A stretch of 64,000 nt of DNA from Thermochromatium tepidum ATCC 43061 (GTDB lineage: Bacteria; Pseudomonadota; Gammaproteobacteria; Chromatiales; Chromatiaceae): assembly GCF_009664085.1 (NCBI RefSeq), contig NZ_CP039268.1, positions 2,647,001 through 2,711,000 on the forward strand, read 5' to 3'. The translations under genes and the position numbers were made by a program. Positions 1 through 64,000 of the stretch are shown one piece after another. The notes beneath the pieces are model-generated. The model had not been told where the DNA came from, made no database searches, and saw only the letters and a program-made list of their open reading frames with translations. Every line of letters starts with the position of its first letter. The stretch's first letter is position 1.

Positions 1-761
1 GGCGCATTCGAGGTCTCGGCCTGCTGGAGCCTTCGCACCAGGCGCTCGGTCGCGCGCACCGAGAGTCCGGCGGCGACCACCTGGCGCGCGACCTGACTCT
101 GGACCTCGCCCTTGAGTCCGAGCACGGCGCGCGCATGGCCCATCTCAAGCTGCGACCTCGCCAAAAGCTCCTTGACGTCGGCATTGAGTTCCAGCAGGCG
201 CAGCAGATTGCTGACCGTGGCGCGCGATTTGCCGACCGCCTCGGCGACCTCCTGATGGGTCAGATCGAATTCAGTCACCAGACGTTCAAGTGCGCTGGCC
301 TCTTCCAACGGATTGAGGTCGGCGCGCTGGATGTTCTCGATCAGTGCGATGGCCAGCGCCGTGCGCTCATCGACCTCGCGCACGAATGCGGGGATCTCGC
401 TCAAGCCGGCCTGTTGCGCGGCGCGCCAGCGGCGTTCGCCAGCGATGATCTCATAACGCGCGCCGCTCGCGCTCGGCTCGGCGAGCGGACGCACCAGGAT
501 CGGCTGGATCACGCCCTGGGCGCGGATGGAGTCAGCCAGCTCGCTGAGCGCCTCGGGGTCGAAATTGCGCCGCGGCTGATAGCGACCGCGCTGGATGTGT
601 TCCAGCGGCAGACGGCGGATTGTTTCAATGGGTGTCTGGGGCTCGCCACTGGCCGGGTTGGGTCGCGGCACCGGGGTGCGGGCCGCGCCCAACAGGGCGT
701 CGAGTCCGCGTCCGAGTCCTTTCTTACGCGGCGCACTCTTTTGCTGTTCGCTTGTATCCAT
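1..761 (-). CDS. parB: Chromosome-partitioning protein ParB, 3' end beyond window
   Basis: ParB loads on parS sites near the origin and works with ParA in chromosome segregation. Reading leftward from ATG at 761, the protein starts with a basic MDTSEQQKSAPRKKGLGRGL-type head, then the ParB/Srx core with the GERRWRA box (the CTP-binding arginine motif) and IENIQRADLNPLEEA, then a helix-turn-helix (EVAEAVGKSRATVSNLLRL) and the linker MGHARAVLGL. About 253 residues are visible; the C-terminal dimerisation domain runs off the edge. It lies 27 bp downstream of parA on the same strand, the usual operon. No parS consensus palindrome was seen in the window. Confidence 0.96.
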   Translation of the reverse strand, partial: MDTSEQQKSAPRKKGLGRGLDALLGAARTPVPRPNPASGEPQTPIETIRRLPLEHIQRGRYQPRRNFDPEALSELADSIRAQGVIQPILVRPLAEPSASGARYEIIAGERRWRAAQQAGLSEIPAFVREVDERTALAIALIENIQRADLNPLEEASALERLVTEFDLTHQEVAEAVGKSRATVSNLLRLLELNADVKELLARSQLEMGHARAVLGLKGEVQSQVARQVVAAGLSVRATERLVRRLQQAETSNA

Positions 762-788
762 CGCCTATCGGGATCGATTGAGTCGGGA

Positions 789-1583
789 TCAGGCCGCTTC
801 AGCCTGACGGCGTTTTTCGTGACGGCGCAGCACCTCGCTGGCGAGCGCCAGATAGGCGAGCGCGCCACGCGACTGCGGATCATAGGTCAGGACCGACTGG
901 CCATGACTAGGTGCCTCAGCCACCCGGACGTTGCGCGGGATGATGGTGCTATAGACCTGATCCTTGAAATGGGCGACGAGCTGGGTCGAGACCTGATTGG
1001 CCAGATTGTTGCGCGGGTCGTGCATGGTGCGCAGGATGCCCTCGATGCGCAGACCGGCGTTGCGGCTCTCGCGTATCTGTTCGATGGTGTCGAGCAGCGA
1101 GGACAGCCCTTCGAGCGCGTAATACTCGCACTGGATCGGGATCAGCACGCCGTGCGCCGCGACCAGGGCATTGAGCGTGAGCATGTTGAGCGAGGGCGGG
1201 CAGTCGATGATGACCAATTCATAGGCGCCGACCGCCGTGGCCAATACTCGGCTCAGGCGCTGTTCGCGCTCGGGCGAGTCGAGCAGCCCGATCTCAGCGG
1301 CGGTCAGATCGGCGTTGGACGGCAGCAGGTCGAATCCGGGTGCGGGCTCGGTGACGCGCTGTAGACAGTCGGCGATGGGCACATCGGTCAGGAGTAGATC
1401 GCAGGTCGTATGCTCGATCTGATGCTTGTCGACCCCACAACCCATGGTCGCATTGCCCTGCGGATCGAGATCGATCAGCAGCACGCGGCGGCGCATGAAG
1501 GCCAAAGCGGCGGCCAGATTGACCGCCGTGGTGGTCTTGCCGACCCCGCCCTTCTGGTTGGCGATCGCGATGATGTTGACCAT
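789..1583 (-). CDS. parA: Chromosome-partitioning ATPase ParA (Soj)
   Basis: Deviant Walker A ATPase that drives origin segregation with ParB. The protein opens MVNIIAIANQKGGVGKTTTA, so the signature KGGxGKTT loop begins near residue 11; the Walker B-like VIIDCPPSL and the rest of the roughly 264-aa fold are intact. I chose ATG at 1583 because family members begin two or three residues before the first strand. A GTG at 1598 would add five residues and overlap rsmG by 8 bp, but it has no ribosome binding site. The gene sits between rsmG and parB on the same strand and is probably cotranscribed with both. Confidence 0.96.
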   Translation of the reverse strand: MVNIIAIANQKGGVGKTTTAVNLAAALAFMRRRVLLIDLDPQGNATMGCGVDKHQIEHTTCDLLLTDVPIADCLQRVTEPAPGFDLLPSNADLTAAEIGLLDSPEREQRLSRVLATAVGAYELVIIDCPPSLNMLTLNALVAAHGVLIPIQCEYYALEGLSSLLDTIEQIRESRNAGLRIEGILRTMHDPRNNLANQVSTQLVAHFKDQVYSTIIPRNVRVAEAPSHGQSVLTYDPQSRGALAYLALASEVLRRHEKRRQAEAA

Positions 1584-1590
1584 GGTCGAC

Positions 1591-2250
1591 TCAGTCACTC
1601 CGGAGTTCGATCAGATGACGTGGCGCGTCGAGAAAGGGGATCGTCAGACGATGGACGCAAGGGTTGATCGCGACCCAGCGCCTGTCCTCAGCGGCCTCGT
1701 CTGCGCGTCCCTTCATGAGTAGCAGCCGGCCCGGTCGATCGCAGAGACCGGCGTTCAAAACCGGGACGACCGATTCGGCCGCGACTGCACGGCTGACTAT
1801 GGTACTGAATTTTCGTCCTGGTCGGTACGCCTCGATGCGCGACTGCACCGGCTCGACGTTGGTCAGACCCAGTTCGAGCACCGCCTGACGCACGAAGCGG
1901 ATCTTCTTGTTGTTGCTGTCGAGCAGCCAGAAGCGGCGTTCGGGCGCGAGGATGGCCAGCGGCAGTCCAGGGAGACCGGCGCCAGTGCCGACATCGAGCA
2001 CCGTCTCGCCAAATAGGAAGGGCGCGATCGCCAGACTGTCGAGCAGATGCTTGGCGACCATCGCCAGCGGATCGCGCACGGCGGTTAGGTTATACGCCTG
2101 ATTCCAGCGCGCGAGCAGCCGGAGGAAGGCGATGAGGCGCGCCTGTTGTTCGGGCGTCGGCCTTAGGCCGAGCGCGGCACAGCCTTGGGACAGCCGGTCC
2201 TCGATGATCGGCCACTGGGTGGCCTCTGGAGAATGTGCAGCCTGCTTCAC
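1591..2250 (-). CDS. rsmG: 16S rRNA (guanine527-N7)-methyltransferase RsmG
   Basis: SAM-dependent methylation of G527 of 16S rRNA. Visible landmarks are YNLTAVRDP, the SAM-binding loop VLDVGTGAGLPGLPLAI, LLDSNNKKIRF and STIVSRAVA, all typical of RsmG (GidB); 219 residues against about 207 in enterics. The start is GTG at 2250, preceded by GGAG at five bases; an ATG a little upstream is in another frame and stops at once. The open frame formally continues far upstream, but only because the IS66 element happens to be open on that strand. The IS lies 44 bp before the start, where mnmG or a promoter would normally be, so expression may have changed. Confidence 0.95.
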   Translation of the reverse strand: MKQAAHSPEATQWPIIEDRLSQGCAALGLRPTPEQQARLIAFLRLLARWNQAYNLTAVRDPLAMVAKHLLDSLAIAPFLFGETVLDVGTGAGLPGLPLAILAPERRFWLLDSNNKKIRFVRQAVLELGLTNVEPVQSRIEAYRPGRKFSTIVSRAVAAESVVPVLNAGLCDRPGRLLLMKGRADEAAEDRRWVAINPCVHRLTIPFLDAPRHLIELRSD

Positions 2251-2286
2251 GGAAGCTCCGTCGGATCCTTCATGGCGGTCTTGGAT

Positions 2287-2313
2287 CAAGATTTGTAACT
2301 GTTCAGGTTCCCC
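2287..2313 (+). repeat. IS66 left terminal inverted repeat with target duplication
   Basis: Target duplication CAAGATTT (2287-2294) followed by the 19-bp terminal repeat GTAACTGTTCAGGTTCCCC (2295-2313). The right end carries the reverse complement with one mismatch. GTAA ends and 8-bp duplications are characteristic of the IS66 family. Confidence 0.95.
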
Positions 2314-3842
2314 ATAAAAGAGTCTCTGATCCGGGTTTAAGAACGGGAAGGACAGCTGACAATAAGCGGCATGGAAAGACTGCCCGATCTTGCTGACCTG
2401 ACGCACGCGGAGAAAGACGCACTCATTCATCTGCTGTGGGATTGGGTCACCGCGTTGCGCCAGGAAGTCGTCCGGCTGACAGCGGAAGTGACCCGGCTGC
2501 AGGGGGAAGTCGCCCATCTGCGCGGGCAGATGGCGAAGAACAGCCGCAACTCGAGCATTCCATCCTCGGCCGAAGGCTTGAAGAAGACGAAGTCGATGCG
2601 CAAGCAGGGAAGCCGACCGCCTGGCGGTCAGCCGGGTCATTCCGGTTCGACGCTCAAGCAAGTGGCGCAGCCCGATCACGTGGTGGATCATCCACTGCCC
2701 GAGGTATGCGACGTCTGCGGCGAATCGCTCACGGGGCAGGCCACGACCGAAATCCGCCAGGTCTTCGATCTGCCGCCGGTGACAATGGAAGTGACCGAGC
2801 ACCGGATTCACGCGCTGCGCTGCACCTGCGGCAAACTGCACCGCAGCGAATTCCCGCCCGAGGTCACGGCCCCGGTTCAATATGGCCCCGGCGTCAAGGC
2901 GCAGGCGGTCTATCTGACGCAGCACCACATGCTGCCCGTGGCGCGCACCGCCAACGTCCTTGCAGACCTGTATGGTGTGCCGATCTCGACCGGCACGGTT
3001 CAGGCCATGATCGGGGAGGCGAGTGAGCGGTTGGCTCCGACGGTCGCGCGGATCGCGGATGCGGTCGCTCAGGCGGATGTCGCGGGCGCCGACGAGTCTG
3101 GCTTTCGCGTGGCAGGCAAGCTCAACTGGCTGCACACCGCGGTGACCGACACCCTGACCTGGCTGGGTCTGCATGCCAAGCGCGGCAAGGCGGCGTTTGA
3201 GGACTTCGGTCTGCTGTATCGGCTCAAGGGAACGCTGGTTCATGACGGCTGGGCCTCGTATCGGGAACTGACCTGCACCCATGCGCTGTGCAACGCCCAT
3301 CATCTGCGTGAATTGACCTTCGTCCATGAGGAATGCGGACAAGCGTGGGCCAAGCGCATGATCGATTTGTTGGTCTGTGCCCACCATGAAACGGCGGCCG
3401 CCCATGGCCAGCCGCTGACGGCTCTGCGCATCCAGGCGATCCGCACTCACTACGAGGCGATCCTTGCTGAAGCGGCCGCCGCCAATCCAGCCAAACCCGC
3501 CAGCGGCAGACGCGGGCGCACGGCGCAAAGCGTGCCGTTCAATCTCTACCGACGATTGCGTGATCATGCCGACGATGTCCTGCGCTTCACGACCGATCCA
3601 CGCGTTCCGTTCAGTAACAACCTTGCCGAACAAGCGATCCGCATGCCCAAGGTCAAGCACAAGATCGCCGGTTGCTTCCGCACCACCGAAGGCGCTTTAG
3701 CCTTCTGCACCATCCGCTCCTACCTCGCCACCCTGCAGAAGCAGCACTTCGACCTCTTCCAATCCCTCATCCAAGTGTTCAAGGGCAACACCCCTCAGCC
3801 GAATTTCTCGGGGTAGCTTCCCCGGGGCACCTGAACAGTTAC
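2295..3842 (+). mobile_element. IS66-family insertion sequence, 1548 bp, complete
   Basis: The element is bounded by 19-bp inverted repeats (18 of 19 matching) and flanked on both sides by the identical 8-bp CAAGATTT, so both ends and the target are unambiguous. It carries one gene, a TnpC-type DDE transposase; the small tnpA and tnpB accessory genes of classical IS66 are absent, as in the single-ORF (ISBst12-like) subgroup. It sits between rsmG and a DUF4143-type ATPase gene. The perfect duplication and intact transposase indicate a fairly recent insertion. Confidence 0.95.
2371..3816 (+). CDS. IS66-family transposase (TnpC type)
   Basis: DDE transposase, 481 aa. Order of features: an N-terminal coiled coil (about residues 30-60, leucine-rich VVRLTAEVTRLQGEV), a proline/glycine-rich basic linker with the family motif PPGGQPGHSG, a CxxCG zinc-finger-like segment with a second Cys pair, then the catalytic core with ADESGF (first Asp), VHDGWASY (second Asp), the C-H-HHLREL segment, and NNLAEQAIRM (the Glu). 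The C-terminal IS66 tail is present. No frameshift or stop is visible, so it is probably functional. Confidence 0.95.
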   Translation: MERLPDLADLTHAEKDALIHLLWDWVTALRQEVVRLTAEVTRLQGEVAHLRGQMAKNSRNSSIPSSAEGLKKTKSMRKQGSRPPGGQPGHSGSTLKQVAQPDHVVDHPLPEVCDVCGESLTGQATTEIRQVFDLPPVTMEVTEHRIHALRCTCGKLHRSEFPPEVTAPVQYGPGVKAQAVYLTQHHMLPVARTANVLADLYGVPISTGTVQAMIGEASERLAPTVARIADAVAQADVAGADESGFRVAGKLNWLHTAVTDTLTWLGLHAKRGKAAFEDFGLLYRLKGTLVHDGWASYRELTCTHALCNAHHLRELTFVHEECGQAWAKRMIDLLVCAHHETAAAHGQPLTALRIQAIRTHYEAILAEAAAANPAKPASGRRGRTAQSVPFNLYRRLRDHADDVLRFTTDPRVPFSNNLAEQAIRMPKVKHKIAGCFRTTEGALAFCTIRSYLATLQKQHFDLFQSLIQVFKGNTPQPNFSG

Positions 3843-3850
3843 CAAGATTT
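3824..3850 (+). repeat. IS66 right terminal inverted repeat with target duplication
   Basis: GGGGCACCTGAACAGTTAC at 3824-3842 is the inverse of the left end with one mismatch. It is followed by the second copy of CAAGATTT (3843-3850). Confidence 0.95.
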
Positions 3851-3891
3851 TACATATTGAAGCTTTTGTATTCGATTTGTAAGATTTGAAC

Positions 3892-5073
3892 ATGATACCC
3901 CGTCTCGCCCAAACCACCGCCCAGCGTCTGGCGCAAGGCTTCCCGATCCTGACGATCACCGGTCCCCGACAGTCCGGCAAGACGACGCTGGCCCGGACCC
4001 TGTTTGCCGATCGGCCCTATGTCTCGCTGGAAGATCCGGAACATCGCGAGTTTGCGCACAGCGACCCGCGCGGCTTTCTGGCGCGCTTTCGTGAGGGGGC
4101 GGTCATCGATGAGGCTCAGCATGTCCCGGCGCTCTTTTCCTATCTCCAGGCGCTGGTCGATGAACGCCGGCGGATGGGGGACTTCATCCTGATCGGCTCC
4201 CAGCAGTTCGGGTCGATGGCTCGGATTGGCCAGTCGCTGGCCGGTCGGGTCGGACGCCTGGAGTTGCTGCCGTTCTCAGCGGCGGAACTGGCGGCGGCCG
4301 GATGGTTGCCGGCGGATCTCGATACGCTGTTGTGGCAGGGTGGCTATCCGCCGCTCTATGACCGTCCCCTGTCGCCGAACGACTGGTTTCCCAACTATAT
4401 CGCGACCTATCTGGAACGCGATGTCCGGCAGTTGATCCAGGTCCGTGATCTGACGCGCTTCCAGCGCTTCGTGCGGCTGTGCGCGGCGCGCACCGGTCAG
4501 CTGCTCAACCTGTCGGCGCTGGCGGCCGACAGCGGGATCTCGCACACGACGGCACGTGAATGGCTCACCGTGCTGGAGGCGAGCTATCTGGTCTGGCGAC
4601 TGCTGCCCTATCACCACAACTTCGGCAAACGTCTGGTCAAGACGCCCAAGCTCTATTTCCTGGATACCGGACTGGCCGCCGCGCTGCTCGGGATCCGCGA
4701 GGCCGGTACCCTGGGCATCCATGCGCAACGCGGGGCGCTGTTTGAGACCTGGGTGGTCAGCGAACTGATCAAACAGCGATTCAATGCCGGACGTCCGCCG
4801 GATCTCTATTTCTGGCGCGACAACACGGGGAACGAGGTCGATGTGCTGTTTGCATCCGGCACGCGACTGCAACCGATCGAGATCAAATCCGGCGCGACCT
4901 TCGTGCACGAGTGGCTCAAGGCGCTACATCGCTGGCAGGGCTATGCGGGTGATGAGACCTGGCCGGGGTGGCTGATCTACGGCGGTGAGGACTCGTATCA
5001 GCGCGAACAGACCGAGATCCGATCCTGGCGATCATTGGCGACGTGCCGTGATTGGCGAGATGAGACGACTTGA
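3892..5073 (+). CDS. Stand-alone AAA ATPase with C-terminal DUF4143
   Basis: About 393 aa. The N-terminal P-loop domain has Walker A GPRQSGKTTLA near residue 25 and Walker B GAVIDEAQHVP, followed by a sensor-like LIGSQQF. The C-terminal half is a winged-helix/nuclease-like DUF4143 region with RDLTRFQRF, LYFLDTGLAA, ETWVVSEL and the conserved NEVDVLF...IEIKSG, which resembles a PD-(D/E)xK core. The biological role of this family is not settled; members are scattered singletons and often laterally transferred. ATG at 3892 is preferred to a TTG six bases earlier; neither has a clear ribosome binding site. It begins 49 bp beyond the IS66 element in a locally AT-rich patch. Confidence 0.85.
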   Translation: MIPRLAQTTAQRLAQGFPILTITGPRQSGKTTLARTLFADRPYVSLEDPEHREFAHSDPRGFLARFREGAVIDEAQHVPALFSYLQALVDERRRMGDFILIGSQQFGSMARIGQSLAGRVGRLELLPFSAAELAAAGWLPADLDTLLWQGGYPPLYDRPLSPNDWFPNYIATYLERDVRQLIQVRDLTRFQRFVRLCAARTGQLLNLSALAADSGISHTTAREWLTVLEASYLVWRLLPYHHNFGKRLVKTPKLYFLDTGLAAALLGIREAGTLGIHAQRGALFETWVVSELIKQRFNAGRPPDLYFWRDNTGNEVDVLFASGTRLQPIEIKSGATFVHEWLKALHRWQGYAGDETWPGWLIYGGEDSYQREQTEIRSWRSLATCRDWRDETT

Positions 5074-5428
5074 AGGGAATCGGGCCGCGCTCATGGGGCC
5101 GCGTGTGCGACAGGATCTGACGCCTGGATGAGGTTTACTCAAGGCTAACGGTCCCGGATCGATCCGGGAAGCGGCTTCGGCGGTCTTGCGTGATGCCACA
5201 GGGCCTGGATCATCGCTCATAGCCGCTCCATTTCACCTTTATCAAAACCGTGCAAACCGATGATGACATCTTAGATTGTCAGGCATGTATTACCATCGCC
5301 TTCAAACTAATCGTTTACGACTGCTGGCACGTTCCTTCTCCGTCGTTGCGGTCATCGGATAAACCGTATCCTGGAAGAAAACCGTCCTCCTGATCGGCTT
5401 CGGATGTTCCGACATTCAAGCAATCACC
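5074..5428. other. Intergenic region with no recognised gene
   Basis: 355 bp between the ATPase and the hybrid kinase, which converge here. I see no convincing ORF or RNA. The only structure is a perfect 18-bp palindrome, TCCCGGATC/GATCCGGGA, at 5152-5169. The composition is less GC-rich than the surrounding genes, which could mean a decayed remnant. Confidence 0.5.
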
Positions 5429-7270
<1,842 letters not shown>

Positions 7271-7377
7271 CGATTGACTCTTGGACTTCGGGGTCGCCCT
7301 TTCGGGACCCTGTGCCCCTGTCCACTGAGATGTTCGCGCCCGGAGGGTTCAGGCCTTCCCGGCCTCGGTGTCGTCGG

Positions 7378-8838
7378 TCACACACACACATCCAGCGGGC
7401 GACCGAATCCCGGCCAATCCGGCTGCCAGGAAAATCCAGACCATGACAGGATCAAGTTTAGACCGATCCCGTCGGCGGGGCCATGACAAGCGCAGACCCC
7501 GGCGATGGCGATGAGCCGTTCGCCCTGGAAGATCAGGGGTAGATGTCCTCTGAGCCAGACCGGGACACCGGCCTCCTGGAAGCGCTTTTTTAGGGCGCGG
7601 CGCGGTCGGTTCGCCGCACTCCGGCAGACGTCGCCCGTCCGACCGAAGCGAACCTGGAGATCGATCGCCTTCATAACACCCTGAGATGACACTGAAGTGA
7701 CGGGGTCTCGCATCGCGGTGGGTCGGACGTCCGGCGCGTCAGGGCCGGGATGCCGGCGCCACTCCAACCGCCCGAAGCCTGCCGGTAGCTCTAGGACACC
7801 ACGCTCGCCGATGATCCGCCAGGGGATAGACGTCTCATTTGGCAGCGGTGGCGGAAGCGGGCGCAAGGCCAGCAGCTCACCGCGATAGCGCCGCACCTCG
7901 CAGCCATCCCAGTCGACATACGGATTGGCATCCGGGCGTGCGGCGGGTAGTTCGTCGATGAGGCGCTCGAGGATCCGGCTTGGGGGCAGTCTGAATCCCC
8001 GTGTGCTCAGCCAGCGCCGCACCACGGCCTTGCGCAGTGGGCGGTCGAGCCGTGCGAGCGCGGCGAGCGAGAGCGCGCCCGGTTGGAGGCCGCACACCGC
8101 GGCCAGCGCCTGATCGGCATAGCGATCGACCAGCTCGACGGCCTCGGCACAATGGCGCGCGCTGCGCGCCAGGGTCGCATCCAGCGACGGCCAGCGCGCG
8201 CGTAGGACTGGCAGTACCTGGTGGCGCAGATAGTTGCGGTCGAACGCGGGATGGGCGTTGCTGGGGTCATGGATCCAGTCGAGGCCCTGGCGCTGTGCAT
8301 ACTCAGCGAGCGACCGACGGCTGAAATCGAGCAGGGGTCTGACGAGCCGCCCGGCGCCGAGCGGCGCTGAGACCGGCATGGCGGCCAGACCCTGCGGCCC
8401 GCTGCCGCGCAGCAGCGCGAGCAACAGGGTCTCGGCCTGATCGTCGCGATGCTGGGCGGTGAGCAGGAGCTCGCCCGGGGCGAGCAGGCGACGAAAGATG
8501 GCGTAACGCGCCTCGCGCGCCCAGGACTCTAGGCTCTCGCCAGGCCCGGGGGATGCACTCAGACGTTCGATCCTGAGCGGGATATTCAGGGCGGCACAGC
8601 GTGCGGCACAGTGTTTGGCCCAGTCGGACGAGCGCGCGTTCAGACCGTGATCGACATGCACGGCCCTGATCCGATCGGCTGAGTCTGCGCCCGGCAGCCG
8701 CGCGCGCCTTGCGGAGAGCGCATCCAACAGGACGCTGGAATCCAGTCCGCCGCTGTAGGCGACCCAGTAGCACCGAACCGCGCCGAACGGGATGAGGCGC
8801 TCCAGCAGCGCATCGGGCGAGAACTCGTTCGTCGTCAC
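7378..8838 (-). CDS. tilS: tRNA(Ile)-lysidine synthase TilS
   Basis: Converts C34 of the CAU-anticodon tRNA-Ile to lysidine so that it reads AUA. The PP-loop ATPase motif SGGLDSS is near residue 30, followed by VDHGLN, the AQHRDDQAETLLL box and LRGSGPQGLAAM, then the TilS substrate-binding and C-terminal domains (VRFGRTGD...RALKKRFQEAGVPVWLR). It is 486 aa, rather longer than the E. coli enzyme (432). The start is GTG at 8838 with no good ribosome binding site. The gene lies 26 bp downstream of accA, the same accA-tilS order as in many gammaproteobacteria, so the two are probably cotranscribed. Confidence 0.95.
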   Translation of the reverse strand: MTTNEFSPDALLERLIPFGAVRCYWVAYSGGLDSSVLLDALSARRARLPGADSADRIRAVHVDHGLNARSSDWAKHCAARCAALNIPLRIERLSASPGPGESLESWAREARYAIFRRLLAPGELLLTAQHRDDQAETLLLALLRGSGPQGLAAMPVSAPLGAGRLVRPLLDFSRRSLAEYAQRQGLDWIHDPSNAHPAFDRNYLRHQVLPVLRARWPSLDATLARSARHCAEAVELVDRYADQALAAVCGLQPGALSLAALARLDRPLRKAVVRRWLSTRGFRLPPSRILERLIDELPAARPDANPYVDWDGCEVRRYRGELLALRPLPPPLPNETSIPWRIIGERGVLELPAGFGRLEWRRHPGPDAPDVRPTAMRDPVTSVSSQGVMKAIDLQVRFGRTGDVCRSAANRPRRALKKRFQEAGVPVWLRGHLPLIFQGERLIAIAGVCACHGPADGIGLNLILSWSGFSWQPDWPGFGRPLDVCV

Positions 8839-8864
8839 GCGGACGCCGGGGTTGGCGGCTCGGC

Positions 8865-9824
8865 TCAGGCTTCCTTGAAACGCCCGAAGCCCATCAGACG
8901 CTTGTAGCGTGCGGCGACCAGTGCATCCATGTCGAGCTTGTCGAGCATCTCCAGACGCGCGAGCAGGGTCTGTTTCAGCGTCTTGGACATGGCGTCCGGG
9001 TTGCGGTGGGCGCCGCCTAGTGGTTCCGGGATGATCTCATCGATTAACCCCTGCTCCATCAGTCGATCGGAGGTGATGGCCATGGCCTCGGCGGCCAGCT
9101 GCGCCTTGTCGGCGCTCTTCCACAGGATCGAGGCACAACCCTCGGGCGAGATCACCGAATAGGTGCTGAACTGCAACATTCCGAGCCAGTCGCCTACCCC
9201 GATGGCCAGGGCGCCGCCCGAACCGCCCTCCCCGACCACGGTGCAGAGGATTGGGGTGCGCAGACGCGACATCTCGCGCAGATTGCGCGCGATGGCCTCG
9301 CTCTGACCGCGCTCCTCGGCCCCGACACCTGGATAGGCGCCTGGGGTATCGATGAAGGTCAGGATCGGCAGCCGGAAGCGCTCGGCCATCTCCATCAGAC
9401 GCAGCGCCTTGCGATAGCCCTCGGGACGCGGCATCCCGAAGTTGCGCAGGATCTTTTCCTTGGTATCGCGCCCCTTCTGATGGCCGATGACCATCACTGG
9501 CCGACCATCGAGTCGTGCCAGTCCGCCGACGATGGCGTGGTCGTCGGCAAAGGCCCGATCGCCGTGCAGCTCGTGGAATTCATCAAAGATGCGTCGCACA
9601 TAGTCGAGCAGATAGGGACGTTGCGGATGGCGCGACAATTGCGAGATCTGCCAGGGTGTGAGCGAAGCGAAGATCGACTCGGTCAGTGCCCGACACTTGG
9701 CCTGCAGGCGATCGATCTCCTCCTGGATGTTGAGGGCGTTGCCATGGCCCACCAGCCGAAGCTCCTCGATCTTGGCCTCGAGTTCAGCGATGGGTTGTTC
9801 AAAATCGAGAAAATTGAGATCCAT
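8865..9824 (-). CDS. accA: Acetyl-CoA carboxylase carboxyltransferase subunit alpha
   Basis: Alpha subunit of the carboxyltransferase that passes CO2 from biotin to acetyl-CoA, the first step of fatty-acid synthesis. The start [16 protein letters not shown] (ATG at 9824) gives 319 aa, the same length as the E. coli protein; an upstream in-frame ATG adds 16 residues with no family support. Landmarks are [56 protein letters not shown] and [14 protein letters not shown], the conserved acyl-CoA-binding and oxyanion regions. The gene is complete and unremarkable. Confidence 0.97.
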
Positions 9825-9953
9825 GGGTTCCGAGATCGTTTGTCTGAACCGCGCCTGATGGAAGGCTCGCAACCGAGCATCGAGAGGTAAAGGGGCGATA
9901 ATCTAGCGCACCCCGGTTTCCGAGTACAGCGCGGCACAATCCTGATCCCAGGG

Positions 9954-10733
9954 TCAGCCGCGTGCCGGCGGCATCCTGAACGACTGGTTCGAACCCGGCC
10001 ACCATTCTTGCAAATGCTCGGTGGCCCAGCGCAGACCCTGGTTCATCCAGGTCTCCAATCCGGCCAGGACGGCGCGCGGATCGAGGTCGAAGCGCTCCAG
10101 CACGCCCTCTACGGGTGGAGCCGTTGCAATCAGGCCGGCGAGCACTGCGGTCATGGCCAGTGTGCTCCAGGGATATTTGAGGCTGATCGGCTTGAGCGCC
10201 GTGCCGAACGAACGCTTGACCTTGGCGTTGAACAGATCGACGCTCGAAAACTCATCGAGCACCAGATGGGTCAGATAGCCGAGGCCGATCATGAGACCGG
10301 CGGTCCAGGCGCGCTCAGCCGAAGGTTCCCCTAGCCAGTAGGCGAGATTGGTCGTGGCCAAAGACACGACGGCGACCGCTAGCCAAGAATGCCAGACCCC
10401 ACGATGGACGGTGAGGCTCGAAAAGACCTTTAGGACACCATAACGCACGGTAAAAAAGACCGTGGTCCAGATCACCGCTAGGTCCAGTGGCTGAAAACGC
10501 TGGGTCAGCGGCAGGGTCAAGGCGAAGGCCAACAGGGCCCCCAGGACGTTGAACAGCGCGCTGGTCGGCTTGGAATGCTTCAGGTCGATGTCCGGCAGCA
10601 GACTGCCGGCCACGCCGAGGACGAACAGAATCGGCATCCGTGACGGTTCGCTCAGGCCCATCGCGTGCATTGAAAGGGTGGCGGCGGCACTGACAAGGAT
10701 GCCGACATTGAGATGTGTTTGAAAATTGGCCAT
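9954..10733 (-). CDS. DUF457 membrane-bound metal-dependent hydrolase (YdjM-like)
   Basis: 259 aa with several hydrophobic segments. The metal-ligand pattern of the DUF457/YdjM family is visible: NFQTH near the N-terminus, GSLLPDIDLKHS around residue 45, HRGVWHSW around residue 115 and GYLTHLVLDEFS around residue 155. Members are thought to be inner-membrane hydrolases related to phospholipase C-like folds; E. coli YdjM is SOS-induced. I saw no LexA box upstream here. It transcribes toward accA with a gap of about 130 bp and starts divergently from the nitrilase-like gene. Confidence 0.8.
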   Translation of the reverse strand: MANFQTHLNVGILVSAAATLSMHAMGLSEPSRMPILFVLGVAGSLLPDIDLKHSKPTSALFNVLGALLAFALTLPLTQRFQPLDLAVIWTTVFFTVRYGVLKVFSSLTVHRGVWHSWLAVAVVSLATTNLAYWLGEPSAERAWTAGLMIGLGYLTHLVLDEFSSVDLFNAKVKRSFGTALKPISLKYPWSTLAMTAVLAGLIATAPPVEGVLERFDLDPRAVLAGLETWMNQGLRWATEHLQEWWPGSNQSFRMPPARG

Positions 10734-10884
10734 ATGCCTCGCGCTCAGTGCAAACCTCGTGTCCTGGCCAACCTCAGCCCGACGGCGGATCCCGGAGCGA
10801 TTTTAGCGACAGGGCAGTCCATGAACAAAAATTCGCGGCGCGGCGGATAATGCGCCCCAAGGTTTATCCATGAGGTTCGACACC

Positions 10885-11775
10885 ATGCCCCGTTCGTCAC
10901 TGACACTCGCACTCGTCCAGCAGTCCGACCAGGGGAGTACAGCCGCCAATCTGGATGACGGCGAGGCCGCCATCCGTGCCGCCTCGATCCGCGGCTGCGA
11001 GCTGGTGCTGCTCCAGGAGCTGCACAACGGCCCCTATTTCTGCCAGACCGAGAACCCGGATCTGTTCGATCTGGCCGAGCCGATCCCAGGCCCGACCACC
11101 GAGCGTCTGAGCACGCTCGCGCGCGAGCTGCAGCTGGTGATCGTGGGCTCGGTGTTCGAGCAGCGTGCACCAGGTCTCTATCACAGCACCGCCGTGGTCC
11201 TGGATACGGACGGCGCCCTGGCCGGGATCTATCGCAAGATGCATATCCCAGACTTGCCGGGTTGCTACGAGAAGTTCTATTTCACCCCAGGTGACCTGGG
11301 CTTCAACCCGATCGACACCGCGGTTGGACGCCTGGGCATCCTCCTGGGCTGGGATCAGTGGTTCCCCGAGGCGGCGCGCGCCCTGGCGATCGGCGGCGCC
11401 CAGATCCTGCTCGCCCCGAGCGGCATCGGCACTAACCCCAATGATCCGAGCGAGGAACAACAGCGCCGGATCCAGTCCTGGATCACGATCCAGCGCGGAC
11501 ATGCCATCGCCAATGGTCTGAGCCTGGCCGCCTGCAACCGGGTCGGCTATGAGTCCGACCCCAGCGGTCTGACCCCAGGGACGCGCTTTTGGGGCAGTTC
11601 CTTCGTCTGCGGCCCCCAGGGCGAGATCCTGGCCCAGGCCGAGGATCAGGCGCCCAAGCTCCTGGTCGCCGAGGTCGATCTGACGCGCACCGAGCCGGTG
11701 CGCCGACTCTGGCCCTTTCTGCGCGATCGGCGTATCGATGCCTATGAGGATCTGGCGCGACGCTTCCGTGACTGA
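10885..11775 (+). CDS. Nitrilase-superfamily protein, AguB-like, catalytic Cys replaced by Gly
   Basis: About 296 aa, full length for N-carbamoylputrescine amidases, which it resembles throughout: LLQELHNGPYFCQ (the catalytic Glu), YRKMHIPD (the catalytic Lys), then GWDQWFPEAARALAIGGAQ. In active family members this last motif reads CWDQWFPEAAR, with Cys as nucleophile. Here the codon at 11347-11349 is GGC (Gly), a single-base change from TGC. The protein should therefore not form the thioimidate/acyl intermediate. It may be inactive, have taken a binding role, or reflect a sequence error. ATG at 10885 has GAGG nine bases upstream; ATG at 10870 (AAGG seven bases upstream) is an equal alternative. 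It is followed by the TrpD-like and Rieske genes in the same direction. Confidence 0.85.
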   Translation: MPRSSLTLALVQQSDQGSTAANLDDGEAAIRAASIRGCELVLLQELHNGPYFCQTENPDLFDLAEPIPGPTTERLSTLARELQLVIVGSVFEQRAPGLYHSTAVVLDTDGALAGIYRKMHIPDLPGCYEKFYFTPGDLGFNPIDTAVGRLGILLGWDQWFPEAARALAIGGAQILLAPSGIGTNPNDPSEEQQRRIQSWITIQRGHAIANGLSLAACNRVGYESDPSGLTPGTRFWGSSFVCGPQGEILAQAEDQAPKLLVAEVDLTRTEPVRRLWPFLRDRRIDAYEDLARRFRD

Positions 11776-11868
11776 GCACTGAGGACCGGGCATTGAGAAT
11801 CGCGCCTGGAGGCGCGCTATGCTTTGCTCCGACTGCAACCCTGAGGCATCCCCCTGGAGGACCACCCA

Positions 11869-12978
11869 ATGACCCAGACCCATGACCCCAAACTCCTAAT
11901 GCGTTCGATCATCCAGCGCATCGCGACCGGACCCGAGCTCTCCAAGGACATCACATTGGAAGAGGCGCGCGCCGGGATGCGCGCCATCCTCGACGGCGCG
12001 GTCGATCCGGTCCAGGCCGGGATCTTTCTGATCGCACTGCGCATGAAGCGTGAGACCGACGACGAGATGAAGGGCGTGCTGGACGCCATCCGCGAGGCCA
12101 CGGGGCATGTGGTGGCCGAGGTGGACGAGGTGGTCGATATCGCCGACCCCTATGACGGCTACAACCGCTGCCTGCCGGCCGCGCCCTTCCTGATGCCGCT
12201 CCTGGCCGAGTGCGGGGTCGCCAGCATCAGCCACGGCGCGCACGCAGTCGGCCCCAAGTTCGGTGTCACCCATCGACACGTGTTGGAGGCCGCCGGGGTG
12301 CCGGTCGATCTGACCCCGGTCGAGGTCGCCGAACGGCTCGCCGAGCCCGAACTCGGCTGGGGCTATATCGACCAGCGTGCCTTCTGCGCCCCGCTGCACA
12401 ACCTGGTCGAGCTGCGCGCGACCATCGTCAAGCGCCAGGTCATCACCACCACCGAGGTCCTGGCACGTCCCATCCATGGACGCCGCCACACCCATCTGGT
12501 GACAGGCTATGTCCACAAGCCCTATCCGCGCATCTATGCCATGCTCGCGCGTCATGCCGGTTTCGACTCGGCGCTGCTGATCCGGGGTGTGGAGGGCGGC
12601 GTCATCCCCTCGCTGCGTCAGCAGGGCGTCTGCTTCAGCTATCAGCATCATTCCGAGGAACAATCGTTCGAGATCGACCCGACCGCGCTCGGCATCGAGC
12701 AGACGGTGCGCTCGGTCCCCCTGCCCGAGGATCTGCCCCAGACCACCCGGCCGGGCGACGAGATCGCGGTGGCGGTCGATGTCGAGGCCACAGCCCAGGC
12801 GGCGGCCGAAGCCGGTCTGGCGGCGCTCGCCGGCGCCAAGGGTCCGACTTACGACAGCCTGGTCTGCACCGGCGCCCTCATCCTCTGGCATCTGGGACGC
12901 GAACGCTCGCTGGAGGTGGCCGCCGATCGCATCCGCGACGTGCTCGACTCGGGGCGTGCGGCACGGAGGGTACGCTGA
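11869..12978 (+). CDS. TrpD-like (nucleoside phosphorylase/phosphoribosyltransferase fold) protein without the GTGGD loop
   Basis: 369 aa, with the two-domain fold of anthranilate phosphoribosyltransferase. The N-terminal helical bundle has ITLEEARAGMRAILDGAVDPVQAGIFLIALRMK. The alpha/beta domain follows with VASISHGAHAVGPKFGVTHRHVLEAAG. Where TrpD has the PRPP-binding GTGGD, this protein has ADPYDGYNR, so it is unlikely to be a tryptophan-pathway enzyme; it belongs with the TrpD2/YbiB-like branches, some of which bind nucleic acid. A strong GGAGG lies nine bases before ATG. Its stop overlaps the start of the Rieske gene (TGATG), which implies translational coupling. Confidence 0.8.
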   Translation: MTQTHDPKLLMRSIIQRIATGPELSKDITLEEARAGMRAILDGAVDPVQAGIFLIALRMKRETDDEMKGVLDAIREATGHVVAEVDEVVDIADPYDGYNRCLPAAPFLMPLLAECGVASISHGAHAVGPKFGVTHRHVLEAAGVPVDLTPVEVAERLAEPELGWGYIDQRAFCAPLHNLVELRATIVKRQVITTTEVLARPIHGRRHTHLVTGYVHKPYPRIYAMLARHAGFDSALLIRGVEGGVIPSLRQQGVCFSYQHHSEEQSFEIDPTALGIEQTVRSVPLPEDLPQTTRPGDEIAVAVDVEATAQAAAEAGLAALAGAKGPTYDSLVCTGALILWHLGRERSLEVAADRIRDVLDSGRAARRVR

Positions 12979-13295
12979 TGTCGGATTCATTCGTCGCTGT
13001 CGCCGCCTGCGATACCATTCCCGACGGAAAATTCATCAAGGTCAGGGTCGCTGGACGTGCCCTGGTCCTCGCCCATGTCGCCGGGCGCTATTATGCTGTC
13101 GAGGACCAGTGTAGCCATGAGGACTATCCGCTCTCCTTCGGATGTCTCGATGGCGATCGGATCAAGTGCTCGCTGCACGGCAGCCGCTTTAGTCTGGAGA
13201 CCGGCGCGCCGCTCGAGGAACCCGCCGACCGCCCGATCCGGGTCTTTCCGGTAAAGGTGATGGACGGATGGGTGTGGATCGATCCGAGTACCTGA
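12978..13295 (+). CDS. Rieske [2Fe-2S] ferredoxin-like protein
   Basis: 105 aa, soluble, with no signal peptide. The two cluster motifs are CSHEDYPL (C-x-H) around residue 45 and CSLHGSRF (C-x-x-H) around residue 64, spaced as in small Rieske ferredoxins and NirD-like proteins. Flanking motifs (VEDQCSH, FSLETGAP, PVKVMDGWVWI) fit that family. The start codon overlaps the stop of the TrpD-like gene, and GGAGGG stands seven bases upstream. No oxygenase or nitrite reductase lies nearby, so its electron partner is unknown; the coupling suggests it serves the TrpD-like protein. Confidence 0.9.
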   Translation: MSDSFVAVAACDTIPDGKFIKVRVAGRALVLAHVAGRYYAVEDQCSHEDYPLSFGCLDGDRIKCSLHGSRFSLETGAPLEEPADRPIRVFPVKVMDGWVWIDPST

Positions 13296-13323
13296 CAATT
13301 GTATAGGCTTGCCGCGCACCGGG

Positions 13324-13929
13324 TCACAGGTCGTCGAGTTCGAGATCGGGATCGATCCTAAACCTCGGTTCGTCATCGAACAGCCTATGCTTCATGAGGT
13401 CGGTTTTGGGGTCTGGCGTGGATCGGATCCGCCGCGCCGAGGCGGACAGGGCCTCACGAACCCGCGCCTTGACCTCGGCGATCGCATAATGCGGCTGTTC
13501 GATCAGACGCACCAGGGGCAGTCCGGCCGCCCTGCAGATCCGGTCCAGCCCATCGCTGGCCGGTGTCTTGCGCCAGAACCGGCGCGGGGTCAGGTTCAAG
13601 GCACAGCGTGGGGTCAGGGTCTCGCGCTCGCAGATCAGGACATCAAAACGATAGCGTTCGAGCCGAGCGGCCGCCTGCTCACGCTCGTGTCGCCGCAGAC
13701 GCGGCGCGATGTCGAACACCTCGGCGGCGCGAACCCGGACCAGCAGGCGGTAATCCGGGCCCAGGATGTGCTCCAGGACCGCTAGCAGGGCAAGCTCCGG
13801 CACGTCCAGCAGTGGTGTGCGCAAGACATAGGGTCGAGGACGACGCCAACCCAGCGCCCGCGCCACCTCGATCACCGTGATCAGCAGGATGAGCCCGCCG
13901 AGCGCGATCAAGACATAGAAGTGGCCCAT
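13324..13929 (-). CDS. Membrane-anchored DUF2726 protein
   Basis: 201 aa. One N-terminal membrane segment (residues 3-22, YVLIALGGLILLITVIEVA) is followed by a DUF2726 domain: LLDVPELALLAVLEHILGPDYRLLVRVRAAEVF, then FDVLICERETLTPRCALNL and AGLPLVRLIEQPHYAIAEV. DUF2726 resembles restriction-endonuclease-like folds, but no function is established. The tail is charged and low in complexity. It converges on the Rieske gene across 28 bp. Confidence 0.75.
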   Translation of the reverse strand: MGHFYVLIALGGLILLITVIEVARALGWRRPRPYVLRTPLLDVPELALLAVLEHILGPDYRLLVRVRAAEVFDIAPRLRRHEREQAAARLERYRFDVLICERETLTPRCALNLTPRRFWRKTPASDGLDRICRAAGLPLVRLIEQPHYAIAEVKARVREALSASARRIRSTPDPKTDLMKHRLFDDEPRFRIDPDLELDDL

Positions 13930-13961
13930 TCATCCGCCCATCGATGTCTGAGAAAATCTGG

Positions 13962-14267
13962 TCAATGTCCGAACCACTCAGTCAGGTTCACGCTGCCGGC
14001 GCGGGTGTCCCTGTCTGACCCGGATCGTGCGTGTATTGAGGGTCGCGCCCGGGCAGGCGGGTCGCGACCCGAGCGGTCAAGGTCTTTGGCGGCGTTGCGG
14101 TCGTGATCCATGGACGGTGCATGGAGAACCGCCTGACGCTGGTTCTTGATCTGCTGATGCGGCCGGGCCGCCCTGAGCTTGGCCTTCGCTCGGCCTCGAC
14201 TGCCGTTCTGTTGGCGCACCAGGCCCCGTTGTCTACGCCTTGCGTAGAAGCTAACACAGGCTTTCAA
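13962..14267 (-). pseudogene. Decayed tnpB (IS200/IS605-type OrfB) fragment
   Basis: Leftward translation gives RRRQRGLVRQQNGSRGRAKA followed by KLRAARPHQQIKNQRQAVLH. This matches the TnpB segment that in intact proteins reads like KRQRRLSRKQKGSKNRRKAK followed by RLARLHERIANIRKDFLHKL. It then jumps to HDRNAAKDL, which corresponds to the C-terminal [12 protein letters not shown] zinc-ribbon/RuvC end. The middle of the gene, including most of the RuvC domain, is deleted, and no start or 5' half is present. The rest of the gap (13930-14292) shows nothing else. Confidence 0.7.
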
Positions 14268-14292
14268 GGCGCATATTAACCCCTGTTGAGCT

Positions 14293-14721
14293 TCACTTGG
14301 CCAGCGGCACCTGGTTCTGGTGATACCAGGCTCGATCCAGCCCCCAGATCACAGAATTCACATCAGGCTGGGCCAGCATGACCTGGACGGCATGCCGCTC
14401 GACGGCGCGGAAGGCGCGTTCGGCCTCGGCCACCTCAGGGGCGTCGGCAGGCTTGTCGGCCAGCGAAGGATCGATGCGGTTTAGGAAGGGTCTAAGCGGT
14501 ACTTCCGAGGCGTGGGGGCTCGTCAGGGTCACAACGCCGTTGAGAAAGAGCAGCGCCCTGAATTTGTAGGGGTATTCGGCGAGCACCGGATCCTGCTCCA
14601 GCACCTCGTTGAGCTGCCAGATGCGGGGGCGTAGTTCGTCATTGTGCCAACTTAGGGTCACGATGAGGAAGACCAGGAAGGCAGCAGACGCGAGGATGGC
14701 GGTCAAGGTCAGTCGATCCAT
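14293..14721 (-). CDS. Small membrane protein of unknown function
   Basis: 142 aa with one N-terminal transmembrane helix (residues 5-22, LTAILASAAFLVFLIVTLS) and a soluble C-terminal part rich in charged residues (LRPRIWQLNEVLEQDPVLAEYPYKFRA-type helices, PEVAEAERAFRAVERHAV). No family was recognised. ATG at 14721 has AGAGG nine bases upstream; an in-frame ATG at 14757 has none. It is transcribed away from the DUF4407 gene. Confidence 0.65.
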   Translation of the reverse strand: MDRLTLTAILASAAFLVFLIVTLSWHNDELRPRIWQLNEVLEQDPVLAEYPYKFRALLFLNGVVTLTSPHASEVPLRPFLNRIDPSLADKPADAPEVAEAERAFRAVERHAVQVMLAQPDVNSVIWGLDRAWYHQNQVPLAK

Positions 14722-14891
14722 TGAGTGGGGCCTCTGGGTATTTAAATTGAACATCATGCGGACAAAGGCCAGGCCGATGCAAGCTGCACTGAAGCGAAGC
14801 GGTTGCGAATGGCCAAAGGGGCGATCTCTGTGAACAAGTTACACGAGCCCGCTCTCGTCGCGAATCCACTTCTATCCAAAGATCGAGCACC

Positions 14892-17231
14892 ATGACCCTC
14901 GAGCACAGCGCCGACCCAGCCTCCCGCGTGCGGCGGATCTGGGACCAACTGCGTCTGAAGCCCTATGGCGACAGTCTGCTGACACCCAGCGTGCGGGTGT
15001 GGCTAGGCTTTGCCTGGACCATCATCCTGCTGATGGCAACCCTAGAGGGGGCCGTCTGGGGACTGGTCGGGGCTAGCATCGTCCCTCAGGACAGCACTTG
15101 GCTCCAGCCCTTCGTTGGGGGGCTGCTGTTTGTGCTGATCTTCTCGGTCGTCTGGATCATCGATGCCTCGCTGGTGATGTCGGAGCGCCCGCTGATCCGC
15201 GCGCGCCGCTGGAACCCGCATGCCAATCAGGGCGTCTTCGCCCTACTTCGCTGGCTGTTCGGTTTCCTGGCCCGGCTGGCCATTGTCGCGCTCTCGCTCT
15301 ATGTCACAGCGCCCTTCCTCGGCAAGCTGATCCGTGCCGATGACATCCGCAGCTATCATCAGCACCAGGTCGAACAGTACTACGCCGATCGCGAGGCTCA
15401 ACTCAAGGCCCGGATTGCCGAGCGCACCGCCCAGATCGAGCAGAACCACCGCGCCCGTACCGAACCGCTGGCGCGTGAGATCGAGCGTCTGACCGAATCG
15501 ATCGCGCGCGAGCGCCAGCGCCGCGCCGAGATCGAGGCCGAGTTCGCGCCCGAGCTGGAGATCCTGCGCCGTGATCTGGCCGCGGCCCAGGCGCGCGTCG
15601 GCGACGAGATCCTGGGGCGTGACGGGCGTCCGGCGGGCCGCGGACCCGAGGCGCGCAAATGGGAGGCCAACGCCCAGTTGCTCGCCGACCAGCTCGCGGC
15701 CAAACAGTCCGAGCTGGATGCGCGCGTGGGCGAGATCGACCGGCGTCTCAACGACTGGGAGCGCACACTGCGCGAACGCACCGAGAGCCTGCAACGGCTT
15801 GGTGATGAACACCAGAAGCGCATCGATGGCATCGCCGCCGAACTCGCCGCCCAGCAGCTCGAGCCCAATCCGCCACGTCTGACCTTCGCCGCCCGCTCCA
15901 AGGCCCTCCAGGCACTCCAAAATAGCCCGGAGGAACAGGGTGTGCCGCATTTCGAGACGGTCGAGGGCTTTGCCCAGGCCACGCTCGGCGTGCTCTTTCT
16001 GTCGCTGATCGCGCTCAAGCTGTTTGAGCCGGCGGCGGTGCGCGCCTATTACAATGAGACCCTCCAGATGCAATACCTTGCCTATCTGGAGGGTGCACTC
16101 GATGACATCCCCGGATTTGCCCCACTCGACGACAGCGGACGCCGGCTCAATCCGGTTGAATTCACGCGTCTGTGGCTGGCCTATGAGAAAGATCCCGCCG
16201 CCTTCTTTGCCGAGCGTCAGGCCATCATCGAGGTGCGCGAACCACTCCTGCGCTATCTGGCCGAGCGCGAGCTGGAGCGCGACCGGCTCGCCCATCGGCG
16301 CGAGAACCTGGCCGACGAGCTGCTGTTTGCGCGCCGGCGGCGCGAACGCGAGCTGGCGGCCTTCGAGCGCGAACTGGAGATGCGTACCAACCAGCTCCAG
16401 GCCCATCTCGCCGCCGAGACCAAGACACTCAGGGATCAACGGCGTATCCAGTTGGCCATCGAGCTTCAGAAGGCGCGTCAGGACTGGAACCTACGCCAGC
16501 TGCACGAGGAGGAGCAGCTGCGACGCGAGCGTGAACGCCTAGAACACGAGCATCAACAGGCACTCGCGGCCATCCGTCTGCGCGAGCTCGAGATCGAGCG
16601 GATGCGCGAACGTGGCCAGGAGCGTGTCCATCAGTTCGATCTGGCGGAGCAGCTGGCCCATCAGCGCAAGCTTGTCGAGCTGCATCAGCGTCACCAGCTT
16701 GAGAACCGCAAGGCCCAGGTGAACGCCGCGCGTGAGGAGTTGAACCGTCTGCGCGCGCTCGAGACCAAGCAGCGCGCCGAGCGTCAGGGTCTGCGCGAAG
16801 CCGAACGCAAGCTTGAGCAAGAGATCAGCGCGACGCGCTCGGGTATCGCCGTCTGCGAGGTCGAATTGGCCGAACTGAGCCGGAAGGCGGCGACGCTGCG
16901 CGCGCGGCTGGACGCCTGTCACACCGACGAGTTCAGGATCGAGGAGACGCACAAGCGCAGCTTCTGGTCACGCTCGGGACATGCCGCCGCGGGTCAGTCC
17001 GCCCGCGAGATCGAGCGCGAACTCAAGGCCGTGGAGAAGTCCGAGCATGCCGAATCCGAGCAACTGGCCAGGCTCAAGGACGCACTGCACCTGCTCGAGC
17101 GGCGGCTGGAGTCCGTTGCCGGTGAGCGACGCGAGGCCGAGACGCGACTGGCCGCGACCGCGGCGCGCATCCAGTTCTATGAGGACAGTCTGACCACACT
17201 GCTTGCGCCCGAGTCCGTCACCAAGACCTGA
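14892..17231 (+). CDS. DUF4407 membrane protein with very long coiled coil
   Basis: 779 aa. The N-terminal third matches DUF4407: three or four transmembrane helices between residues 35 and 150 (VWLGFAWTIILLMATLEGAVWGL, FVGGLLFVLIFSVVWIIDASLVM and ARLAIVALSLYVTAPFLG regions), with DASLVMSERPLIRAR between them. A coiled coil follows (about 165-340), then another hydrophobic stretch (LGVLFLSLIALKLFEP, about 365-380). Most of residues 440-760 is a second long Arg/Glu/Leu-rich coiled coil with FARRRRERELAAFERELEMR-like repeats. The function is unknown; the shape suggests a membrane-anchored scaffold. No promoter was identified. Confidence 0.8.
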   Translation: MTLEHSADPASRVRRIWDQLRLKPYGDSLLTPSVRVWLGFAWTIILLMATLEGAVWGLVGASIVPQDSTWLQPFVGGLLFVLIFSVVWIIDASLVMSERPLIRARRWNPHANQGVFALLRWLFGFLARLAIVALSLYVTAPFLGKLIRADDIRSYHQHQVEQYYADREAQLKARIAERTAQIEQNHRARTEPLAREIERLTESIARERQRRAEIEAEFAPELEILRRDLAAAQARVGDEILGRDGRPAGRGPEARKWEANAQLLADQLAAKQSELDARVGEIDRRLNDWERTLRERTESLQRLGDEHQKRIDGIAAELAAQQLEPNPPRLTFAARSKALQALQNSPEEQGVPHFETVEGFAQATLGVLFLSLIALKLFEPAAVRAYYNETLQMQYLAYLEGALDDIPGFAPLDDSGRRLNPVEFTRLWLAYEKDPAAFFAERQAIIEVREPLLRYLAERELERDRLAHRRENLADELLFARRRRERELAAFERELEMRTNQLQAHLAAETKTLRDQRRIQLAIELQKARQDWNLRQLHEEEQLRRERERLEHEHQQALAAIRLRELEIERMRERGQERVHQFDLAEQLAHQRKLVELHQRHQLENRKAQVNAAREELNRLRALETKQRAERQGLREAERKLEQEISATRSGIAVCEVELAELSRKAATLRARLDACHTDEFRIEETHKRSFWSRSGHAAAGQSAREIERELKAVEKSEHAESEQLARLKDALHLLERRLESVAGERREAETRLAATAARIQFYEDSLTTLLAPESVTKT

Positions 17232-17252
17232 GCCTGGGGCCCTCACGCCGCC

Positions 17253-18146
17253 TCAGCTCGGTCGTTCGGGGGTGTCGCGGTCCTGCATGGTTTCGGCGAG
17301 CAACCTCGCATAGGTCGACTTGAAGCCATCCCAGCATCTGGCCTTGTCCTCCACGGACAGCCCCAGATCCGATGACCGGACACCGACGAACCGCCGCTCC
17401 AGTTCCGCTGGATCGAAAAGCTCCAACAGCGCACGCCAGGCCGCCCGGATGGCGGCGTTCACTGCCAGTGCGTCGGTCGGGGCCAGGGCGGGCATGGCCT
17501 CGGTCGCGCCATCGTCCGGGATCGGTGGTCCGGGGGGGCATGACCGGGTGGCATCCGCCGCCGGCCCCTCGATCAGGGTCGTCGCCGATCCCGTTTCCGC
17601 CGGCCTCAAGCCCGCCTGGGTCGCATCGAGCACGGCGGTCGCTCCGAATGGGTCGACCATCACATGCGTATCCGACACACCCTCTGCTGGCGGCCGTTTT
17701 GGGCGCGTCCAGGCCGCCGTCGGGGATTCCCCGACCGGATCCGGATTCGGCTCGAACCGCGCCAGCACCTCGGTTCTGGGTTCCTGTTGGCGTCCTGGCG
17801 GCTTGGCGTGCGGCACGCTCGAGGATGTCCCGAGCAACACCACTACCTCATAGGGACCGATTCCGATCCGGTCGCCGTCGTGCAGCTCCACCGGTTTTCG
17901 CGTCGGGATCGGATCAGGCGCGCCGTTCAGATAGGTACCATTGCGGCTGAGATCTGTCAGCCAGATCTGGCCCGCGCGCGCCTGGATCCGGGCATGGAGC
18001 CCGGAGATGACCCGCTCGGGGTCCTCAAGACAGAGATCACAGGTCAAGGCCCGTCCGATGTCGATGCCGGATTCGCTCAACGTCAGCGGGATCTCCCGTG
18101 GACGTCCTGAGCCATTACAATGGGTGACGCGCAGTCTCACTTGCAT
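17253..18146 (-). CDS. FHA-domain protein, TagH-like C-terminus
   Basis: 297 aa from ATG at 18146, which has GGAGAGG about nine bases upstream. Residues 25-95 form an FHA domain that binds phosphothreonine: IGRALTCDLCLEDPERVIS, SGLHARI, DLSRNGTYLNG and LHDGDRIGIG. A proline-rich linker follows. The last 80 residues (WRALLELFDPAELERRF...CWDGFKSTYARLLAE) resemble the C-terminal domain of type VI secretion FHA proteins. It is transcribed divergently from the kinase gene with 42 bp between starts, so the kinase is the likely phosphorylation source. No T6SS structural gene is present in the window. Confidence 0.85.
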   Translation of the reverse strand: MQVRLRVTHCNGSGRPREIPLTLSESGIDIGRALTCDLCLEDPERVISGLHARIQARAGQIWLTDLSRNGTYLNGAPDPIPTRKPVELHDGDRIGIGPYEVVVLLGTSSSVPHAKPPGRQQEPRTEVLARFEPNPDPVGESPTAAWTRPKRPPAEGVSDTHVMVDPFGATAVLDATQAGLRPAETGSATTLIEGPAADATRSCPPGPPIPDDGATEAMPALAPTDALAVNAAIRAAWRALLELFDPAELERRFVGVRSSDLGLSVEDKARCWDGFKSTYARLLAETMQDRDTPERPS

Positions 18147-18188
18147 CCCGGAACACCTCTCCTCAATCGAAATCAGCCGCCACCAAGC

Positions 18189-20894
18189 ATGAAGATCCCA
18201 GGGTACACCATCATTCGCGAACTCGGCCAAGGCGGCATGGCCACCGTCTATCTGGCACGTCAGGACAGTCTCGCGCGTGATGTGGCGCTGAAGGTGATGA
18301 AGCCGCTGGCCATGGCCGGCGATGACTTCACCACGCGCTTTGTCAAGGAGGCGCGCATCATCGCACAGCTTGCGCACCCGCAGATCATCACCGTCTACGA
18401 CTTCGGCACGGCGGACGGCTATCACTACTTCTCGATGGAGTATCTGCCGGGCGGCACCCTGGCCGACGAGATCAAGCGCGGGTTGTCGGTCGGACAGGCC
18501 ATCGCCATCACGCGTAAGATTGCCGAGGCGCTCGCCGTGGCCCATGCGCGCGGCGTCATCCATCGCGACGTCAAGCCGCAAAACATCCTCTTTCGCACCG
18601 ACGGCACGCCTGTGCTCACCGATTTTGGTATCGCGCGCGCCGTCACACGCGACAGCGAGTCGATGCAGCTCACCCGCTACGGCATGGTGGTCGGCAGCCC
18701 GCGCTACATGAGCCCAGAACAGAGCCTGGGCCAACCGCTCGACCCGCGCTCCGATCTCTACAGTCTGGGTGTGCTCTTTTACGAGCTGCTGACCCAGCGG
18801 CTGCCCTACGAGGCCGACGACGTGGTGAGCCTGGCGATGAAGCACTGCCAGGATCCCATCCCGCGCCTACCCGAGCCACTGGCAGTCTACCAGCAGATCC
18901 TTGACCGGCTCATCGCCAAGAAGCCGGAGGACCGTTTCGCCAGTGCCGGTCAGCTCATCCGTGCCCTGGAGGCGCTAGAGGGCGCACATGGCGAGTCCTA
19001 TGACGCCACCCGTCTGATCCAGCGCCACGAGGAAGCGATCCAGGCGCCTACCCCCGAACCCCATCTCGAACCCAAACCTGAGCCGGAGTCCACGCCAAGG
19101 CCCAGGCGGTCGGTCCCCTGGCGCCTGATCCTGGCGTTCGCGATCGTCCTGGCATCCGGACTCGGGGTCTATCTCGGGCTCAGACCGCCGCCAGCCGGAC
19201 CGGACACAGATCCGACCGGCATCCTCGCCCAGCTTCCACCTGCCCCGCACGAGCGCCCGGCCACGGCCACCCAATACGAGGCCCTGGCCATCGACCATTA
19301 TCGACGCGGTCAGATCGAGCAGGTCCAGGAGATCATCCGGCTTGCGCTCGCCGCTACGCCGGATGATGCGCGTCTGCTTGCCCTGCGCGGCCTGATCGAG
19401 CGCGGGATCGCCGTCGGGCAGCGACTCGATGAGGCCCAGCGAGCACTCGCCGAGAATCGCATCGAGGCGGCCTCACAGGCGGTCGAGGAGGGTCTGCACC
19501 TGGATCCGAGTCATGCCGAGCTCCTGTCGCTGCGCACCAGGATCCAGGAACGTCTCGCCACGCGCCGCCGGTTCGAGGCCGAGCGTCGGCTGAAAACGGC
19601 GCGTGAGGCTCAGCAGCGCGGCGATCTCGACGGCGCCGAGCGTCTGGTGCGCGAGGGGCTGGCGCTGGTCGCGGACCATCCCGACCTGCTGGCACTGCTG
19701 GAGACGATCGCGCAGGCCCGCCAGCGTCGGACGCGCCTCGAACAGATCCAGGAACAGGCCATCGTCCGCTACGACCAGGGCGACTATCCGGGCGCCTTCG
19801 CCCTGATCGATGAGGGGCTGGCGCTGGCCCCTGGCCAGCCGGGCCTGACGGCACTGCGCGAGAAGGTCATCGCCACCCTGGTGCGCGAGGCGCGCCAGTA
19901 TATGGCCCGCGTTGCCGATGAGCGCGTAGACTCGATCAAGGCGCTGCTTGGCCGCTACCGCCTCGACGCCGCTGCCGCACACTTGGAACAACTGCGCGCC
20001 CTCGCCCCCGATGACGCCCGGCTCGCCGACTTGAGCGCAGAGCTCGAACGGCGTCGCGCCTTCTTTCCGGTCATGATCGAGATCCCAGCCGGGTGCTTCG
20101 AGATGGGCAGCCCGGTGGACGAAGCCGGGCGCGAGTCCGATGAACGCCCGCATCGGGTCTGTGTCGAGTCATTCCGACTCGCGCCCCATGAAGTCACGGT
20201 GGCACAGTTTAAGCGCTTCGTCGCCGCCAGCGGTTATCGGACCCAGGCGGAGACCGACACCAGCGATTCGAGGGGCTGTGAGTCTTTCGACCGCAACGAC
20301 CACACCAATCCCTGGGGACTGAAGCACTGGGCAAGCTGGCGCCAACCCAATCAATATCAGCCCAACGACGATCAACATCCGGTAAGCTGTGTGAGCTGGA
20401 ACGACGTGCAGGCCTATATCAGGTGGTTGAACAAAGAGACCGGGCACAGCTTCCGACTACCGACCGAGGCCGAATGGGAATATGCCGCCCGTGCTGGGAC
20501 CTCGAGCGCACGCTTTTGGGATACGACCGCGAACGCCTCCCCCTGTCGCAACGCCAACGCTGCTGACCAGGGTCGGGGTTGGGACTTCGGCTTCGACTGC
20601 GACGACGGATACGAATGGGTCGCGCCGGTCGGCCGCTTTGCCCCCAACGCCTGGGGTCTGTACGACATGCTGGGCAATGTCTGGGAATGGACCTGTTCGG
20701 AATATGACGCCGACTATCAAGGCGTCGAGCGGCTCTGCGCCCCGCCCGAGATCGACCTGCCACGTGTCATGCGCGGCGGCGCCTGGAACAGTGGCCCAGC
20801 GCTGGTGCGCGCGGCCTACCGCAATCGCAACTTCCCCGAGACGCGCTATGCCTTTGTTGGTTTTCGGCTCGCGCTCGACCTGTCAGACGACTAG
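18189..20894 (+). CDS. Ser/Thr protein kinase with TM helix, TPR-like repeats and FGE-sulfatase domain
   Basis: 901 aa. The Hanks-type kinase occupies residues 5-270: GQGGMATVYLAR, VALKVMK (Lys35), HRDVKPQN (Asp127), DFGIAR (Asp145) and SPRYMSPEQ. A Pro/Glu-rich stretch and one transmembrane helix (about 312-332) come next. TPR-like helical repeats fill 355-620, with the recurring pattern of a glycine-leucine turn followed by an aspartate-proline (EGLHLDPSHAELL, EGLALVADHPDLL, EGLALAPGQPGLT). The C-terminal formylglycine-generating-enzyme-like domain begins about residue 627 (IPAGCFEMGSP, EVTVAQFKRF, LPTEAEWEYAARAG, GNVWEWT, RGGAW). The layout is that of PpkA-related kinases. The start codon has only a weak ribosome binding site. 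Confidence 0.92.
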   Translation: MKIPGYTIIRELGQGGMATVYLARQDSLARDVALKVMKPLAMAGDDFTTRFVKEARIIAQLAHPQIITVYDFGTADGYHYFSMEYLPGGTLADEIKRGLSVGQAIAITRKIAEALAVAHARGVIHRDVKPQNILFRTDGTPVLTDFGIARAVTRDSESMQLTRYGMVVGSPRYMSPEQSLGQPLDPRSDLYSLGVLFYELLTQRLPYEADDVVSLAMKHCQDPIPRLPEPLAVYQQILDRLIAKKPEDRFASAGQLIRALEALEGAHGESYDATRLIQRHEEAIQAPTPEPHLEPKPEPESTPRPRRSVPWRLILAFAIVLASGLGVYLGLRPPPAGPDTDPTGILAQLPPAPHERPATATQYEALAIDHYRRGQIEQVQEIIRLALAATPDDARLLALRGLIERGIAVGQRLDEAQRALAENRIEAASQAVEEGLHLDPSHAELLSLRTRIQERLATRRRFEAERRLKTAREAQQRGDLDGAERLVREGLALVADHPDLLALLETIAQARQRRTRLEQIQEQAIVRYDQGDYPGAFALIDEGLALAPGQPGLTALREKVIATLVREARQYMARVADERVDSIKALLGRYRLDAAAAHLEQLRALAPDDARLADLSAELERRRAFFPVMIEIPAGCFEMGSPVDEAGRESDERPHRVCVESFRLAPHEVTVAQFKRFVAASGYRTQAETDTSDSRGCESFDRNDHTNPWGLKHWASWRQPNQYQPNDDQHPVSCVSWNDVQAYIRWLNKETGHSFRLPTEAEWEYAARAGTSSARFWDTTANASPCRNANAADQGRGWDFGFDCDDGYEWVAPVGRFAPNAWGLYDMLGNVWEWTCSEYDADYQGVERLCAPPEIDLPRVMRGGAWNSGPALVRAAYRNRNFPETRYAFVGFRLALDLSDD

Positions 20895-20948
20895 GATTGC
20901 CCGACTCGGACGAGTCAAGGGCGGTGCCTCGCCCAGGATCCAACACCA

Positions 20949-22364
20949 TCAACCCTCGCCGCCATGCTCGGCGATATAGGCGAGCGCCTTGTCGATCCGG
21001 CGCAGTGTGGCCTCCTTGCCGACCAGCCTCAGGGTCTCCTCGATCCCAGGAGAGGCGGCACGTCCAACGATGGCCACGCGCAACGGCTGGGCGACCTTGC
21101 CTAGATTGAGCTTGAGCTCCTGGGCCACACCCTCGACCACGTGCTTGAGCTGCTCGGATGTCCAGTCCTCGAACGCCAGCAGCTCAAAGGCGGCCCGCAG
21201 CCGCTCCAGCGGCTCGCGCGCCGCCTGGCACAGATGCTTCTTGGCCGACTCCGGATCGAAGTCCTCGAAGTCGCGATAGCAGAAGGCACTGATCTCGGCG
21301 AGCTCGACCAGGGTCTTGGCGCGCGCCGCCTGCGCCCTGACCACCTCGACCAGATCCGGACCGGTCGCAGGATCGATGCCGAGCTGCCCGAGATGGGGGC
21401 TGAGCAGACGTGCGATCCGCGCCGGATCGGATCGTTGGAGATACTGTTGATTGAGCCAGTCGAGCTTGCTGGTGTTGAAGCTGGAGGCAGCCTTGTTGAC
21501 GTCGGAGAGGTCGAACAGCTCGATCATCTCATCGAGCGAGAAGATCTCACGATCACCATAGGACCAGCCGAGACGCACCAGATAGTTGAGCAGCGCCTCG
21601 GGCAGATAGCCCAGGTCGCGATAGGCGATGACGCTGACTGCGCCATGACGCTTCGACAACCGGGTACCATCAGGCCCGAGGATCATCGGGACATGCGCAT
21701 AGCGCGGCGGCTCCAGACCGAGCGCGCGCAAGATATTGATCTGACGCGGGGTGTTGTTGAGATGGTCGTCGCCACGGATGACGTGGGTGATGCGCATGTC
21801 GGCATCATCGACCACCACACTCAGGTTGTAGGTCGGGGCGCCGTCGCTGCGGCGGATGATGAGGTCATCGAGTTCCTCGTTGGCAAAGGGCACCCGACCG
21901 CGGATGAGGTCATCGACGATGACCACCCCATCGACGGGATTTTTGAAGCGGATGACGTGAGGATGCCTTGGATCGACCGAGCGGTTGCGGCAGTGTCCGT
22001 CATAGCGCGGTTTTTGTTTGCGCGCCAACTGATCGACCCGCAGCTTCTCCAACCGCTCTTTGGAACAGTCACAGCGATAGGCGAGCCCCTTGGCGAGCAG
22101 CTCCTCGATGACCTGGTTGTAGCGGTCGAAACGCTGGGTCTGGTAGAACGGTCCCTCGTCATAGTCCAGACCGAGCCAGGTCATGCCTTCGAGGATGGCG
22201 TTGACCGACTCGGCCGTCGATCGCTCCAGGTCCGTGTCCTCGATGCGCAAGATGAACTGACCGCCATGCCTGCGGGCATAGAGATAGCAAAAGAGCGCGG
22301 TACGGGCGCCGCCGACATGCAGATAACCGGTCGGCGAGGGAGCGAAGCGGGTGCGGACGGTCAT
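20949..22364 (-). CDS. gltX: Glutamyl-tRNA synthetase
   Basis: Charges tRNA-Glu with glutamate. The ATG at 22364 gives [20 protein letters not shown] and a protein of 471 aa, the same length as E. coli GltX. The HIGH-like signature is HVGG near residue 16 and the KMSKS-equivalent is RLSKRHG. Others are [10 protein letters not shown], the Cys/His cluster region [25 protein letters not shown] and [10 protein letters not shown]. The kinase gene ends 54 bp away, convergent. A TAGAAT hexamer preceded by TTGCCA lies upstream of the start, but the 19-bp spacing is poor, so I do not call a promoter. Confidence 0.97.
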
Positions 22365-22475
22365 GATGTTCCTATGTGGCTCGGGTGGATCAGAGCCCTG
22401 AATTCTACACGCCGAGGCCAGCCGCCTGGCAACTTGCACCCAAGCTCGCAGTGATCCGGGGCGGGACCCTGCCCG

Positions 22476-23399
22476 TTAAACCTGGGCATCGTCATGGGCC
22501 GTGCCCCCGTTGGGATCGGTCAGCCTCAACCTGACCCGAACCTCGTTGCCTGCGCCGAGATACTCCAGGTCTGCGAAGGCCAGATGGCGCGCCATGGCGA
22601 TGCCGCGACCATGGCTGTCAAAGGCGCGCTCCGGATCTAGATCCAGATAACGCCGCCAATCAAACCCCGATCCCCGGTCGCGGATGGTAAGGTCCAGATA
22701 GTCGGCATTGCGTTGTAGCTCGATGACGGCATACAGCCCGGCCCGGGCAGGATCGGCGAGTCGACGTTCGATCTCCTCCTGCCACCGACCCTCATCGATC
22801 AGGCGTCCCTTTTCGGCATAATCGATCCCGAGATTGCCGTGCTCCACGGCATTGAGCATGAGCTCAGACAGCCCCATGGCCACGGTTTCGGGGTTTGGAC
22901 ACATCTGTGCCAGGGTCGAGGACAGAACCTGGATGTCCTTAAGGGTACGAAAGCGAAAGCGGGCCTGGTCGATCAGATTGAGGGTGGTCTGGAGCCTGTC
23001 GCCGATGCGCACCAGATCCTTGCGAGTGCGTCGGTCGTCCAGGGCGGCGTTGACGATGCTGCGCAGTGCCTTGGGGGAATAAGGCTTGGCCAGATAGTAC
23101 CAGGCGCCGGCCGCCAGTCCCTCGGCGATCTGCTCGGAGCCTCCGGCCGCGCTCTGCATGATGACCGGCAGGTCGCGAAAACGCGGATCGGCCTTGAGAC
23201 GCCTGAGCACCTCCATGCCGTCCATGCGCGGCATCATGCGATCGAGGATCACGCCATCATAGGCCTGGGGCGCGGCCTCCAGCATGGACCAGGCCTCCAG
23301 TCCATCCTCGGCGAAGGCCAGCTGATGCTCGCCCTCCAGGCAATGACCGATGATCTCGAGGTTGATGGGCTCATCGTCCACCACCAGCAATTTAGCCAT
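22476..23399 (-). CDS. Response regulator with C-terminal anti-sigma-type ATPase domain
   Basis: 307 aa. The N-terminal receiver domain has LLVVDDEPINLEII, GVILDRMMPRMDG (the phosphoacceptor Asp) and the conserved Lys in AKPYSP. After a linker helix the C-terminal half looks like a GHKL/RsbW-type ATPase: GLSELMLNAVEHGNLGI, LTIRDRGSGFDW and SHGRGIAMARHLAF. Such proteins usually act in partner-switching or as kinase-like outputs. ATG at 23399 lies inside the end of truD (8-bp overlap) with GGACGG upstream, so expression is coupled to truD. Confidence 0.85.
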   Translation of the reverse strand: MAKLLVVDDEPINLEIIGHCLEGEHQLAFAEDGLEAWSMLEAAPQAYDGVILDRMMPRMDGMEVLRRLKADPRFRDLPVIMQSAAGGSEQIAEGLAAGAWYYLAKPYSPKALRSIVNAALDDRRTRKDLVRIGDRLQTTLNLIDQARFRFRTLKDIQVLSSTLAQMCPNPETVAMGLSELMLNAVEHGNLGIDYAEKGRLIDEGRWQEEIERRLADPARAGLYAVIELQRNADYLDLTIRDRGSGFDWRRYLDLDPERAFDSHGRGIAMARHLAFADLEYLGAGNEVRVRLRLTDPNGGTAHDDAQV

Positions 23400-24477
23400 C
23401 GGAACCGTCCTGCCGTTGAAGCTGCTCGAAAGTGTCGAGGATCTCGCGCAACACGCTGGTTGCATAGGATCCGGATGATAGCCCGAATCCGAGGATCAGA
23501 TCCCCATCGCCCCATTCATGTTCGAGTTGGTCGGGGACCAGACGCAGTGCACGACGCCCCTGATCCAATCCTCGTTCCGCCAGCCGTTCGGGCCAGGGCG
23601 TGAATCCAGCCGCGACCTCGAGTTCGAGCGCCTGAACCGCCTGGCGGGTCGGCGGCTCGCCACGGCCCCAGAGCGGACCTGTTGGATGCAGATCGAAACG
23701 CGCCGCGCGCTCGTGCAGGGTGTCGTCGAGGGTCTCGACAAGAAAGAACGAATGGCTGCCAGCCAGGTGCGGGCAGTCACCAGGCTGGAGCCGGTCCCAG
23801 TTGCTGCGGCGCACGCGCTCGGCCAGCAGTTCATTGAAGATCTGGGCGCGCGCCGCCGAGAGTTGGAGGCCGCGCTGATGGGGCGACACCCGCCTGACCC
23901 TACCCGTCAGCAGCGCATGCGCGCGCTGGAGATTGGCGTCGGCGTGACCGAACCGTTGTTCACCGAAATAATTGGGCACGCCACGCGCGCGGATGATCTC
24001 AAGACGTGCCGCAAGCGCCGCCGGGTCGAGCCGACAGTCACGGATGCGAATCCTAAACCTGTTGCCAGCCAGGGCGCCGCGCCTCAGCTTGCGCCGATGG
24101 GGATAGACCCCGAGCACCTCGATCCCCTGTTTTGCCAGCGCGCCCCAGTCTGGTTCGGGTTCCCCAGTGCGCGGACGCGGCAGCGAGAACCACTGCTCGG
24201 CGACGGCCCAACGATCCTTGAGACCGGCATAGCCGACAGCTGCGACCGGCACGCCCGCCGTGTCCGCCAGTCGCCGTGCCACCCATGCGGTATTGGCGCC
24301 GGTCTTGCGCACCCGGAGCAACCAGTGATCGCCCTCCCCGTCCGGCTCAAAGCCCAGCACCTCCGTGACCTGGAAGTCTTCGGGCGCGACACGCAGCCGA
24401 CCCGAGCCGAGGGGCTCGCCATGCGCACGCGGCAGATCACTGAAGGTGGTCCAGCGGGGGAGCGCCGAGGCAGACAT
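23392..24477 (-). CDS. truD: tRNA pseudouridine(13) synthase TruD
   Basis: Forms pseudouridine 13 in tRNA-Glu. 361 aa with the TruD motifs PEDFQVTEV, KTGANTAWVARRLA, GYAGLKDRWAVAEQWFS (the catalytic Asp in LKDR), GNRFRIRIRD and VPNYFGEQRFG. It follows ispF by 8 bp in the usual ftsB-ispD-ispF-truD order and overlaps the downstream regulator gene. Confidence 0.96.
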   Translation of the reverse strand: MSASALPRWTTFSDLPRAHGEPLGSGRLRVAPEDFQVTEVLGFEPDGEGDHWLLRVRKTGANTAWVARRLADTAGVPVAAVGYAGLKDRWAVAEQWFSLPRPRTGEPEPDWGALAKQGIEVLGVYPHRRKLRRGALAGNRFRIRIRDCRLDPAALAARLEIIRARGVPNYFGEQRFGHADANLQRAHALLTGRVRRVSPHQRGLQLSAARAQIFNELLAERVRRSNWDRLQPGDCPHLAGSHSFFLVETLDDTLHERAARFDLHPTGPLWGRGEPPTRQAVQALELEVAAGFTPWPERLAERGLDQGRRALRLVPDQLEHEWGDGDLILGFGLSSGSYATSVLREILDTFEQLQRQDGSDG

Positions 24478-24485
24478 CCGAAGAT

Positions 24486-24965
24486 TTAGCCGTCTGCCGT
24501 GACCAGCAGCACCACCGCCGCGGCGGCGATCCCCTCACCACGACCGGTGAAGCCCATGTGTTCCATGGTCGTTGCCTTGACATTGACGCGCTTGGGATCG
24601 CATTCGAGATCGAAGGCCAGGGTCTCGCGCATGGCCGGGATGTAAGGAGCCAGCTTGGGCTGCTGGGCGATGAGCGTCATGTCGGCATTGTGCACACGCA
24701 GGCCCAGGGTGCGCAGACTGTCGATCACCCGTCGCAGCAGGATCCGGCTGTCGATGTCGGCATAGGCGGCATCCGTGTCGGGAAAATGACGTCCGATGTC
24801 GCCCAATCCGGCGGCGCCCAGCAGGGCATCGCACAGGGCATGGATCAAGACATCGCCGTCGGAATGGGCGAGCATCCCCTGATCGTGCGGGATCTCGACC
24901 CCGCCGAGCACCAGCCGACGACCCGGCGTGAAACGATGGGCATCAAAGCCCTGACCGATCAGCAT
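24486..24965 (-). CDS. ispF: 2-C-methyl-D-erythritol 2,4-cyclodiphosphate synthase
   Basis: Fifth enzyme of the MEP isoprenoid pathway. 159 aa, the normal length. It begins [12 protein letters not shown] with the zinc-ligand Asp and His, and has [49 protein letters not shown] and the C-terminal [19 protein letters not shown]. It is adjacent to ispD and truD; dxs, the first enzyme of the same pathway, lies at the other end of the window. Confidence 0.97.
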
Positions 24966-24990
24966 TTGGGGGGTCTCCAGTTTCCGGCTT

Positions 24991-25040
24991 CCAGCCTCTA
25001 GCGTCCGGTCGTTGGGATGAGCCCGGACGCTGGTGGCTGG
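24991..25040. repeat. Imperfect inverted repeat between ispD and ispF
   Basis: CCAGCCTCTAGCGTCCGG (24991-25008) and CCGGACGCTGGTGGCTGG (25023-25040) pair in 15-16 of 18 positions around a 14-nt loop. It fills most of the ispD-ispF gap and would form a strong mRNA hairpin. No T-run follows, so it is not a classical terminator; a processing signal or a dispersed repeat copy is possible. Confidence 0.6.
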
Positions 25041-25052
25041 ACGCTGGCCGTT

Positions 25053-25757
25053 TCAAGAAATCCGTCCCTGGCGTTGCAGATAGAAGTGCGCGAGCGGCAG
25101 ATCCTCAGCCCGCGTGATCTTGATGTTGTCGGCATGGCCCTCGATCAGGCGCGGCGCCAGCCCCAGACGCTCGATGGCCGAGGCGTCATCCGTGACCAGA
25201 TCGCCAGCCTCCAGCGCCTCCTGTAGGGCGCGTCGCAGCAGACCGAGCCGGAACATCTGCGGCGTGTAGGCGTGCCACAGACTGGAGCGATCCACGGTCG
25301 TATCGATGCGCTCGCCCGCCCCGGCACGCTTCATGGTATCCCGCACCGGGATGCCGAGCAGACCGCCGACGGCATCGTCGAGCAGGCTGTCGATCAGCCG
25401 GTCGAGATCGTCCGGGCGCAGACAGGGACGCGCAGCATCATGCACCAGCACCCAGTCGTCGGCATCGGCCTGTCCCTCCAGGGACGCCAGGGCATTGAGG
25501 ACCGAATGGCAGCGCTCGGCACCGCCCGGTGCGCGCCTTACCCGGGGATGACCGGCGTAGGCGGTCGCGTCCCAGTAACCATCCTCGGCACCCAGGGCCA
25601 CCACCACGCCCGCGATGCGTTCGTGGCTGACGAAGAGGTCGAGCGTGTGCTCGATCACGGTACGACCGGCCAGTTCCAGATACTGCTTGGGCACGGCACT
25701 GCCCATGCGTCGTCCGACGCCTGCGGCGGGCAGGATGGCCCAGAGTCGTGTCGTCAT
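25053..25757 (-). CDS. ispD: 2-C-methyl-D-erythritol 4-phosphate cytidylyltransferase
   Basis: Third enzyme of the MEP pathway. 234 aa with the nucleotide-binding ILPAAGVGRRMGSAVPKQY, GGAERCHSVLNAL, LVHDAARPC, GIPVRDTMKR and TPQMFRLGLLRRAL, then TDDASAIERLG and EGHADNIKITRAEDL. The ATG overlaps the stop of ftsB by four bases (ATGA), so the two are translationally coupled. Confidence 0.97.
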   Translation of the reverse strand: MTTRLWAILPAAGVGRRMGSAVPKQYLELAGRTVIEHTLDLFVSHERIAGVVVALGAEDGYWDATAYAGHPRVRRAPGGAERCHSVLNALASLEGQADADDWVLVHDAARPCLRPDDLDRLIDSLLDDAVGGLLGIPVRDTMKRAGAGERIDTTVDRSSLWHAYTPQMFRLGLLRRALQEALEAGDLVTDDASAIERLGLAPRLIEGHADNIKITRAEDLPLAHFYLQRQGRIS

Positions 25758-26056
25758 GGTCGACCCTCCGGATTGGCGGACCTAGGTCGTTCGATGACCT
25801 GGATAAAGATCTCGCCCGGCTTGATCATGCCCAGCTCGCTGCGCGCACGCTCCTCGATCGCCTCGGAGCCTTCGCGCAGGTCGTCAACCTCGGCCTGAAG
25901 CGCGCGATTGCGCGCGCGCAGCCGCTCCAGCTCGGACTCCTCGAGGGCGATCTCGCGCTTGAGGCTGTGGAGCTCGGCGAGGCTCCCCTCGCCGACCCAG
26001 AGCCGGTACTGGAGCGCGCCCAGAAGCAGGGTCAATACCAGGATCAACCAGTACAT
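25754..26056 (-). CDS. ftsB: Cell division protein FtsB
   Basis: Bitopic inner-membrane protein of the FtsQLB complex. About 100 aa, with one N-terminal transmembrane helix (MYWLILVLTLLLGALQYRLW) followed by a leucine-zipper-like coiled coil (LKREIALEESELERLRARNRALQAEV) and the conserved ARSELGMIKPGEIF tail. ATG at 26056 is preferred to a TTG six bases earlier. It lies between eno and ispD as in other gammaproteobacteria. Confidence 0.93.
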   Translation of the reverse strand: MYWLILVLTLLLGALQYRLWVGEGSLAELHSLKREIALEESELERLRARNRALQAEVDDLREGSEAIEERARSELGMIKPGEIFIQVIERPRSANPEGRP

Positions 26057-26118
26057 ACGCAAGCTCAGGACGTTCAGGGTCAGGGGACGCCGAACTCAAA
26101 GACCCCGACCCCAGGGCC

Positions 26119-27643
<1,525 letters not shown>

Positions 27644-27752
27644 GGAAACACTGATTTATTCCATTCGTGGCAAACCTTCTCACGTAACCCATTGATTTTA
27701 TAGGAGTGGCTTCAGCCGCGATTGAGAGGCACGCGATTTATTCAGCGTTTCC
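27644..27752 (+). mobile_element. 109-bp MITE, copy 1 (IS5-type target)
   Basis: Starts GGAAACACTGATT and ends AATCAGCGTTTCC-like: imperfect inverted ends of about 19 bp. It is flanked by CTAA on both sides (27640-27643 and 27753-27756), which fits the YTAR target of the IS5 group. A second copy of identical length and orientation, roughly 90 percent identical, lies at 34794-34902. It has no coding capacity. The right-hand target duplication contains the stop codon of kdsA. The middle contains GGCTTCAGCCGCGATTGAG, a palindromic module also seen in the dispersed repeat of this window. Confidence 0.85.
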
Positions 27753-30286
<2,534 letters not shown>

Positions 30287-30420
30287 CTACCAAAATCGCT
30301 GCATTGGCTCAATGCGATTCAGCTTCGAGCTTTTGGCCTGGTTTGGCTGGAAACGCGAGGCTGGCGGCCTGATATCGGCACTTGAGTTTGAGAAGGGATC
30401 GGGTTAATAACACCGGATCA

Positions 30421-30434
30421 TTGATCCAGATCAA
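30421..30434. promoter_or_regulatory. FNR/Anr box upstream of the fnr-type gene
   Basis: TTGATCCAGATCAA is a perfect match to the FNR consensus TTGAT-N4-ATCAA. Its centre lies about 61 bp before the TTG start of the adjacent FNR-family gene, in a locally AT-rich stretch. It most likely mediates autoregulation; it could also act on pyrG in the other direction. Confidence 0.8.
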
Positions 30435-30488
30435 AAACAAAACCCTATCGCCTGCAGCGGGCCAGGCCAAGGAGCGAGGGTAGAAACC

Positions 30489-31256
30489 TTGAATCAAAAC
30501 ACCGTGATCTCGATCGAATCCATCCGTGTCGCTTGTCGCCAGTGCACACTCTCCTCGCTCTGCCTACCCATGGGTCTGACACCCGAAGACGTCGAGCGGC
30601 TCGATGACATCGTCAAGCGCTCCCGTCCGCTGCATCGTGGCGACCTGTTGTTTCGCGAGGGCGACCACTTCCGTTCTCTGTACGTCGTCAAGACCGGCTC
30701 GCTCAAGACCTTTACCCCCGGCAGCGAGGGCGGCGAACAGGTGCTTGGTTTCCACCTGCCCGGCGAGCTCCTGGGGCTGGACGCCATCGACAAGGGCCAG
30801 CATGCCTGCTCGGCCCGTGCGCTCGAGACCTCGGCCATCTGTGAACTCCCCTTCGCGCGGCTGGAGGAGCTGACCGCGATCATCCCAAGCCTCCAGCACC
30901 AGATGTACCGCTTGCTCAGCAAGGAGATCGGCCAGGATACCGACCTGTTGCGCCTGCTCGGCAAGAAGAATGCCGAGGAGCGCTTGGCCGCCTTTCTGCT
31001 CAGCTTCTCGCAACGCCTGCACAGGCGTGGACTCTCGGCCACGGACTTCCATCTCAGCATGTCCAGACATGAGATCGGCAGCTATCTGGGGCTCGCCGTC
31101 GAGACCGTCAGCCGGCTCTTCACCCGCTTCCAGGACGAGGGTCTGGTGCGTGTCGAACGCAAGCATATCGAGCTGCTCGACCTCCGGGGATTGGAAGAGA
31201 TCAGCGATGGTGCCGGCGCCGGGCGACGTCAACCGCAGCGCCGGCAGCAGACCTGA
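30489..31256 (+). CDS. fnr: FNR/Anr-type oxygen-sensing transcriptional regulator
   Basis: 255 aa CRP/FNR-family regulator. The N-terminal Cys16-x2-Cys19-x5-Cys25 and a fourth Cys107 (HACSARALE) give the set needed to hold an oxygen-labile [4Fe-4S] cluster. The cyclic-nucleotide-like domain has LLFREGDHFRSLYVVKTGSLK and PGELLGLDAI. The helix-turn-helix reads MSRHEIGSYLGLAVETVSRLF, with the E-x-x-S-R signature of FNR recognition helices. The start is TTG at 30489 with GAGGG nine bases upstream; a GTG at 30504 has none. A perfect FNR box lies upstream. It ends back to back with dnaQ. Confidence 0.93.
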   Translation: MNQNTVISIESIRVACRQCTLSSLCLPMGLTPEDVERLDDIVKRSRPLHRGDLLFREGDHFRSLYVVKTGSLKTFTPGSEGGEQVLGFHLPGELLGLDAIDKGQHACSARALETSAICELPFARLEELTAIIPSLQHQMYRLLSKEIGQDTDLLRLLGKKNAEERLAAFLLSFSQRLHRRGLSATDFHLSMSRHEIGSYLGLAVETVSRLFTRFQDEGLVRVERKHIELLDLRGLEEISDGAGAGRRQPQRRQQT

Positions 31257-31979
31257 TTATCCGAGCGCACCGAGCCAGACACAGCTGCCGCTCGCCTTTT
31301 GAATCTCCTTAAGCCGGGTCTGATGCGCCTCCAGCTCGCTCGGTGTCGCACGGACCACCCGCAGGCGCGGTCGCTCGACGTCAACGCGGCCTCGATACAC
31401 CCCTCGCTTGTCATCGCCGATCCGCTCGCCACCCTCACCGTCGAGATACAACGCAACCTGCCCACCGGTCATCGCCAGATAGACGTCGGCCAGGATCTGG
31501 GCGTCGAGCAACGCACCGTGCAGGGTGCGGTGCGAGTTGTCGATCCCATAGCGTTTGCAGAGTGCATCAAGCCCATTGCGCTGGCCTGGATGGAGCCGAC
31601 GCGCGAGCGTCAGGGTGTCGGTTAGGGTGCAGAGATCGGCGATCTGTGGGGCCTCACTGCCACGCCACAGGCTGAATTCGTAATCGAGGAAGCCGACATC
31701 GAAGGCGGCGTTGTGGATGATGAGCTCAGCCCCGCGCAGATATTCGATCAGCCGCTCGGCGATGTCGGCAAAACGCGGTTTGTCAGCCAGGAGGGCATTG
31801 CTGATGCCGTGCACGGTCTCGGCCTCGGCGTCGATCTGACGCTCGGGGTTGATGTATTCATGAAAGTTATGGCCGCTCGGGCGCCGGTCGATCAGTTCGA
31901 CGCCGCCGATCTCGATGATCCGGTGACCCTCGCGTGGATCAAGACCCGTGGTTTCGGTATCCAGAACGATCTGACGCAT
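31257..31979 (-). CDS. dnaQ: DNA polymerase III epsilon subunit (3'-5' exonuclease)
   Basis: Proofreading subunit of the replicase. 240 aa from ATG at 31979, which has GGGAGG eight bases upstream. Exo motifs: VLDTETTGLDP (I), IIHNAAFDVGFLD (II) and HGALLDAQILADVYL (III, His-x4-Asp). The C-terminal tail presumably binds the alpha subunit. It lies 1 bp from rnhA; the dnaQ-rnhA-yafS neighbourhood is as in E. coli except that there dnaQ and rnhA are divergent. Confidence 0.95.
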   Translation of the reverse strand: MRQIVLDTETTGLDPREGHRIIEIGGVELIDRRPSGHNFHEYINPERQIDAEAETVHGISNALLADKPRFADIAERLIEYLRGAELIIHNAAFDVGFLDYEFSLWRGSEAPQIADLCTLTDTLTLARRLHPGQRNGLDALCKRYGIDNSHRTLHGALLDAQILADVYLAMTGGQVALYLDGEGGERIGDDKRGVYRGRVDVERPRLRVVRATPSELEAHQTRLKEIQKASGSCVWLGALG

Positions 31980-31980
31980 T

Positions 31981-32421
31981 TCAGTATCCTCCCGTTGGAA
32001 CACCCAGATTGGCGAGCCGGTCGGCGCGCTCGTTCTCGGGGTGCCCGGTGTGGCCCTTGACCCAGCGCCAGCTTACCTCGTGCTGGGCGAGCGCCTGGTC
32101 TAGACGCTCCCAGAGATCGCGATTCTTGACCGGACGGCGATCGGCAGTGCGCCAGCCATTACGCTTCCAGTGCGACAGCCACTCGGTGACCCCGCGCTTG
32201 ACATAGGTTGAGTCCGTGGTAATGCGGATCCGGGCCGGATACCTGAGCGCCTCCAGCGCCATGATCACGGCCATCAGCTCCATTCGGTTGTTGGTGGTCT
32301 GGGGCTCGCCACCCAGTAGCTCCTTCTCGACCCCACCCCAGCGCAGCAACACGCCCCAGCCGCCGGGGCCGGGATTGCCCTTGCAGGCGCCGTCGGTGAA
32401 GGCCTCGACCCAATCAGGCAT
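31981..32421 (-). CDS. rnhA: Ribonuclease HI
   Basis: Degrades the RNA strand of RNA-DNA hybrids. 146 aa with the four catalytic acids in place: [16 protein letters not shown] (Asp), [18 protein letters not shown] (Glu), [11 protein letters not shown] (Asp) and [15 protein letters not shown] (Asp). Its start overlaps the methyltransferase gene by 8 bp and dnaQ follows after 1 bp, so the three probably form an operon. Confidence 0.97.
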
Positions 32422-33175
32422 GCCCAGTCCCTCGAGTCGTGGGGCGGATGGCGCCGCCCGGCAGCAAGGCGCAACGACTGGTGCGATAGGGCTTGATCGG
32501 GGTTAGTGGCGCGACCCGCTTGACGGCGCGAATGGCATAGAGACCGCCAAATAGCGGCCAGAACCGGCGTCCGAGTGACTCGACGAAGCGACAGATCGCC
32601 CCGGCTGGAGTAACAAAGGGGACACAGAATAGGGCCCGCTCGCGCGTCTCGATCTCGAACCCATGCTCGGTCAGCCAGCGCTCGACCTGGATCGACGAAC
32701 GCCAGCGTCCATTCCAGGGCCGTCGCCGACGGCTCGGCCACCAGAGACGTCCCAGCGCCCACAGACTCAGCGGATCAAACCCAAGAAGGATCAAGCGCCC
32801 CTCGGGGATGAGCACGCGCTCGACCTCGGCGAGGATCACACGCGGGCGATCCGAATACTCCAGGACATGCGCTAGGAGAACGACATCGATGCTGTCAGAG
32901 GCCAGGGGCAGGGCGCTCGGCTCACCGACGAGGCTCCATCCCTGTGCGGCCTCGGTCGGAGCCGTGCTGGGCAGCAATACGCGATGCCTGATCCGGCTCG
33001 TCGCCAAGGCCTCACTGAAATGCTCGCTCGCACCGATCTGTACCAGATAGTAGCCGAAGGTATTGGACAACAGACGTCGTAGACAGTCGTCCTCATACCT
33101 GGCTACCGCAGCACCGAGCGCCGTGCGATACCACGCCTGCAAGGGATCGGACTGGTCTGGTGGATCTCTGGTCAT
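32414..33175 (-). CDS. Class I SAM-dependent methyltransferase (YafS-like)
   Basis: 253 aa. It resembles the YafS family by sequence and position beside rnhA and dna[11 protein letters not shown] (a degenerate glycine loop), [54 protein letters not shown] and the C-terminal [13 protein letters not shown]. The substrate is unknown. ATG at 33175 is the best start; upstream codons extend into an AT-rich promoter-like region. In E. coli gloB stands between yafS and mltD; here it is absent and mltD follows directly, divergently. Confidence 0.85.
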
Positions 33176-33357
33176 GCCTTTGGTCTCATCGGGACGACCA
33201 TGGTAACCGCGATCATCGCCGCTTGTCCCGACCCCCCAAATCTCTACCAAGCGGATGTTCGTTGTGGAATTCAGAGCGGCCTTTGCGTATGATAACCATA
33301 CAATTTTAATAATATTTCGCTTAATCAATAAGTTACGTTAATTTAGTCGGGGTTCCC

Positions 33358-34785
33358 ATGCCAAAAGCCAAACCTCTGGGGCCGATGGCCTGCGCCTTAT
33401 CGGCCCTCACCCTGCCCTTTTTCACTGGTTGCGCGGGTCAAGGCGACCTCGCCAAGCTGGATGGTTCCAGCGACCTGTATGCCGATGTGGTCTCGGCGCG
33501 TGAATATGGTTATGTCAGACCCGCCCGTGATGTCAGGCTGAGGGCCCGTTCGCAAGTCTTGGAGGGCGGACGGATCGGCCCAGGAGGGGATCTTTGGCAG
33601 CGCGTGCGCGCCGGGATGCGGCTCGATCTCCAGGCCAATGCCAGCATCGATGCCGCGCTCGAACGCTTCCGCCGCAATCCGCGCTATCTGGAACGACTCT
33701 CGCAGCGCGCTTCGCCCTATCTATCGATCATCGTCGCCGAGATCGAGCGCCGCGGTCTCCCGATGGAGCTGGCCTTGCTGCCGCAGATCGAAAGCCGCTA
33801 CGACCCGGCGGCTACCTCCCCCAAGTCTGCCGCCGGCATCTGGCAGTTCATCCCCTCGACCGCGCGCGAAATGGGCCTACGTCTAGATGAGGGGACCGAC
33901 GAGCGGCGCGACGTGATTGCCTCGACCCGCGCCGCACTGGACTATCTAGAACAGCTCAACAAGCGTTTCGAGGGCGACTGGGAACTGACCCTGGCCGCCT
34001 ACAACTGTGGCCCGGGTTGTGTATCCTCGGCCATTGAGGCCAACCGCCTTGCGGGCAAGCCCACCGATTTTTGGTCGCTGAACCTGCCGAACGAGACCCA
34101 GCAGTATGTGCCGCAGATCCTGGCCGCCGCCAAGCTGGTCGCTGATTCGCGTCGCTACGGCCAGTATCTGCCTGCCATCCCGGATCGCATCGGCATCGAC
34201 GTGATCCGTTCTAACCAGCCGATGGATCTGGTCAAGGTCGCTATGGACAACGGCGTCAAGCTCGACGAGCTCAAGCGACTGAATCCGGATCTCAAGATCG
34301 GGCGCTGGTCACGCCCAACAGTGGCTGAGCTGAACGTACCCCAGGGTCAGGGAGCACGCATCAGCGCCAGCTCACCGGGGATCCAGCTCGATGCTCAGCC
34401 TCTCCCCGTGGTCGTCAGCCGCGCTCCACAGGCTCGGATGCCTCTGACGGACACCGACGCCTACAGAGGCCCACGCACCCATACCGTCAGGAGCGGCGAG
34501 ACACTGGCCGCCGTTGCACGGCGTCATGGCCTGGATCTCAAGACCTTGGCCGAGGCCAATGGTCTCTCCGAGCATGATCCGCTGCTTCCGGGCCAGACGC
34601 TCGAAATACCGACCCGTCAGAAGCAGACCCTCATCACGCATCGCGTCCAGCCTGGCGAGTCGCTTACCGGATTGGCGCGCCGCTATCGTGTCTCAATCGA
34701 AGAGATTCGGCGCTGGAACCAGCTCGCCGACAATACGCTCAAGAGCGGCACCTCTGTGCGTATTTACAAGAGGGAAGAGGGATAG
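33358..34785 (+). CDS. mltD: Membrane-bound lytic murein transglycosylase D, lipoprotein
   Basis: 475 aa. An N-terminal lipoprotein signal ends in FFTGC (about residue 25). The SLT catalytic domain has ELALLPQIESRYDPAATSPKSAAGIWQFIPSTAR (the Glu of IESRYD) and TLAAYNCGPG. Two LysM peptidoglycan-binding repeats end the protein (HTVRSGETLAAVARRHGL and HRVQPGESLTGLARRYRV). It cleaves glycan strands from the periplasmic face of the outer membrane. The upstream gap (33176-33357) is AT-rich with GTATG-N5-CATAC symmetry but no clear promoter. A MITE target begins four bases after the stop. Confidence 0.95.
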   Translation: MPKAKPLGPMACALSALTLPFFTGCAGQGDLAKLDGSSDLYADVVSAREYGYVRPARDVRLRARSQVLEGGRIGPGGDLWQRVRAGMRLDLQANASIDAALERFRRNPRYLERLSQRASPYLSIIVAEIERRGLPMELALLPQIESRYDPAATSPKSAAGIWQFIPSTAREMGLRLDEGTDERRDVIASTRAALDYLEQLNKRFEGDWELTLAAYNCGPGCVSSAIEANRLAGKPTDFWSLNLPNETQQYVPQILAAAKLVADSRRYGQYLPAIPDRIGIDVIRSNQPMDLVKVAMDNGVKLDELKRLNPDLKIGRWSRPTVAELNVPQGQGARISASSPGIQLDAQPLPVVVSRAPQARMPLTDTDAYRGPRTHTVRSGETLAAVARRHGLDLKTLAEANGLSEHDPLLPGQTLEIPTRQKQTLITHRVQPGESLTGLARRYRVSIEEIRRWNQLADNTLKSGTSVRIYKREEG

Positions 34786-34793
34786 TTCCTTAA

Positions 34794-34902
34794 GGAAACG
34801 CTGATTGATTCCATTCGTGGCAACACCTTCTCACGTAACCCATTGATTTTTTGGAACGACTTCAGCCGCGATTGAGAGACACGCGATTTATTCAGCGTTT
34901 CC
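34794..34902 (+). mobile_element. 109-bp MITE, copy 2 (IS5-type target)
   Basis: Same orientation and length as the copy at 27644. It starts GGAAACGCTGATT and ends ATTCAGCGTTTCC, and is flanked by TTAA on both sides (34790-34793 and 34903-34906), again a YTAR target. It lies immediately after mltD. The two copies differ at about ten positions, mainly in the middle. It encodes nothing. Confidence 0.85.
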
Positions 34903-34963
34903 TTAAGTAAACGGATCAGGATTTGGGATCCTCGACGGATCGGGTCGCCTTGGCGACCCGACC

Positions 34964-36025
34964 TCAAACTGCCGGCGCCAGGCTCAGAAAGAAACGCAAC
35001 ATTTCACCTGAGGCATCCGGCCCCTTGGGTTCGGCGAAGGATCCAGCCGGATCGCCGCCGAACCAGCCGTGTCCGCCACGCTCTACCATCCAGAGTTCGG
35101 CGCGGATGGATTCGGCGGCGTTCAGATAGCAGGTGCGGGTGTAGTCCAGACCGCCCGCCGATCGCCCCCTCTCGCGTGTGACGCGCGGCTTGTCAGCCTC
35201 GGCCAACGCCTGCTCGATGATCAAGGGCGCATTGACCGGATTGACCCTAGGATCCGCGTCGCCCTGAAACACAATCACCGGTACCCCGCCCAGCCTCGGG
35301 ATCCGCGTCCGGAGGCCGCCAAGGGCTGATGGTCCCTGATGCATGAGCGTCAGCGCCGAGACCTGATCCTGGGCCAGTCCATACGGCAAACCGGAATGCA
35401 CACCGACGGCGGCGAAGAACGCCGGGTAGATCGCGGCGAGCACCAAAGCCATGGCACCACCCGCCGAGAATCCGGCGACATACAGCCGACAGGGATCGGC
35501 ACCATGCCGGACGGCGATATCTGCGGTCAGTGCGGCGAGCAGCGCGGCCTCACCATCATCGGAACGCCGATGCTCGGGCAAAAACCAGTTCCAGCAGCCG
35601 GCGGCATTGGCTGTGCGTGACTGGATTGGGTAGAGGACGCTGAAACCCAGCGTGTCGGCGAGCCAGTTGAAGCGGGTTAGACGCGCAATGTCGTCGGCGT
35701 CCTGCTGACAGCCATGCAACATCAGGATCAACGGACGCGGCGCCCCATCCGTTCCACCCGGCACATAGAGCATGTAGTCGCGCGCCTCCGAACCCTGGAT
35801 GCGATGTCCACGGATCACGCGCCCACCCCTGGGACCGACATCCTCGATGGACTCGAAGTCGGCGTCGACGCCGCCGTAATGATCGACGCCAGCCGCCTCT
35901 GGCTTGGACCTGTCGCGCGTTAGATGCAGGCCATGCTGGATGAGGGCTGTGGCCTCGGCGATGCGACCATCGCGTCCTAGACGCATGGCCTCGGCCAGGA
36001 TCGCCTTGAGTGTCTCGTTTATCAT
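34964..36025 (-). CDS. PHB-depolymerase-family alpha/beta hydrolase
   Basis: 353 aa esterase of the poly(3-hydroxybutyrate) depolymerase/LpqC type. The fold shows YMLYVPGG, PLILMLHGCQQDADD (oxyanion strand), the nucleophile elbow AGFSAGGAMA (Ser), FQGDADPRVNP (Asp) and ERGGHGWFGGD (His). There is no signal peptide, so an intracellular role in polyhydroxyalkanoate turnover or a feruloyl-esterase-like activity is likely. The first 60 residues are a helical head of the type seen in such enzymes. It is transcribed toward mltD, with the MITE between them. Confidence 0.82.
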   Translation of the reverse strand: MINETLKAILAEAMRLGRDGRIAEATALIQHGLHLTRDRSKPEAAGVDHYGGVDADFESIEDVGPRGGRVIRGHRIQGSEARDYMLYVPGGTDGAPRPLILMLHGCQQDADDIARLTRFNWLADTLGFSVLYPIQSRTANAAGCWNWFLPEHRRSDDGEAALLAALTADIAVRHGADPCRLYVAGFSAGGAMALVLAAIYPAFFAAVGVHSGLPYGLAQDQVSALTLMHQGPSALGGLRTRIPRLGGVPVIVFQGDADPRVNPVNAPLIIEQALAEADKPRVTRERGRSAGGLDYTRTCYLNAAESIRAELWMVERGGHGWFGGDPAGSFAEPKGPDASGEMLRFFLSLAPAV

Positions 36026-36108
36026 CGATCGATGGATTGGCGCTTGGACTGAGTCCAGGACAGATTAAATCGTCCAGACGGCGACGTCGATCGAAAACGA
36101 TGATGCCT

Positions 36109-36870
36109 TCAGTAACCCCGATGTCGGAGTGTCTCGATCAGGATCTCACGATTGCGATAGCGAACATCCTGACCGAGTGCGACATAGATGACCTGCTCGG
36201 CGATGCTGGAGGCATGATTGCCGATGTGCTTGAGGGCCTGAGCACACTGGAACAAGGCAAGGGTCTGACGCGGCACCATGCCGTCGGTTTCCGACTCGTT
36301 GAGCAGATCGCTTAGGTCGCGCGCCACCTCTTGGAGCCTTGACTCGTCCTCGAAGATACCCAGTGACTGGGTCACATCGAAGGTGGCGACGGCCTGCACG
36401 CTACGCTCGAACATACAGCAGACCTTGTCGTCGAGGCGCTGGAAGGCGAGGCGCAGCGGTTCGACGAGTAGTTCGCCGCCCTGTCCCTGTTGTTGCAATT
36501 CTAGGGCTTGATGGGCAATGCGCGCAGCCTTATCACCCGCGCGCTCTACCTCAGCGGCAATTTTGCACAACGCCAGCACGATACGCAGATCTACGGCGGT
36601 CGGCTGACGCCGGGCGATGACACCAAACACCTCTTCATCGGCGTCAAGCGAGAGATAGTCGATCAGTGGCTCGCGATCGAGCACCCGATAGGCCTGAATC
36701 TCGTCGCCTTCGATCAGGGCGGCGACCGCCGCCTGGGTCTGATCGATGACCCGCTCGCCCATCTGCAGGATGATGGAACGCAGTTTGGCCAGTTCCTGAT
36801 CGTAGCGGCGTACGGTATGGCCGGTGGTGAGATCACCGCTCGTCCGCCGGTCGATGGCGGTGTCGTTCAT
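36109..36870 (-). CDS. phoU: Phosphate-signalling regulator PhoU
   Basis: Negative regulator that links the PstSCAB transporter to PhoR-PhoB. 253 aa, all-helical, with two PhoU repeats: RYDQELAKLRSIILQMGERVIDQTQAAVAAL and the acidic metal-site helices (EVERAGDKAARIAH, KHIGNHASSIAEQVIYVALG). ATG at 36870 is preceded by GGAG six bases away; a GTG at 36882 is an alternative. It lies 19 bp after pstB and closes the operon. Confidence 0.95.
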   Translation of the reverse strand: MNDTAIDRRTSGDLTTGHTVRRYDQELAKLRSIILQMGERVIDQTQAAVAALIEGDEIQAYRVLDREPLIDYLSLDADEEVFGVIARRQPTAVDLRIVLALCKIAAEVERAGDKAARIAHQALELQQQGQGGELLVEPLRLAFQRLDDKVCCMFERSVQAVATFDVTQSLGIFEDESRLQEVARDLSDLLNESETDGMVPRQTLALFQCAQALKHIGNHASSIAEQVIYVALGQDVRYRNREILIETLRHRGY

Positions 36871-36889
36871 CCTGGACTCCACGCCAGAT

Positions 36890-37762
36890 TCAACCGAAGC
36901 GCCCGGTGATGTAATCCTCGGTGAGCTTGTGCTGAGGATTGGTGAAGATCTGGTTGGTCTCGCCGACCTCGATCAGATCGCCGAGATGGAAGTAGGCTGT
37001 GCGCTGCGAGACACGCGCGGCCTGTTGCATCGAGTGGGTGACGATGGCAATCGTGTAGTTGGCGCGCAGTTCATCGATCAGCTCCTCGATGATGGCGGTG
37101 GCGATGGGGTCAAGCGCCGAGCAGGGCTCGTCCATCAGGATCACCTCGGGCGAGACGGCGATGGTGCGGGCGATGCAAAGGCGCTGCTGTTGACCGCCCG
37201 ACAGTCCGGTGCCGGGTTGATCGAGCCTGTCTTTGACCTCATCCCAAAGACCGGCCTTACGCAGACTGGTCTCGACCAGTTCATCCAGCTCCGCTTTATT
37301 ATTGGTCAGACCATGGATACGCGGCCCATAGGCCACGTTCTCATAGATCGACTTAGGAAAGGGATTGGGCTTTTGAAACACCATCCCGACCTGGGCGCGC
37401 AAGAGCACCGGATCCAGACCTTTGTCGTAGATGTCTTGACCGTTGAGCTTGATCGAGCCGGTGACTCGACACCCGGGGATGGTGTCGTTCATACGATTGA
37501 GACAGCGCAAGAAGGTCGACTTGCCGCAGCCCGAGGGGCCGATCATCGACAGCACCTCGTTTTTGCCCAGGTCCAGACTCACGTTCTTGATGGCCTGTTT
37601 GGAGCCGTACCAGACATCGACGTTGCGGCAGGTCATGCGCGGGTTGGCGACCGTGACGTCGCCGATCGTCGCCGCGGAAGGTCGATCTTTCGCCAATTCG
37701 GCAGCGCTAATGGCACCTGTCGTTGTCTTGTTCATGGTTTCAACCAGGGTATTCATAAACAT
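36890..37762 (-). CDS. pstB: Phosphate ABC transporter ATP-binding protein PstB
   Basis: 290 aa ATPase of the high-affinity phosphate importer. Walker [22 protein letters not shown]-loop [19 protein letters not shown], signature [16 protein letters not shown], Walker [15 protein letters not shown] and switch His in [13 protein letters not shown]. The N-terminal 40 residues extend beyond the core. Two in-frame ATGs (37762 and 37756) are possible. It lies 26 bp after pstA. Confidence 0.97.
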
Positions 37763-37788
37763 TCAGCCTCTCGCTTGGGGGTGGCAAC

Positions 37789-39099
37789 CTACCAGCGACG
37801 CTCGAACCGACGGCGCAGGAGCACGGCCGCCAGGTTCATGGCGAACAGAAAGGCCAGCAGGACCATGATCGCCGCCGAGGTACGCTCGACGAAACCACGT
37901 TCAGGACTGTCGGCCCACAGGTAGATCTGCACCGGCAATACAGTGGCCACGTCAGTGAATCCCTTGGGGATGTCAACGATGAAGGCGATCATGCCGATCA
38001 TCAGCAAGGGCGCGGTCTCGCCGAGCGCCTGTGCCATGCCGATGATGGTGCCGGTAAGCATGCCGGGCATGGCCAGCGGCAAGACATGATGGAACTGGGT
38101 CTGCAAGGGCGAGGCGCCGACCCCGAGCGCGGCCTCGCGGATCGATGGCGGCACTGACTTAAGCGCCGCGCGGCTGGCGATGATGATGGTCGGCAGGGTC
38201 ATCAGGGTCAGCACCAGCGCTGCGACCAGTGGTGTCGAGCGCGGCACGCCAAAGAAGGTGATGAAGACCGCCAGACCCAAGAGACCGAAGACGATCGAGG
38301 GTACCGCCGCCAAGTTGTTGATGTTGACCTCAATCAGATCCGTCCAGCGGTTCTTGGGCGCGAACTCCTCCAGATAGAGTGCTGCGCCAACGCCGATCGG
38401 GAAGGACAGCACCAGGGTCAGCAATAGGGTATAAAAGGACCCCATGAGTGCGCCGGCGATGCCCGAAAGCTCGGGTTCACGTGAGTTGCCGTGAGTAAAA
38501 AAGATGGTATTGAAACGCTTAGCAATCCGCCCTTCGGCCTCCAGACGTTCGATCCAGCCGATCATCTGATCTTTGACGCGACGGTCAGCCTCGGCGGCCT
38601 TGCGATCGATATGGCCCTTGATCAGCATGTCGATGTCAGCGGCGGCCAGGATCCAGAATTCTTGGGTGGTCCCGATGAGATCGGGATCGTCCATCACCTG
38701 CTGGCGCAGTAGATCAGCCGCGCCGACGCTGATCATGGAACTGAGCAGGCGTCGCTCGTTCCGCTCGGTCACGTCCGGAAAGCGCGCTTGCAAGGCCTCG
38801 CGGATCAATTTCATGTAATCGGCTTGCGCCAGCGTCTCGGGGTCGCGCGTGCCGTCTGGATCAATGGACTCGGCGGCCAACTCGATCGGTAGTCGAATGT
38901 AGGTCTGCTGGAAGGCCGTGTAACCCTTGAGGATGATGTCGGCAAACAACAGAACAACGAAGGTCAGACCCAGGATGACTGCCGTGGCACCCAAAAACCG
39001 AAACCGGCGCTCGCGTGCGTAACGGCGCTTGAGTGAGGCCTGGACGATGTCGAGGGTGCGACGCGGCCTGCCGGGTGGATTCGAAGTTAATTCATTCAT
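37789..39099 (-). CDS. pstA: Phosphate ABC transporter permease PstA (long form)
   Basis: 436 aa, long because of a DUF3333-type N-terminal extension (residues 20-200: one membrane helix, then a periplasmic segment with ADLLRQQVMDDPDLIGTTQEFWILAAADIDML). The permease core has SFPIGVGAALYLEEFAPKNRW, NNLAAVPSIVFGLLGLAVF, the EAA-like loop ALKSVPPSIREAALGVGAS and AQALGETAPLLMIGM. Such long forms are usual in this bacterial group. The start overlaps pstC by 8 bp. Confidence 0.95.
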   Translation of the reverse strand: MNELTSNPPGRPRRTLDIVQASLKRRYARERRFRFLGATAVILGLTFVVLLFADIILKGYTAFQQTYIRLPIELAAESIDPDGTRDPETLAQADYMKLIREALQARFPDVTERNERRLLSSMISVGAADLLRQQVMDDPDLIGTTQEFWILAAADIDMLIKGHIDRKAAEADRRVKDQMIGWIERLEAEGRIAKRFNTIFFTHGNSREPELSGIAGALMGSFYTLLLTLVLSFPIGVGAALYLEEFAPKNRWTDLIEVNINNLAAVPSIVFGLLGLAVFITFFGVPRSTPLVAALVLTLMTLPTIIIASRAALKSVPPSIREAALGVGASPLQTQFHHVLPLAMPGMLTGTIIGMAQALGETAPLLMIGMIAFIVDIPKGFTDVATVLPVQIYLWADSPERGFVERTSAAIMVLLAFLFAMNLAAVLLRRRFERRW

Positions 39100-40483
39100 A
39101 TTGCTCCCGATACTTGCGCACGATCGACAGGGCGATCACATTGAGGGCGAGCGTGACGATGAAGAGGGTCAGACCCAAGGCGAAGGCGGCGAGCGTCTTG
39201 GCGCTGTCGAATTCCTGATCGCCGGTGAGGAGGGTGACGATCTGCACTGTCACCGTGGTGACGCTTTCGAGCGGATTGGCGGTCAGGTTGGCCGAGAGTC
39301 CGGCTGCCATAACCACGATCATGGTCTCACCGATGGCACGCGAGACGGCAAGCAGGATGCTGCCGACGATACCCGGCAGCGCGGCCGGGATGATGACATA
39401 GCGAATGGTCTCGGACTGGGTCGCGCCTAGGGCGTAGGAGCCGTCGCGCAGCGACTGGGGCACGGCGTTGATGACGTCGTCCGAGAGCGAGGAAACGAAG
39501 GGGATGATCATGACGCCCATGACCAGCCCAGCGGCGAGCGCGCTCTCTGAGGCCACCTCGAGCCCCATCGCGGCCCCCACCGAGCGGATGAAGGGCGCCA
39601 CGGTCAGAGCGGCGAAGAAGCCGTAGACCACGGTTGGGATCCCGGCCAGCACCTCGAGGATCGGTTTGGCCGCGGCGCGTACCTGGCGACTGGCGTATTC
39701 GGACAGATAGATGGCCGACAGCAAGCCAATGGGCACGGCCACCAGCATGGCGATCACCGAGATCATCAATGTGCCGGTGAAGAGCGGAATGGTACCGAAT
39801 GCACCAGAGGCGCCGACCTGATCTGAGCGCAGTGCGATCTGCGGACTCCAGTTGGTGCCAAAAAAGAACTCCAGCGGCGAGACCATCTGGAAGAAGCGCA
39901 GCGACTCAAACACCACCGAGAGCACGATGCCGAGCGTGGTCAGGATGGCGATCGAGGAGAAGACGATCATGCTGATCAAGAAGATCGACTCGACCCGATT
40001 GCGCGCACGCATCCGCGGCTGCGTCCGCAACCAAGCGAAGGCGGACCCACTAAGCGCCAGCGCCAACACGGCCGCCCACATCGCCCACTGGGACACTGAC
40101 TGGAGCTGGTTGTAATGATCGGCGGCGGCCTGGATCTCGGGTGTCACCTGGGCCGAGACGATATTGCCGGTGGCCAGGTTACGGATATCGTTGATGAGCA
40201 AACTGATTTGACCGCTGGAGAGTCCCTCCCGCACCCCCGGGGGCAGACTGTTCGTCACCAGACCAATGATGATCTGGTCCTGAAAACCGATCCAGAGCCC
40301 CATGAGCAGCAGAGCGGGAATACCGGCCCAGAGCGCGGCGTAAAGACCATAGTAGGCTGGCAGCGAATGCAGGTGTTTCATCTGGGCCGGGCCGCCTACG
40401 GTCATGATGGCGCGCCGACGTCCGAGTTGATAGGCCAAGGTCATAACCGTCAGCACGACGAGCATGAGGATCCAGGAATACAT
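39092..40483 (-). CDS. pstC: Phosphate ABC transporter permease PstC (long form)
   Basis: 463 aa, with an extended N-terminal region holding three additional membrane helices (residues 1-20, 45-70 and 130-150). The permease core has PIGLLSAIYLSEYASRQVRA, PILEVLAGIPTVVYGFFAAL, NAVPQSLRDGSYALGATQSE (cytoplasmic EAA loop) and AVSRAIGETMIVVMAAGLSA. It follows pstS after an 87-bp gap that contains an intrinsic terminator. Confidence 0.95.
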   Translation of the reverse strand: MYSWILMLVVLTVMTLAYQLGRRRAIMTVGGPAQMKHLHSLPAYYGLYAALWAGIPALLLMGLWIGFQDQIIIGLVTNSLPPGVREGLSSGQISLLINDIRNLATGNIVSAQVTPEIQAAADHYNQLQSVSQWAMWAAVLALALSGSAFAWLRTQPRMRARNRVESIFLISMIVFSSIAILTTLGIVLSVVFESLRFFQMVSPLEFFFGTNWSPQIALRSDQVGASGAFGTIPLFTGTLMISVIAMLVAVPIGLLSAIYLSEYASRQVRAAAKPILEVLAGIPTVVYGFFAALTVAPFIRSVGAAMGLEVASESALAAGLVMGVMIIPFVSSLSDDVINAVPQSLRDGSYALGATQSETIRYVIIPAALPGIVGSILLAVSRAIGETMIVVMAAGLSANLTANPLESVTTVTVQIVTLLTGDQEFDSAKTLAAFALGLTLFIVTLALNVIALSIVRKYREQYE

Positions 40484-40509
40484 CGGAATCTCGTCTGGGT
40501 GTGAAATGC

Positions 40510-40542
40510 AAAAGCCGATGCCTAAGAGAATCAGGCATCGGC
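40510..40542 (-). terminator. Intrinsic terminator or attenuator after pstS
   Basis: On the minus strand GCCGATGCCT-nine-base loop-AGGCATCGGC forms a perfect 10-bp stem, followed directly by TTTTGC and an AT-rich run. It lies 28 bp after the pstS stop and before pstC. Partial termination here would explain the usual excess of binding protein over permease. Confidence 0.85.
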
Positions 40543-40570
40543 AACACTGCGTGAGGCGTCCTGTGACACC

Positions 40571-41614
40571 TTACTTGGCGGGCTTCTCCATCGACTTGAG
40601 CGACCGAGCCGCCTCGGCGACGGCCTTGCGCTCGGCATCCGGTAGGGCGATCAGGCCCTTGTCAGCCAGGTAGCCATTCGGACCCCAGGCCTTTTCGCTG
40701 GTGAATTCCTTCACGTATTCCTCAATGCCGGGAATGGTGCCGACATGGGCCTTCTTGACATAGAAATAGATCGAGCGCGATACCGGGTAGGACCCCTGTG
40801 AAATGGTCTCATAGGTCGGGGCAACGCCGTTGATCTTGGCGCCCTGGACCTTGTCGGTGTTCTGATCCAGGAAGCTGTAGCCGAAGATGCCGAGTGCGCT
40901 CGGGTTGGCCACCAGTTTCTGGACGATCAGGTTGTCGTTCTCCCCGGCCTCAATATAGGCACCGTCCTCACGGATACCCTGACAGACGGCCTTGTGCTTC
41001 TTTTCATCGGACTTTTTGAGTTCCTTGATCTGGGGGATGCTGTTGCAGCCCCCTTCCATGGCCAGTTCAACGAAGGCGTCACGGGTGCCGGAGGTCGGGG
41101 GCGGACCCAGCACCTCGATCTTGAGGTCCGGCAGCTCGGGGTTGACATCCTTCCAGGTCTTGTAGGGGTTGGCCATGAAGCCACCCTTGCCATCCGGCAC
41201 ATCCTTGGCAAGGGCCAGATAGACATCCTTGAGACTCAGATCCCAGGCGCCGGCCTTTTTGGAATTGGCGATGACGATACCATCAAAGCCGATCTTGACC
41301 TCGGTGATCTCCTTGACCCCGGCGGCCTGGCAGGCCTCATATTCGCTGAGCTTCATCGGGCGCGAGGCATTGGTAATGTCCGGATGCTCGACGCCCACGC
41401 CGGCGCAGAACAGCTTCATGCCGCCACCGGTACCGGTCGACTCAACCTTGGGGGTCTTGAATTTGGTGGTGCGACCGAAGGTCTCGGCCACGGCGGTCGA
41501 GAAGGGGAATACGGTCGAGGAGCCGACGATGTAGAGGTTATCGCGGGCCATGGCTTGGGCCGATAGGGTGGTTGCGGCCAGGGTCATGGCTGCGGCGATC
41601 AGGGACCTGTTCAT
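40571..41614 (-). CDS. pstS: Phosphate ABC transporter substrate-binding protein PstS
   Basis: 347 aa periplasmic binding protein. The signal peptide MNRSLIAAAMTLAATTLSAQAMA is cut before RDN. Phosphate-binding motifs include YIVGSSTVFPFS, STGTGGGMKLFC and PPPTSGTRDAFVELAM. Further landmarks are LVANPSALGIFGYSFLD and the C-terminal WGPNGYLADKGLIALP. ATG at 41614 has GTAGGAG about ten bases upstream; an upstream open stretch lacks a signal peptide and is rejected. A PHO box promoter precedes it. Confidence 0.97.
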   Translation of the reverse strand: MNRSLIAAAMTLAATTLSAQAMARDNLYIVGSSTVFPFSTAVAETFGRTTKFKTPKVESTGTGGGMKLFCAGVGVEHPDITNASRPMKLSEYEACQAAGVKEITEVKIGFDGIVIANSKKAGAWDLSLKDVYLALAKDVPDGKGGFMANPYKTWKDVNPELPDLKIEVLGPPPTSGTRDAFVELAMEGGCNSIPQIKELKKSDEKKHKAVCQGIREDGAYIEAGENDNLIVQKLVANPSALGIFGYSFLDQNTDKVQGAKINGVAPTYETISQGSYPVSRSIYFYVKKAHVGTIPGIEEYVKEFTSEKAWGPNGYLADKGLIALPDAERKAVAEAARSLKSMEKPAK

Positions 41615-41679
41615 GGGCTGTAATCTCCTACAAGTGGATGAAATCACACGGAGCTCTATTGTCGCCATGACTCGTTCCC

Positions 41680-41713
41680 ATTGTATGAATAAAAGATGAC
41701 AATCTTATGACTG
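41680..41713 (-). promoter_or_regulatory. PHO box and -10 element of the pst operon
   Basis: Minus strand CAGTCATAAGATTGTCAT (41713-41696) contains two PhoB half-sites, CAGTCAT and TTGTCAT, 11 bases apart. Ten bases later comes TACAAT (41685-41680) as the -10 hexamer. This spacing, with the PHO box replacing the -35, is that of PhoB-activated promoters. The predicted transcription start is near 41673, about 60 bp before pstS. Confidence 0.88.
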
Positions 41714-41735
41714 CCCCAGCGGCGCGACGACAGGA

Positions 41736-42161
41736 TCAACCCTGATCCCCAGGGATCGACTCCCGCGGCGGACCGGACTCGCCCTGTAATTGTCCCAGCG
41801 AACGGATCAGACGCAGACTGGTATTGAAGAAATCCTCCTGCGGCTGCTTCTCGCACAGCGAACCGATACGTAGCATGGCTGCATCCAGCTCGCCGCCCTT
41901 GAGCACGTCGTGCCCCACCGCCAGGTTCAGGCCTGTGACCAAGCCCGCCAGCCACTGGCGGTAAAGCCGATATTCCTCGCTGGCGATCTCGACCGGCGTG
42001 CCTGGTCCGGGCAGGCTGGCAAGATAGGCCGCGCAACTCTTGACTCCCTGCCCCCAGAGCGCGGGTGCGACGGTTGGCTCGGCCGCATGGACCGGCAAGG
42101 GCGCGCTCAGAGCCAGACCGGCCGCGCACGTCAGCCGAACAAGAGAATAATGATCAACCAT
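41736..42161 (-). CDS. Small exported protein of unknown function
   Basis: 141 aa. ATG at 42161 (AGGA nine bases upstream) gives a clear signal peptide, MVDHYSLVRLTCAAGLALSA, with a likely cut after PVHAAE. The mature part has two Cys (SCAAYLASL and IGSLCEKQP) and helical motifs EEYRLYRQWLAGLVTGLNLAVG. It is faintly like Rap1a/Tai-type periplasmic domains, but too weakly to assign. It lies directly upstream of the pst promoter, on the same strand. Confidence 0.7.
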   Translation of the reverse strand: MVDHYSLVRLTCAAGLALSAPLPVHAAEPTVAPALWGQGVKSCAAYLASLPGPGTPVEIASEEYRLYRQWLAGLVTGLNLAVGHDVLKGGELDAAMLRIGSLCEKQPQEDFFNTSLRLIRSLGQLQGESGPPRESIPGDQG

Positions 42162-42246
42162 GGCAAGGTTCCTGAAAAAGGTTGGCCGCGATGACAGCGA
42201 TTTATCGGGTATGATCGCCGGATTTTTCGGTTTCGAGCAATGAGCC

Positions 42247-43431
42247 ATGCGCGTCTTGAAGATCTCTGATGTCTATTTCCCCCGTGTGACCGGCGTTTCG
42301 ACCTCGATCCAGACCTTTGCGCGTGAACTCAGCGCCAAGGGGCACGAGGTTACCTTGATCGCGCCCGACTATGGCTCACGTGAGTATTATGCAGGCGCCG
42401 ACGCATCCTTCGAGATCATCCGTATCCCATCGCGCTATTTGCCGATCGACCCCGAGGATCGCATCCTCCAGCCGTTCAAGATTCGCCGTCTGACGGACAC
42501 ACTCAGGGGACGCGGATTCGATTTGATCCACATCCACACGCCTTTCATTGCCCACTATTCAGGACTCGCGCTGGCTAAACGGCTTGGGTTGCCCGTGGTC
42601 GAGAGCTATCACACCTTTTTCGAACAATACCTGCATCACTATGTCCCTTGGGTTCCGGCGCGCTGGATGCGTGGCGCGGCGCGTCATTTTTCGACCAATC
42701 AATGCAATGGCGTCGATGCACTCGTGGTGCCCTCGCAGGCCATGCTCGATGTACTCCGGGACTATGGTATCCAAACCCCGGCCGAGGTCATCCCGACCGG
42801 GATCGATTTGGATCAGTTCAGCCGAGGCGATGGGCAGCGTTTCAGGGCGTGTTATGACATCCCGCCCGAGCGCCCGGTGCTGGTGCTGGTGAGTCGGCTC
42901 GCCTTCGAGAAGAACATCGAGTTCATCCTACGCGCACTGGTCAGGATCAAGACCGAGGTCCCGGACGTGCTGCTGGTGATCGCCGGTGAGGGTCCGGCCC
43001 AGCGCGATCTGGAGCAACTGGCCGCGCACCTGGGTCTGACCGACAACACGCGCTTCTTGGGGTATCTCAATCGTGACGGCAGTCTGGAGGACTGCTATCG
43101 GGCCGGCGCGGCCTTCGTCTTCGCCTCGCGGACCGAGACCCAGGGATTAGTGCTGTTGGAGGCCATGGCGCTTGGCGTGCCCGTGGTCTCGACCGCCGTC
43201 ATGGGCACCAAAGAGGTGCTGGGCGATGGACAGGGCGCGCTCATCGCCGAGGAGGACGAGGCAGACTTTGCGAGTAAGGTAGTGCGGCTGCTGAAGGAGC
43301 CCGCGCTGCGCCAGCGTCTGGCGCGCGAGGCGGTCGAGCATGCGCGTGATTGGTCGGCCCCGCTGCTGGCCGACCGTCTGCTGAGGTTCTATGAGCGGGT
43401 GATTGATCAGGCAAGGACATCGATCAGATGA
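42247..43431 (+). CDS. GT4-family glycosyltransferase
   Basis: 394 aa retaining glycosyltransferase with the GT-B fold. The N-terminal domain has YFPRVTGVSTSIQTFARELSA, LIHIHTPFIAHYSGLALAKR and ESYHTFFEQYLHHYVP; the C-terminal nucleotide-sugar domain has LVSRLAFEKNIEFILRAL, VIAGEGPAQRDL and the E-x7-E motif FASRTETQGLVLLEAMA. It resembles diacylglycerol glucosyltransferases and PimB-like mannosyltransferases. The acceptor is unknown. Its 3' end overlaps the convergent small gene by 25 bp. Confidence 0.88.
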   Translation: MRVLKISDVYFPRVTGVSTSIQTFARELSAKGHEVTLIAPDYGSREYYAGADASFEIIRIPSRYLPIDPEDRILQPFKIRRLTDTLRGRGFDLIHIHTPFIAHYSGLALAKRLGLPVVESYHTFFEQYLHHYVPWVPARWMRGAARHFSTNQCNGVDALVVPSQAMLDVLRDYGIQTPAEVIPTGIDLDQFSRGDGQRFRACYDIPPERPVLVLVSRLAFEKNIEFILRALVRIKTEVPDVLLVIAGEGPAQRDLEQLAAHLGLTDNTRFLGYLNRDGSLEDCYRAGAAFVFASRTETQGLVLLEAMALGVPVVSTAVMGTKEVLGDGQGALIAEEDEADFASKVVRLLKEPALRQRLAREAVEHARDWSAPLLADRLLRFYERVIDQARTSIR

Positions 43432-43649
43432 TCAAAGGACTCGGTCGATGCCTGCATCACCTTGGCCGAGGCCTCGACCTGGCGCAGGTTTTCGGTCTGA
43501 TCGATCAGCGGCTTGCTGATGTCGCGCACCGATGAGCCTTCCGGTGGCCTGACGCCAGCACCCGCGATCTCACTGGCATTCTGACTCAAGCCATCCAGGC
43601 CGCGCTGCATCCCCATCCAACCGGCTTGGCCGACGATTCCGGTGATCAT
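43407..43649 (-). CDS. Small protein resembling flagellar rod-type ends
   Basis: 80 aa from ATG at 43649, with GGAGG seven bases upstream. The N-terminal part MQRGLDGLSQNASEIAGAG and the C-terminal part LRQVEASAKVMQASTESFDHLIDVLA resemble the two termini of flagellar basal-body rod/hook proteins (FlgB/FlgC type), joined without the central domain. Such mini-proteins occur in related bacteria without known role. No flagellar genes are nearby. Confidence 0.65.
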   Translation of the reverse strand: MITGIVGQAGWMGMQRGLDGLSQNASEIAGAGVRPPEGSSVRDISKPLIDQTENLRQVEASAKVMQASTESFDHLIDVLA

Positions 43650-43741
43650 TGCGGTTCCTCCGTCACACATCATGGTCTTGATTAAAGATTAGTCTAGACG
43701 GACCGAGGGTGCTGGGATCGCGTACCGATGCGCGAGCCGTC

Positions 43742-44515
43742 TCAGGGTCCGCTCACCTGATCGACCATTGCGCGCTCACGAAGCAGCCGAGAGACCTCAT
43801 CGCCCAGATAGCGATCGATCAGGGCGTGCCCGAGATAGATCAGGGGTGTGAGTGCGATGGCAATGATGAACTTATAGACATAGTTCACCGTGCCCACCGC
43901 GAGGAACAGCCCCATCGACCATTGCTGCGGCCCCAGCACAAAGGCGACATAGAGCACCACAAAGCTGTCGATGAACTGCGAGATGAGCGTCGATCCCGTT
44001 GCGCGCGCCCAGAGAGAGCGTTCCCCCGTAAAACGCCGGATGCGATGGAAGACGGCTACATCGACGATCTGACCGATCAGGAAGGCGACCACCGAGCCGA
44101 TGATGATCCACAGGCTTTGGCCAAAGATGGCACTGAAGGCCGCCTGCATGTCCGGCACGCCCTGCCCGGACTGGATCCCAATCCACCAGTCGGCAGGCGC
44201 CAGCCCGATCGATAGATAGGCAAAACCGAAGGCATAGAGGATAAGCCCGACCGTGAGATAAGAAAGCAGCTTCACCCCACGCCGTCCGTAGTATTCGTTG
44301 ATGATGTCGGTCATGATGAACACCACCGGCCAGAGCAGCACACCGGCGGTGAAGCTCAGTGAGCCAGATTGACCGAAGAGGTTCCAACCGAATGGCGCCA
44401 GTCCCAGGGTCGGTTCAAGGGCGAAGATCTTCACACCCAGGAACTCGGCGATCAGGGCGTTGCAGACGAAGAAACCACCGAGGACGATGAACAGCTTGGT
44501 CGAGCGGTCGAACAT
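43742..44515 (-). CDS. yhhQ: Queuosine precursor transporter, YhhQ family
   Basis: 257 aa, about six transmembrane helices. Landmarks of the VUT/YhhQ family: LFIVLGGFFVCNALIAEFLGVKIF, FPVVFIMTDIINEYYGRRG-like PVVFIMTDIINEYYG, GSVVAFLIGQIVDVAVFHRIRR and GTVNYVYKFIIAIALTPLIY. It imports 7-cyano-7-deazaguanine or its aminomethyl form for tRNA queuosine synthesis. ATG at 44515 lies 8 bp after the PP2C stop. Confidence 0.88.
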   Translation of the reverse strand: MFDRSTKLFIVLGGFFVCNALIAEFLGVKIFALEPTLGLAPFGWNLFGQSGSLSFTAGVLLWPVVFIMTDIINEYYGRRGVKLLSYLTVGLILYAFGFAYLSIGLAPADWWIGIQSGQGVPDMQAAFSAIFGQSLWIIIGSVVAFLIGQIVDVAVFHRIRRFTGERSLWARATGSTLISQFIDSFVVLYVAFVLGPQQWSMGLFLAVGTVNYVYKFIIAIALTPLIYLGHALIDRYLGDEVSRLLRERAMVDQVSGP

Positions 44516-44522
44516 CCGGCCC

Positions 44523-45308
44523 TCAAACCGCCAGACGCGCCCCGATGCGCAACAGGGCGAGCGTGATGTTGTCGGTCCCGCCGCGCTCATTGGCCAACCG
44601 CACCAAGGCATCGGCCGCCGACTCAAGGGTTTCGTCCCCGATCGAGCTCAGAATCTGCATCAGCCAGTCATCCGGAACCAGACCACTCAGCCCATCGGTG
44701 CAGAACAGAAAGAGATCACCGCTGTCGATCGCGATCACATCGGACGAAACCGCCACACTTGGCGCCGTCCCCAGGGCGCGGGTCAGGATGTTTTCGCCGA
44801 TCCCGTAGCGTCGGGCATCCTCGCGCGAGCTGAAAAACCCCTGATCGACGACCTCTTGGATAAAGGAGTGGTCGCGCGAGAGCTGGATCAGTTCATCATT
44901 ACGCAACCGGTAGAGACGCGAGTCGCCGACATAGGCAAAGGCCAGCCAGTCCAGGCCAACCGCGCCCACGACCACGGTCGTCCCCATGCCGACGCAGGCG
45001 TGGTTCTCCTCGGCGTGGCGCAGGATGGCGATATTGGCCTCCTCGACGGCGGCCTGGAGATAGAGTCGCGCCTTCTCGGCAGTAGCGCTGACGCCGACAC
45101 GCCTGTTGAAGCGATTGGCGATGGTCTCAGTGGCCAGTCGGCTGGCGACATGACCGGCCGTGGCCCCGCCGACACCATCGGCGACCACGACCAGACCAAA
45201 CTCTGGACGCACGATCACGGCGTCTTCGTTGCGCTGGCGCACCCGCCCCTGATCGGTGCGCCAGGAAAAGTCGAGTGCGAAGGCACTGACAGGCTCGATG
45301 TCCATCAT
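44523..45308 (-). CDS. PP2C-type Ser/Thr protein phosphatase (Stp1/PppA-like)
   Basis: 261 aa metal-dependent phosphatase. Motifs: TDQGRVRQRNEDAVIV, VVVADGVGGATAGHVAS (metal-binding Asp and Gly), GMGTTVVVGAV, YVGDSRLYRLRN, LTRALGTAPSVAVSS, LFLFCTDGLSGLV and RGGTDNITLALL. It is a candidate to reverse the phosphorylation by the kinase encoded at 18.2 kb, although the genes lie far apart. The start may be either of two adjacent ATGs. Confidence 0.93.
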   Translation of the reverse strand: MMDIEPVSAFALDFSWRTDQGRVRQRNEDAVIVRPEFGLVVVADGVGGATAGHVASRLATETIANRFNRRVGVSATAEKARLYLQAAVEEANIAILRHAEENHACVGMGTTVVVGAVGLDWLAFAYVGDSRLYRLRNDELIQLSRDHSFIQEVVDQGFFSSREDARRYGIGENILTRALGTAPSVAVSSDVIAIDSGDLFLFCTDGLSGLVPDDWLMQILSSIGDETLESAADALVRLANERGGTDNITLALLRIGARLAV

Positions 45309-45332
45309 GGCGTGCTCGTGGCGGACAGGCGC

Positions 45333-46079
45333 TCAGTCGCTCGGCTGACCATTGAGCTTGGCGGCCAGGCGCTTGGGCTCGACATAGCCGGGGATCAGCT
45401 CGCCACGATCCGTGATGATCGCTGGGGTGCCGCGCAGACCGAAGTCGGCGGCGAGCGCCATGTGCTCGTCGACCGGGTTGTCACAGGTCTTGGAGGGAAT
45501 CGACTCACCGGCCTTGGCCTTGGTCAAGGCCGTGCGACGGGCCTCTTCGTCACCGGCGCACCACACCGAGACGGCCTCGTCGAACGACTCGCTGCCCTTG
45601 CCGGCGCGCGGGAAGAACAGATAACGCACCCGGATGCCTTCCTTCTCGTAGTCGGCGATCTGGCTGTGCAGCTTGCGACAGTAGCCGCACTCGATGTCGG
45701 TGAAGACGGTGACGGTGTGCTTGGCGCCCTTGTCACCAAAGATCACCATGGCGTCCTCGCCAACGGCATCGACGAGTTGTTTGCGCGCCTGGGCCAAACG
45801 CGGTTCGGTGAGATCCTCGCGCGTCTTGAGATCGACGATTGGGCCGCTGATAAAGTGACGACCATCGGCGGTGATGTACATCAGATTGGGGCCGGCCATG
45901 ACCTCGTAGAGTCCTTGGATCGGCGCAGGCTGGATGCTGGTGATCTTGAGGTCGGGTGCAACCTCTTTGAGCGCCGCGCGGATCTTGTGCTCGGCCTGAT
46001 CAGGTGCAGCGAGGGTCAGGCTGCTGGTCGAGCAGGCGAGCGCAGCGGCCATCAAAAGGCGTTGGATGAATCTGTTCAT
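45333..46079 (-). CDS. dsbC: Thiol:disulfide interchange protein DsbC
   Basis: Periplasmic disulfide isomerase. 248 aa with a signal peptide cut after TLAA, an N-terminal dimerisation domain (ALKEVAPDLKITSIQPAPIQGLYEVMAG), the thioredoxin active site FTDIECGYCRKLH (CGYC) and the cis-Pro loop LRGTPAIITDRGELIPGY. A second Cys pair (WCAGD and KTCDNP) forms the structural disulfide of the family. It lies 12 bp after yajQ. Confidence 0.95.
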   Translation of the reverse strand: MNRFIQRLLMAAALACSTSSLTLAAPDQAEHKIRAALKEVAPDLKITSIQPAPIQGLYEVMAGPNLMYITADGRHFISGPIVDLKTREDLTEPRLAQARKQLVDAVGEDAMVIFGDKGAKHTVTVFTDIECGYCRKLHSQIADYEKEGIRVRYLFFPRAGKGSESFDEAVSVWCAGDEEARRTALTKAKAGESIPSKTCDNPVDEHMALAADFGLRGTPAIITDRGELIPGYVEPKRLAAKLNGQPSD

Positions 46080-46091
46080 GATCTCGGAACC

Positions 46092-46574
46092 CTAATCGCG
46101 GAAGTTGTTGAACTGTAACGGTAGACCCCAGTCACCGCCACGCAGGAGCGCGATGACCTCCTGGAGATCGTCGCGCTTCTTGCCGGTGACGCGGAGCTGA
46201 TCGCCCTGGATCTGGACCTGCACCTTGATCTTGCTCGCCTTGACGGCCTTGACCAGTGCCTTGGCGGTGTCTGAGTCGACGCCCTGCTTGAGCCGGATCT
46301 CCTGACGTGCACGGCTCAGATTGGTCACGGGTTCGCCGGGATCAAGGCTCGCCAGGTCGATTCCGCGTTTGACCAGCTTCTGGCGCAGGATATCCATCAT
46401 CTGCTGGAGGTGGAACTCCTGCTCGCCATTGAGCAGGATCCTGTCGTCGCTCAGATCGAAACTGGCTTTGACACCCTTAAAATCGAAGCGGGTACCGATC
46501 TCGCGATTGGACTGATCGACCGCGTTGCGCACCTCTTGCAGATCGATCTCGGAGACGACATCGAAGGAAGGCAT
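46092..46574 (-). CDS. yajQ: YajQ-family nucleotide-binding protein
   Basis: 160 aa, full length. Landmarks: MPSFDVVSEIDLQEVRNAVDQ, NREIGTRFDFKG, ILLNGEQEFHLQQMMDILRQKLVKRGID, KALVKAVKASKIKVQVQIQGDQLRVTGKKRDDLQEVIALLR. Some family members bind cyclic di-GMP and act with transcription regulators; the function here is inferred only from family. It is upstream of dsbC in the same direction. Confidence 0.95.
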   Translation of the reverse strand: MPSFDVVSEIDLQEVRNAVDQSNREIGTRFDFKGVKASFDLSDDRILLNGEQEFHLQQMMDILRQKLVKRGIDLASLDPGEPVTNLSRARQEIRLKQGVDSDTAKALVKAVKASKIKVQVQIQGDQLRVTGKKRDDLQEVIALLRGGDWGLPLQFNNFRD

Positions 46575-46683
46575 GACCGGTACACCCTCGGTAGGGCGGT
46601 GTAAAGTGACGGATGACTTGAATGTTAACCCATTCGGAGGGGTTGTGGTGTCCTGGGATTGGGGTGCTTTTGGTCTTCAGCCG

Positions 46684-47577
46684 TCAGCCACGGGGGTGAT
46701 GGCGAGCATGGAGCTGTTTGAGCCGTTCGCGCGCCACATGGGTATAGATCTGGGTGGTCGAGAGATCGCTATGACCAAGCAGCATCTGCACCACGCGCAG
46801 ATCTGCGCCATGATTGAGCAGATGGGTGGCGAAGGCGTGGCGCAGGGTATGGGGCGAGAGCGGCTTGCGGATCCCGGCCTGGATGGCATAGCGCTTGATG
46901 AGCTGCCAGAAGGCTTGGCGGGTCATGCAGTCGCTACGGCGGGTCGGAAACAGGAAGTCGCTGACCCGTCCGCCGAGGATGTCGAGCCGCGGACCGCGCG
47001 TATAGTCGCGCAACCAGTCGCAGGCGTCCTCACCGAGCGGGACCAGGCGTTCCTTGCCACCCTTACCGAGGATGCGCACCACGCCCTGGGTCAGATTCAC
47101 CTGACCAGGGGTGAGGTTGACCAGTTCGCTCACGCGCAGACCGCTGGCGTAGAGCACCTCCAGCATGGTGCGGTCGCGATGGCCGCGTGCGTCTTCGGTG
47201 TCCGGTGCGTTGAGCAGGGCCTCGACCTCGGCCTCACTCAGACTCTTGGGCAAGGGGCGCCCGAGTTTGGGTGCCTCGACACGGGCACTGGGATCGGCCT
47301 CGATCAGGCCGCGCCGGCGCAGATACTGATAGAACTGGCGCAGACAGGAAAGCAGACGGGCACTGGATCGCGGGTTGCGGCCCTGCTGGGCGAGCCGGGT
47401 CAGATAGTCGAGCAGATCGGCGCGCTCGGCCTCGAGCAGTGCACGTCCGCGCTCCTCACTCAGCCACTGGGCAAAGGCACGCAGATCGGATTGATAGGCC
47501 GCGAGCGTGTTCTGGCTTAGGCCGCGCTCCAGCCAGAGCGCGTCGGCGAAACCTTCGATCAGTGTTCGGTCGTCCAT
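46684..47577 (-). CDS. xerD: Tyrosine recombinase XerD
   Basis: Site-specific recombinase that resolves chromosome dimers at dif with XerC and FtsK. 297 aa from ATG at 47577. SAM-like N-terminal domain LERGLSQNTLAAYQSDLRAFAQWL. Catalytic residues: Arg in LYASGLRVSELVNL, Lys in GKGGKERLVPLG, His-x2-Arg in SPHTLRHAFATHLLNHG, His in LLGHSDLSTTQIY and the nucleophile Tyr in that motif. Its start overlaps the end of ogt. Confidence 0.95.
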   Translation of the reverse strand: MDDRTLIEGFADALWLERGLSQNTLAAYQSDLRAFAQWLSEERGRALLEAERADLLDYLTRLAQQGRNPRSSARLLSCLRQFYQYLRRRGLIEADPSARVEAPKLGRPLPKSLSEAEVEALLNAPDTEDARGHRDRTMLEVLYASGLRVSELVNLTPGQVNLTQGVVRILGKGGKERLVPLGEDACDWLRDYTRGPRLDILGGRVSDFLFPTRRSDCMTRQAFWQLIKRYAIQAGIRKPLSPHTLRHAFATHLLNHGADLRVVQMLLGHSDLSTTQIYTHVARERLKQLHARHHPRG

Positions 47578-48107
47578 CCGGTCTTCAGGGCGGGCGTCGG
47601 CCCGAGCGTGCTGTCGGTCGGCGTTGAATACCGTAAAACGCCCTCGTGTTCCAGCAGCCAGCGCTTGATGGCAAGCCGCCGGCCCGTCCGGTCTCCGGCG
47701 AAGCCGCCTAGCCCATGCCGACCGACGACCCGATGACAGGGCACCACGATGGGACAGGGATTGGCGCGACAGGCCTGCCCGACGGCGCGCGCCGCACTGC
47801 CGAGTTCGCGGGCGATCTCGCCATAGGTGCATGTCTGGCCGACGGGAATGGTGCGCAACAGCGCCCACACCCGTTGCTGAAACCGGGTTCCGTTCAATTC
47901 CAGCGGCAGATCAAAGGGGGTGTCGGGCGCGCTGAAATAGGCCTCGAGTCGGCGCGTGATCGAGGGTGGCGGCTCACATCCTGAGGGTGGTGGGTGATGG
48001 GTTGGTGGCGGGTCCAGATCGATGCCGGTCAGGACATCGCCCCGCCAATGCAGACCCAACCAACCCAGCGGCGTCTCGATCAGACATTGGGCATCGTCGG
48101 ATGTCAT
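47559..48107 (-). CDS. ogt: Methylated-DNA--protein-cysteine methyltransferase
   Basis: Suicide repair protein for O6-alkylguanine and O4-alkylthymine. 182 aa from ATG at 48107 (GGAG six bases upstream); an upstream ATG adds 11 residues. It has FQQRVWALLRTIPVGQTCTYGEIARELG, the helix-turn-helix arginine AVGQACRANPCPIVVPCHRVVG (active-site Cys in PCHRV) and GLGGFAGDRTGRRLAIKRWLLEHEG. The C-terminal tail overlaps the start of xerD by 19 bp. Confidence 0.93.
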   Translation of the reverse strand: MTSDDAQCLIETPLGWLGLHWRGDVLTGIDLDPPPTHHPPPSGCEPPPSITRRLEAYFSAPDTPFDLPLELNGTRFQQRVWALLRTIPVGQTCTYGEIARELGSAARAVGQACRANPCPIVVPCHRVVGRHGLGGFAGDRTGRRLAIKRWLLEHEGVLRYSTPTDSTLGPTPALKTGWTTEH

Positions 48108-48257
48108 CTCGCTCTCCCGCGCGTCGATGGCGCTCGGCATCAGGGATCATCGGTAATAGGGTCGACGGACGGGTATACTGGCCTCAGAATCGGTGTCCCG
48201 ATCCAGTCTCACTGGCCATGATCCATGGCCGCCATACCAAACACGAGACATCGCCCG

Positions 48258-48692
48258 ATGAACGAACGCTTTTGGGAAACCACGCCCCTGAACGAACTGA
48301 CCGCCGAGCAATGGGAGTCGCTCTGCGACGGCTGCGGTAAGTGCTGTCTGGAGAAGTTCGAAGACGAGGAGACCGGCAACATCGTCTACTCGCGCGTGGC
48401 CTGCGCCCTGCTCGATCTGGAGACCTGCCGCTGCCGTCGCTACGCCGAGCGCGCCCGGTACATGCCCGATTGCGTGACCCTCGTCCCCCAGGTGCTGGTC
48501 TGGCCCAACTGGCTGCCGGAGACCTGCGCCTATCGGCTCCTGGCCGAGGGCAAACCGCTGCCGAGCTGGCATCCGCTCATCAGCGGCGATCCGGACTCGG
48601 TCCTGGAGGCCGGTCAGAGCGTACGTGGGCGGGTCATCGGACCTGAGACGGGCGAGGATCCACTCATGAACCTCATCGACTGGATTCGTTAG
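48258..48692 (+). CDS. YcgN-like UPF0260 cysteine-cluster protein
   Basis: 144 aa. The cysteine cluster CDGCGKCCLEKFEDEETGNIVYSRVACALLD, then CRCRRYAERARYMPDCVTL and LPETCAYRLLAEGKPLP, is typical of UPF0260, which may bind an Fe-S cluster or zinc. The closing GEDPLMNLIDWIR is also conserved. It is transcribed in the opposite direction to yegQ and ogt. ATG at 48258 is preferred to one at 48225. Confidence 0.88.
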   Translation: MNERFWETTPLNELTAEQWESLCDGCGKCCLEKFEDEETGNIVYSRVACALLDLETCRCRRYAERARYMPDCVTLVPQVLVWPNWLPETCAYRLLAEGKPLPSWHPLISGDPDSVLEAGQSVRGRVIGPETGEDPLMNLIDWIR

Positions 48693-48709
48693 CCTTATAG
48701 TCGCGCGCT

Positions 48710-49180
48710 TCAACCCGACTCCAGGACGCGCGTCAGCAGGGCCATCTCGCCGACGGGTTCAGGCACTGGAATACGCACCCGCCAGCCTGAGCCGGGCGCG
48801 ACCTCCAGCGGCTCGCCGCTCGGGGTCGTGAGCTGCTCCAGCCGGAAGATCCGCTTCCCGTTCGGTGTCATCAGCTCCAGGGTATCACCGAGCGCGAATC
48901 GGTTCCTGACCTCGACCTCAACCCAGCCCGGCGCGGCATCCCTCAGGTCGCCGATGAAGATCCGGCGCTGATGGCGCGAGGTGCCATCGCCATAGTTCTG
49001 GGTCTCGTCCGGGGCATGGCGACGATAAAAGCCCTCGGTATAGCCGCGATTGGCCAGTCCCTCTAGATCGCGCTTGAGTTCGGGCCTGAAGGGGCGACCG
49101 GCCAGGGCATCGTCGATGGCAGCGCGATAGGCCTGAGTGGCGCGTGCGACATAGTAGTGCGACTTGGTGCGCCGTTCCAT
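48710..49180 (-). pseudogene. yegQ: yegQ (trhP), C-terminal fragment
   Basis: Leftward frame of 156 codons: RTKSHYYVARATQAYRAAIDDALAGRPF, then GLANRGYTEGFYRRH and the C-terminal barrel (VEVEVRNRFALGDTLELMTPNGKRIF). This corresponds to the end of E. coli YegQ/TrhP after the KIEGRTKS junction. The first three residues (MER) come from the inserted element; native sequence starts at 49171. It is separated from the N-terminal fragment by 377 bp. YegQ is needed for 5-hydroxyuridine formation at tRNA position 34, so this modification may be lost or carried by a paralogue elsewhere. Confidence 0.88.
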
Positions 49181-49548
49181 CAGACTTACTCATTCCTGTT
49201 CACACAGGAACAAAGCTGACTTCCTGCTTCGCAGAGGCCGGTTTCGCCTTGAGCGTGCCCAAGGCCAGAGCCCACCTCTCCACAGGCTGTCACCGAGCAA
49301 TCAGCTTGTCGCTGAAAGGGCTGGCAGCCGCCAACCGAACTCTCGGCCACTTTTTCAGATTGATCGCCGCGTTCACATCGCGGTCGTGGATACTTCCGCA
49401 ATCCGGACACGTCCACTCACGCACCGACAGCGTCTGAGGACACACCCCTAAGAACTCGGCGGCCTCTTGGAGGCATGACCATCTTGCGGACATGCAGATA
49501 TTACAACATTCTCGCAAAAAAGTTCAACTATTAACGAAACTGGTCGAG
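49172..49548 (-). mobile_element. Miniature IS607-type element interrupting yegQ
   Basis: 377 bp between GAGGGG and CGCACC of yegQ. Read leftward it begins with a short leader and then ATG at 49495 opening [22 protein letters not shown], which matches the MerR-like head of IS607 TnpA serine recombinases. This runs in the same frame straight into [25 protein letters not shown], the zinc-ribbon end of TnpB. So the middle of both genes is deleted and both element ends remain. GG dinucleotides flank it on both sides, as IS607 recombination requires. The last 70 bp, ending AAGTCTGATGGAACGG, recur in the relic at 58982. Ends may shift by two bases. Confidence 0.8.
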
Positions 49549-50388
49549 CCCCTCGATCTTGAGACAGTCGATCCCCATGGCCACCAAGCGCTCGACATGC
49601 TCGATGGCGCACAGATCGCGTGAATTGAGGATATAGGTGCCGTGCTCGTCCTCGAAGATCGGCATGTAATCGCCGGGGCGTTTGGACTCTTCCAGCAGAT
49701 AGACCGACTCGGCGGCCGGATGACGCTGTGCCGGCGCGGTCTTGGCCCCGACATCCGCCTTACCCAGACGATACTCCCAGCGGCAGGCGTTGGTGCAGGC
49801 ACCCTGGTTGGCGTCGCGATGATTGAAATACCCCGAGAGCAGACAGCGCCCTGAATAGGCGATGCAAAGCGCGCCATGGACGAAGACTTCGAGTTCCATG
49901 TCGGGACAGGCGTCCCGGATCTCGGCGATCTCTGCCAGGGATAGCTCACGCGAGAGGATGACACGCTTGAGCCCCTGCCGCTGCCAGAAGCGCACGGCGG
50001 CGGCGTTGACCGTGTTGGCCTGCACCGAGAGATGGATCGGCAGATCGGGCCAGTGCTCGCGTGCGAGCAGGATCAGGCCCGGATCGGCCATGATCAGCCC
50101 GTCTAGCTCCAGTTCGACGATGGGCCGCAGGTCGTCGATGAAGGTCTTGAGCTTGGCCCCGTGCGGCATGAGATTGGCGGCCAGATAGAGTCGTTTGCCC
50201 TGTTGGTGGGCCCGCTCGATCCCAGTGGCCAGATTGGCCAGATCGAAGTCGTTGTTGCGCACGCGCAGACTGTAGCGTGGCACGCCGGCATAGACGGCAT
50301 CGGCTCCATAGGCGAGCGCATAACTCAGATTGCGGAGTGTTCCGGCTGGGGACAGGAGTTCGGGGGTCTTTCGGGGAGTCGGAGTCAA
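49531..50388 (-). pseudogene. yegQ: yegQ (trhP), N-terminal fragment, U32 peptidase family
   Basis: Carries the main barrel of the U32 family: PELLSPAGTLRNLSYALAYGADAVYAG, PRYSLRVRNNDFDLANL, LYLAANLMPHGAKL, HLSVQANTVNAAAVRFWQRQG, LEVFVHGALCIAYSGRCLLSGYFNHRDANQGACTNACRW (the conserved Cys cluster) and IDCLKIEG. After KIEG at 49549 the frame runs into the inserted element and stops six codons later (LDQFR). The start is unclear: TTG at 50388 is closest to the E. coli start, and no ATG or good ribosome binding site is in frame. The catalytic Cys are intact, so a truncated product could be made. Confidence 0.85.
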
Positions 50389-50520
50389 GTTGGTGCTTGG
50401 CCTGTGGTGTGGTGCGAGATGGCCGTCATCACGGCCATGTCCGCAGTACGCTACGAAGACTATTGAAGGTGGCCCATCAAGACCCTCGGGCCAAAAGGCT
50501 GCCACACGCCTCGAGCGGTC

Positions 50521-50680
50521 CGTGAACGATAGGACGCTTTCAAGCCCTGGCCCTGTATGGAGGTAGATCTCGGCAAAGCGGGTCGGCGGGTTTTTTAGGG
50601 GCGCCGTAAGGCGCGATCGTCGCACCCATCCCTGCCTCAACCACCGCCCCCATCGCGGCTAAAGCCGCTCCTACGGGAGG
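50521..50680 (+). repeat. Dispersed intergenic repeat, copy A
   Basis: About 155 bp, roughly 80 percent identical to the reverse complement of 59484-59638. Shared blocks include AAGCGGGTCGGCGGGTTT, TTAGGGGCGCCGTAAGGCGC and ATCGCGGCTAAAGCCGCTCC. The last block is a REP-type palindrome common in gammaproteobacterial intergenic DNA. It lies upstream of the yegQ start; the rest of the gap to 50798 holds a small CTCCC/GGGAG hairpin near 50700 and AT-rich sequence. Confidence 0.8.
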
Positions 50681-50798
50681 AGCCCTCATCCCCATCCGTC
50701 TCCCTCCGGCGGGAGAAGGGCTTGCTCAGGCTGCCCTGATATCCTAATCATGACCAGTCTATTTTTAAGGGCCTGGTTAATAGGGCCGGATAATAATA

Positions 50799-51947
50799 TC
50801 AGCGTAATTCCACCTCGACCCTCAGCCGTTCATCACCACCAAAGCGGCGCGGACGCAGCACCTCGACCTCGGTCTTGGTACCAGGTGCGGCATCAAGCAG
50901 GGCGAGACGGATGTCCGCATAGCTTGCGATCGGCTGTCCACCGACCCGGACGAGGCGATCGCCGGTTTGCAGACCCGCCGTTTGCGCGCCGCTGTCTTCG
51001 GCAAAGCCATCGATCACCATCCCGCCCTCGGGCGCCGGCTGGCCGAGCAGTATGCCGAGTTTGCCCGTGGGCGGCAGTTCGACCGGATCCGGATAGAGGA
51101 AGAAGTCGGCGACACGCGGATCCGGTGTGCGCCCCTGGCCATCGAGCAGCGTGGCCATAGGGACCGGCAGGCGGCGGGCGAGCCGCTTGGGGATACCCTG
51201 ACCGTATTCGATGTGGCCGTCGCCGCTGATCACGACCAGCGTGCGTTCGGGGTGCTCGGCCAGGTAGCGCGCGGCACGCTCGGCCATGCCCTCGTCCCAG
51301 AGGAGCTGGACCTCTAGGAAATGCTCGAAGTCGCGCCGCTGCTCGGGTGGATGGCGATCGAAGACGGCTTTCAGCCGGAGGCGGTAATCCAGGTCCGAAC
51401 GATCGATTTCGGGCAGACGCGCGCGCTCGGACTCGCTCAGGCTTGCGATGCCGCCGTCGCCGACCCGGCGTGTGAGCTCGGATTCGAGATTGAGCGCAAT
51501 CAGCGGGACCCGATGGGCACGCGCCAGACGCAGGATGGGACGATAGAGCCGGTAGTCGAAGCGCCAGCGGTCGAAATACTGGGTGCGACGCAGCAGCTCG
51601 GCCTCGTCGATCTCACCGACGACATAGGCGTCGAGCGCCGGCTGATAGGGCTGCTGGAACATCTCCATCCCGATCGCCACCGAGCGACCACGCGCCAGCA
51701 GACCTTCGATGATGGCCGCCTGGTTGAGATGATCGGCGTAGCGGTCGTGCTGCTCGCCGACGAAGATCACGCGTTTGTCGTCCAGACGCTCGATCAGCGC
51801 ATCCATGTCGGTCAGATGCGCGCTCTCCAGCACCCGTGTCGGGTTGCCCTGGAGTGACGACATGGGCAACTCACCGGCCAGGGTCAGGTTGCCCGCCATC
51901 ACGAGGATGAACGCCCACGTCAGTCTGTCATGGATTCGATGCAACAT
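50799..51947 (-). CDS. ChaN-like (Tiki-fold) lipoprotein-type protein with PDZ domain
   Basis: 382 aa. A signal-peptide-like head (MAGNLTLAG-region) is followed by the ChaN/DUF399 domain: RVIFVGEQHDRYADHLNQAAIIEGLL (conserved Glu-His), AIGMEMFQQPYQPALDAYVVGEIDEAELLRRTQYFDRWRF-type core and VVISGDGHIEYGQGIPKRLARR. ChaN of Campylobacter binds haem. The C-terminal 95 residues are a PDZ domain (LGILLGQPAPEGGMVIDGFAEDSGAQTAGLQTGDRLVRVGG). ATG at 51947 has AGGGG six bases upstream. A role in iron or haem handling is inference. Confidence 0.82.
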   Translation of the reverse strand: MLHRIHDRLTWAFILVMAGNLTLAGELPMSSLQGNPTRVLESAHLTDMDALIERLDDKRVIFVGEQHDRYADHLNQAAIIEGLLARGRSVAIGMEMFQQPYQPALDAYVVGEIDEAELLRRTQYFDRWRFDYRLYRPILRLARAHRVPLIALNLESELTRRVGDGGIASLSESERARLPEIDRSDLDYRLRLKAVFDRHPPEQRRDFEHFLEVQLLWDEGMAERAARYLAEHPERTLVVISGDGHIEYGQGIPKRLARRLPVPMATLLDGQGRTPDPRVADFFLYPDPVELPPTGKLGILLGQPAPEGGMVIDGFAEDSGAQTAGLQTGDRLVRVGGQPIASYADIRLALLDAAPGTKTEVEVLRPRRFGGDERLRVEVELR

Positions 51948-51975
51948 GCGCTACCCCTTTGGGATGTAACAGGAT

Positions 51976-53109
51976 TCAGACCGACGCCGATCTATCCAGC
52001 GCCTCCAGATAGGCCCGTGCGCTGCGCATCCATTCGTACTCGGCCACGGCGGCGCGCAATTCGGACGCCGGGGGCGGATGGTCCAGTGTCTCGCGCATCG
52101 CCGCGGTCAGCGCCGCGACATCGCCCACCGGCACCAGCGGCCCATGACGCCCGCCGGCCAGGATCTCGGACGGACCGCTCGGGCAATCAGTCGCAACCGC
52201 CGGCACACCGAGTGCCAGTGCCTCGGTGAGCACGTTCGGCGAGCCCTCCCAGACCGATGAAAGCACGAACAAGGCCGCGCGTGCCAGATAGGCCGGAAGC
52301 TGGGTCTGGAATCCCGGCAGGGCGACATCGGCGTCCAGTCCCAGTTCGGCGATCAGCGCCTCCAGTCTTCTGCGCCCCCCGCCCTCACCCAGGATCATCA
52401 GCCGACAGTCGCGCTCGGCCCGGAGACGGGCGAAGGCACGGATCAGGGTCGGGAAGTCCTTCTGGCGCTGAAACCGCCCTGCACCCATGATGACTGGCGG
52501 CTGTCCAGGCGCCAGCCATGGATGTGGGCAGGGGGCGGCGGCGGCTTCGTAGAGATTCGGCGTGATGACCGGATTGCGGATGACCCGGATCCGCGTGCGC
52601 GGGATCCGGGCGAGGCGCGCCGTGTCCTCGGCCACACCCTCGGAGACGGCGACGATGCTGTCGAGCGCCGGATAGAGCCGGCGGATCGGCCAGTAGCGCA
52701 GCCAGCGCTCGAAGGCACCACGCTCGGCCATGGCGGTCGAGAGGTTGGTCCCGAGTCGCAGCACCAGCCGCGTATCTACGCCGCTCAGGGCGCGTGCCAG
52801 CACGGCAGCGCGTCCGGCGCGATCCTTGGCTGCCAGAAGGGCGCGCGGTCGGCGCGCGCGCAGATAACCGGCCAGCTCGGGCACGGCCAGCAACGTCTGG
52901 CGCGCGTGCAGTCGCACCCGCTCGACCGCTTCCGGACAGTGTGCCAGATGCGGACTCTCGTCACGGATCAACACCAGCTCCACCCGCTCGCCTAGCGCGA
53001 CGAAACCCTGCAACAGATGGATCAGCATCCGCTCGACCCCGCCTGCGCCCGAGAAGGAGGCGAAGACGGCGATCGGGCGCTGGTCGCTTGATGAGTCCTG
53101 AGCGGGCAT
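51976..53109 (-). CDS. GT4-family glycosyltransferase
   Basis: 377 aa. Glycine-rich acceptor loop FASFSGAGGVERMLIHLLQGF; C-terminal domain with VIMGAGRFQRQKDFPTLIRAFARL, LMILGEGGGRRRLEALIAELG and the E-x7-E region LSSVWEGSPNVLTEALALGVPAVATDCPSGPSEIL. This places it in the capsule/LPS-type GT4 group. It follows 28 bp upstream of the ChaN-like gene in the same direction. The sugar and acceptor are unknown. Confidence 0.87.
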   Translation of the reverse strand: MPAQDSSSDQRPIAVFASFSGAGGVERMLIHLLQGFVALGERVELVLIRDESPHLAHCPEAVERVRLHARQTLLAVPELAGYLRARRPRALLAAKDRAGRAAVLARALSGVDTRLVLRLGTNLSTAMAERGAFERWLRYWPIRRLYPALDSIVAVSEGVAEDTARLARIPRTRIRVIRNPVITPNLYEAAAAPCPHPWLAPGQPPVIMGAGRFQRQKDFPTLIRAFARLRAERDCRLMILGEGGGRRRLEALIAELGLDADVALPGFQTQLPAYLARAALFVLSSVWEGSPNVLTEALALGVPAVATDCPSGPSEILAGGRHGPLVPVGDVAALTAAMRETLDHPPPASELRAAVAEYEWMRSARAYLEALDRSASV

Positions 53110-53350
53110 GAGGTAGCCTGTGGCACGTTTTCCACATGTCGCGCCTGTCCAAGAGACGCGCTATGCTCTCCAGTCAGGGCGCTACGTGGTGCTGGATTCC
53201 GGTGAGACATCATAAACCACAGCCGGTCTGCCGAACGCAGTTTGGTGTGAATTGGCGCACGAATCCAGTCCTTGGTCTAACCTTGGGATCACCTGCTCCC
53301 GCGATTCACCGAAACCCATGCCTGGGTGTCTCAAAAACAGGAGCCTTGTG

Positions 53351-55924
53351 ATGGACAGAAACACGCTGACCGGGAGATTGATCCCGATCCTCTTGCTGGT
53401 TGTCTCAGGGGCCGTGTCAGCGGCTGAGGTTCAGCTGCAACCACCAGGCGTCGCCAACCAGGCGTCATCCACCCCAATATCGACGGTGACGGCACAACAG
53501 CTCAGAGGTCGCCTGGGGCTTGCACCATCCTCGGCCGCCGCCACGCTCGCACTGACCGATGAGGACAAAAAGCGCCTGAGCCTGAATGCCGAGGCCGCTG
53601 TCTCGGGCAAGCCCTTCATGGTGGGGGCCGTCAAGCCGATCGACATCGCCATCGATCTCAAGCCCATCGATGTCAAGTCCATGGGCGATCAGACCTACTC
53701 CTTTGCCAAGGGCCTCGTGCGCGTCGCCGAGGGTAAACTCAACTGGGTCATGCGTCTGGATACCGTCGATTCCAGCGGAACGCGGCTGCTCCTAGACAAC
53801 ATCCAGCTACCGAAGGGCGCCAAGATCCATCTCTATAACGACGCCGGCGACCTGCACAGCTATGCGAACGTCGGTGAGCGCCTATGGACGCACACCTTCA
53901 CCGGTGATCAACTCTATCTCCAGGTCGAGGTCGCCGAAGAGGATTCGGACGCTGTGCGCTTTACCATCGCCTCGGCCATGCTGCGCTATCCATTGCCACC
54001 TGAGTTCTGTCCTAATGCCCCCTGCATCCAGGATGCCTCCTGTGCCACGGCCACCGACTGGCCTGAGATCGACAAGGTGCGCAAGGCGGTCGCCTACATC
54101 AACTTCATTGAGGATGGCTGGGGCTATGCCTGTAGCGCTGGGTTGTTGGCCGATACCGACCCGAACACCACCATCCCCTATCTCCTCACGGCCGATCACT
54201 GTGTGAATGATCCAGATGTCGCGGCCACGGTCGAGGCCTGGTTCGATTACCGGACACCAGACTGCAATCTTGGCTGTCAACCGGTGCCGCCTGGTACCTT
54301 CACCACCCTGGGTGCGACCCTGATCCAGAACTCGTCTGTCGATGATCATAGTCTCCTGCTCCTCGATGAGCCGCCGCCTGCCGATGCCTGGTATCTGGGC
54401 TGGACCAGCACGCCCGTGGCCTGGTCCAATGGGGCCATGCTCTTTCGCCTGAGTCATCCCAGGCGCGCACCGCAGTCCTTCTCAACCCATCAAGTCGACA
54501 GCGGGATCGATCCAATCCAGTACTGCGCTGCCACGACCCTGCCGCGCGGTGCCTATATCTTCAGCCGCAATGTCGTCGGCGCGGTCGAGCCGGGCAGCAG
54601 TGGTGCCCCGCTGTTGACGGCCAGCGGGCAGGTCGTCGGTCAGGCCTATGGGGTCTGTGGCTTCAACATCGACGACTTCTGTGATTCGGTCTCCAACGTC
54701 ACGGTCGACGGCGCCTTTGCCAATTACTATCAATGGGTGAAGCCCTGGCTGGATCCGGATATGAACAATCTGCCGCTCAGCGTCCACAAGATCGGTGGCG
54801 GTGATGGGCGCGTCACGGCGATCGCCGTCCGCGCGGCCGATGACACGCCGCCGGCGACCCAGCCCGATCCCCCCTCGGGTCCGGTGGAGTCCCAGCCCGA
54901 ATGGCCCTGGCAGGCACGGCTGACCATCAGCACCTGGCGTTTGAATGGCGACTGGACCTGCGGTGGCTCGGTGGTCCATCCCAACTGGATCCTGACTGCG
55001 GCCCATTGCGTGGTCGATGACATCGATGGGCGCTTCACCACGGTTGCGCCCTCGGCGATCGAGGTGCGCACCGGCTCCAGCCGACCCGATTGCGGTGGCC
55101 AGGTATCCAAGGTCAAGCGGATCGTCAAGCATCCCAAGTTCGATCCCGTCACGGGCGACAGCGACATTGCGCTGCTGGAGCTCAAGGAACCGGTCTGGGC
55201 CGAGCCGATCCGCCCCGTCACCTGTGAACGCGAGGAGGCGCTCGCCTGCATCAATACGCGCGGCCTGATCACGGGCTGGGGAAAGGCCGAGATGTGCGAG
55301 GCGTCCGGTTATTCGATGACCGTGCTCAAGGGTCAGGAGGCCAGGATCGTCAGCCCCAACGACTGCCGGCAGTATGAAGGGGACGATAGAAACATCCGCA
55401 TCACCAGCAACATGATCTGCGCACGTTCGACGCCCGCCAATGGCGCCTGTCAACTGGAAGACGGTAGCCCGCTGGTGGTGAGCAACAAGCGCGGCGGCTA
55501 TGTGCAGGCGGGGATCGTGAGTTGGTCGCGTCCCAATCAGGGCACACTGATCAATCGGATGACCGATCCCAATGATTACACAGATAGGATCAACGATTGC
55601 ACCCTCTTGACGGATGACCGCGCCGTCTATACGCGCCTGGCCAACTATGTCGACTGGATGGAGACGACCACAGGGCTTGATTTCAGCTCGGACGTGGGGC
55701 CGGGCGTGATCGACTGTGGCGGTGTCTGCGTCGGTCGCTATGCCAAGGACACGCGCGTGACCCTGATCGCCCAACCGGATCATGGATCATTCTTCGACGG
55801 TTGGCAGGGGGCCTGTAGCGGCAAGGACACTACCTGTGAGGTCAGTATGACCCAGGCCCAGAGCGTCAAGGCGCTGTTTAGACCCATGCAGCCGCGTTCG
55901 CTGTGTGCGGCTTGCACGCCCTGA
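53351..55924 (+). CDS. Secreted tandem trypsin-like protease, second domain lacking catalytic Ser
   Basis: 857 aa with a signal peptide (LLLVVSGAVSAAE) and AGGAG seven bases before ATG. The first peptidase (about 250-470) is lysyl-endopeptidase-like with an apparent triad: His283 in LTADHC, Asp331/332 in VDDHSLLLL and Ser417 in GSSGAPL. The second (about 515-775) is chymotrypsin-like, with WPWQARLTIS, His552 in LTAAHC and Asp605 in SDIALLEL. However, the GDSGGP site reads CQLEDGSPLVV, putting Asp704 where Ser belongs. A C-terminal bacterial repeat (IDCGGVCVGRYAKDTRVTLIA and FDGWQGACSG) ends the protein. It has many Cys and is probably exported. No protein partner is adjacent. Confidence 0.85.
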   Translation: MDRNTLTGRLIPILLLVVSGAVSAAEVQLQPPGVANQASSTPISTVTAQQLRGRLGLAPSSAAATLALTDEDKKRLSLNAEAAVSGKPFMVGAVKPIDIAIDLKPIDVKSMGDQTYSFAKGLVRVAEGKLNWVMRLDTVDSSGTRLLLDNIQLPKGAKIHLYNDAGDLHSYANVGERLWTHTFTGDQLYLQVEVAEEDSDAVRFTIASAMLRYPLPPEFCPNAPCIQDASCATATDWPEIDKVRKAVAYINFIEDGWGYACSAGLLADTDPNTTIPYLLTADHCVNDPDVAATVEAWFDYRTPDCNLGCQPVPPGTFTTLGATLIQNSSVDDHSLLLLDEPPPADAWYLGWTSTPVAWSNGAMLFRLSHPRRAPQSFSTHQVDSGIDPIQYCAATTLPRGAYIFSRNVVGAVEPGSSGAPLLTASGQVVGQAYGVCGFNIDDFCDSVSNVTVDGAFANYYQWVKPWLDPDMNNLPLSVHKIGGGDGRVTAIAVRAADDTPPATQPDPPSGPVESQPEWPWQARLTISTWRLNGDWTCGGSVVHPNWILTAAHCVVDDIDGRFTTVAPSAIEVRTGSSRPDCGGQVSKVKRIVKHPKFDPVTGDSDIALLELKEPVWAEPIRPVTCEREEALACINTRGLITGWGKAEMCEASGYSMTVLKGQEARIVSPNDCRQYEGDDRNIRITSNMICARSTPANGACQLEDGSPLVVSNKRGGYVQAGIVSWSRPNQGTLINRMTDPNDYTDRINDCTLLTDDRAVYTRLANYVDWMETTTGLDFSSDVGPGVIDCGGVCVGRYAKDTRVTLIAQPDHGSFFDGWQGACSGKDTTCEVSMTQAQSVKALFRPMQPRSLCAACTP

Positions 55925-56109
55925 TCGGGGATCGCCGGCTGGGCGAGCGCGGATCTCTTGCTCAGCCGGTGGTTTGAAATAAGCTCGCGCTTAGCGCGCA
56001 CTCGACGGCGAGACAACCGTCACCCGGCCCTCGCGCCTCTGCGGGGCTCGCACGGCTCGCAACGCAACCGACCGGGCTTTGGGGTCGTCGTCGGGCGTCC
56101 TGCCCTCCT

Positions 56110-58056
56110 TCAAGGGGCGCGTCCGGGCACAGGCGGCAGGAATTCGCGCAGGCGTCGCGGCTCCAGCCCAAGCCGCTCGGCATAGATGATCCGGTAGCTT
56201 AAGACACGCTCGACATAGTGGCGCGTCTCAGCAAAGGGGATGAGCGCGATCCAGAGATCGGCGTCCATACAGGTCTCGGGCAACCAACCATCGACACGCG
56301 CTGGACCGGCATTGTAGGCCGCCGTGGCCAGGGCCGCATGGCCGAAACGGTCTCGCATCCGGGTCAGATAGGCACTGCCAAGCCGGATATTGAGCACTGG
56401 ATTGAGCAGATCCCAGCGCGAGGGTCGGGCAAGACCCAGTTCAGTGGCCAGTTGTGCAGCGGTCTTCGGCATCAGCTGCATCAGGCCGAGCGCCCCCGCC
56501 GGCGAGGCGATGGCATGGTCGAACACGCTCTCCTGACGCATCACAGCCTGGATCCACTCTGGCTCGATCCCGACCTGCCAGGACTCTTCGGCGGCTAGAT
56601 CGCGATAGGCGAGCGGAAAGCGGATCTCCAGATCGTCCCAATAGCCTGAGCGGGCGAGCATGGCGATGGCCTGATCGTGCCAGCCGCGATCGTGCGCCAG
56701 CCGGGCGGCGGCCATGAGTCCTGTCGCGTCCAACCGACCGGCCAGCGTGCGCCATTCGCGCCGGACATCGACCTCGCGCCTGAGCTGGTCGAGCGCGAGG
56801 ATGCGTCGATAGGCCGGTTCCTGGGCCAGGGTCTGGATCTGCTCGGGCGCAACCCGCACCGGGCGGTGTTCGAGATTGTAGGGCCGATCCAGACGATCAG
56901 CCGCCATAAAGCCCCAAAAGCTGCGCTCACGTGCCGCCTCGGTCAGGGTCGCCTGGGCCACCTCGGCCTGCCCAAGGAGCTTTTGGGCCACGCCCAGCCA
57001 ATAGAGCCAACGCTCGCGCTTGATCTCACACTCAGGCATCCGCTCGATCCATTTGGCCACCCAGTCCCAGGCGCGGAGGCTGATGGCCATGCGCAGACGA
57101 CGTTCCTGCTCGGGCAGATTGTCTGCATTTGGCGCGATGGCATCCCAGTAGAGCAACCCCAGGCGATCGCCAGATTCGGCCAGCGCACGTCCGACCGCGC
57201 CATAGGCCCGCTCCCGGGCACGCGGGTCCTCGTCTAGGATTGGTTCGAGCCGTTGCAAGGCCGCAACCACAGGCGCTGGATCGCGCCCGCCTGCACGCTG
57301 CCCGCGGGCCGGCTGCATCATGGTCGCGATCCCGTGCGCGAGGATGGCGGCGCGCATCGGATGGGACCCCTCAGGCGGGTCCTCGCTGAGGACGCGCTCG
57401 GGCGTGCGATCGACCCTGAGCCAGAGCTCTAACCAGGGCCGCTCGGACTCGGGTAGTTGCCGACCGATATAACGCGCCAGCCCTGGGTGACCGGCCTCCA
57501 GGGCCAGCCGGACGCGCGCCCAGATCAGATCCGTGGTCAGCCGTCCCGCCTTGATCCAGTGCTCGAACACAGGGTCACACTCCTTAGGCTGTGACCGGCC
57601 CACTAACCAGATCGGTTCGACCTTAGACAGCGCCTCCTCGGCGCGCCCGGTCTCGATCAGTGCGCGCAGAAAAAGACAATGGCGCTCGATCGAGTCATCC
57701 GGACGATAGAGACGCGCATAGTCTGTCCAGCGTCCGGCCTTGGCCAGCCGACCTAGATAGATCGGACGCAACCGTTCGGCCAGCGGGGTATCTGGATAGT
57801 CGGAGAGGAAGGACTCGAGGCTTGAGTCCGGCGTCTGGTCCAGATCGCGTGTCAGCTCCATGAAGACCAGATAGGGATAAAGCGGATCTTCGCGCAGACC
57901 CTCAGCCAGGGTCCAAAAGGTCTCCAGGTCGCCGCCTTTGAGGGCCGACTCGGCGGCGAGAAAATCCGTGCGGGCGTCGGCGCGGATCTCCAGGGCCAGG
58001 GTGCAGGAGACGGCGAACAGCGTAAGGGTTAGGATGGCGGAAGGGCGTGCGGACAC
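56110..58056 (-). CDS. slt: Soluble lytic murein transglycosylase
   Basis: 648 aa periplasmic enzyme. A signal peptide is followed by a long superhelical alpha domain (about 30-470) and a C-terminal SLT domain: AVMRQESVFDHAIASPAGALGLMQLMPKTAAQLA (Glu of RQES), LGSAYLTRMRDRFG, ATAAYNAGPARVDGWLP and FAETRHYVERVLSY. The start is GTG at 58056 with GAGG eight bases upstream. The flanking gap 55925-56109 has an imperfect CCGGCTG...CAGCCGG hairpin near 55935 that may terminate both convergent genes. Confidence 0.95.
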   Translation of the reverse strand: MSARPSAILTLTLFAVSCTLALEIRADARTDFLAAESALKGGDLETFWTLAEGLREDPLYPYLVFMELTRDLDQTPDSSLESFLSDYPDTPLAERLRPIYLGRLAKAGRWTDYARLYRPDDSIERHCLFLRALIETGRAEEALSKVEPIWLVGRSQPKECDPVFEHWIKAGRLTTDLIWARVRLALEAGHPGLARYIGRQLPESERPWLELWLRVDRTPERVLSEDPPEGSHPMRAAILAHGIATMMQPARGQRAGGRDPAPVVAALQRLEPILDEDPRARERAYGAVGRALAESGDRLGLLYWDAIAPNADNLPEQERRLRMAISLRAWDWVAKWIERMPECEIKRERWLYWLGVAQKLLGQAEVAQATLTEAARERSFWGFMAADRLDRPYNLEHRPVRVAPEQIQTLAQEPAYRRILALDQLRREVDVRREWRTLAGRLDATGLMAAARLAHDRGWHDQAIAMLARSGYWDDLEIRFPLAYRDLAAEESWQVGIEPEWIQAVMRQESVFDHAIASPAGALGLMQLMPKTAAQLATELGLARPSRWDLLNPVLNIRLGSAYLTRMRDRFGHAALATAAYNAGPARVDGWLPETCMDADLWIALIPFAETRHYVERVLSYRIIYAERLGLEPRRLREFLPPVPGRAP

Positions 58057-58114
58057 AACAATCGCCTCGACAATGACGGACTCATCGATTTGGCCCCTTG
58101 AAGGAACCTCTTAC

Positions 58115-58234
58115 ATGCGAACGATTATTGTAGTCAGCCTTTCATTTCTGGTCGGTGTCTGCATCGGCGCCTTCCTGGCACTTGGTTTCGTTTTGGGACT
58201 GGGGGCGGCGAGTGGGATGCTGATGGGGGCCTAG
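58115..58234 (+). CDS. 39-aa single-pass membrane peptide, uncharacterised
   Basis: MRTIIVVSLSFLVGVCIGAF-type sequence with one strongly hydrophobic helix and a Gly-rich tail. ATG at 58115 is preceded by AAGGA at nine bases, a good site. It is divergent from slt, with 58 bp between starts. Codon use is like its neighbours. No homologue was recognised. Confidence 0.5.
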   Translation: MRTIIVVSLSFLVGVCIGAFLALGFVLGLGAASGMLMGA

Positions 58235-58249
58235 GCCGGGGTCATGGCA

Positions 58250-58645
58250 TCAATCGCAGACACATTCGATCTTGAGTTCGAGTGCCGGGTCGATCGCCTT
58301 CCAGGCCCGATCGGCGGTGAGCGCGGTCGCGTTCAGGCGTTGGGCGAGCGCAAGGCAAGCTCGATCGCCAAGCGAGAGGCCCAGGTGGCGGGTGGACGCG
58401 CGCAGGACGCCGGTGGCGAGGGCAAGATCGGCGTCGAAATCCACGGCCTCGATGTCGAAACCGTCCAGAACGATCTCCACATCCGCTCGTGTCATGCCCT
58501 GATCGGCACATTTGCTCGCAAACTCGGCCAGATTGACCGACGACATGAAGCACGAGTCGCCCAGCAACGCCGACTCGATGCGAGCTGCACCGGTCTCGCC
58601 ATAGACTTTGGCCAGCAGGGCCGAGGTGTCGAGCACGTAGCTCAC
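58250..58645 (-). CDS. VapC-like PIN-domain toxin
   Basis: 131 aa PIN-domain ribonuclease. The acidic site is built from VLDTSALLAKVYGE (Asp), NLAEFASKCA (Glu), LSLGDRACLALAQRL (Asp) and ALTADRAWK (Asp). The GTG start overlaps the stop of the antitoxin gene (GTGA), so the two are coupled. It likely cleaves RNA when released from its partner. Confidence 0.88.
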   Translation of the reverse strand: MSYVLDTSALLAKVYGETGAARIESALLGDSCFMSSVNLAEFASKCADQGMTRADVEIVLDGFDIEAVDFDADLALATGVLRASTRHLGLSLGDRACLALAQRLNATALTADRAWKAIDPALELKIECVCD

Positions 58646-58902
58646 GTGTCGCCGTCCTCGCGTGCCGCTTCGGCGCGCCGTTCGGCAATGAATTCATCGA
58701 CCAGGGAGCGCCCGGGTTGCGGCGGACAAAATTTCTGGAAATACCTGACCGCCGCTTCCATGCGTGCGCGCTTGGTCGTCAACACGAACTCGCCATCGCG
58801 CAGTTCGCCCACGAGCGTTTCACCTTCCGACACACCCAGTGCCCGGCGTACTTCTGCAGGCACGACAACACGGCCGCCTTCTGACATTTTTATTGAATAC
58901 AT
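58642..58902 (-). CDS. VapB-like antitoxin, AbrB/MazE family
   Basis: 86 aa. The swapped-hairpin DNA-binding domain reads YSIKMSEGGRVVVPAEVRRALGVSEGETLVGEL, and the C-terminal tail (PPQPGRSLVDEFIAERRAEAAREDGD) is the toxin-neutralising part. ATG at 58902 is preferred to a TTG six bases upstream. It forms a two-gene operon with the PIN toxin; autorepression is expected. Confidence 0.87.
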   Translation of the reverse strand: MYSIKMSEGGRVVVPAEVRRALGVSEGETLVGELRDGEFVLTTKRARMEAAVRYFQKFCPPQPGRSLVDEFIAERRAEAAREDGDT

Positions 58903-58981
58903 GAACAATCATCCATACCCGTATTGATCTGGCAACTTACCCACTGTCTGTCTGATAGACAAGCGTGCGGATGGTGAATTC

Positions 58982-59455
58982 CCGTTCCATCAGACTTAAT
59001 CTGCTCAGGCATAAACGAATCTGACGTCCTGCTTCACTGAGGCCGGTTTCGCCGTTGTCTTGCGACAACGGCCAGCCCCTTCCACTCCACGGGCGTGACG
59101 TCCGGCAAAACGCGCCGGAGGCGCCGTCGGGACGGCTAGACCATCCGGAAGGGGGTTCCTGGCCGCCTTCAGATCTCGATCTTGGCTTGTACCGCAGACC
59201 GGGCAGACCCAGGCGCGCACCGAGCGCGGCAGCCTCTCTATGCCGGTCCTTGACCATGCCGGGCAGCTTCAGGTCCTCGATCGCGAGGATGAAACCTCCG
59301 CCTGAGCTCAGACCTGAGCCTGTGCAGGGCACCCTGGCGGATGTTGGCGAGTCGGGCATGGCGCCGGGCGAGCCGGATCGCCGCCGTTCTGCGGCGGGCT
59401 AAGCCCTTCTTTCGGCGCGACAGCCGACGCAGGCGAGACAGCAGATGTGGATCGC
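58982..59455 (-). pseudogene. Decayed tnpB with preserved right end (IS607-type relic)
   Basis: Read leftward from about 59450: LSRRKKGLARRRTAAIRLARRHAR-LANIRQGALHRL (TnpB helical segment), then a frameshift to ILAIEDLKLPGMVKDRH, then a jump to RAWVCPVCGTSQDRDLKAAR (zinc ribbon). No intact frame remains. Beyond the coding relic, about 70 bp ending in AAGTCTGATGGAACGG closely match the end of the element inside yegQ, so the right terminus is at 58982 or next to it. The left end is not defined. Confidence 0.78.
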
Positions 59456-59483
59456 GCCTTACGGCGCTCCTACCCCAACCACG

Positions 59484-59638
59484 CCTCCCGTCGGAGCGGC
59501 TTTAGCCGCGATTGGGGCGGTTGATGCGGGGATGGGTGTTACGATCGCGCCTTACGGCGCCCCTAACAAACCCGCCGACCCGCTTCGTCGAGATCCACCT
59601 TGACAGGGTCAGGGTTCGAAATCGTTCTAGCGTTCACG
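59484..59638 (-). repeat. Dispersed intergenic repeat, copy B
   Basis: Reverse-complement copy of the repeat at 50521-50680, about 80 percent identical, with the REP-type GAGCGGCTTTAGCCGCG palindrome, the TTACGGCGCCCCTAA block and AAACCCGCCGACCCGCTT. The preceding bases GCGCCTTACGGCGCTCCTAC (59453 on) repeat part of it again. It encodes nothing. Confidence 0.78.
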
Positions 59639-59705
59639 CCTTCCAGTAAAGACCGCTCGATGCGTGTTGCAGCCTTCTTGCCCGATGGTCTTCATAGACC
59701 CTCCG

Positions 59706-59950
59706 CAAGGAAACCCGCGACTTGAGTCGCGGGAGGAATGGCGGGTGCGCGAAGCGCACCATGTGGTGTATAAGACAGTGTGGTCTCCGGGCGCACGCCG
59801 ACTGCAACGCCAGTCGAAACCTGGCCCGGATTGGCAGCGGAGCCCCGCTACCAAGGGCGGCTGTAAACACGCCCAATGTTGGGGATGTGGTCAACCATGT
59901 TTGCTGCGTCTCACAATAAAGCCTTCGACTTCAGTCGAGGGTTGTTTACG
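59706..59950 (+). mobile_element. Hairpin-bounded IS200/IS605-type remnant (PATE-like)
   Basis: A left palindrome CCCGCGACTTGAGTCGCGGG (59714-59733) and a right palindrome CCTTCGACTTCAGTCGAGG (59922-59940) share the CGACTt-AGTCG core typical of IS200/IS605 subterminal hairpins. GTTGTTTAC follows on the right, the usual end in such elements. Between them the rightward frame around 59779-59919 reads CGLRAHADCNASRNLARIG, which is the zinc-ribbon end of a TnpB. It is about 245 bp, with no transposase, so only the ends and the 3' tip of tnpB remain. The rest of the 59451-60038 gap holds the repeat and nothing else seen. Confidence 0.65.
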
Positions 59951-60038
59951 GTCAACCTTATAAATCAGCGTCTACCTCGGGCACGCGAGGCGTGCCCTGT
60001 CTTTTGGAATCACATCCGTGTGGCTATTCTGAAGGGTC

Positions 60039-60419
60039 TTAGTTGTTCTTGGCGCCCTGATTGATCCAACGCTCGATGACGACGAGCTCAGCAGACGGCA
60101 AGGGATCCTTGCGGTGCGGCATCCGGATGGATGGATCCACCTCTCCGGCCACCAGACGGTAGAGACTGCTCGACAGGGCGTCTCCTGGAACAACCACGGG
60201 GCCGAACCTGGTGCCCTTCATCACGCTGTCGTAGGACTCGACCAGGAAGCCGCTAGCGGCATGGCCCTGGCCATTGGTCAGGTGACACTCGACACAATGC
60301 TTCTTGAGAATGGGCTGGACATCCCTGGCGAAGCTCACTTCACCGGAGTGCTTGCAACCACTGAGGGCCACCAGGATGAGGGGCAATCCAACGGCAAAAC
60401 GGGACAGGTGTTTGTTCAT
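60039..60419 (-). CDS. Cytochrome c-type lipoprotein
   Basis: 126 aa. The lipoprotein signal ends in LVALSGC (about residue 22), then VQPILKKHCVECHLTNGQG with one CxxCH haem site, DSVMKGTRFGPVVVPGDALSSSLYRLVAGE and a distal IRMPH (probable Met ligand). The pattern resembles the small cytochrome domain (PSCyt1-like) found in many bacteria. An envelope electron carrier is likely; the partner is unknown. ATG at 60419 was chosen because it gives the signal peptide. The gap 60420-60633 shows nothing. Confidence 0.8.
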   Translation of the reverse strand: MNKHLSRFAVGLPLILVALSGCKHSGEVSFARDVQPILKKHCVECHLTNGQGHAASGFLVESYDSVMKGTRFGPVVVPGDALSSSLYRLVAGEVDPSIRMPHRKDPLPSAELVVIERWINQGAKNN

Positions 60420-60633
60420 CTTCGATATCTCGTTGTTATAGGACAAAGAACGACTTGAGGTGCAAGCCGATCAGCACTCGGCTCAGTCGACGGCACGACC
60501 GCTTTTCAAGACCCACGACATTCATGTGGAGGGCATGGTCGCTGACGACTCAAACATAGACCCGATCGGGCCCATGAAACCATAGATCCAGGCCAAAACT
60601 TTGTGTGAACCTGTCCCAGATCGGCGCATTATT

Positions 60634-62019
60634 TCAGCCAGTCCGTCGCCAAGTCGTGCCCTGGGGGCCATCCTCGAGCACGATGCCGTTCGCCGTGAGC
60701 GCCGCGCGCAGACGATCGGCCTCGACCCAGTCCTTGCTGGCGCGCGCGGCGCGGCGCCGTTCGATCATGGCCTCGATCTCGGCATCGCTCAGGCCGCCTG
60801 CATCCAAGCCGCTTTGTAGATAGGCCTCGGGATCGTCCTGGAGCAGACCCAGCAGGTCACCCAGCTCACGCAACAAGGCGCCATGTGCCGCCGCCTGGTC
60901 CGGGTCATCGGACCTGAGCCGATTGACCTCACGCGCCAGATCGAAAAGCACGGCCAGTGCCTCGGGGGTGTTGAAGTCATCATCCATCGCCGCCCGGAAG
61001 CGGGTACGGAAGGGGTCGCCCGCGGCTGGGGCAGACTCGGGCAGCCTGCGCAGTGCGGTATAGAGCCGGGTCAGGGCCGCACGCGCCTGCTGGAGTGCGC
61101 CCTCGTCGTAATTGAGCGGGCTGCGATAGTGGCTGGTGAGGATGAAATAACGCACCTCTTCGGGCCGATAGCGGCGCAGGATCTCGCGCACCGTGAAGAA
61201 ATTGCCCAGCGATTTGGACATCTTTTCTTCGTTGACGCGGACAAAGCCGTTGTGCATCCAGACATTGACGAAGGGCTCGCCCGTGGCGCCTTCGGACTGG
61301 GCGATCTCGTTTTCGTGGTGCGGAAACTGGAGGTCGGCCCCACCGCCGTGGATATCGAAATGGTTGCCCAGGGCACAGGTGCTCATCGCCGAGCATTCGA
61401 TGTGCCAGCCAGGACGCCCCGGTCCCCAGGGCGAGTCCCAGGCCGGCTCGCCGGGCTTGGCCGCCTTCCAGAGCACAAAGTCGAGCGGATCGCGTTTGGC
61501 CTCGCCGATCTCGACCCGCGCCCCAGCGCGCAGCTCTGAGGGGGACTTGCCCGAGAGCTTGCCGTAGTCCGGAAAGCGACTGACGGCATAATAGACGTCG
61601 CCATTGTCGGCGACATAAGCGAAGCCCTTGTCGATCAGGGTTTGGACCATACTCAGGATCTCGCCGATGTGCTCGGTGGCGCGCGGCTCCTCGGTTGGCG
61701 GAAGCACGCCGAGCGCCGCGGCGTCCTCGTGCATGGCCTGGATGAAGCGCTCGGTCAGGGACTGGATGGTCTCGCCGTTCTCGTTGGCGCGGCGGATGAT
61801 CTTGTCGTCGATATCGGTGATGTTGCGGACATAGGTCACCGTATAGCCGAGCGCACGCAGATAGCGATAGACCACGTCGAACACCACCAACACCCGCGCA
61901 TGCCCGAGATGACAGTAGTCATAGACCGTCATCCCGCAGACATACATCCGGACCCGGCCGGGTTCGATGGGTTGGAAGGGCGCCTTCCGGCGGGTCAGGC
62001 TGTTGTAGATCTGGAGCAT
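60634..62019 (-). CDS. cysS: Cysteinyl-tRNA synthetase
   Basis: 461 aa, the same length as the E. coli enzyme, from ATG at 62019 ([21 protein letters not shown]). Zinc-site Cys and HIGH motif: [18 protein letters not shown]; then [47 protein letters not shown] and [10 protein letters not shown]. An upstream open extension reads no known sequence and is excluded. It diverges from dxs, 184 bp away. Confidence 0.97.
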
Positions 62020-62203
62020 CGCGGCGATTTCGGGATGGCGGGATTTGAAATAAACGACAGCAGATTTACATGTTAACAAAGGCGCGGGCTTGGTAGGCGA
62101 TCCATCTGCGCCCAAACCGGTCCGCCAGACGCGATCGGTCAGGCAACTCCACGACGATTGCACTAAGATATCTCGCCTGTCATCGTAATAGCCGCCAGAG
62201 ACC

Positions 62204-64000
62204 ATGCCACATCGCACCCTGACCGATTCCGGCGTCGGCTCACCCCGACGTCCGCTCTTGGACTCGATCGACAGCCCAGTCGACCTGCGCGCCCTGTCCG
62301 AGGACCAGCTGCCCGAACTCGCCAGCGAGCTGCGTTCCTTTTTGATCGAATGCGTCTCCAAGACCGGCGGACACCTCGCGGCCGGGCTCGGTGTGGTGGA
62401 GCTGACGATCGGATTGCACTATGTCTTCAACACCCCGCACGACCGGCTGGTGTGGGACGTCGGCCATCAGGCCTATCCGCACAAGATCCTCACCGGACGG
62501 CGCGCTCGCATGTGCACCCTGCGCCAGAAGGGCGGACTCTCGGGCTTCCCCAAGCGCAGCGAGAGCGAGTACGACGCCTTCGGTGTCGGACACTCCAGCA
62601 CCTCGATCGGTGCCGCGCTCGGGATGGCGCTCGCGGCCAAGCAAAAAGGCGAACGGCGCGCCGTGGTCGCCATCATCGGTGACGGGGCGCTGGGTGCCGG
62701 CATGGCCTTCGAGGCGCTCAATCACGCCGGTTCGATGGACATCGACCTGGTGGTGATCCTCAATGACAACAAGATGTCGATCTCGCCACCGGTGGGGGCG
62801 ATCAGCAACCATCTGGCACGCCTGCTCTCGGGCAAGCTCTACACCAGTGTGCGCGAGGGCAGCAAACAGGCACTCGCCGGGATGCCGCAGCTGCGCCAGT
62901 TGGTTGGGCGCTGGGAGGAACACATGAAGGGGATGCTGATGCCCAGCACCCTCTTCGAAGAGCTGGGATTCAATTACATCGGCCCGGTCGATGGGCACGA
63001 CCTGGATGGACTGCTGCGCACCCTGCGCAACATCCGCGACATGCCGGGACAGCGGCTGTTGCACGTCGTCACCAAGAAGGGACGCGGCTTCGAGCCGGCC
63101 GAGGGTCAGCCGGTGATCTATCACGGCGTCGCCCCCTTTGATCATAAGACCGGACAGATCCTCAGTTCCAAGGGTGCGGGACCGACCTATACCCAGATCT
63201 TCGGTGGCTGGCTGCACGACACGGCTGCATCCGATCCGCGTCTGGTCGGCATCACCCCCGCCATGTGCGAAGGCTCGGGTCTGACGGCCTTCTCCAAGCG
63301 CTTCCCCGAGCGCTATTTCGACGTCGGTATTGCCGAGCAGCACGCCGTCACCCTGGCGGCAGGCCTGGCCTGCGAGGGACTCAAGCCCGTGGTCGCCATC
63401 TATTCGAGCTTTCTGCAACGCGCCTATGACCAGCTCGTGCATGACGTGGCGCTCCAGAACCTGGATGTGACCTTCGCTGTCGATCGCGCTGGACTGGTCG
63501 GGCCGGACGGTGCCACCCATGCCGGCAGCTTCGATCTGAGCTTCTGCCGTCCGATCCCGAACCTGGTGATCCTGGCGCCCTCCAACGAGAACGAATGCCG
63601 ACGGATGCTCAAGACGGCCTATGAATATCCGGGACCGGCGCTGGTGCGTTATCCGCGCGGCACCGGTCCGGGGGTGGCCATCGACCCCCAGGCCCCGGCG
63701 CTGCCGATCGGCAAGGGCAAGATCCTGCGCGAGGGATCGCGGCTGGCGCTGCTCGCCTTTGGCCCCCTGGTCCAGGCCGCGCTGGAGGCCGCCGCGGTCT
63801 TCGATGCCACGGTCGCCGACATGCGCTTCGTCAAGCCGCTCGATGAGGCCCTGATCCTGGATCTGGCCGCCCGTCACGAGCTCCTGGTGACCCTAGAGGA
63901 AAACGCGATCGCCGGCGGGGCGGGTAGTGGCGTGGCCGAATTGCTGTCGGCACACGGGGTGGTCAAGCGCTGTCTGCATCTGGGGCTCCCCGATCGCTAT
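62204..64000 (+). CDS. dxs: 1-deoxy-D-xylulose-5-phosphate synthase, 3' end beyond window
   Basis: First enzyme of the MEP pathway: pyruvate plus glyceraldehyde 3-phosphate to DXP. 599 codons are visible of about 620. Motifs: [39 protein letters not shown], the thiamine-diphosphate site [18 protein letters not shown]...[35 protein letters not shown] (catalytic Glu) and [18 protein letters not shown] at 62204. It supplies the precursor used by ispD and ispF encoded at 25 kb. Confidence 0.97.

Follow-up and report, generated by a model that had tools for sequence, protein, structure and literature searches.

What kind of element interrupts yegQ in Thermochromatium tepidum, how it came to lie there and what so short a sequence still carries were the questions raised by a 377-bp insert in the 64,000-nucleotide stretch of DNA analysed here (the window). 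The whole miniature IS607 element occupies positions 49172..49548 on the minus strand, as delimited by empty sites in relatives and by three more copies that share its ends. On that strand it reads CTCGACC...GGAACGG, and the window shows GAGGGG, the 377 bp and then CGCACC. yegQ was uninterrupted at this position in five of the seven other same-genus genomes searched, and the limits that an earlier note on this DNA had given for the insert proved exact. The empty site in three of them (G001, G004 and G006) is GAGGGG followed by CG, identical to the joined flanks of the window, while G002 and G007 have GAGGGCCG and GAAGGACG, respectively. These empty sites demonstrate that the insertion added 377 bp and that GG alone is repeated at both junctions. 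Chance is ruled out, as the same genome holds four near-full copies (97-100%) and further copies sharing the ends.

The break in yegQ, which the earlier note placed after KIEG and before RTKS, was confirmed by the relatives' empty sites and by the split of the NCBIfam TrhP profile (NF011996). The N-terminal yegQ/trhP fragment (49549..50370, minus strand, start approximate) matches profile positions 3-290 of 449, and the C-terminal fragment (48710..49171, minus strand) matches positions 289-444 of 449 together with Pfam Peptidase_U32_C. An in-frame ATG for the C-terminal fragment (ATGGAACGG) is provided by the right end of the element (window 48710-49180). The gene is indeed broken in this strain, as had been claimed, but the insert is not the only lesion in the pathway. 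Of cmoB, nothing but C-terminal pieces survives (profile 228-314 of 315, one stop; L230, genome about 490,520-490,781), an adjoining ORF contains a CmoA piece that scores 29 bits (cut-off 285), and the TrhO family (PF17773) gave no match in this genome, the control search being positive in 6 of 14 genomes. A full TrhP match was found in five of the seven other same-genus genomes, and TrhP and CmoB co-occur throughout the eight genomes of the genus, both being full in five and both lacking in three, namely this one, G003 (91% complete) and G005. Given the remnant state of cmoA and cmoB and the lack of a trhO match, loss of the whole pathway rather than the insertion alone explains the predicted lack of cmo5U34, and the pathway looks, from these gene remnants, to have been lost at several steps.

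A DNA search of the one-contig genome (2,958,290 bp) with the element returned 23 matches. Both ends were present at nine places, comprising four miniatures, one 279-bp copy (s5) and four tnpB-only copies of about 1.39 kb, and miniature copies number at least five, the insert included, which the earlier note had missed. The four miniatures measure 377 bp (window), 378 bp (m2), 378 bp (m3) and 379 bp (m4), have a single common tnpA/tnpB deletion junction in unrelated flanks, and lack two bases close to the right end that s5 and the four tnpB-only copies retain. The common junction and 2-base deletion at unrelated sites point to one miniature founder that moved after the deletion had occurred, and the presence of the same deletion in four copies at unrelated sites indicates that it was the deleted form itself that moved. 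The pentamer CGCTG lies at the deletion junction and recurs in the lone tnpA as well as in tnpB; four separate deletions between these repeats at the two deletion edges, with no movement at all, could have produced the same join, but would leave unexplained the 2-base deletion confined to the four miniatures, and we consider such repeated events very unlikely. A single mobile founder is preferred for the four miniatures, whereas s5, with a different deletion, no tnpA/tnpB join and no 2-base deletion, is likely to stem from a separate event.

The empty sites of the other eight copies were searched as one joined query, and seven of them gave no junction-crossing match. The empty site of the tnpB-only copy L3 was spanned by matches in five genomes and aligned gap-free to four, three of which have AGGG and one (G007) AAGG. 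One tnpB-only copy (L007, genome 2165579-2166969) was seen by eye to split a chemotaxis-receptor-like gene that is uninterrupted in relatives. Among plasmid records, 11 matched the element, none over 80% of the query, and no match was found in phage records.

The protein-coding content of the miniature was then compared among the copies. The left end, of about 60 bp (49489..49548, minus strand), is common to the copies and carries the promoter-like sequence TTGAAC-16-TGTAAT; a promoter scan found no site in the window copy and scored 10/12 in m4 and L2, both of which have TATAAT as the -10 element. It is followed by a remnant of the tnpA head (the MerR-like helix-turn-helix part; 49428..49493, minus strand), which ends at the deletion junction, and by what is left of the 3' end of tnpB (zinc-finger/TNB region, frameshifted; 49200..49432, minus strand). 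A minus-strand ORF at 49290-49517 spans the join between TnpA head and TnpB tail and was matched by the Pfam TnpB TNB domain, with no Pfam match to a MerR domain at E 0.01. The join of a TnpA start to a TnpB end had been described as one continuous frame; the join is there, but the frame is continuous across it only, and the fused frame does not reach the end of TnpB, as the loss of one base from the tnpB part of the window copy gives the tail NLKKWPRV instead of NLKKVAES. An extra base shifts the tnpA head in m2, m3 and m4, and the tail is shifted in the window copy, m2 and m3. A small functional TnpA-TnpB fusion protein, for instance a regulator, would agree with the open join and the TNB match in the window copy. 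However, the frame is broken differently among the copies, the RuvC core is deleted and the 279-bp copy lacks the join, which makes such a product extremely improbable. The miniature does not encode a serine recombinase TnpA, of which only the broken head remains, and it is not an autonomous IS607. It is short, non-coding, multi-copy and derived from an autonomous element, as in the strict definition of a MITE; of the terminal inverted repeats that the definition also includes, none joins the two ends, the arms found being internal.

IS607 descent is supported by the termini. The insert retains both ends and has GG at both junctions, as noted earlier, and GG lies at both junctions in all nine copies, as expected for insertion at GG with repetition of a 2-bp core. 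Right and left ends are shared with tnpA+tnpB loci elsewhere, including Tibeticola sediminis, which places the insert among IS607 elements as a non-autonomous derivative. The T. sediminis locus (L079) resembles the miniature at the right end (95.8%) and the left end (78%) over the matched parts; unlike the miniature it is full-length, with tnpA present and a TnpB 90% identical, and it serves as the nearest model seen of the parent and not as the parent itself. The earlier note had suggested looking for a full-length IS607 with the same ends in this genome, and DNA, IS607 transposase-model and TnpB searches found none.

Candidate enzymes are nevertheless encoded, on separate elements. The four tnpB-only copies of about 1.39 kb have lost the tnpA interior and encode a 411-aa TnpB without stops, with the motifs GVDLG, IEDLN or IENLN, and HDRDANAA, which we take to be the RuvC triad. 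These proteins scored 303.1 bits with NCBIfam IS607_TnpB (NF038280), below the curated cut-off of 350, 332.9 with guided_TnpB (over 100) and 341.5 with IS200_TnpB (under 425). The IS607 transposase model recognised two places in the whole genome, one of them above the cut-off. This lone tnpA (L025/L027, genome 131937-132491; 217.4 bits) is an intact 215-aa ORF adjoined by a decayed tnpB, with no clear miniature-like left end in its flank by eye. As no full-length copy with the ends of the miniatures is left in the genome, the lone TnpA can be regarded as a candidate helper only. The second IS607-like tnpA (L026/L028, genome 372973-373263; 82 bits, below the cut-off) seems by eye to be internally deleted.

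The right third of the miniature, whose nature had escaped the earlier note, is a complete TnpB guide-RNA (reRNA) scaffold. Forty-six right ends were recognised by pattern in 80 loci, and 41 of them entered the covariance model, L084, L096, L122, L132 and L154 being excluded. The model of 41 relatives contains 34 pairs, 19 with double changes (shuffled mean 12.3), and 97.3% of cells are paired, whereas shuffling gives 85.4% and sliding 27.7-42.9%. None of the five measures was reached in the shuffles (0/500), although the test is tilted towards the structure by the use of one alignment for both. Of the 80 TnpB loci, 41 of which had built the model, 78 contain the scaffold, a covarying structure at the right end beside tnpB. 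In the window, the core overlapping the right end lies at 49172..49292 on the minus strand (model R1, 127.9 bits) and folds with a z of -3.84, none of 200 shuffles folding as well. Scores were 124.8-129.5 bits for the other miniatures, 132.1 for s5 and 127.3-133.6 for the tnpB-only copies. The Rfam family RAGATH-18 (RF03064) matched the window copy weakly (24.7 bits, E 0.032, below the gathering score of 44.9), and at gathering scores the 20 related loci yielded two tRNAs only, with no reRNA or RAGATH-18. Judged from covariation and from the broken frames, what survives in the miniature is a complete TnpB reRNA scaffold more than a protein.

The model was also run on the whole genome, where at least 20 places were found (150 of 1,501 candidates scored): four beside an open TnpB, five in miniatures and 11 others of older appearance. 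Six of these older-looking places were inspected, and in four the 1.6 kb upstream gave no TnpB match. The window itself contains a further IS607 right end, older and reRNA-like in structure (58982-59099, minus strand, 88.5 bits), with tnpB pieces at genome 2706014-2706447. Other genomes were searched with the same RNA model, which matched in at least 16 of 20 (150 candidates scored per genome), and a left-end profile found the left end in three of 28 stretches at E <0.01 (T_250, G5_1475 and G5_1613). No second miniature family was proved in the 20 genomes by the RNA model and TnpB, the relatives fetched being relic-like or cut by contig ends. In G003 there are at least 15 RNA-model matches and weak TnpB matches (best 2.4e-20 among the matches listed), and six right-end/reRNA copies (L172, L174 and L176-L179) are 90-99% alike and mostly cut by contig ends; these could be another miniature family.

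The scaffold may extend further through a pseudoknot. GUUC (49337..49340, minus strand) and GAAC (49174..49177, minus strand) could form its 5' and 3' halves, respectively. An upstream GUUC with GAAC at the 3' end was present in all 45 relatives scanned, with GUUC at exactly -132 in 28, and in all eight copies scanned in this genome (all but L3), where extra bases move GUUC to -169 to -171. A four-letter word alone is weak evidence, and the weight lies on the shared position.

Whether the scaffold matters as RNA is a separate issue. The reRNA overlaps the right end and would be retained for mobility anyway, so that the miniature could be a passive relic consisting of two recombination ends, to which transcript and TnpB are irrelevant. 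Variation among the four miniatures agrees with this explanation, since the scaffold has 7 variable columns of 121 compared with 12 of 258 outside (p 0.62), and this equal variation gives no sign of purifying selection on the RNA; the empty promoter scan of the window copy points the same way. By eye, the changes in the scaffold are mostly pair-keeping or in loops, with a mismatched pair in helix 3 of m2 that recurs in the T. sediminis sequence. Several of the variants are common to the tnpB-only copies and are thus not independent. On the other hand, about 190-250 bp of right end including GUUC persists in either type of miniature, probably more than an end site needs, and the genome contains four TnpB copies with open frames and RuvC-type motifs, and GGG at nine of nine sites. 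We give the passive explanation roughly even odds.

Taken together, we read the insert, with a probability of about 0.88, as a non-autonomous IS607 element moved in trans that has retained its reRNA scaffold, a claim that does not extend to guided cutting. An internal deletion fused the front of tnpA with the tail of tnpB, and an IS607-type TnpA acting in trans, for which the only intact TnpA of the genome is a candidate, would have moved the miniature in circular form, with recombination at GG.

The insertion sites agree with this assignment and bear on a possible role of the guide RNA. GGG precedes all nine copies in the genome, while the bases after the right end are unrelated. The insert had been described as lying between GG dinucleotides; GG is found at both junctions, but the left GGG belongs to the target and the element starts at CTCGACC. 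As GGGG is present in the empty yegQ of three of five relatives, the G run (49549..49552, minus strand) represents the target, its element-adjacent GG being the recombination core. GGG was also seen by eye to the left of seven of the eight left ends in relatives (exception L082). The available passages on ISXfa1, an IS607 element, report a TnpB TAM of GGG and transposon recombination at GG (PMC10711439), and those on other IS607 TnpBs give AGGAG or GAGGG as TAMs (PMC11061315). According to the IS607 reRNA layout given in part of PMC10711439, the predicted guide would be the first 20 nt of yegQ past the right end (49152..49171, minus strand). In the filled yegQ site this stretch is preceded by ACGG, in which the third G is missing, and the filled site would therefore escape the TnpB recognition that the empty GGG site would allow.

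These features raise the possibility that the miniature consists of ends plus a guide-RNA gene, borrowing a TnpA to move and the TnpB of its sisters to cut empty sites. An RNA starting inside the miniature and running into yegQ might be loaded by the TnpB of the tnpB-only copies; the complex might then recognise empty yegQ by GGG and a guide match and cut empty alleles, so that the miniature would be retained. We hold these last two steps with less assurance than the movement in trans, and the scheme as a whole is rather doubtful. If it were true, three kinds of element within a single genome (miniature, tnpB-only copy and lone tnpA) would share out movement, retention and guide between them. 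Should TnpB support copies in trans, retention by a guide-RNA nuclease could extend beyond the element in which the nuclease is encoded, and short elements could exploit it in the way that MITEs exploit transposases. This organism lends itself to a test of such support, since its genome contains miniatures, tnpB-only copies and one tnpA, and the flanks give the guide targets. The finding is also relevant to counts of guide RNAs without a neighbouring nuclease gene.

A search of the open-licence PubMed Central literature found no report of a miniature IS607 or of a TnpB-less guide-RNA element. The novelty consists in a miniature IS607 that keeps its guide-RNA scaffold while nuclease and transposase reside on separate elements of the same genome. 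SMN1 of Sulfolobus islandicus is likewise a short (320-bp), non-autonomous element that depends on a full insertion sequence, ISC1733; unlike the miniature, it is termed a MITE, with no statement of IS607 membership or of a guide RNA in the available portion of the source (PMC3718332). The IS607 TnpBs guided by RAGATH-18 resemble the present case, in the passages available, in the position of the RNA at the 3' side of TnpB and in a GAGGG TAM, besides the weak RAGATH-18 match obtained here, while the scaffold described here stays below the Rfam gathering score and overlaps the coding end of tnpB; the same source reports that 64% of RAGATH-18 RNAs (10,258/16,029) adjoin IS607 TnpBs (PMC11061315). 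ISXfa1 of Xylella fastidiosa, as far as the available part of its description goes (PMC10711439), shares with the miniature GG/GG recombination and the GGG TAM, a likeness by published description and not by direct sequence comparison, but carries its proteins, which the miniature has lost. Its reRNA, of about 150 nt, runs past the right end, and the pseudoknot reported there between the 3' end and about -130 corresponds in position to the GUUC found at -132 in 28 of the 45 relatives scanned.
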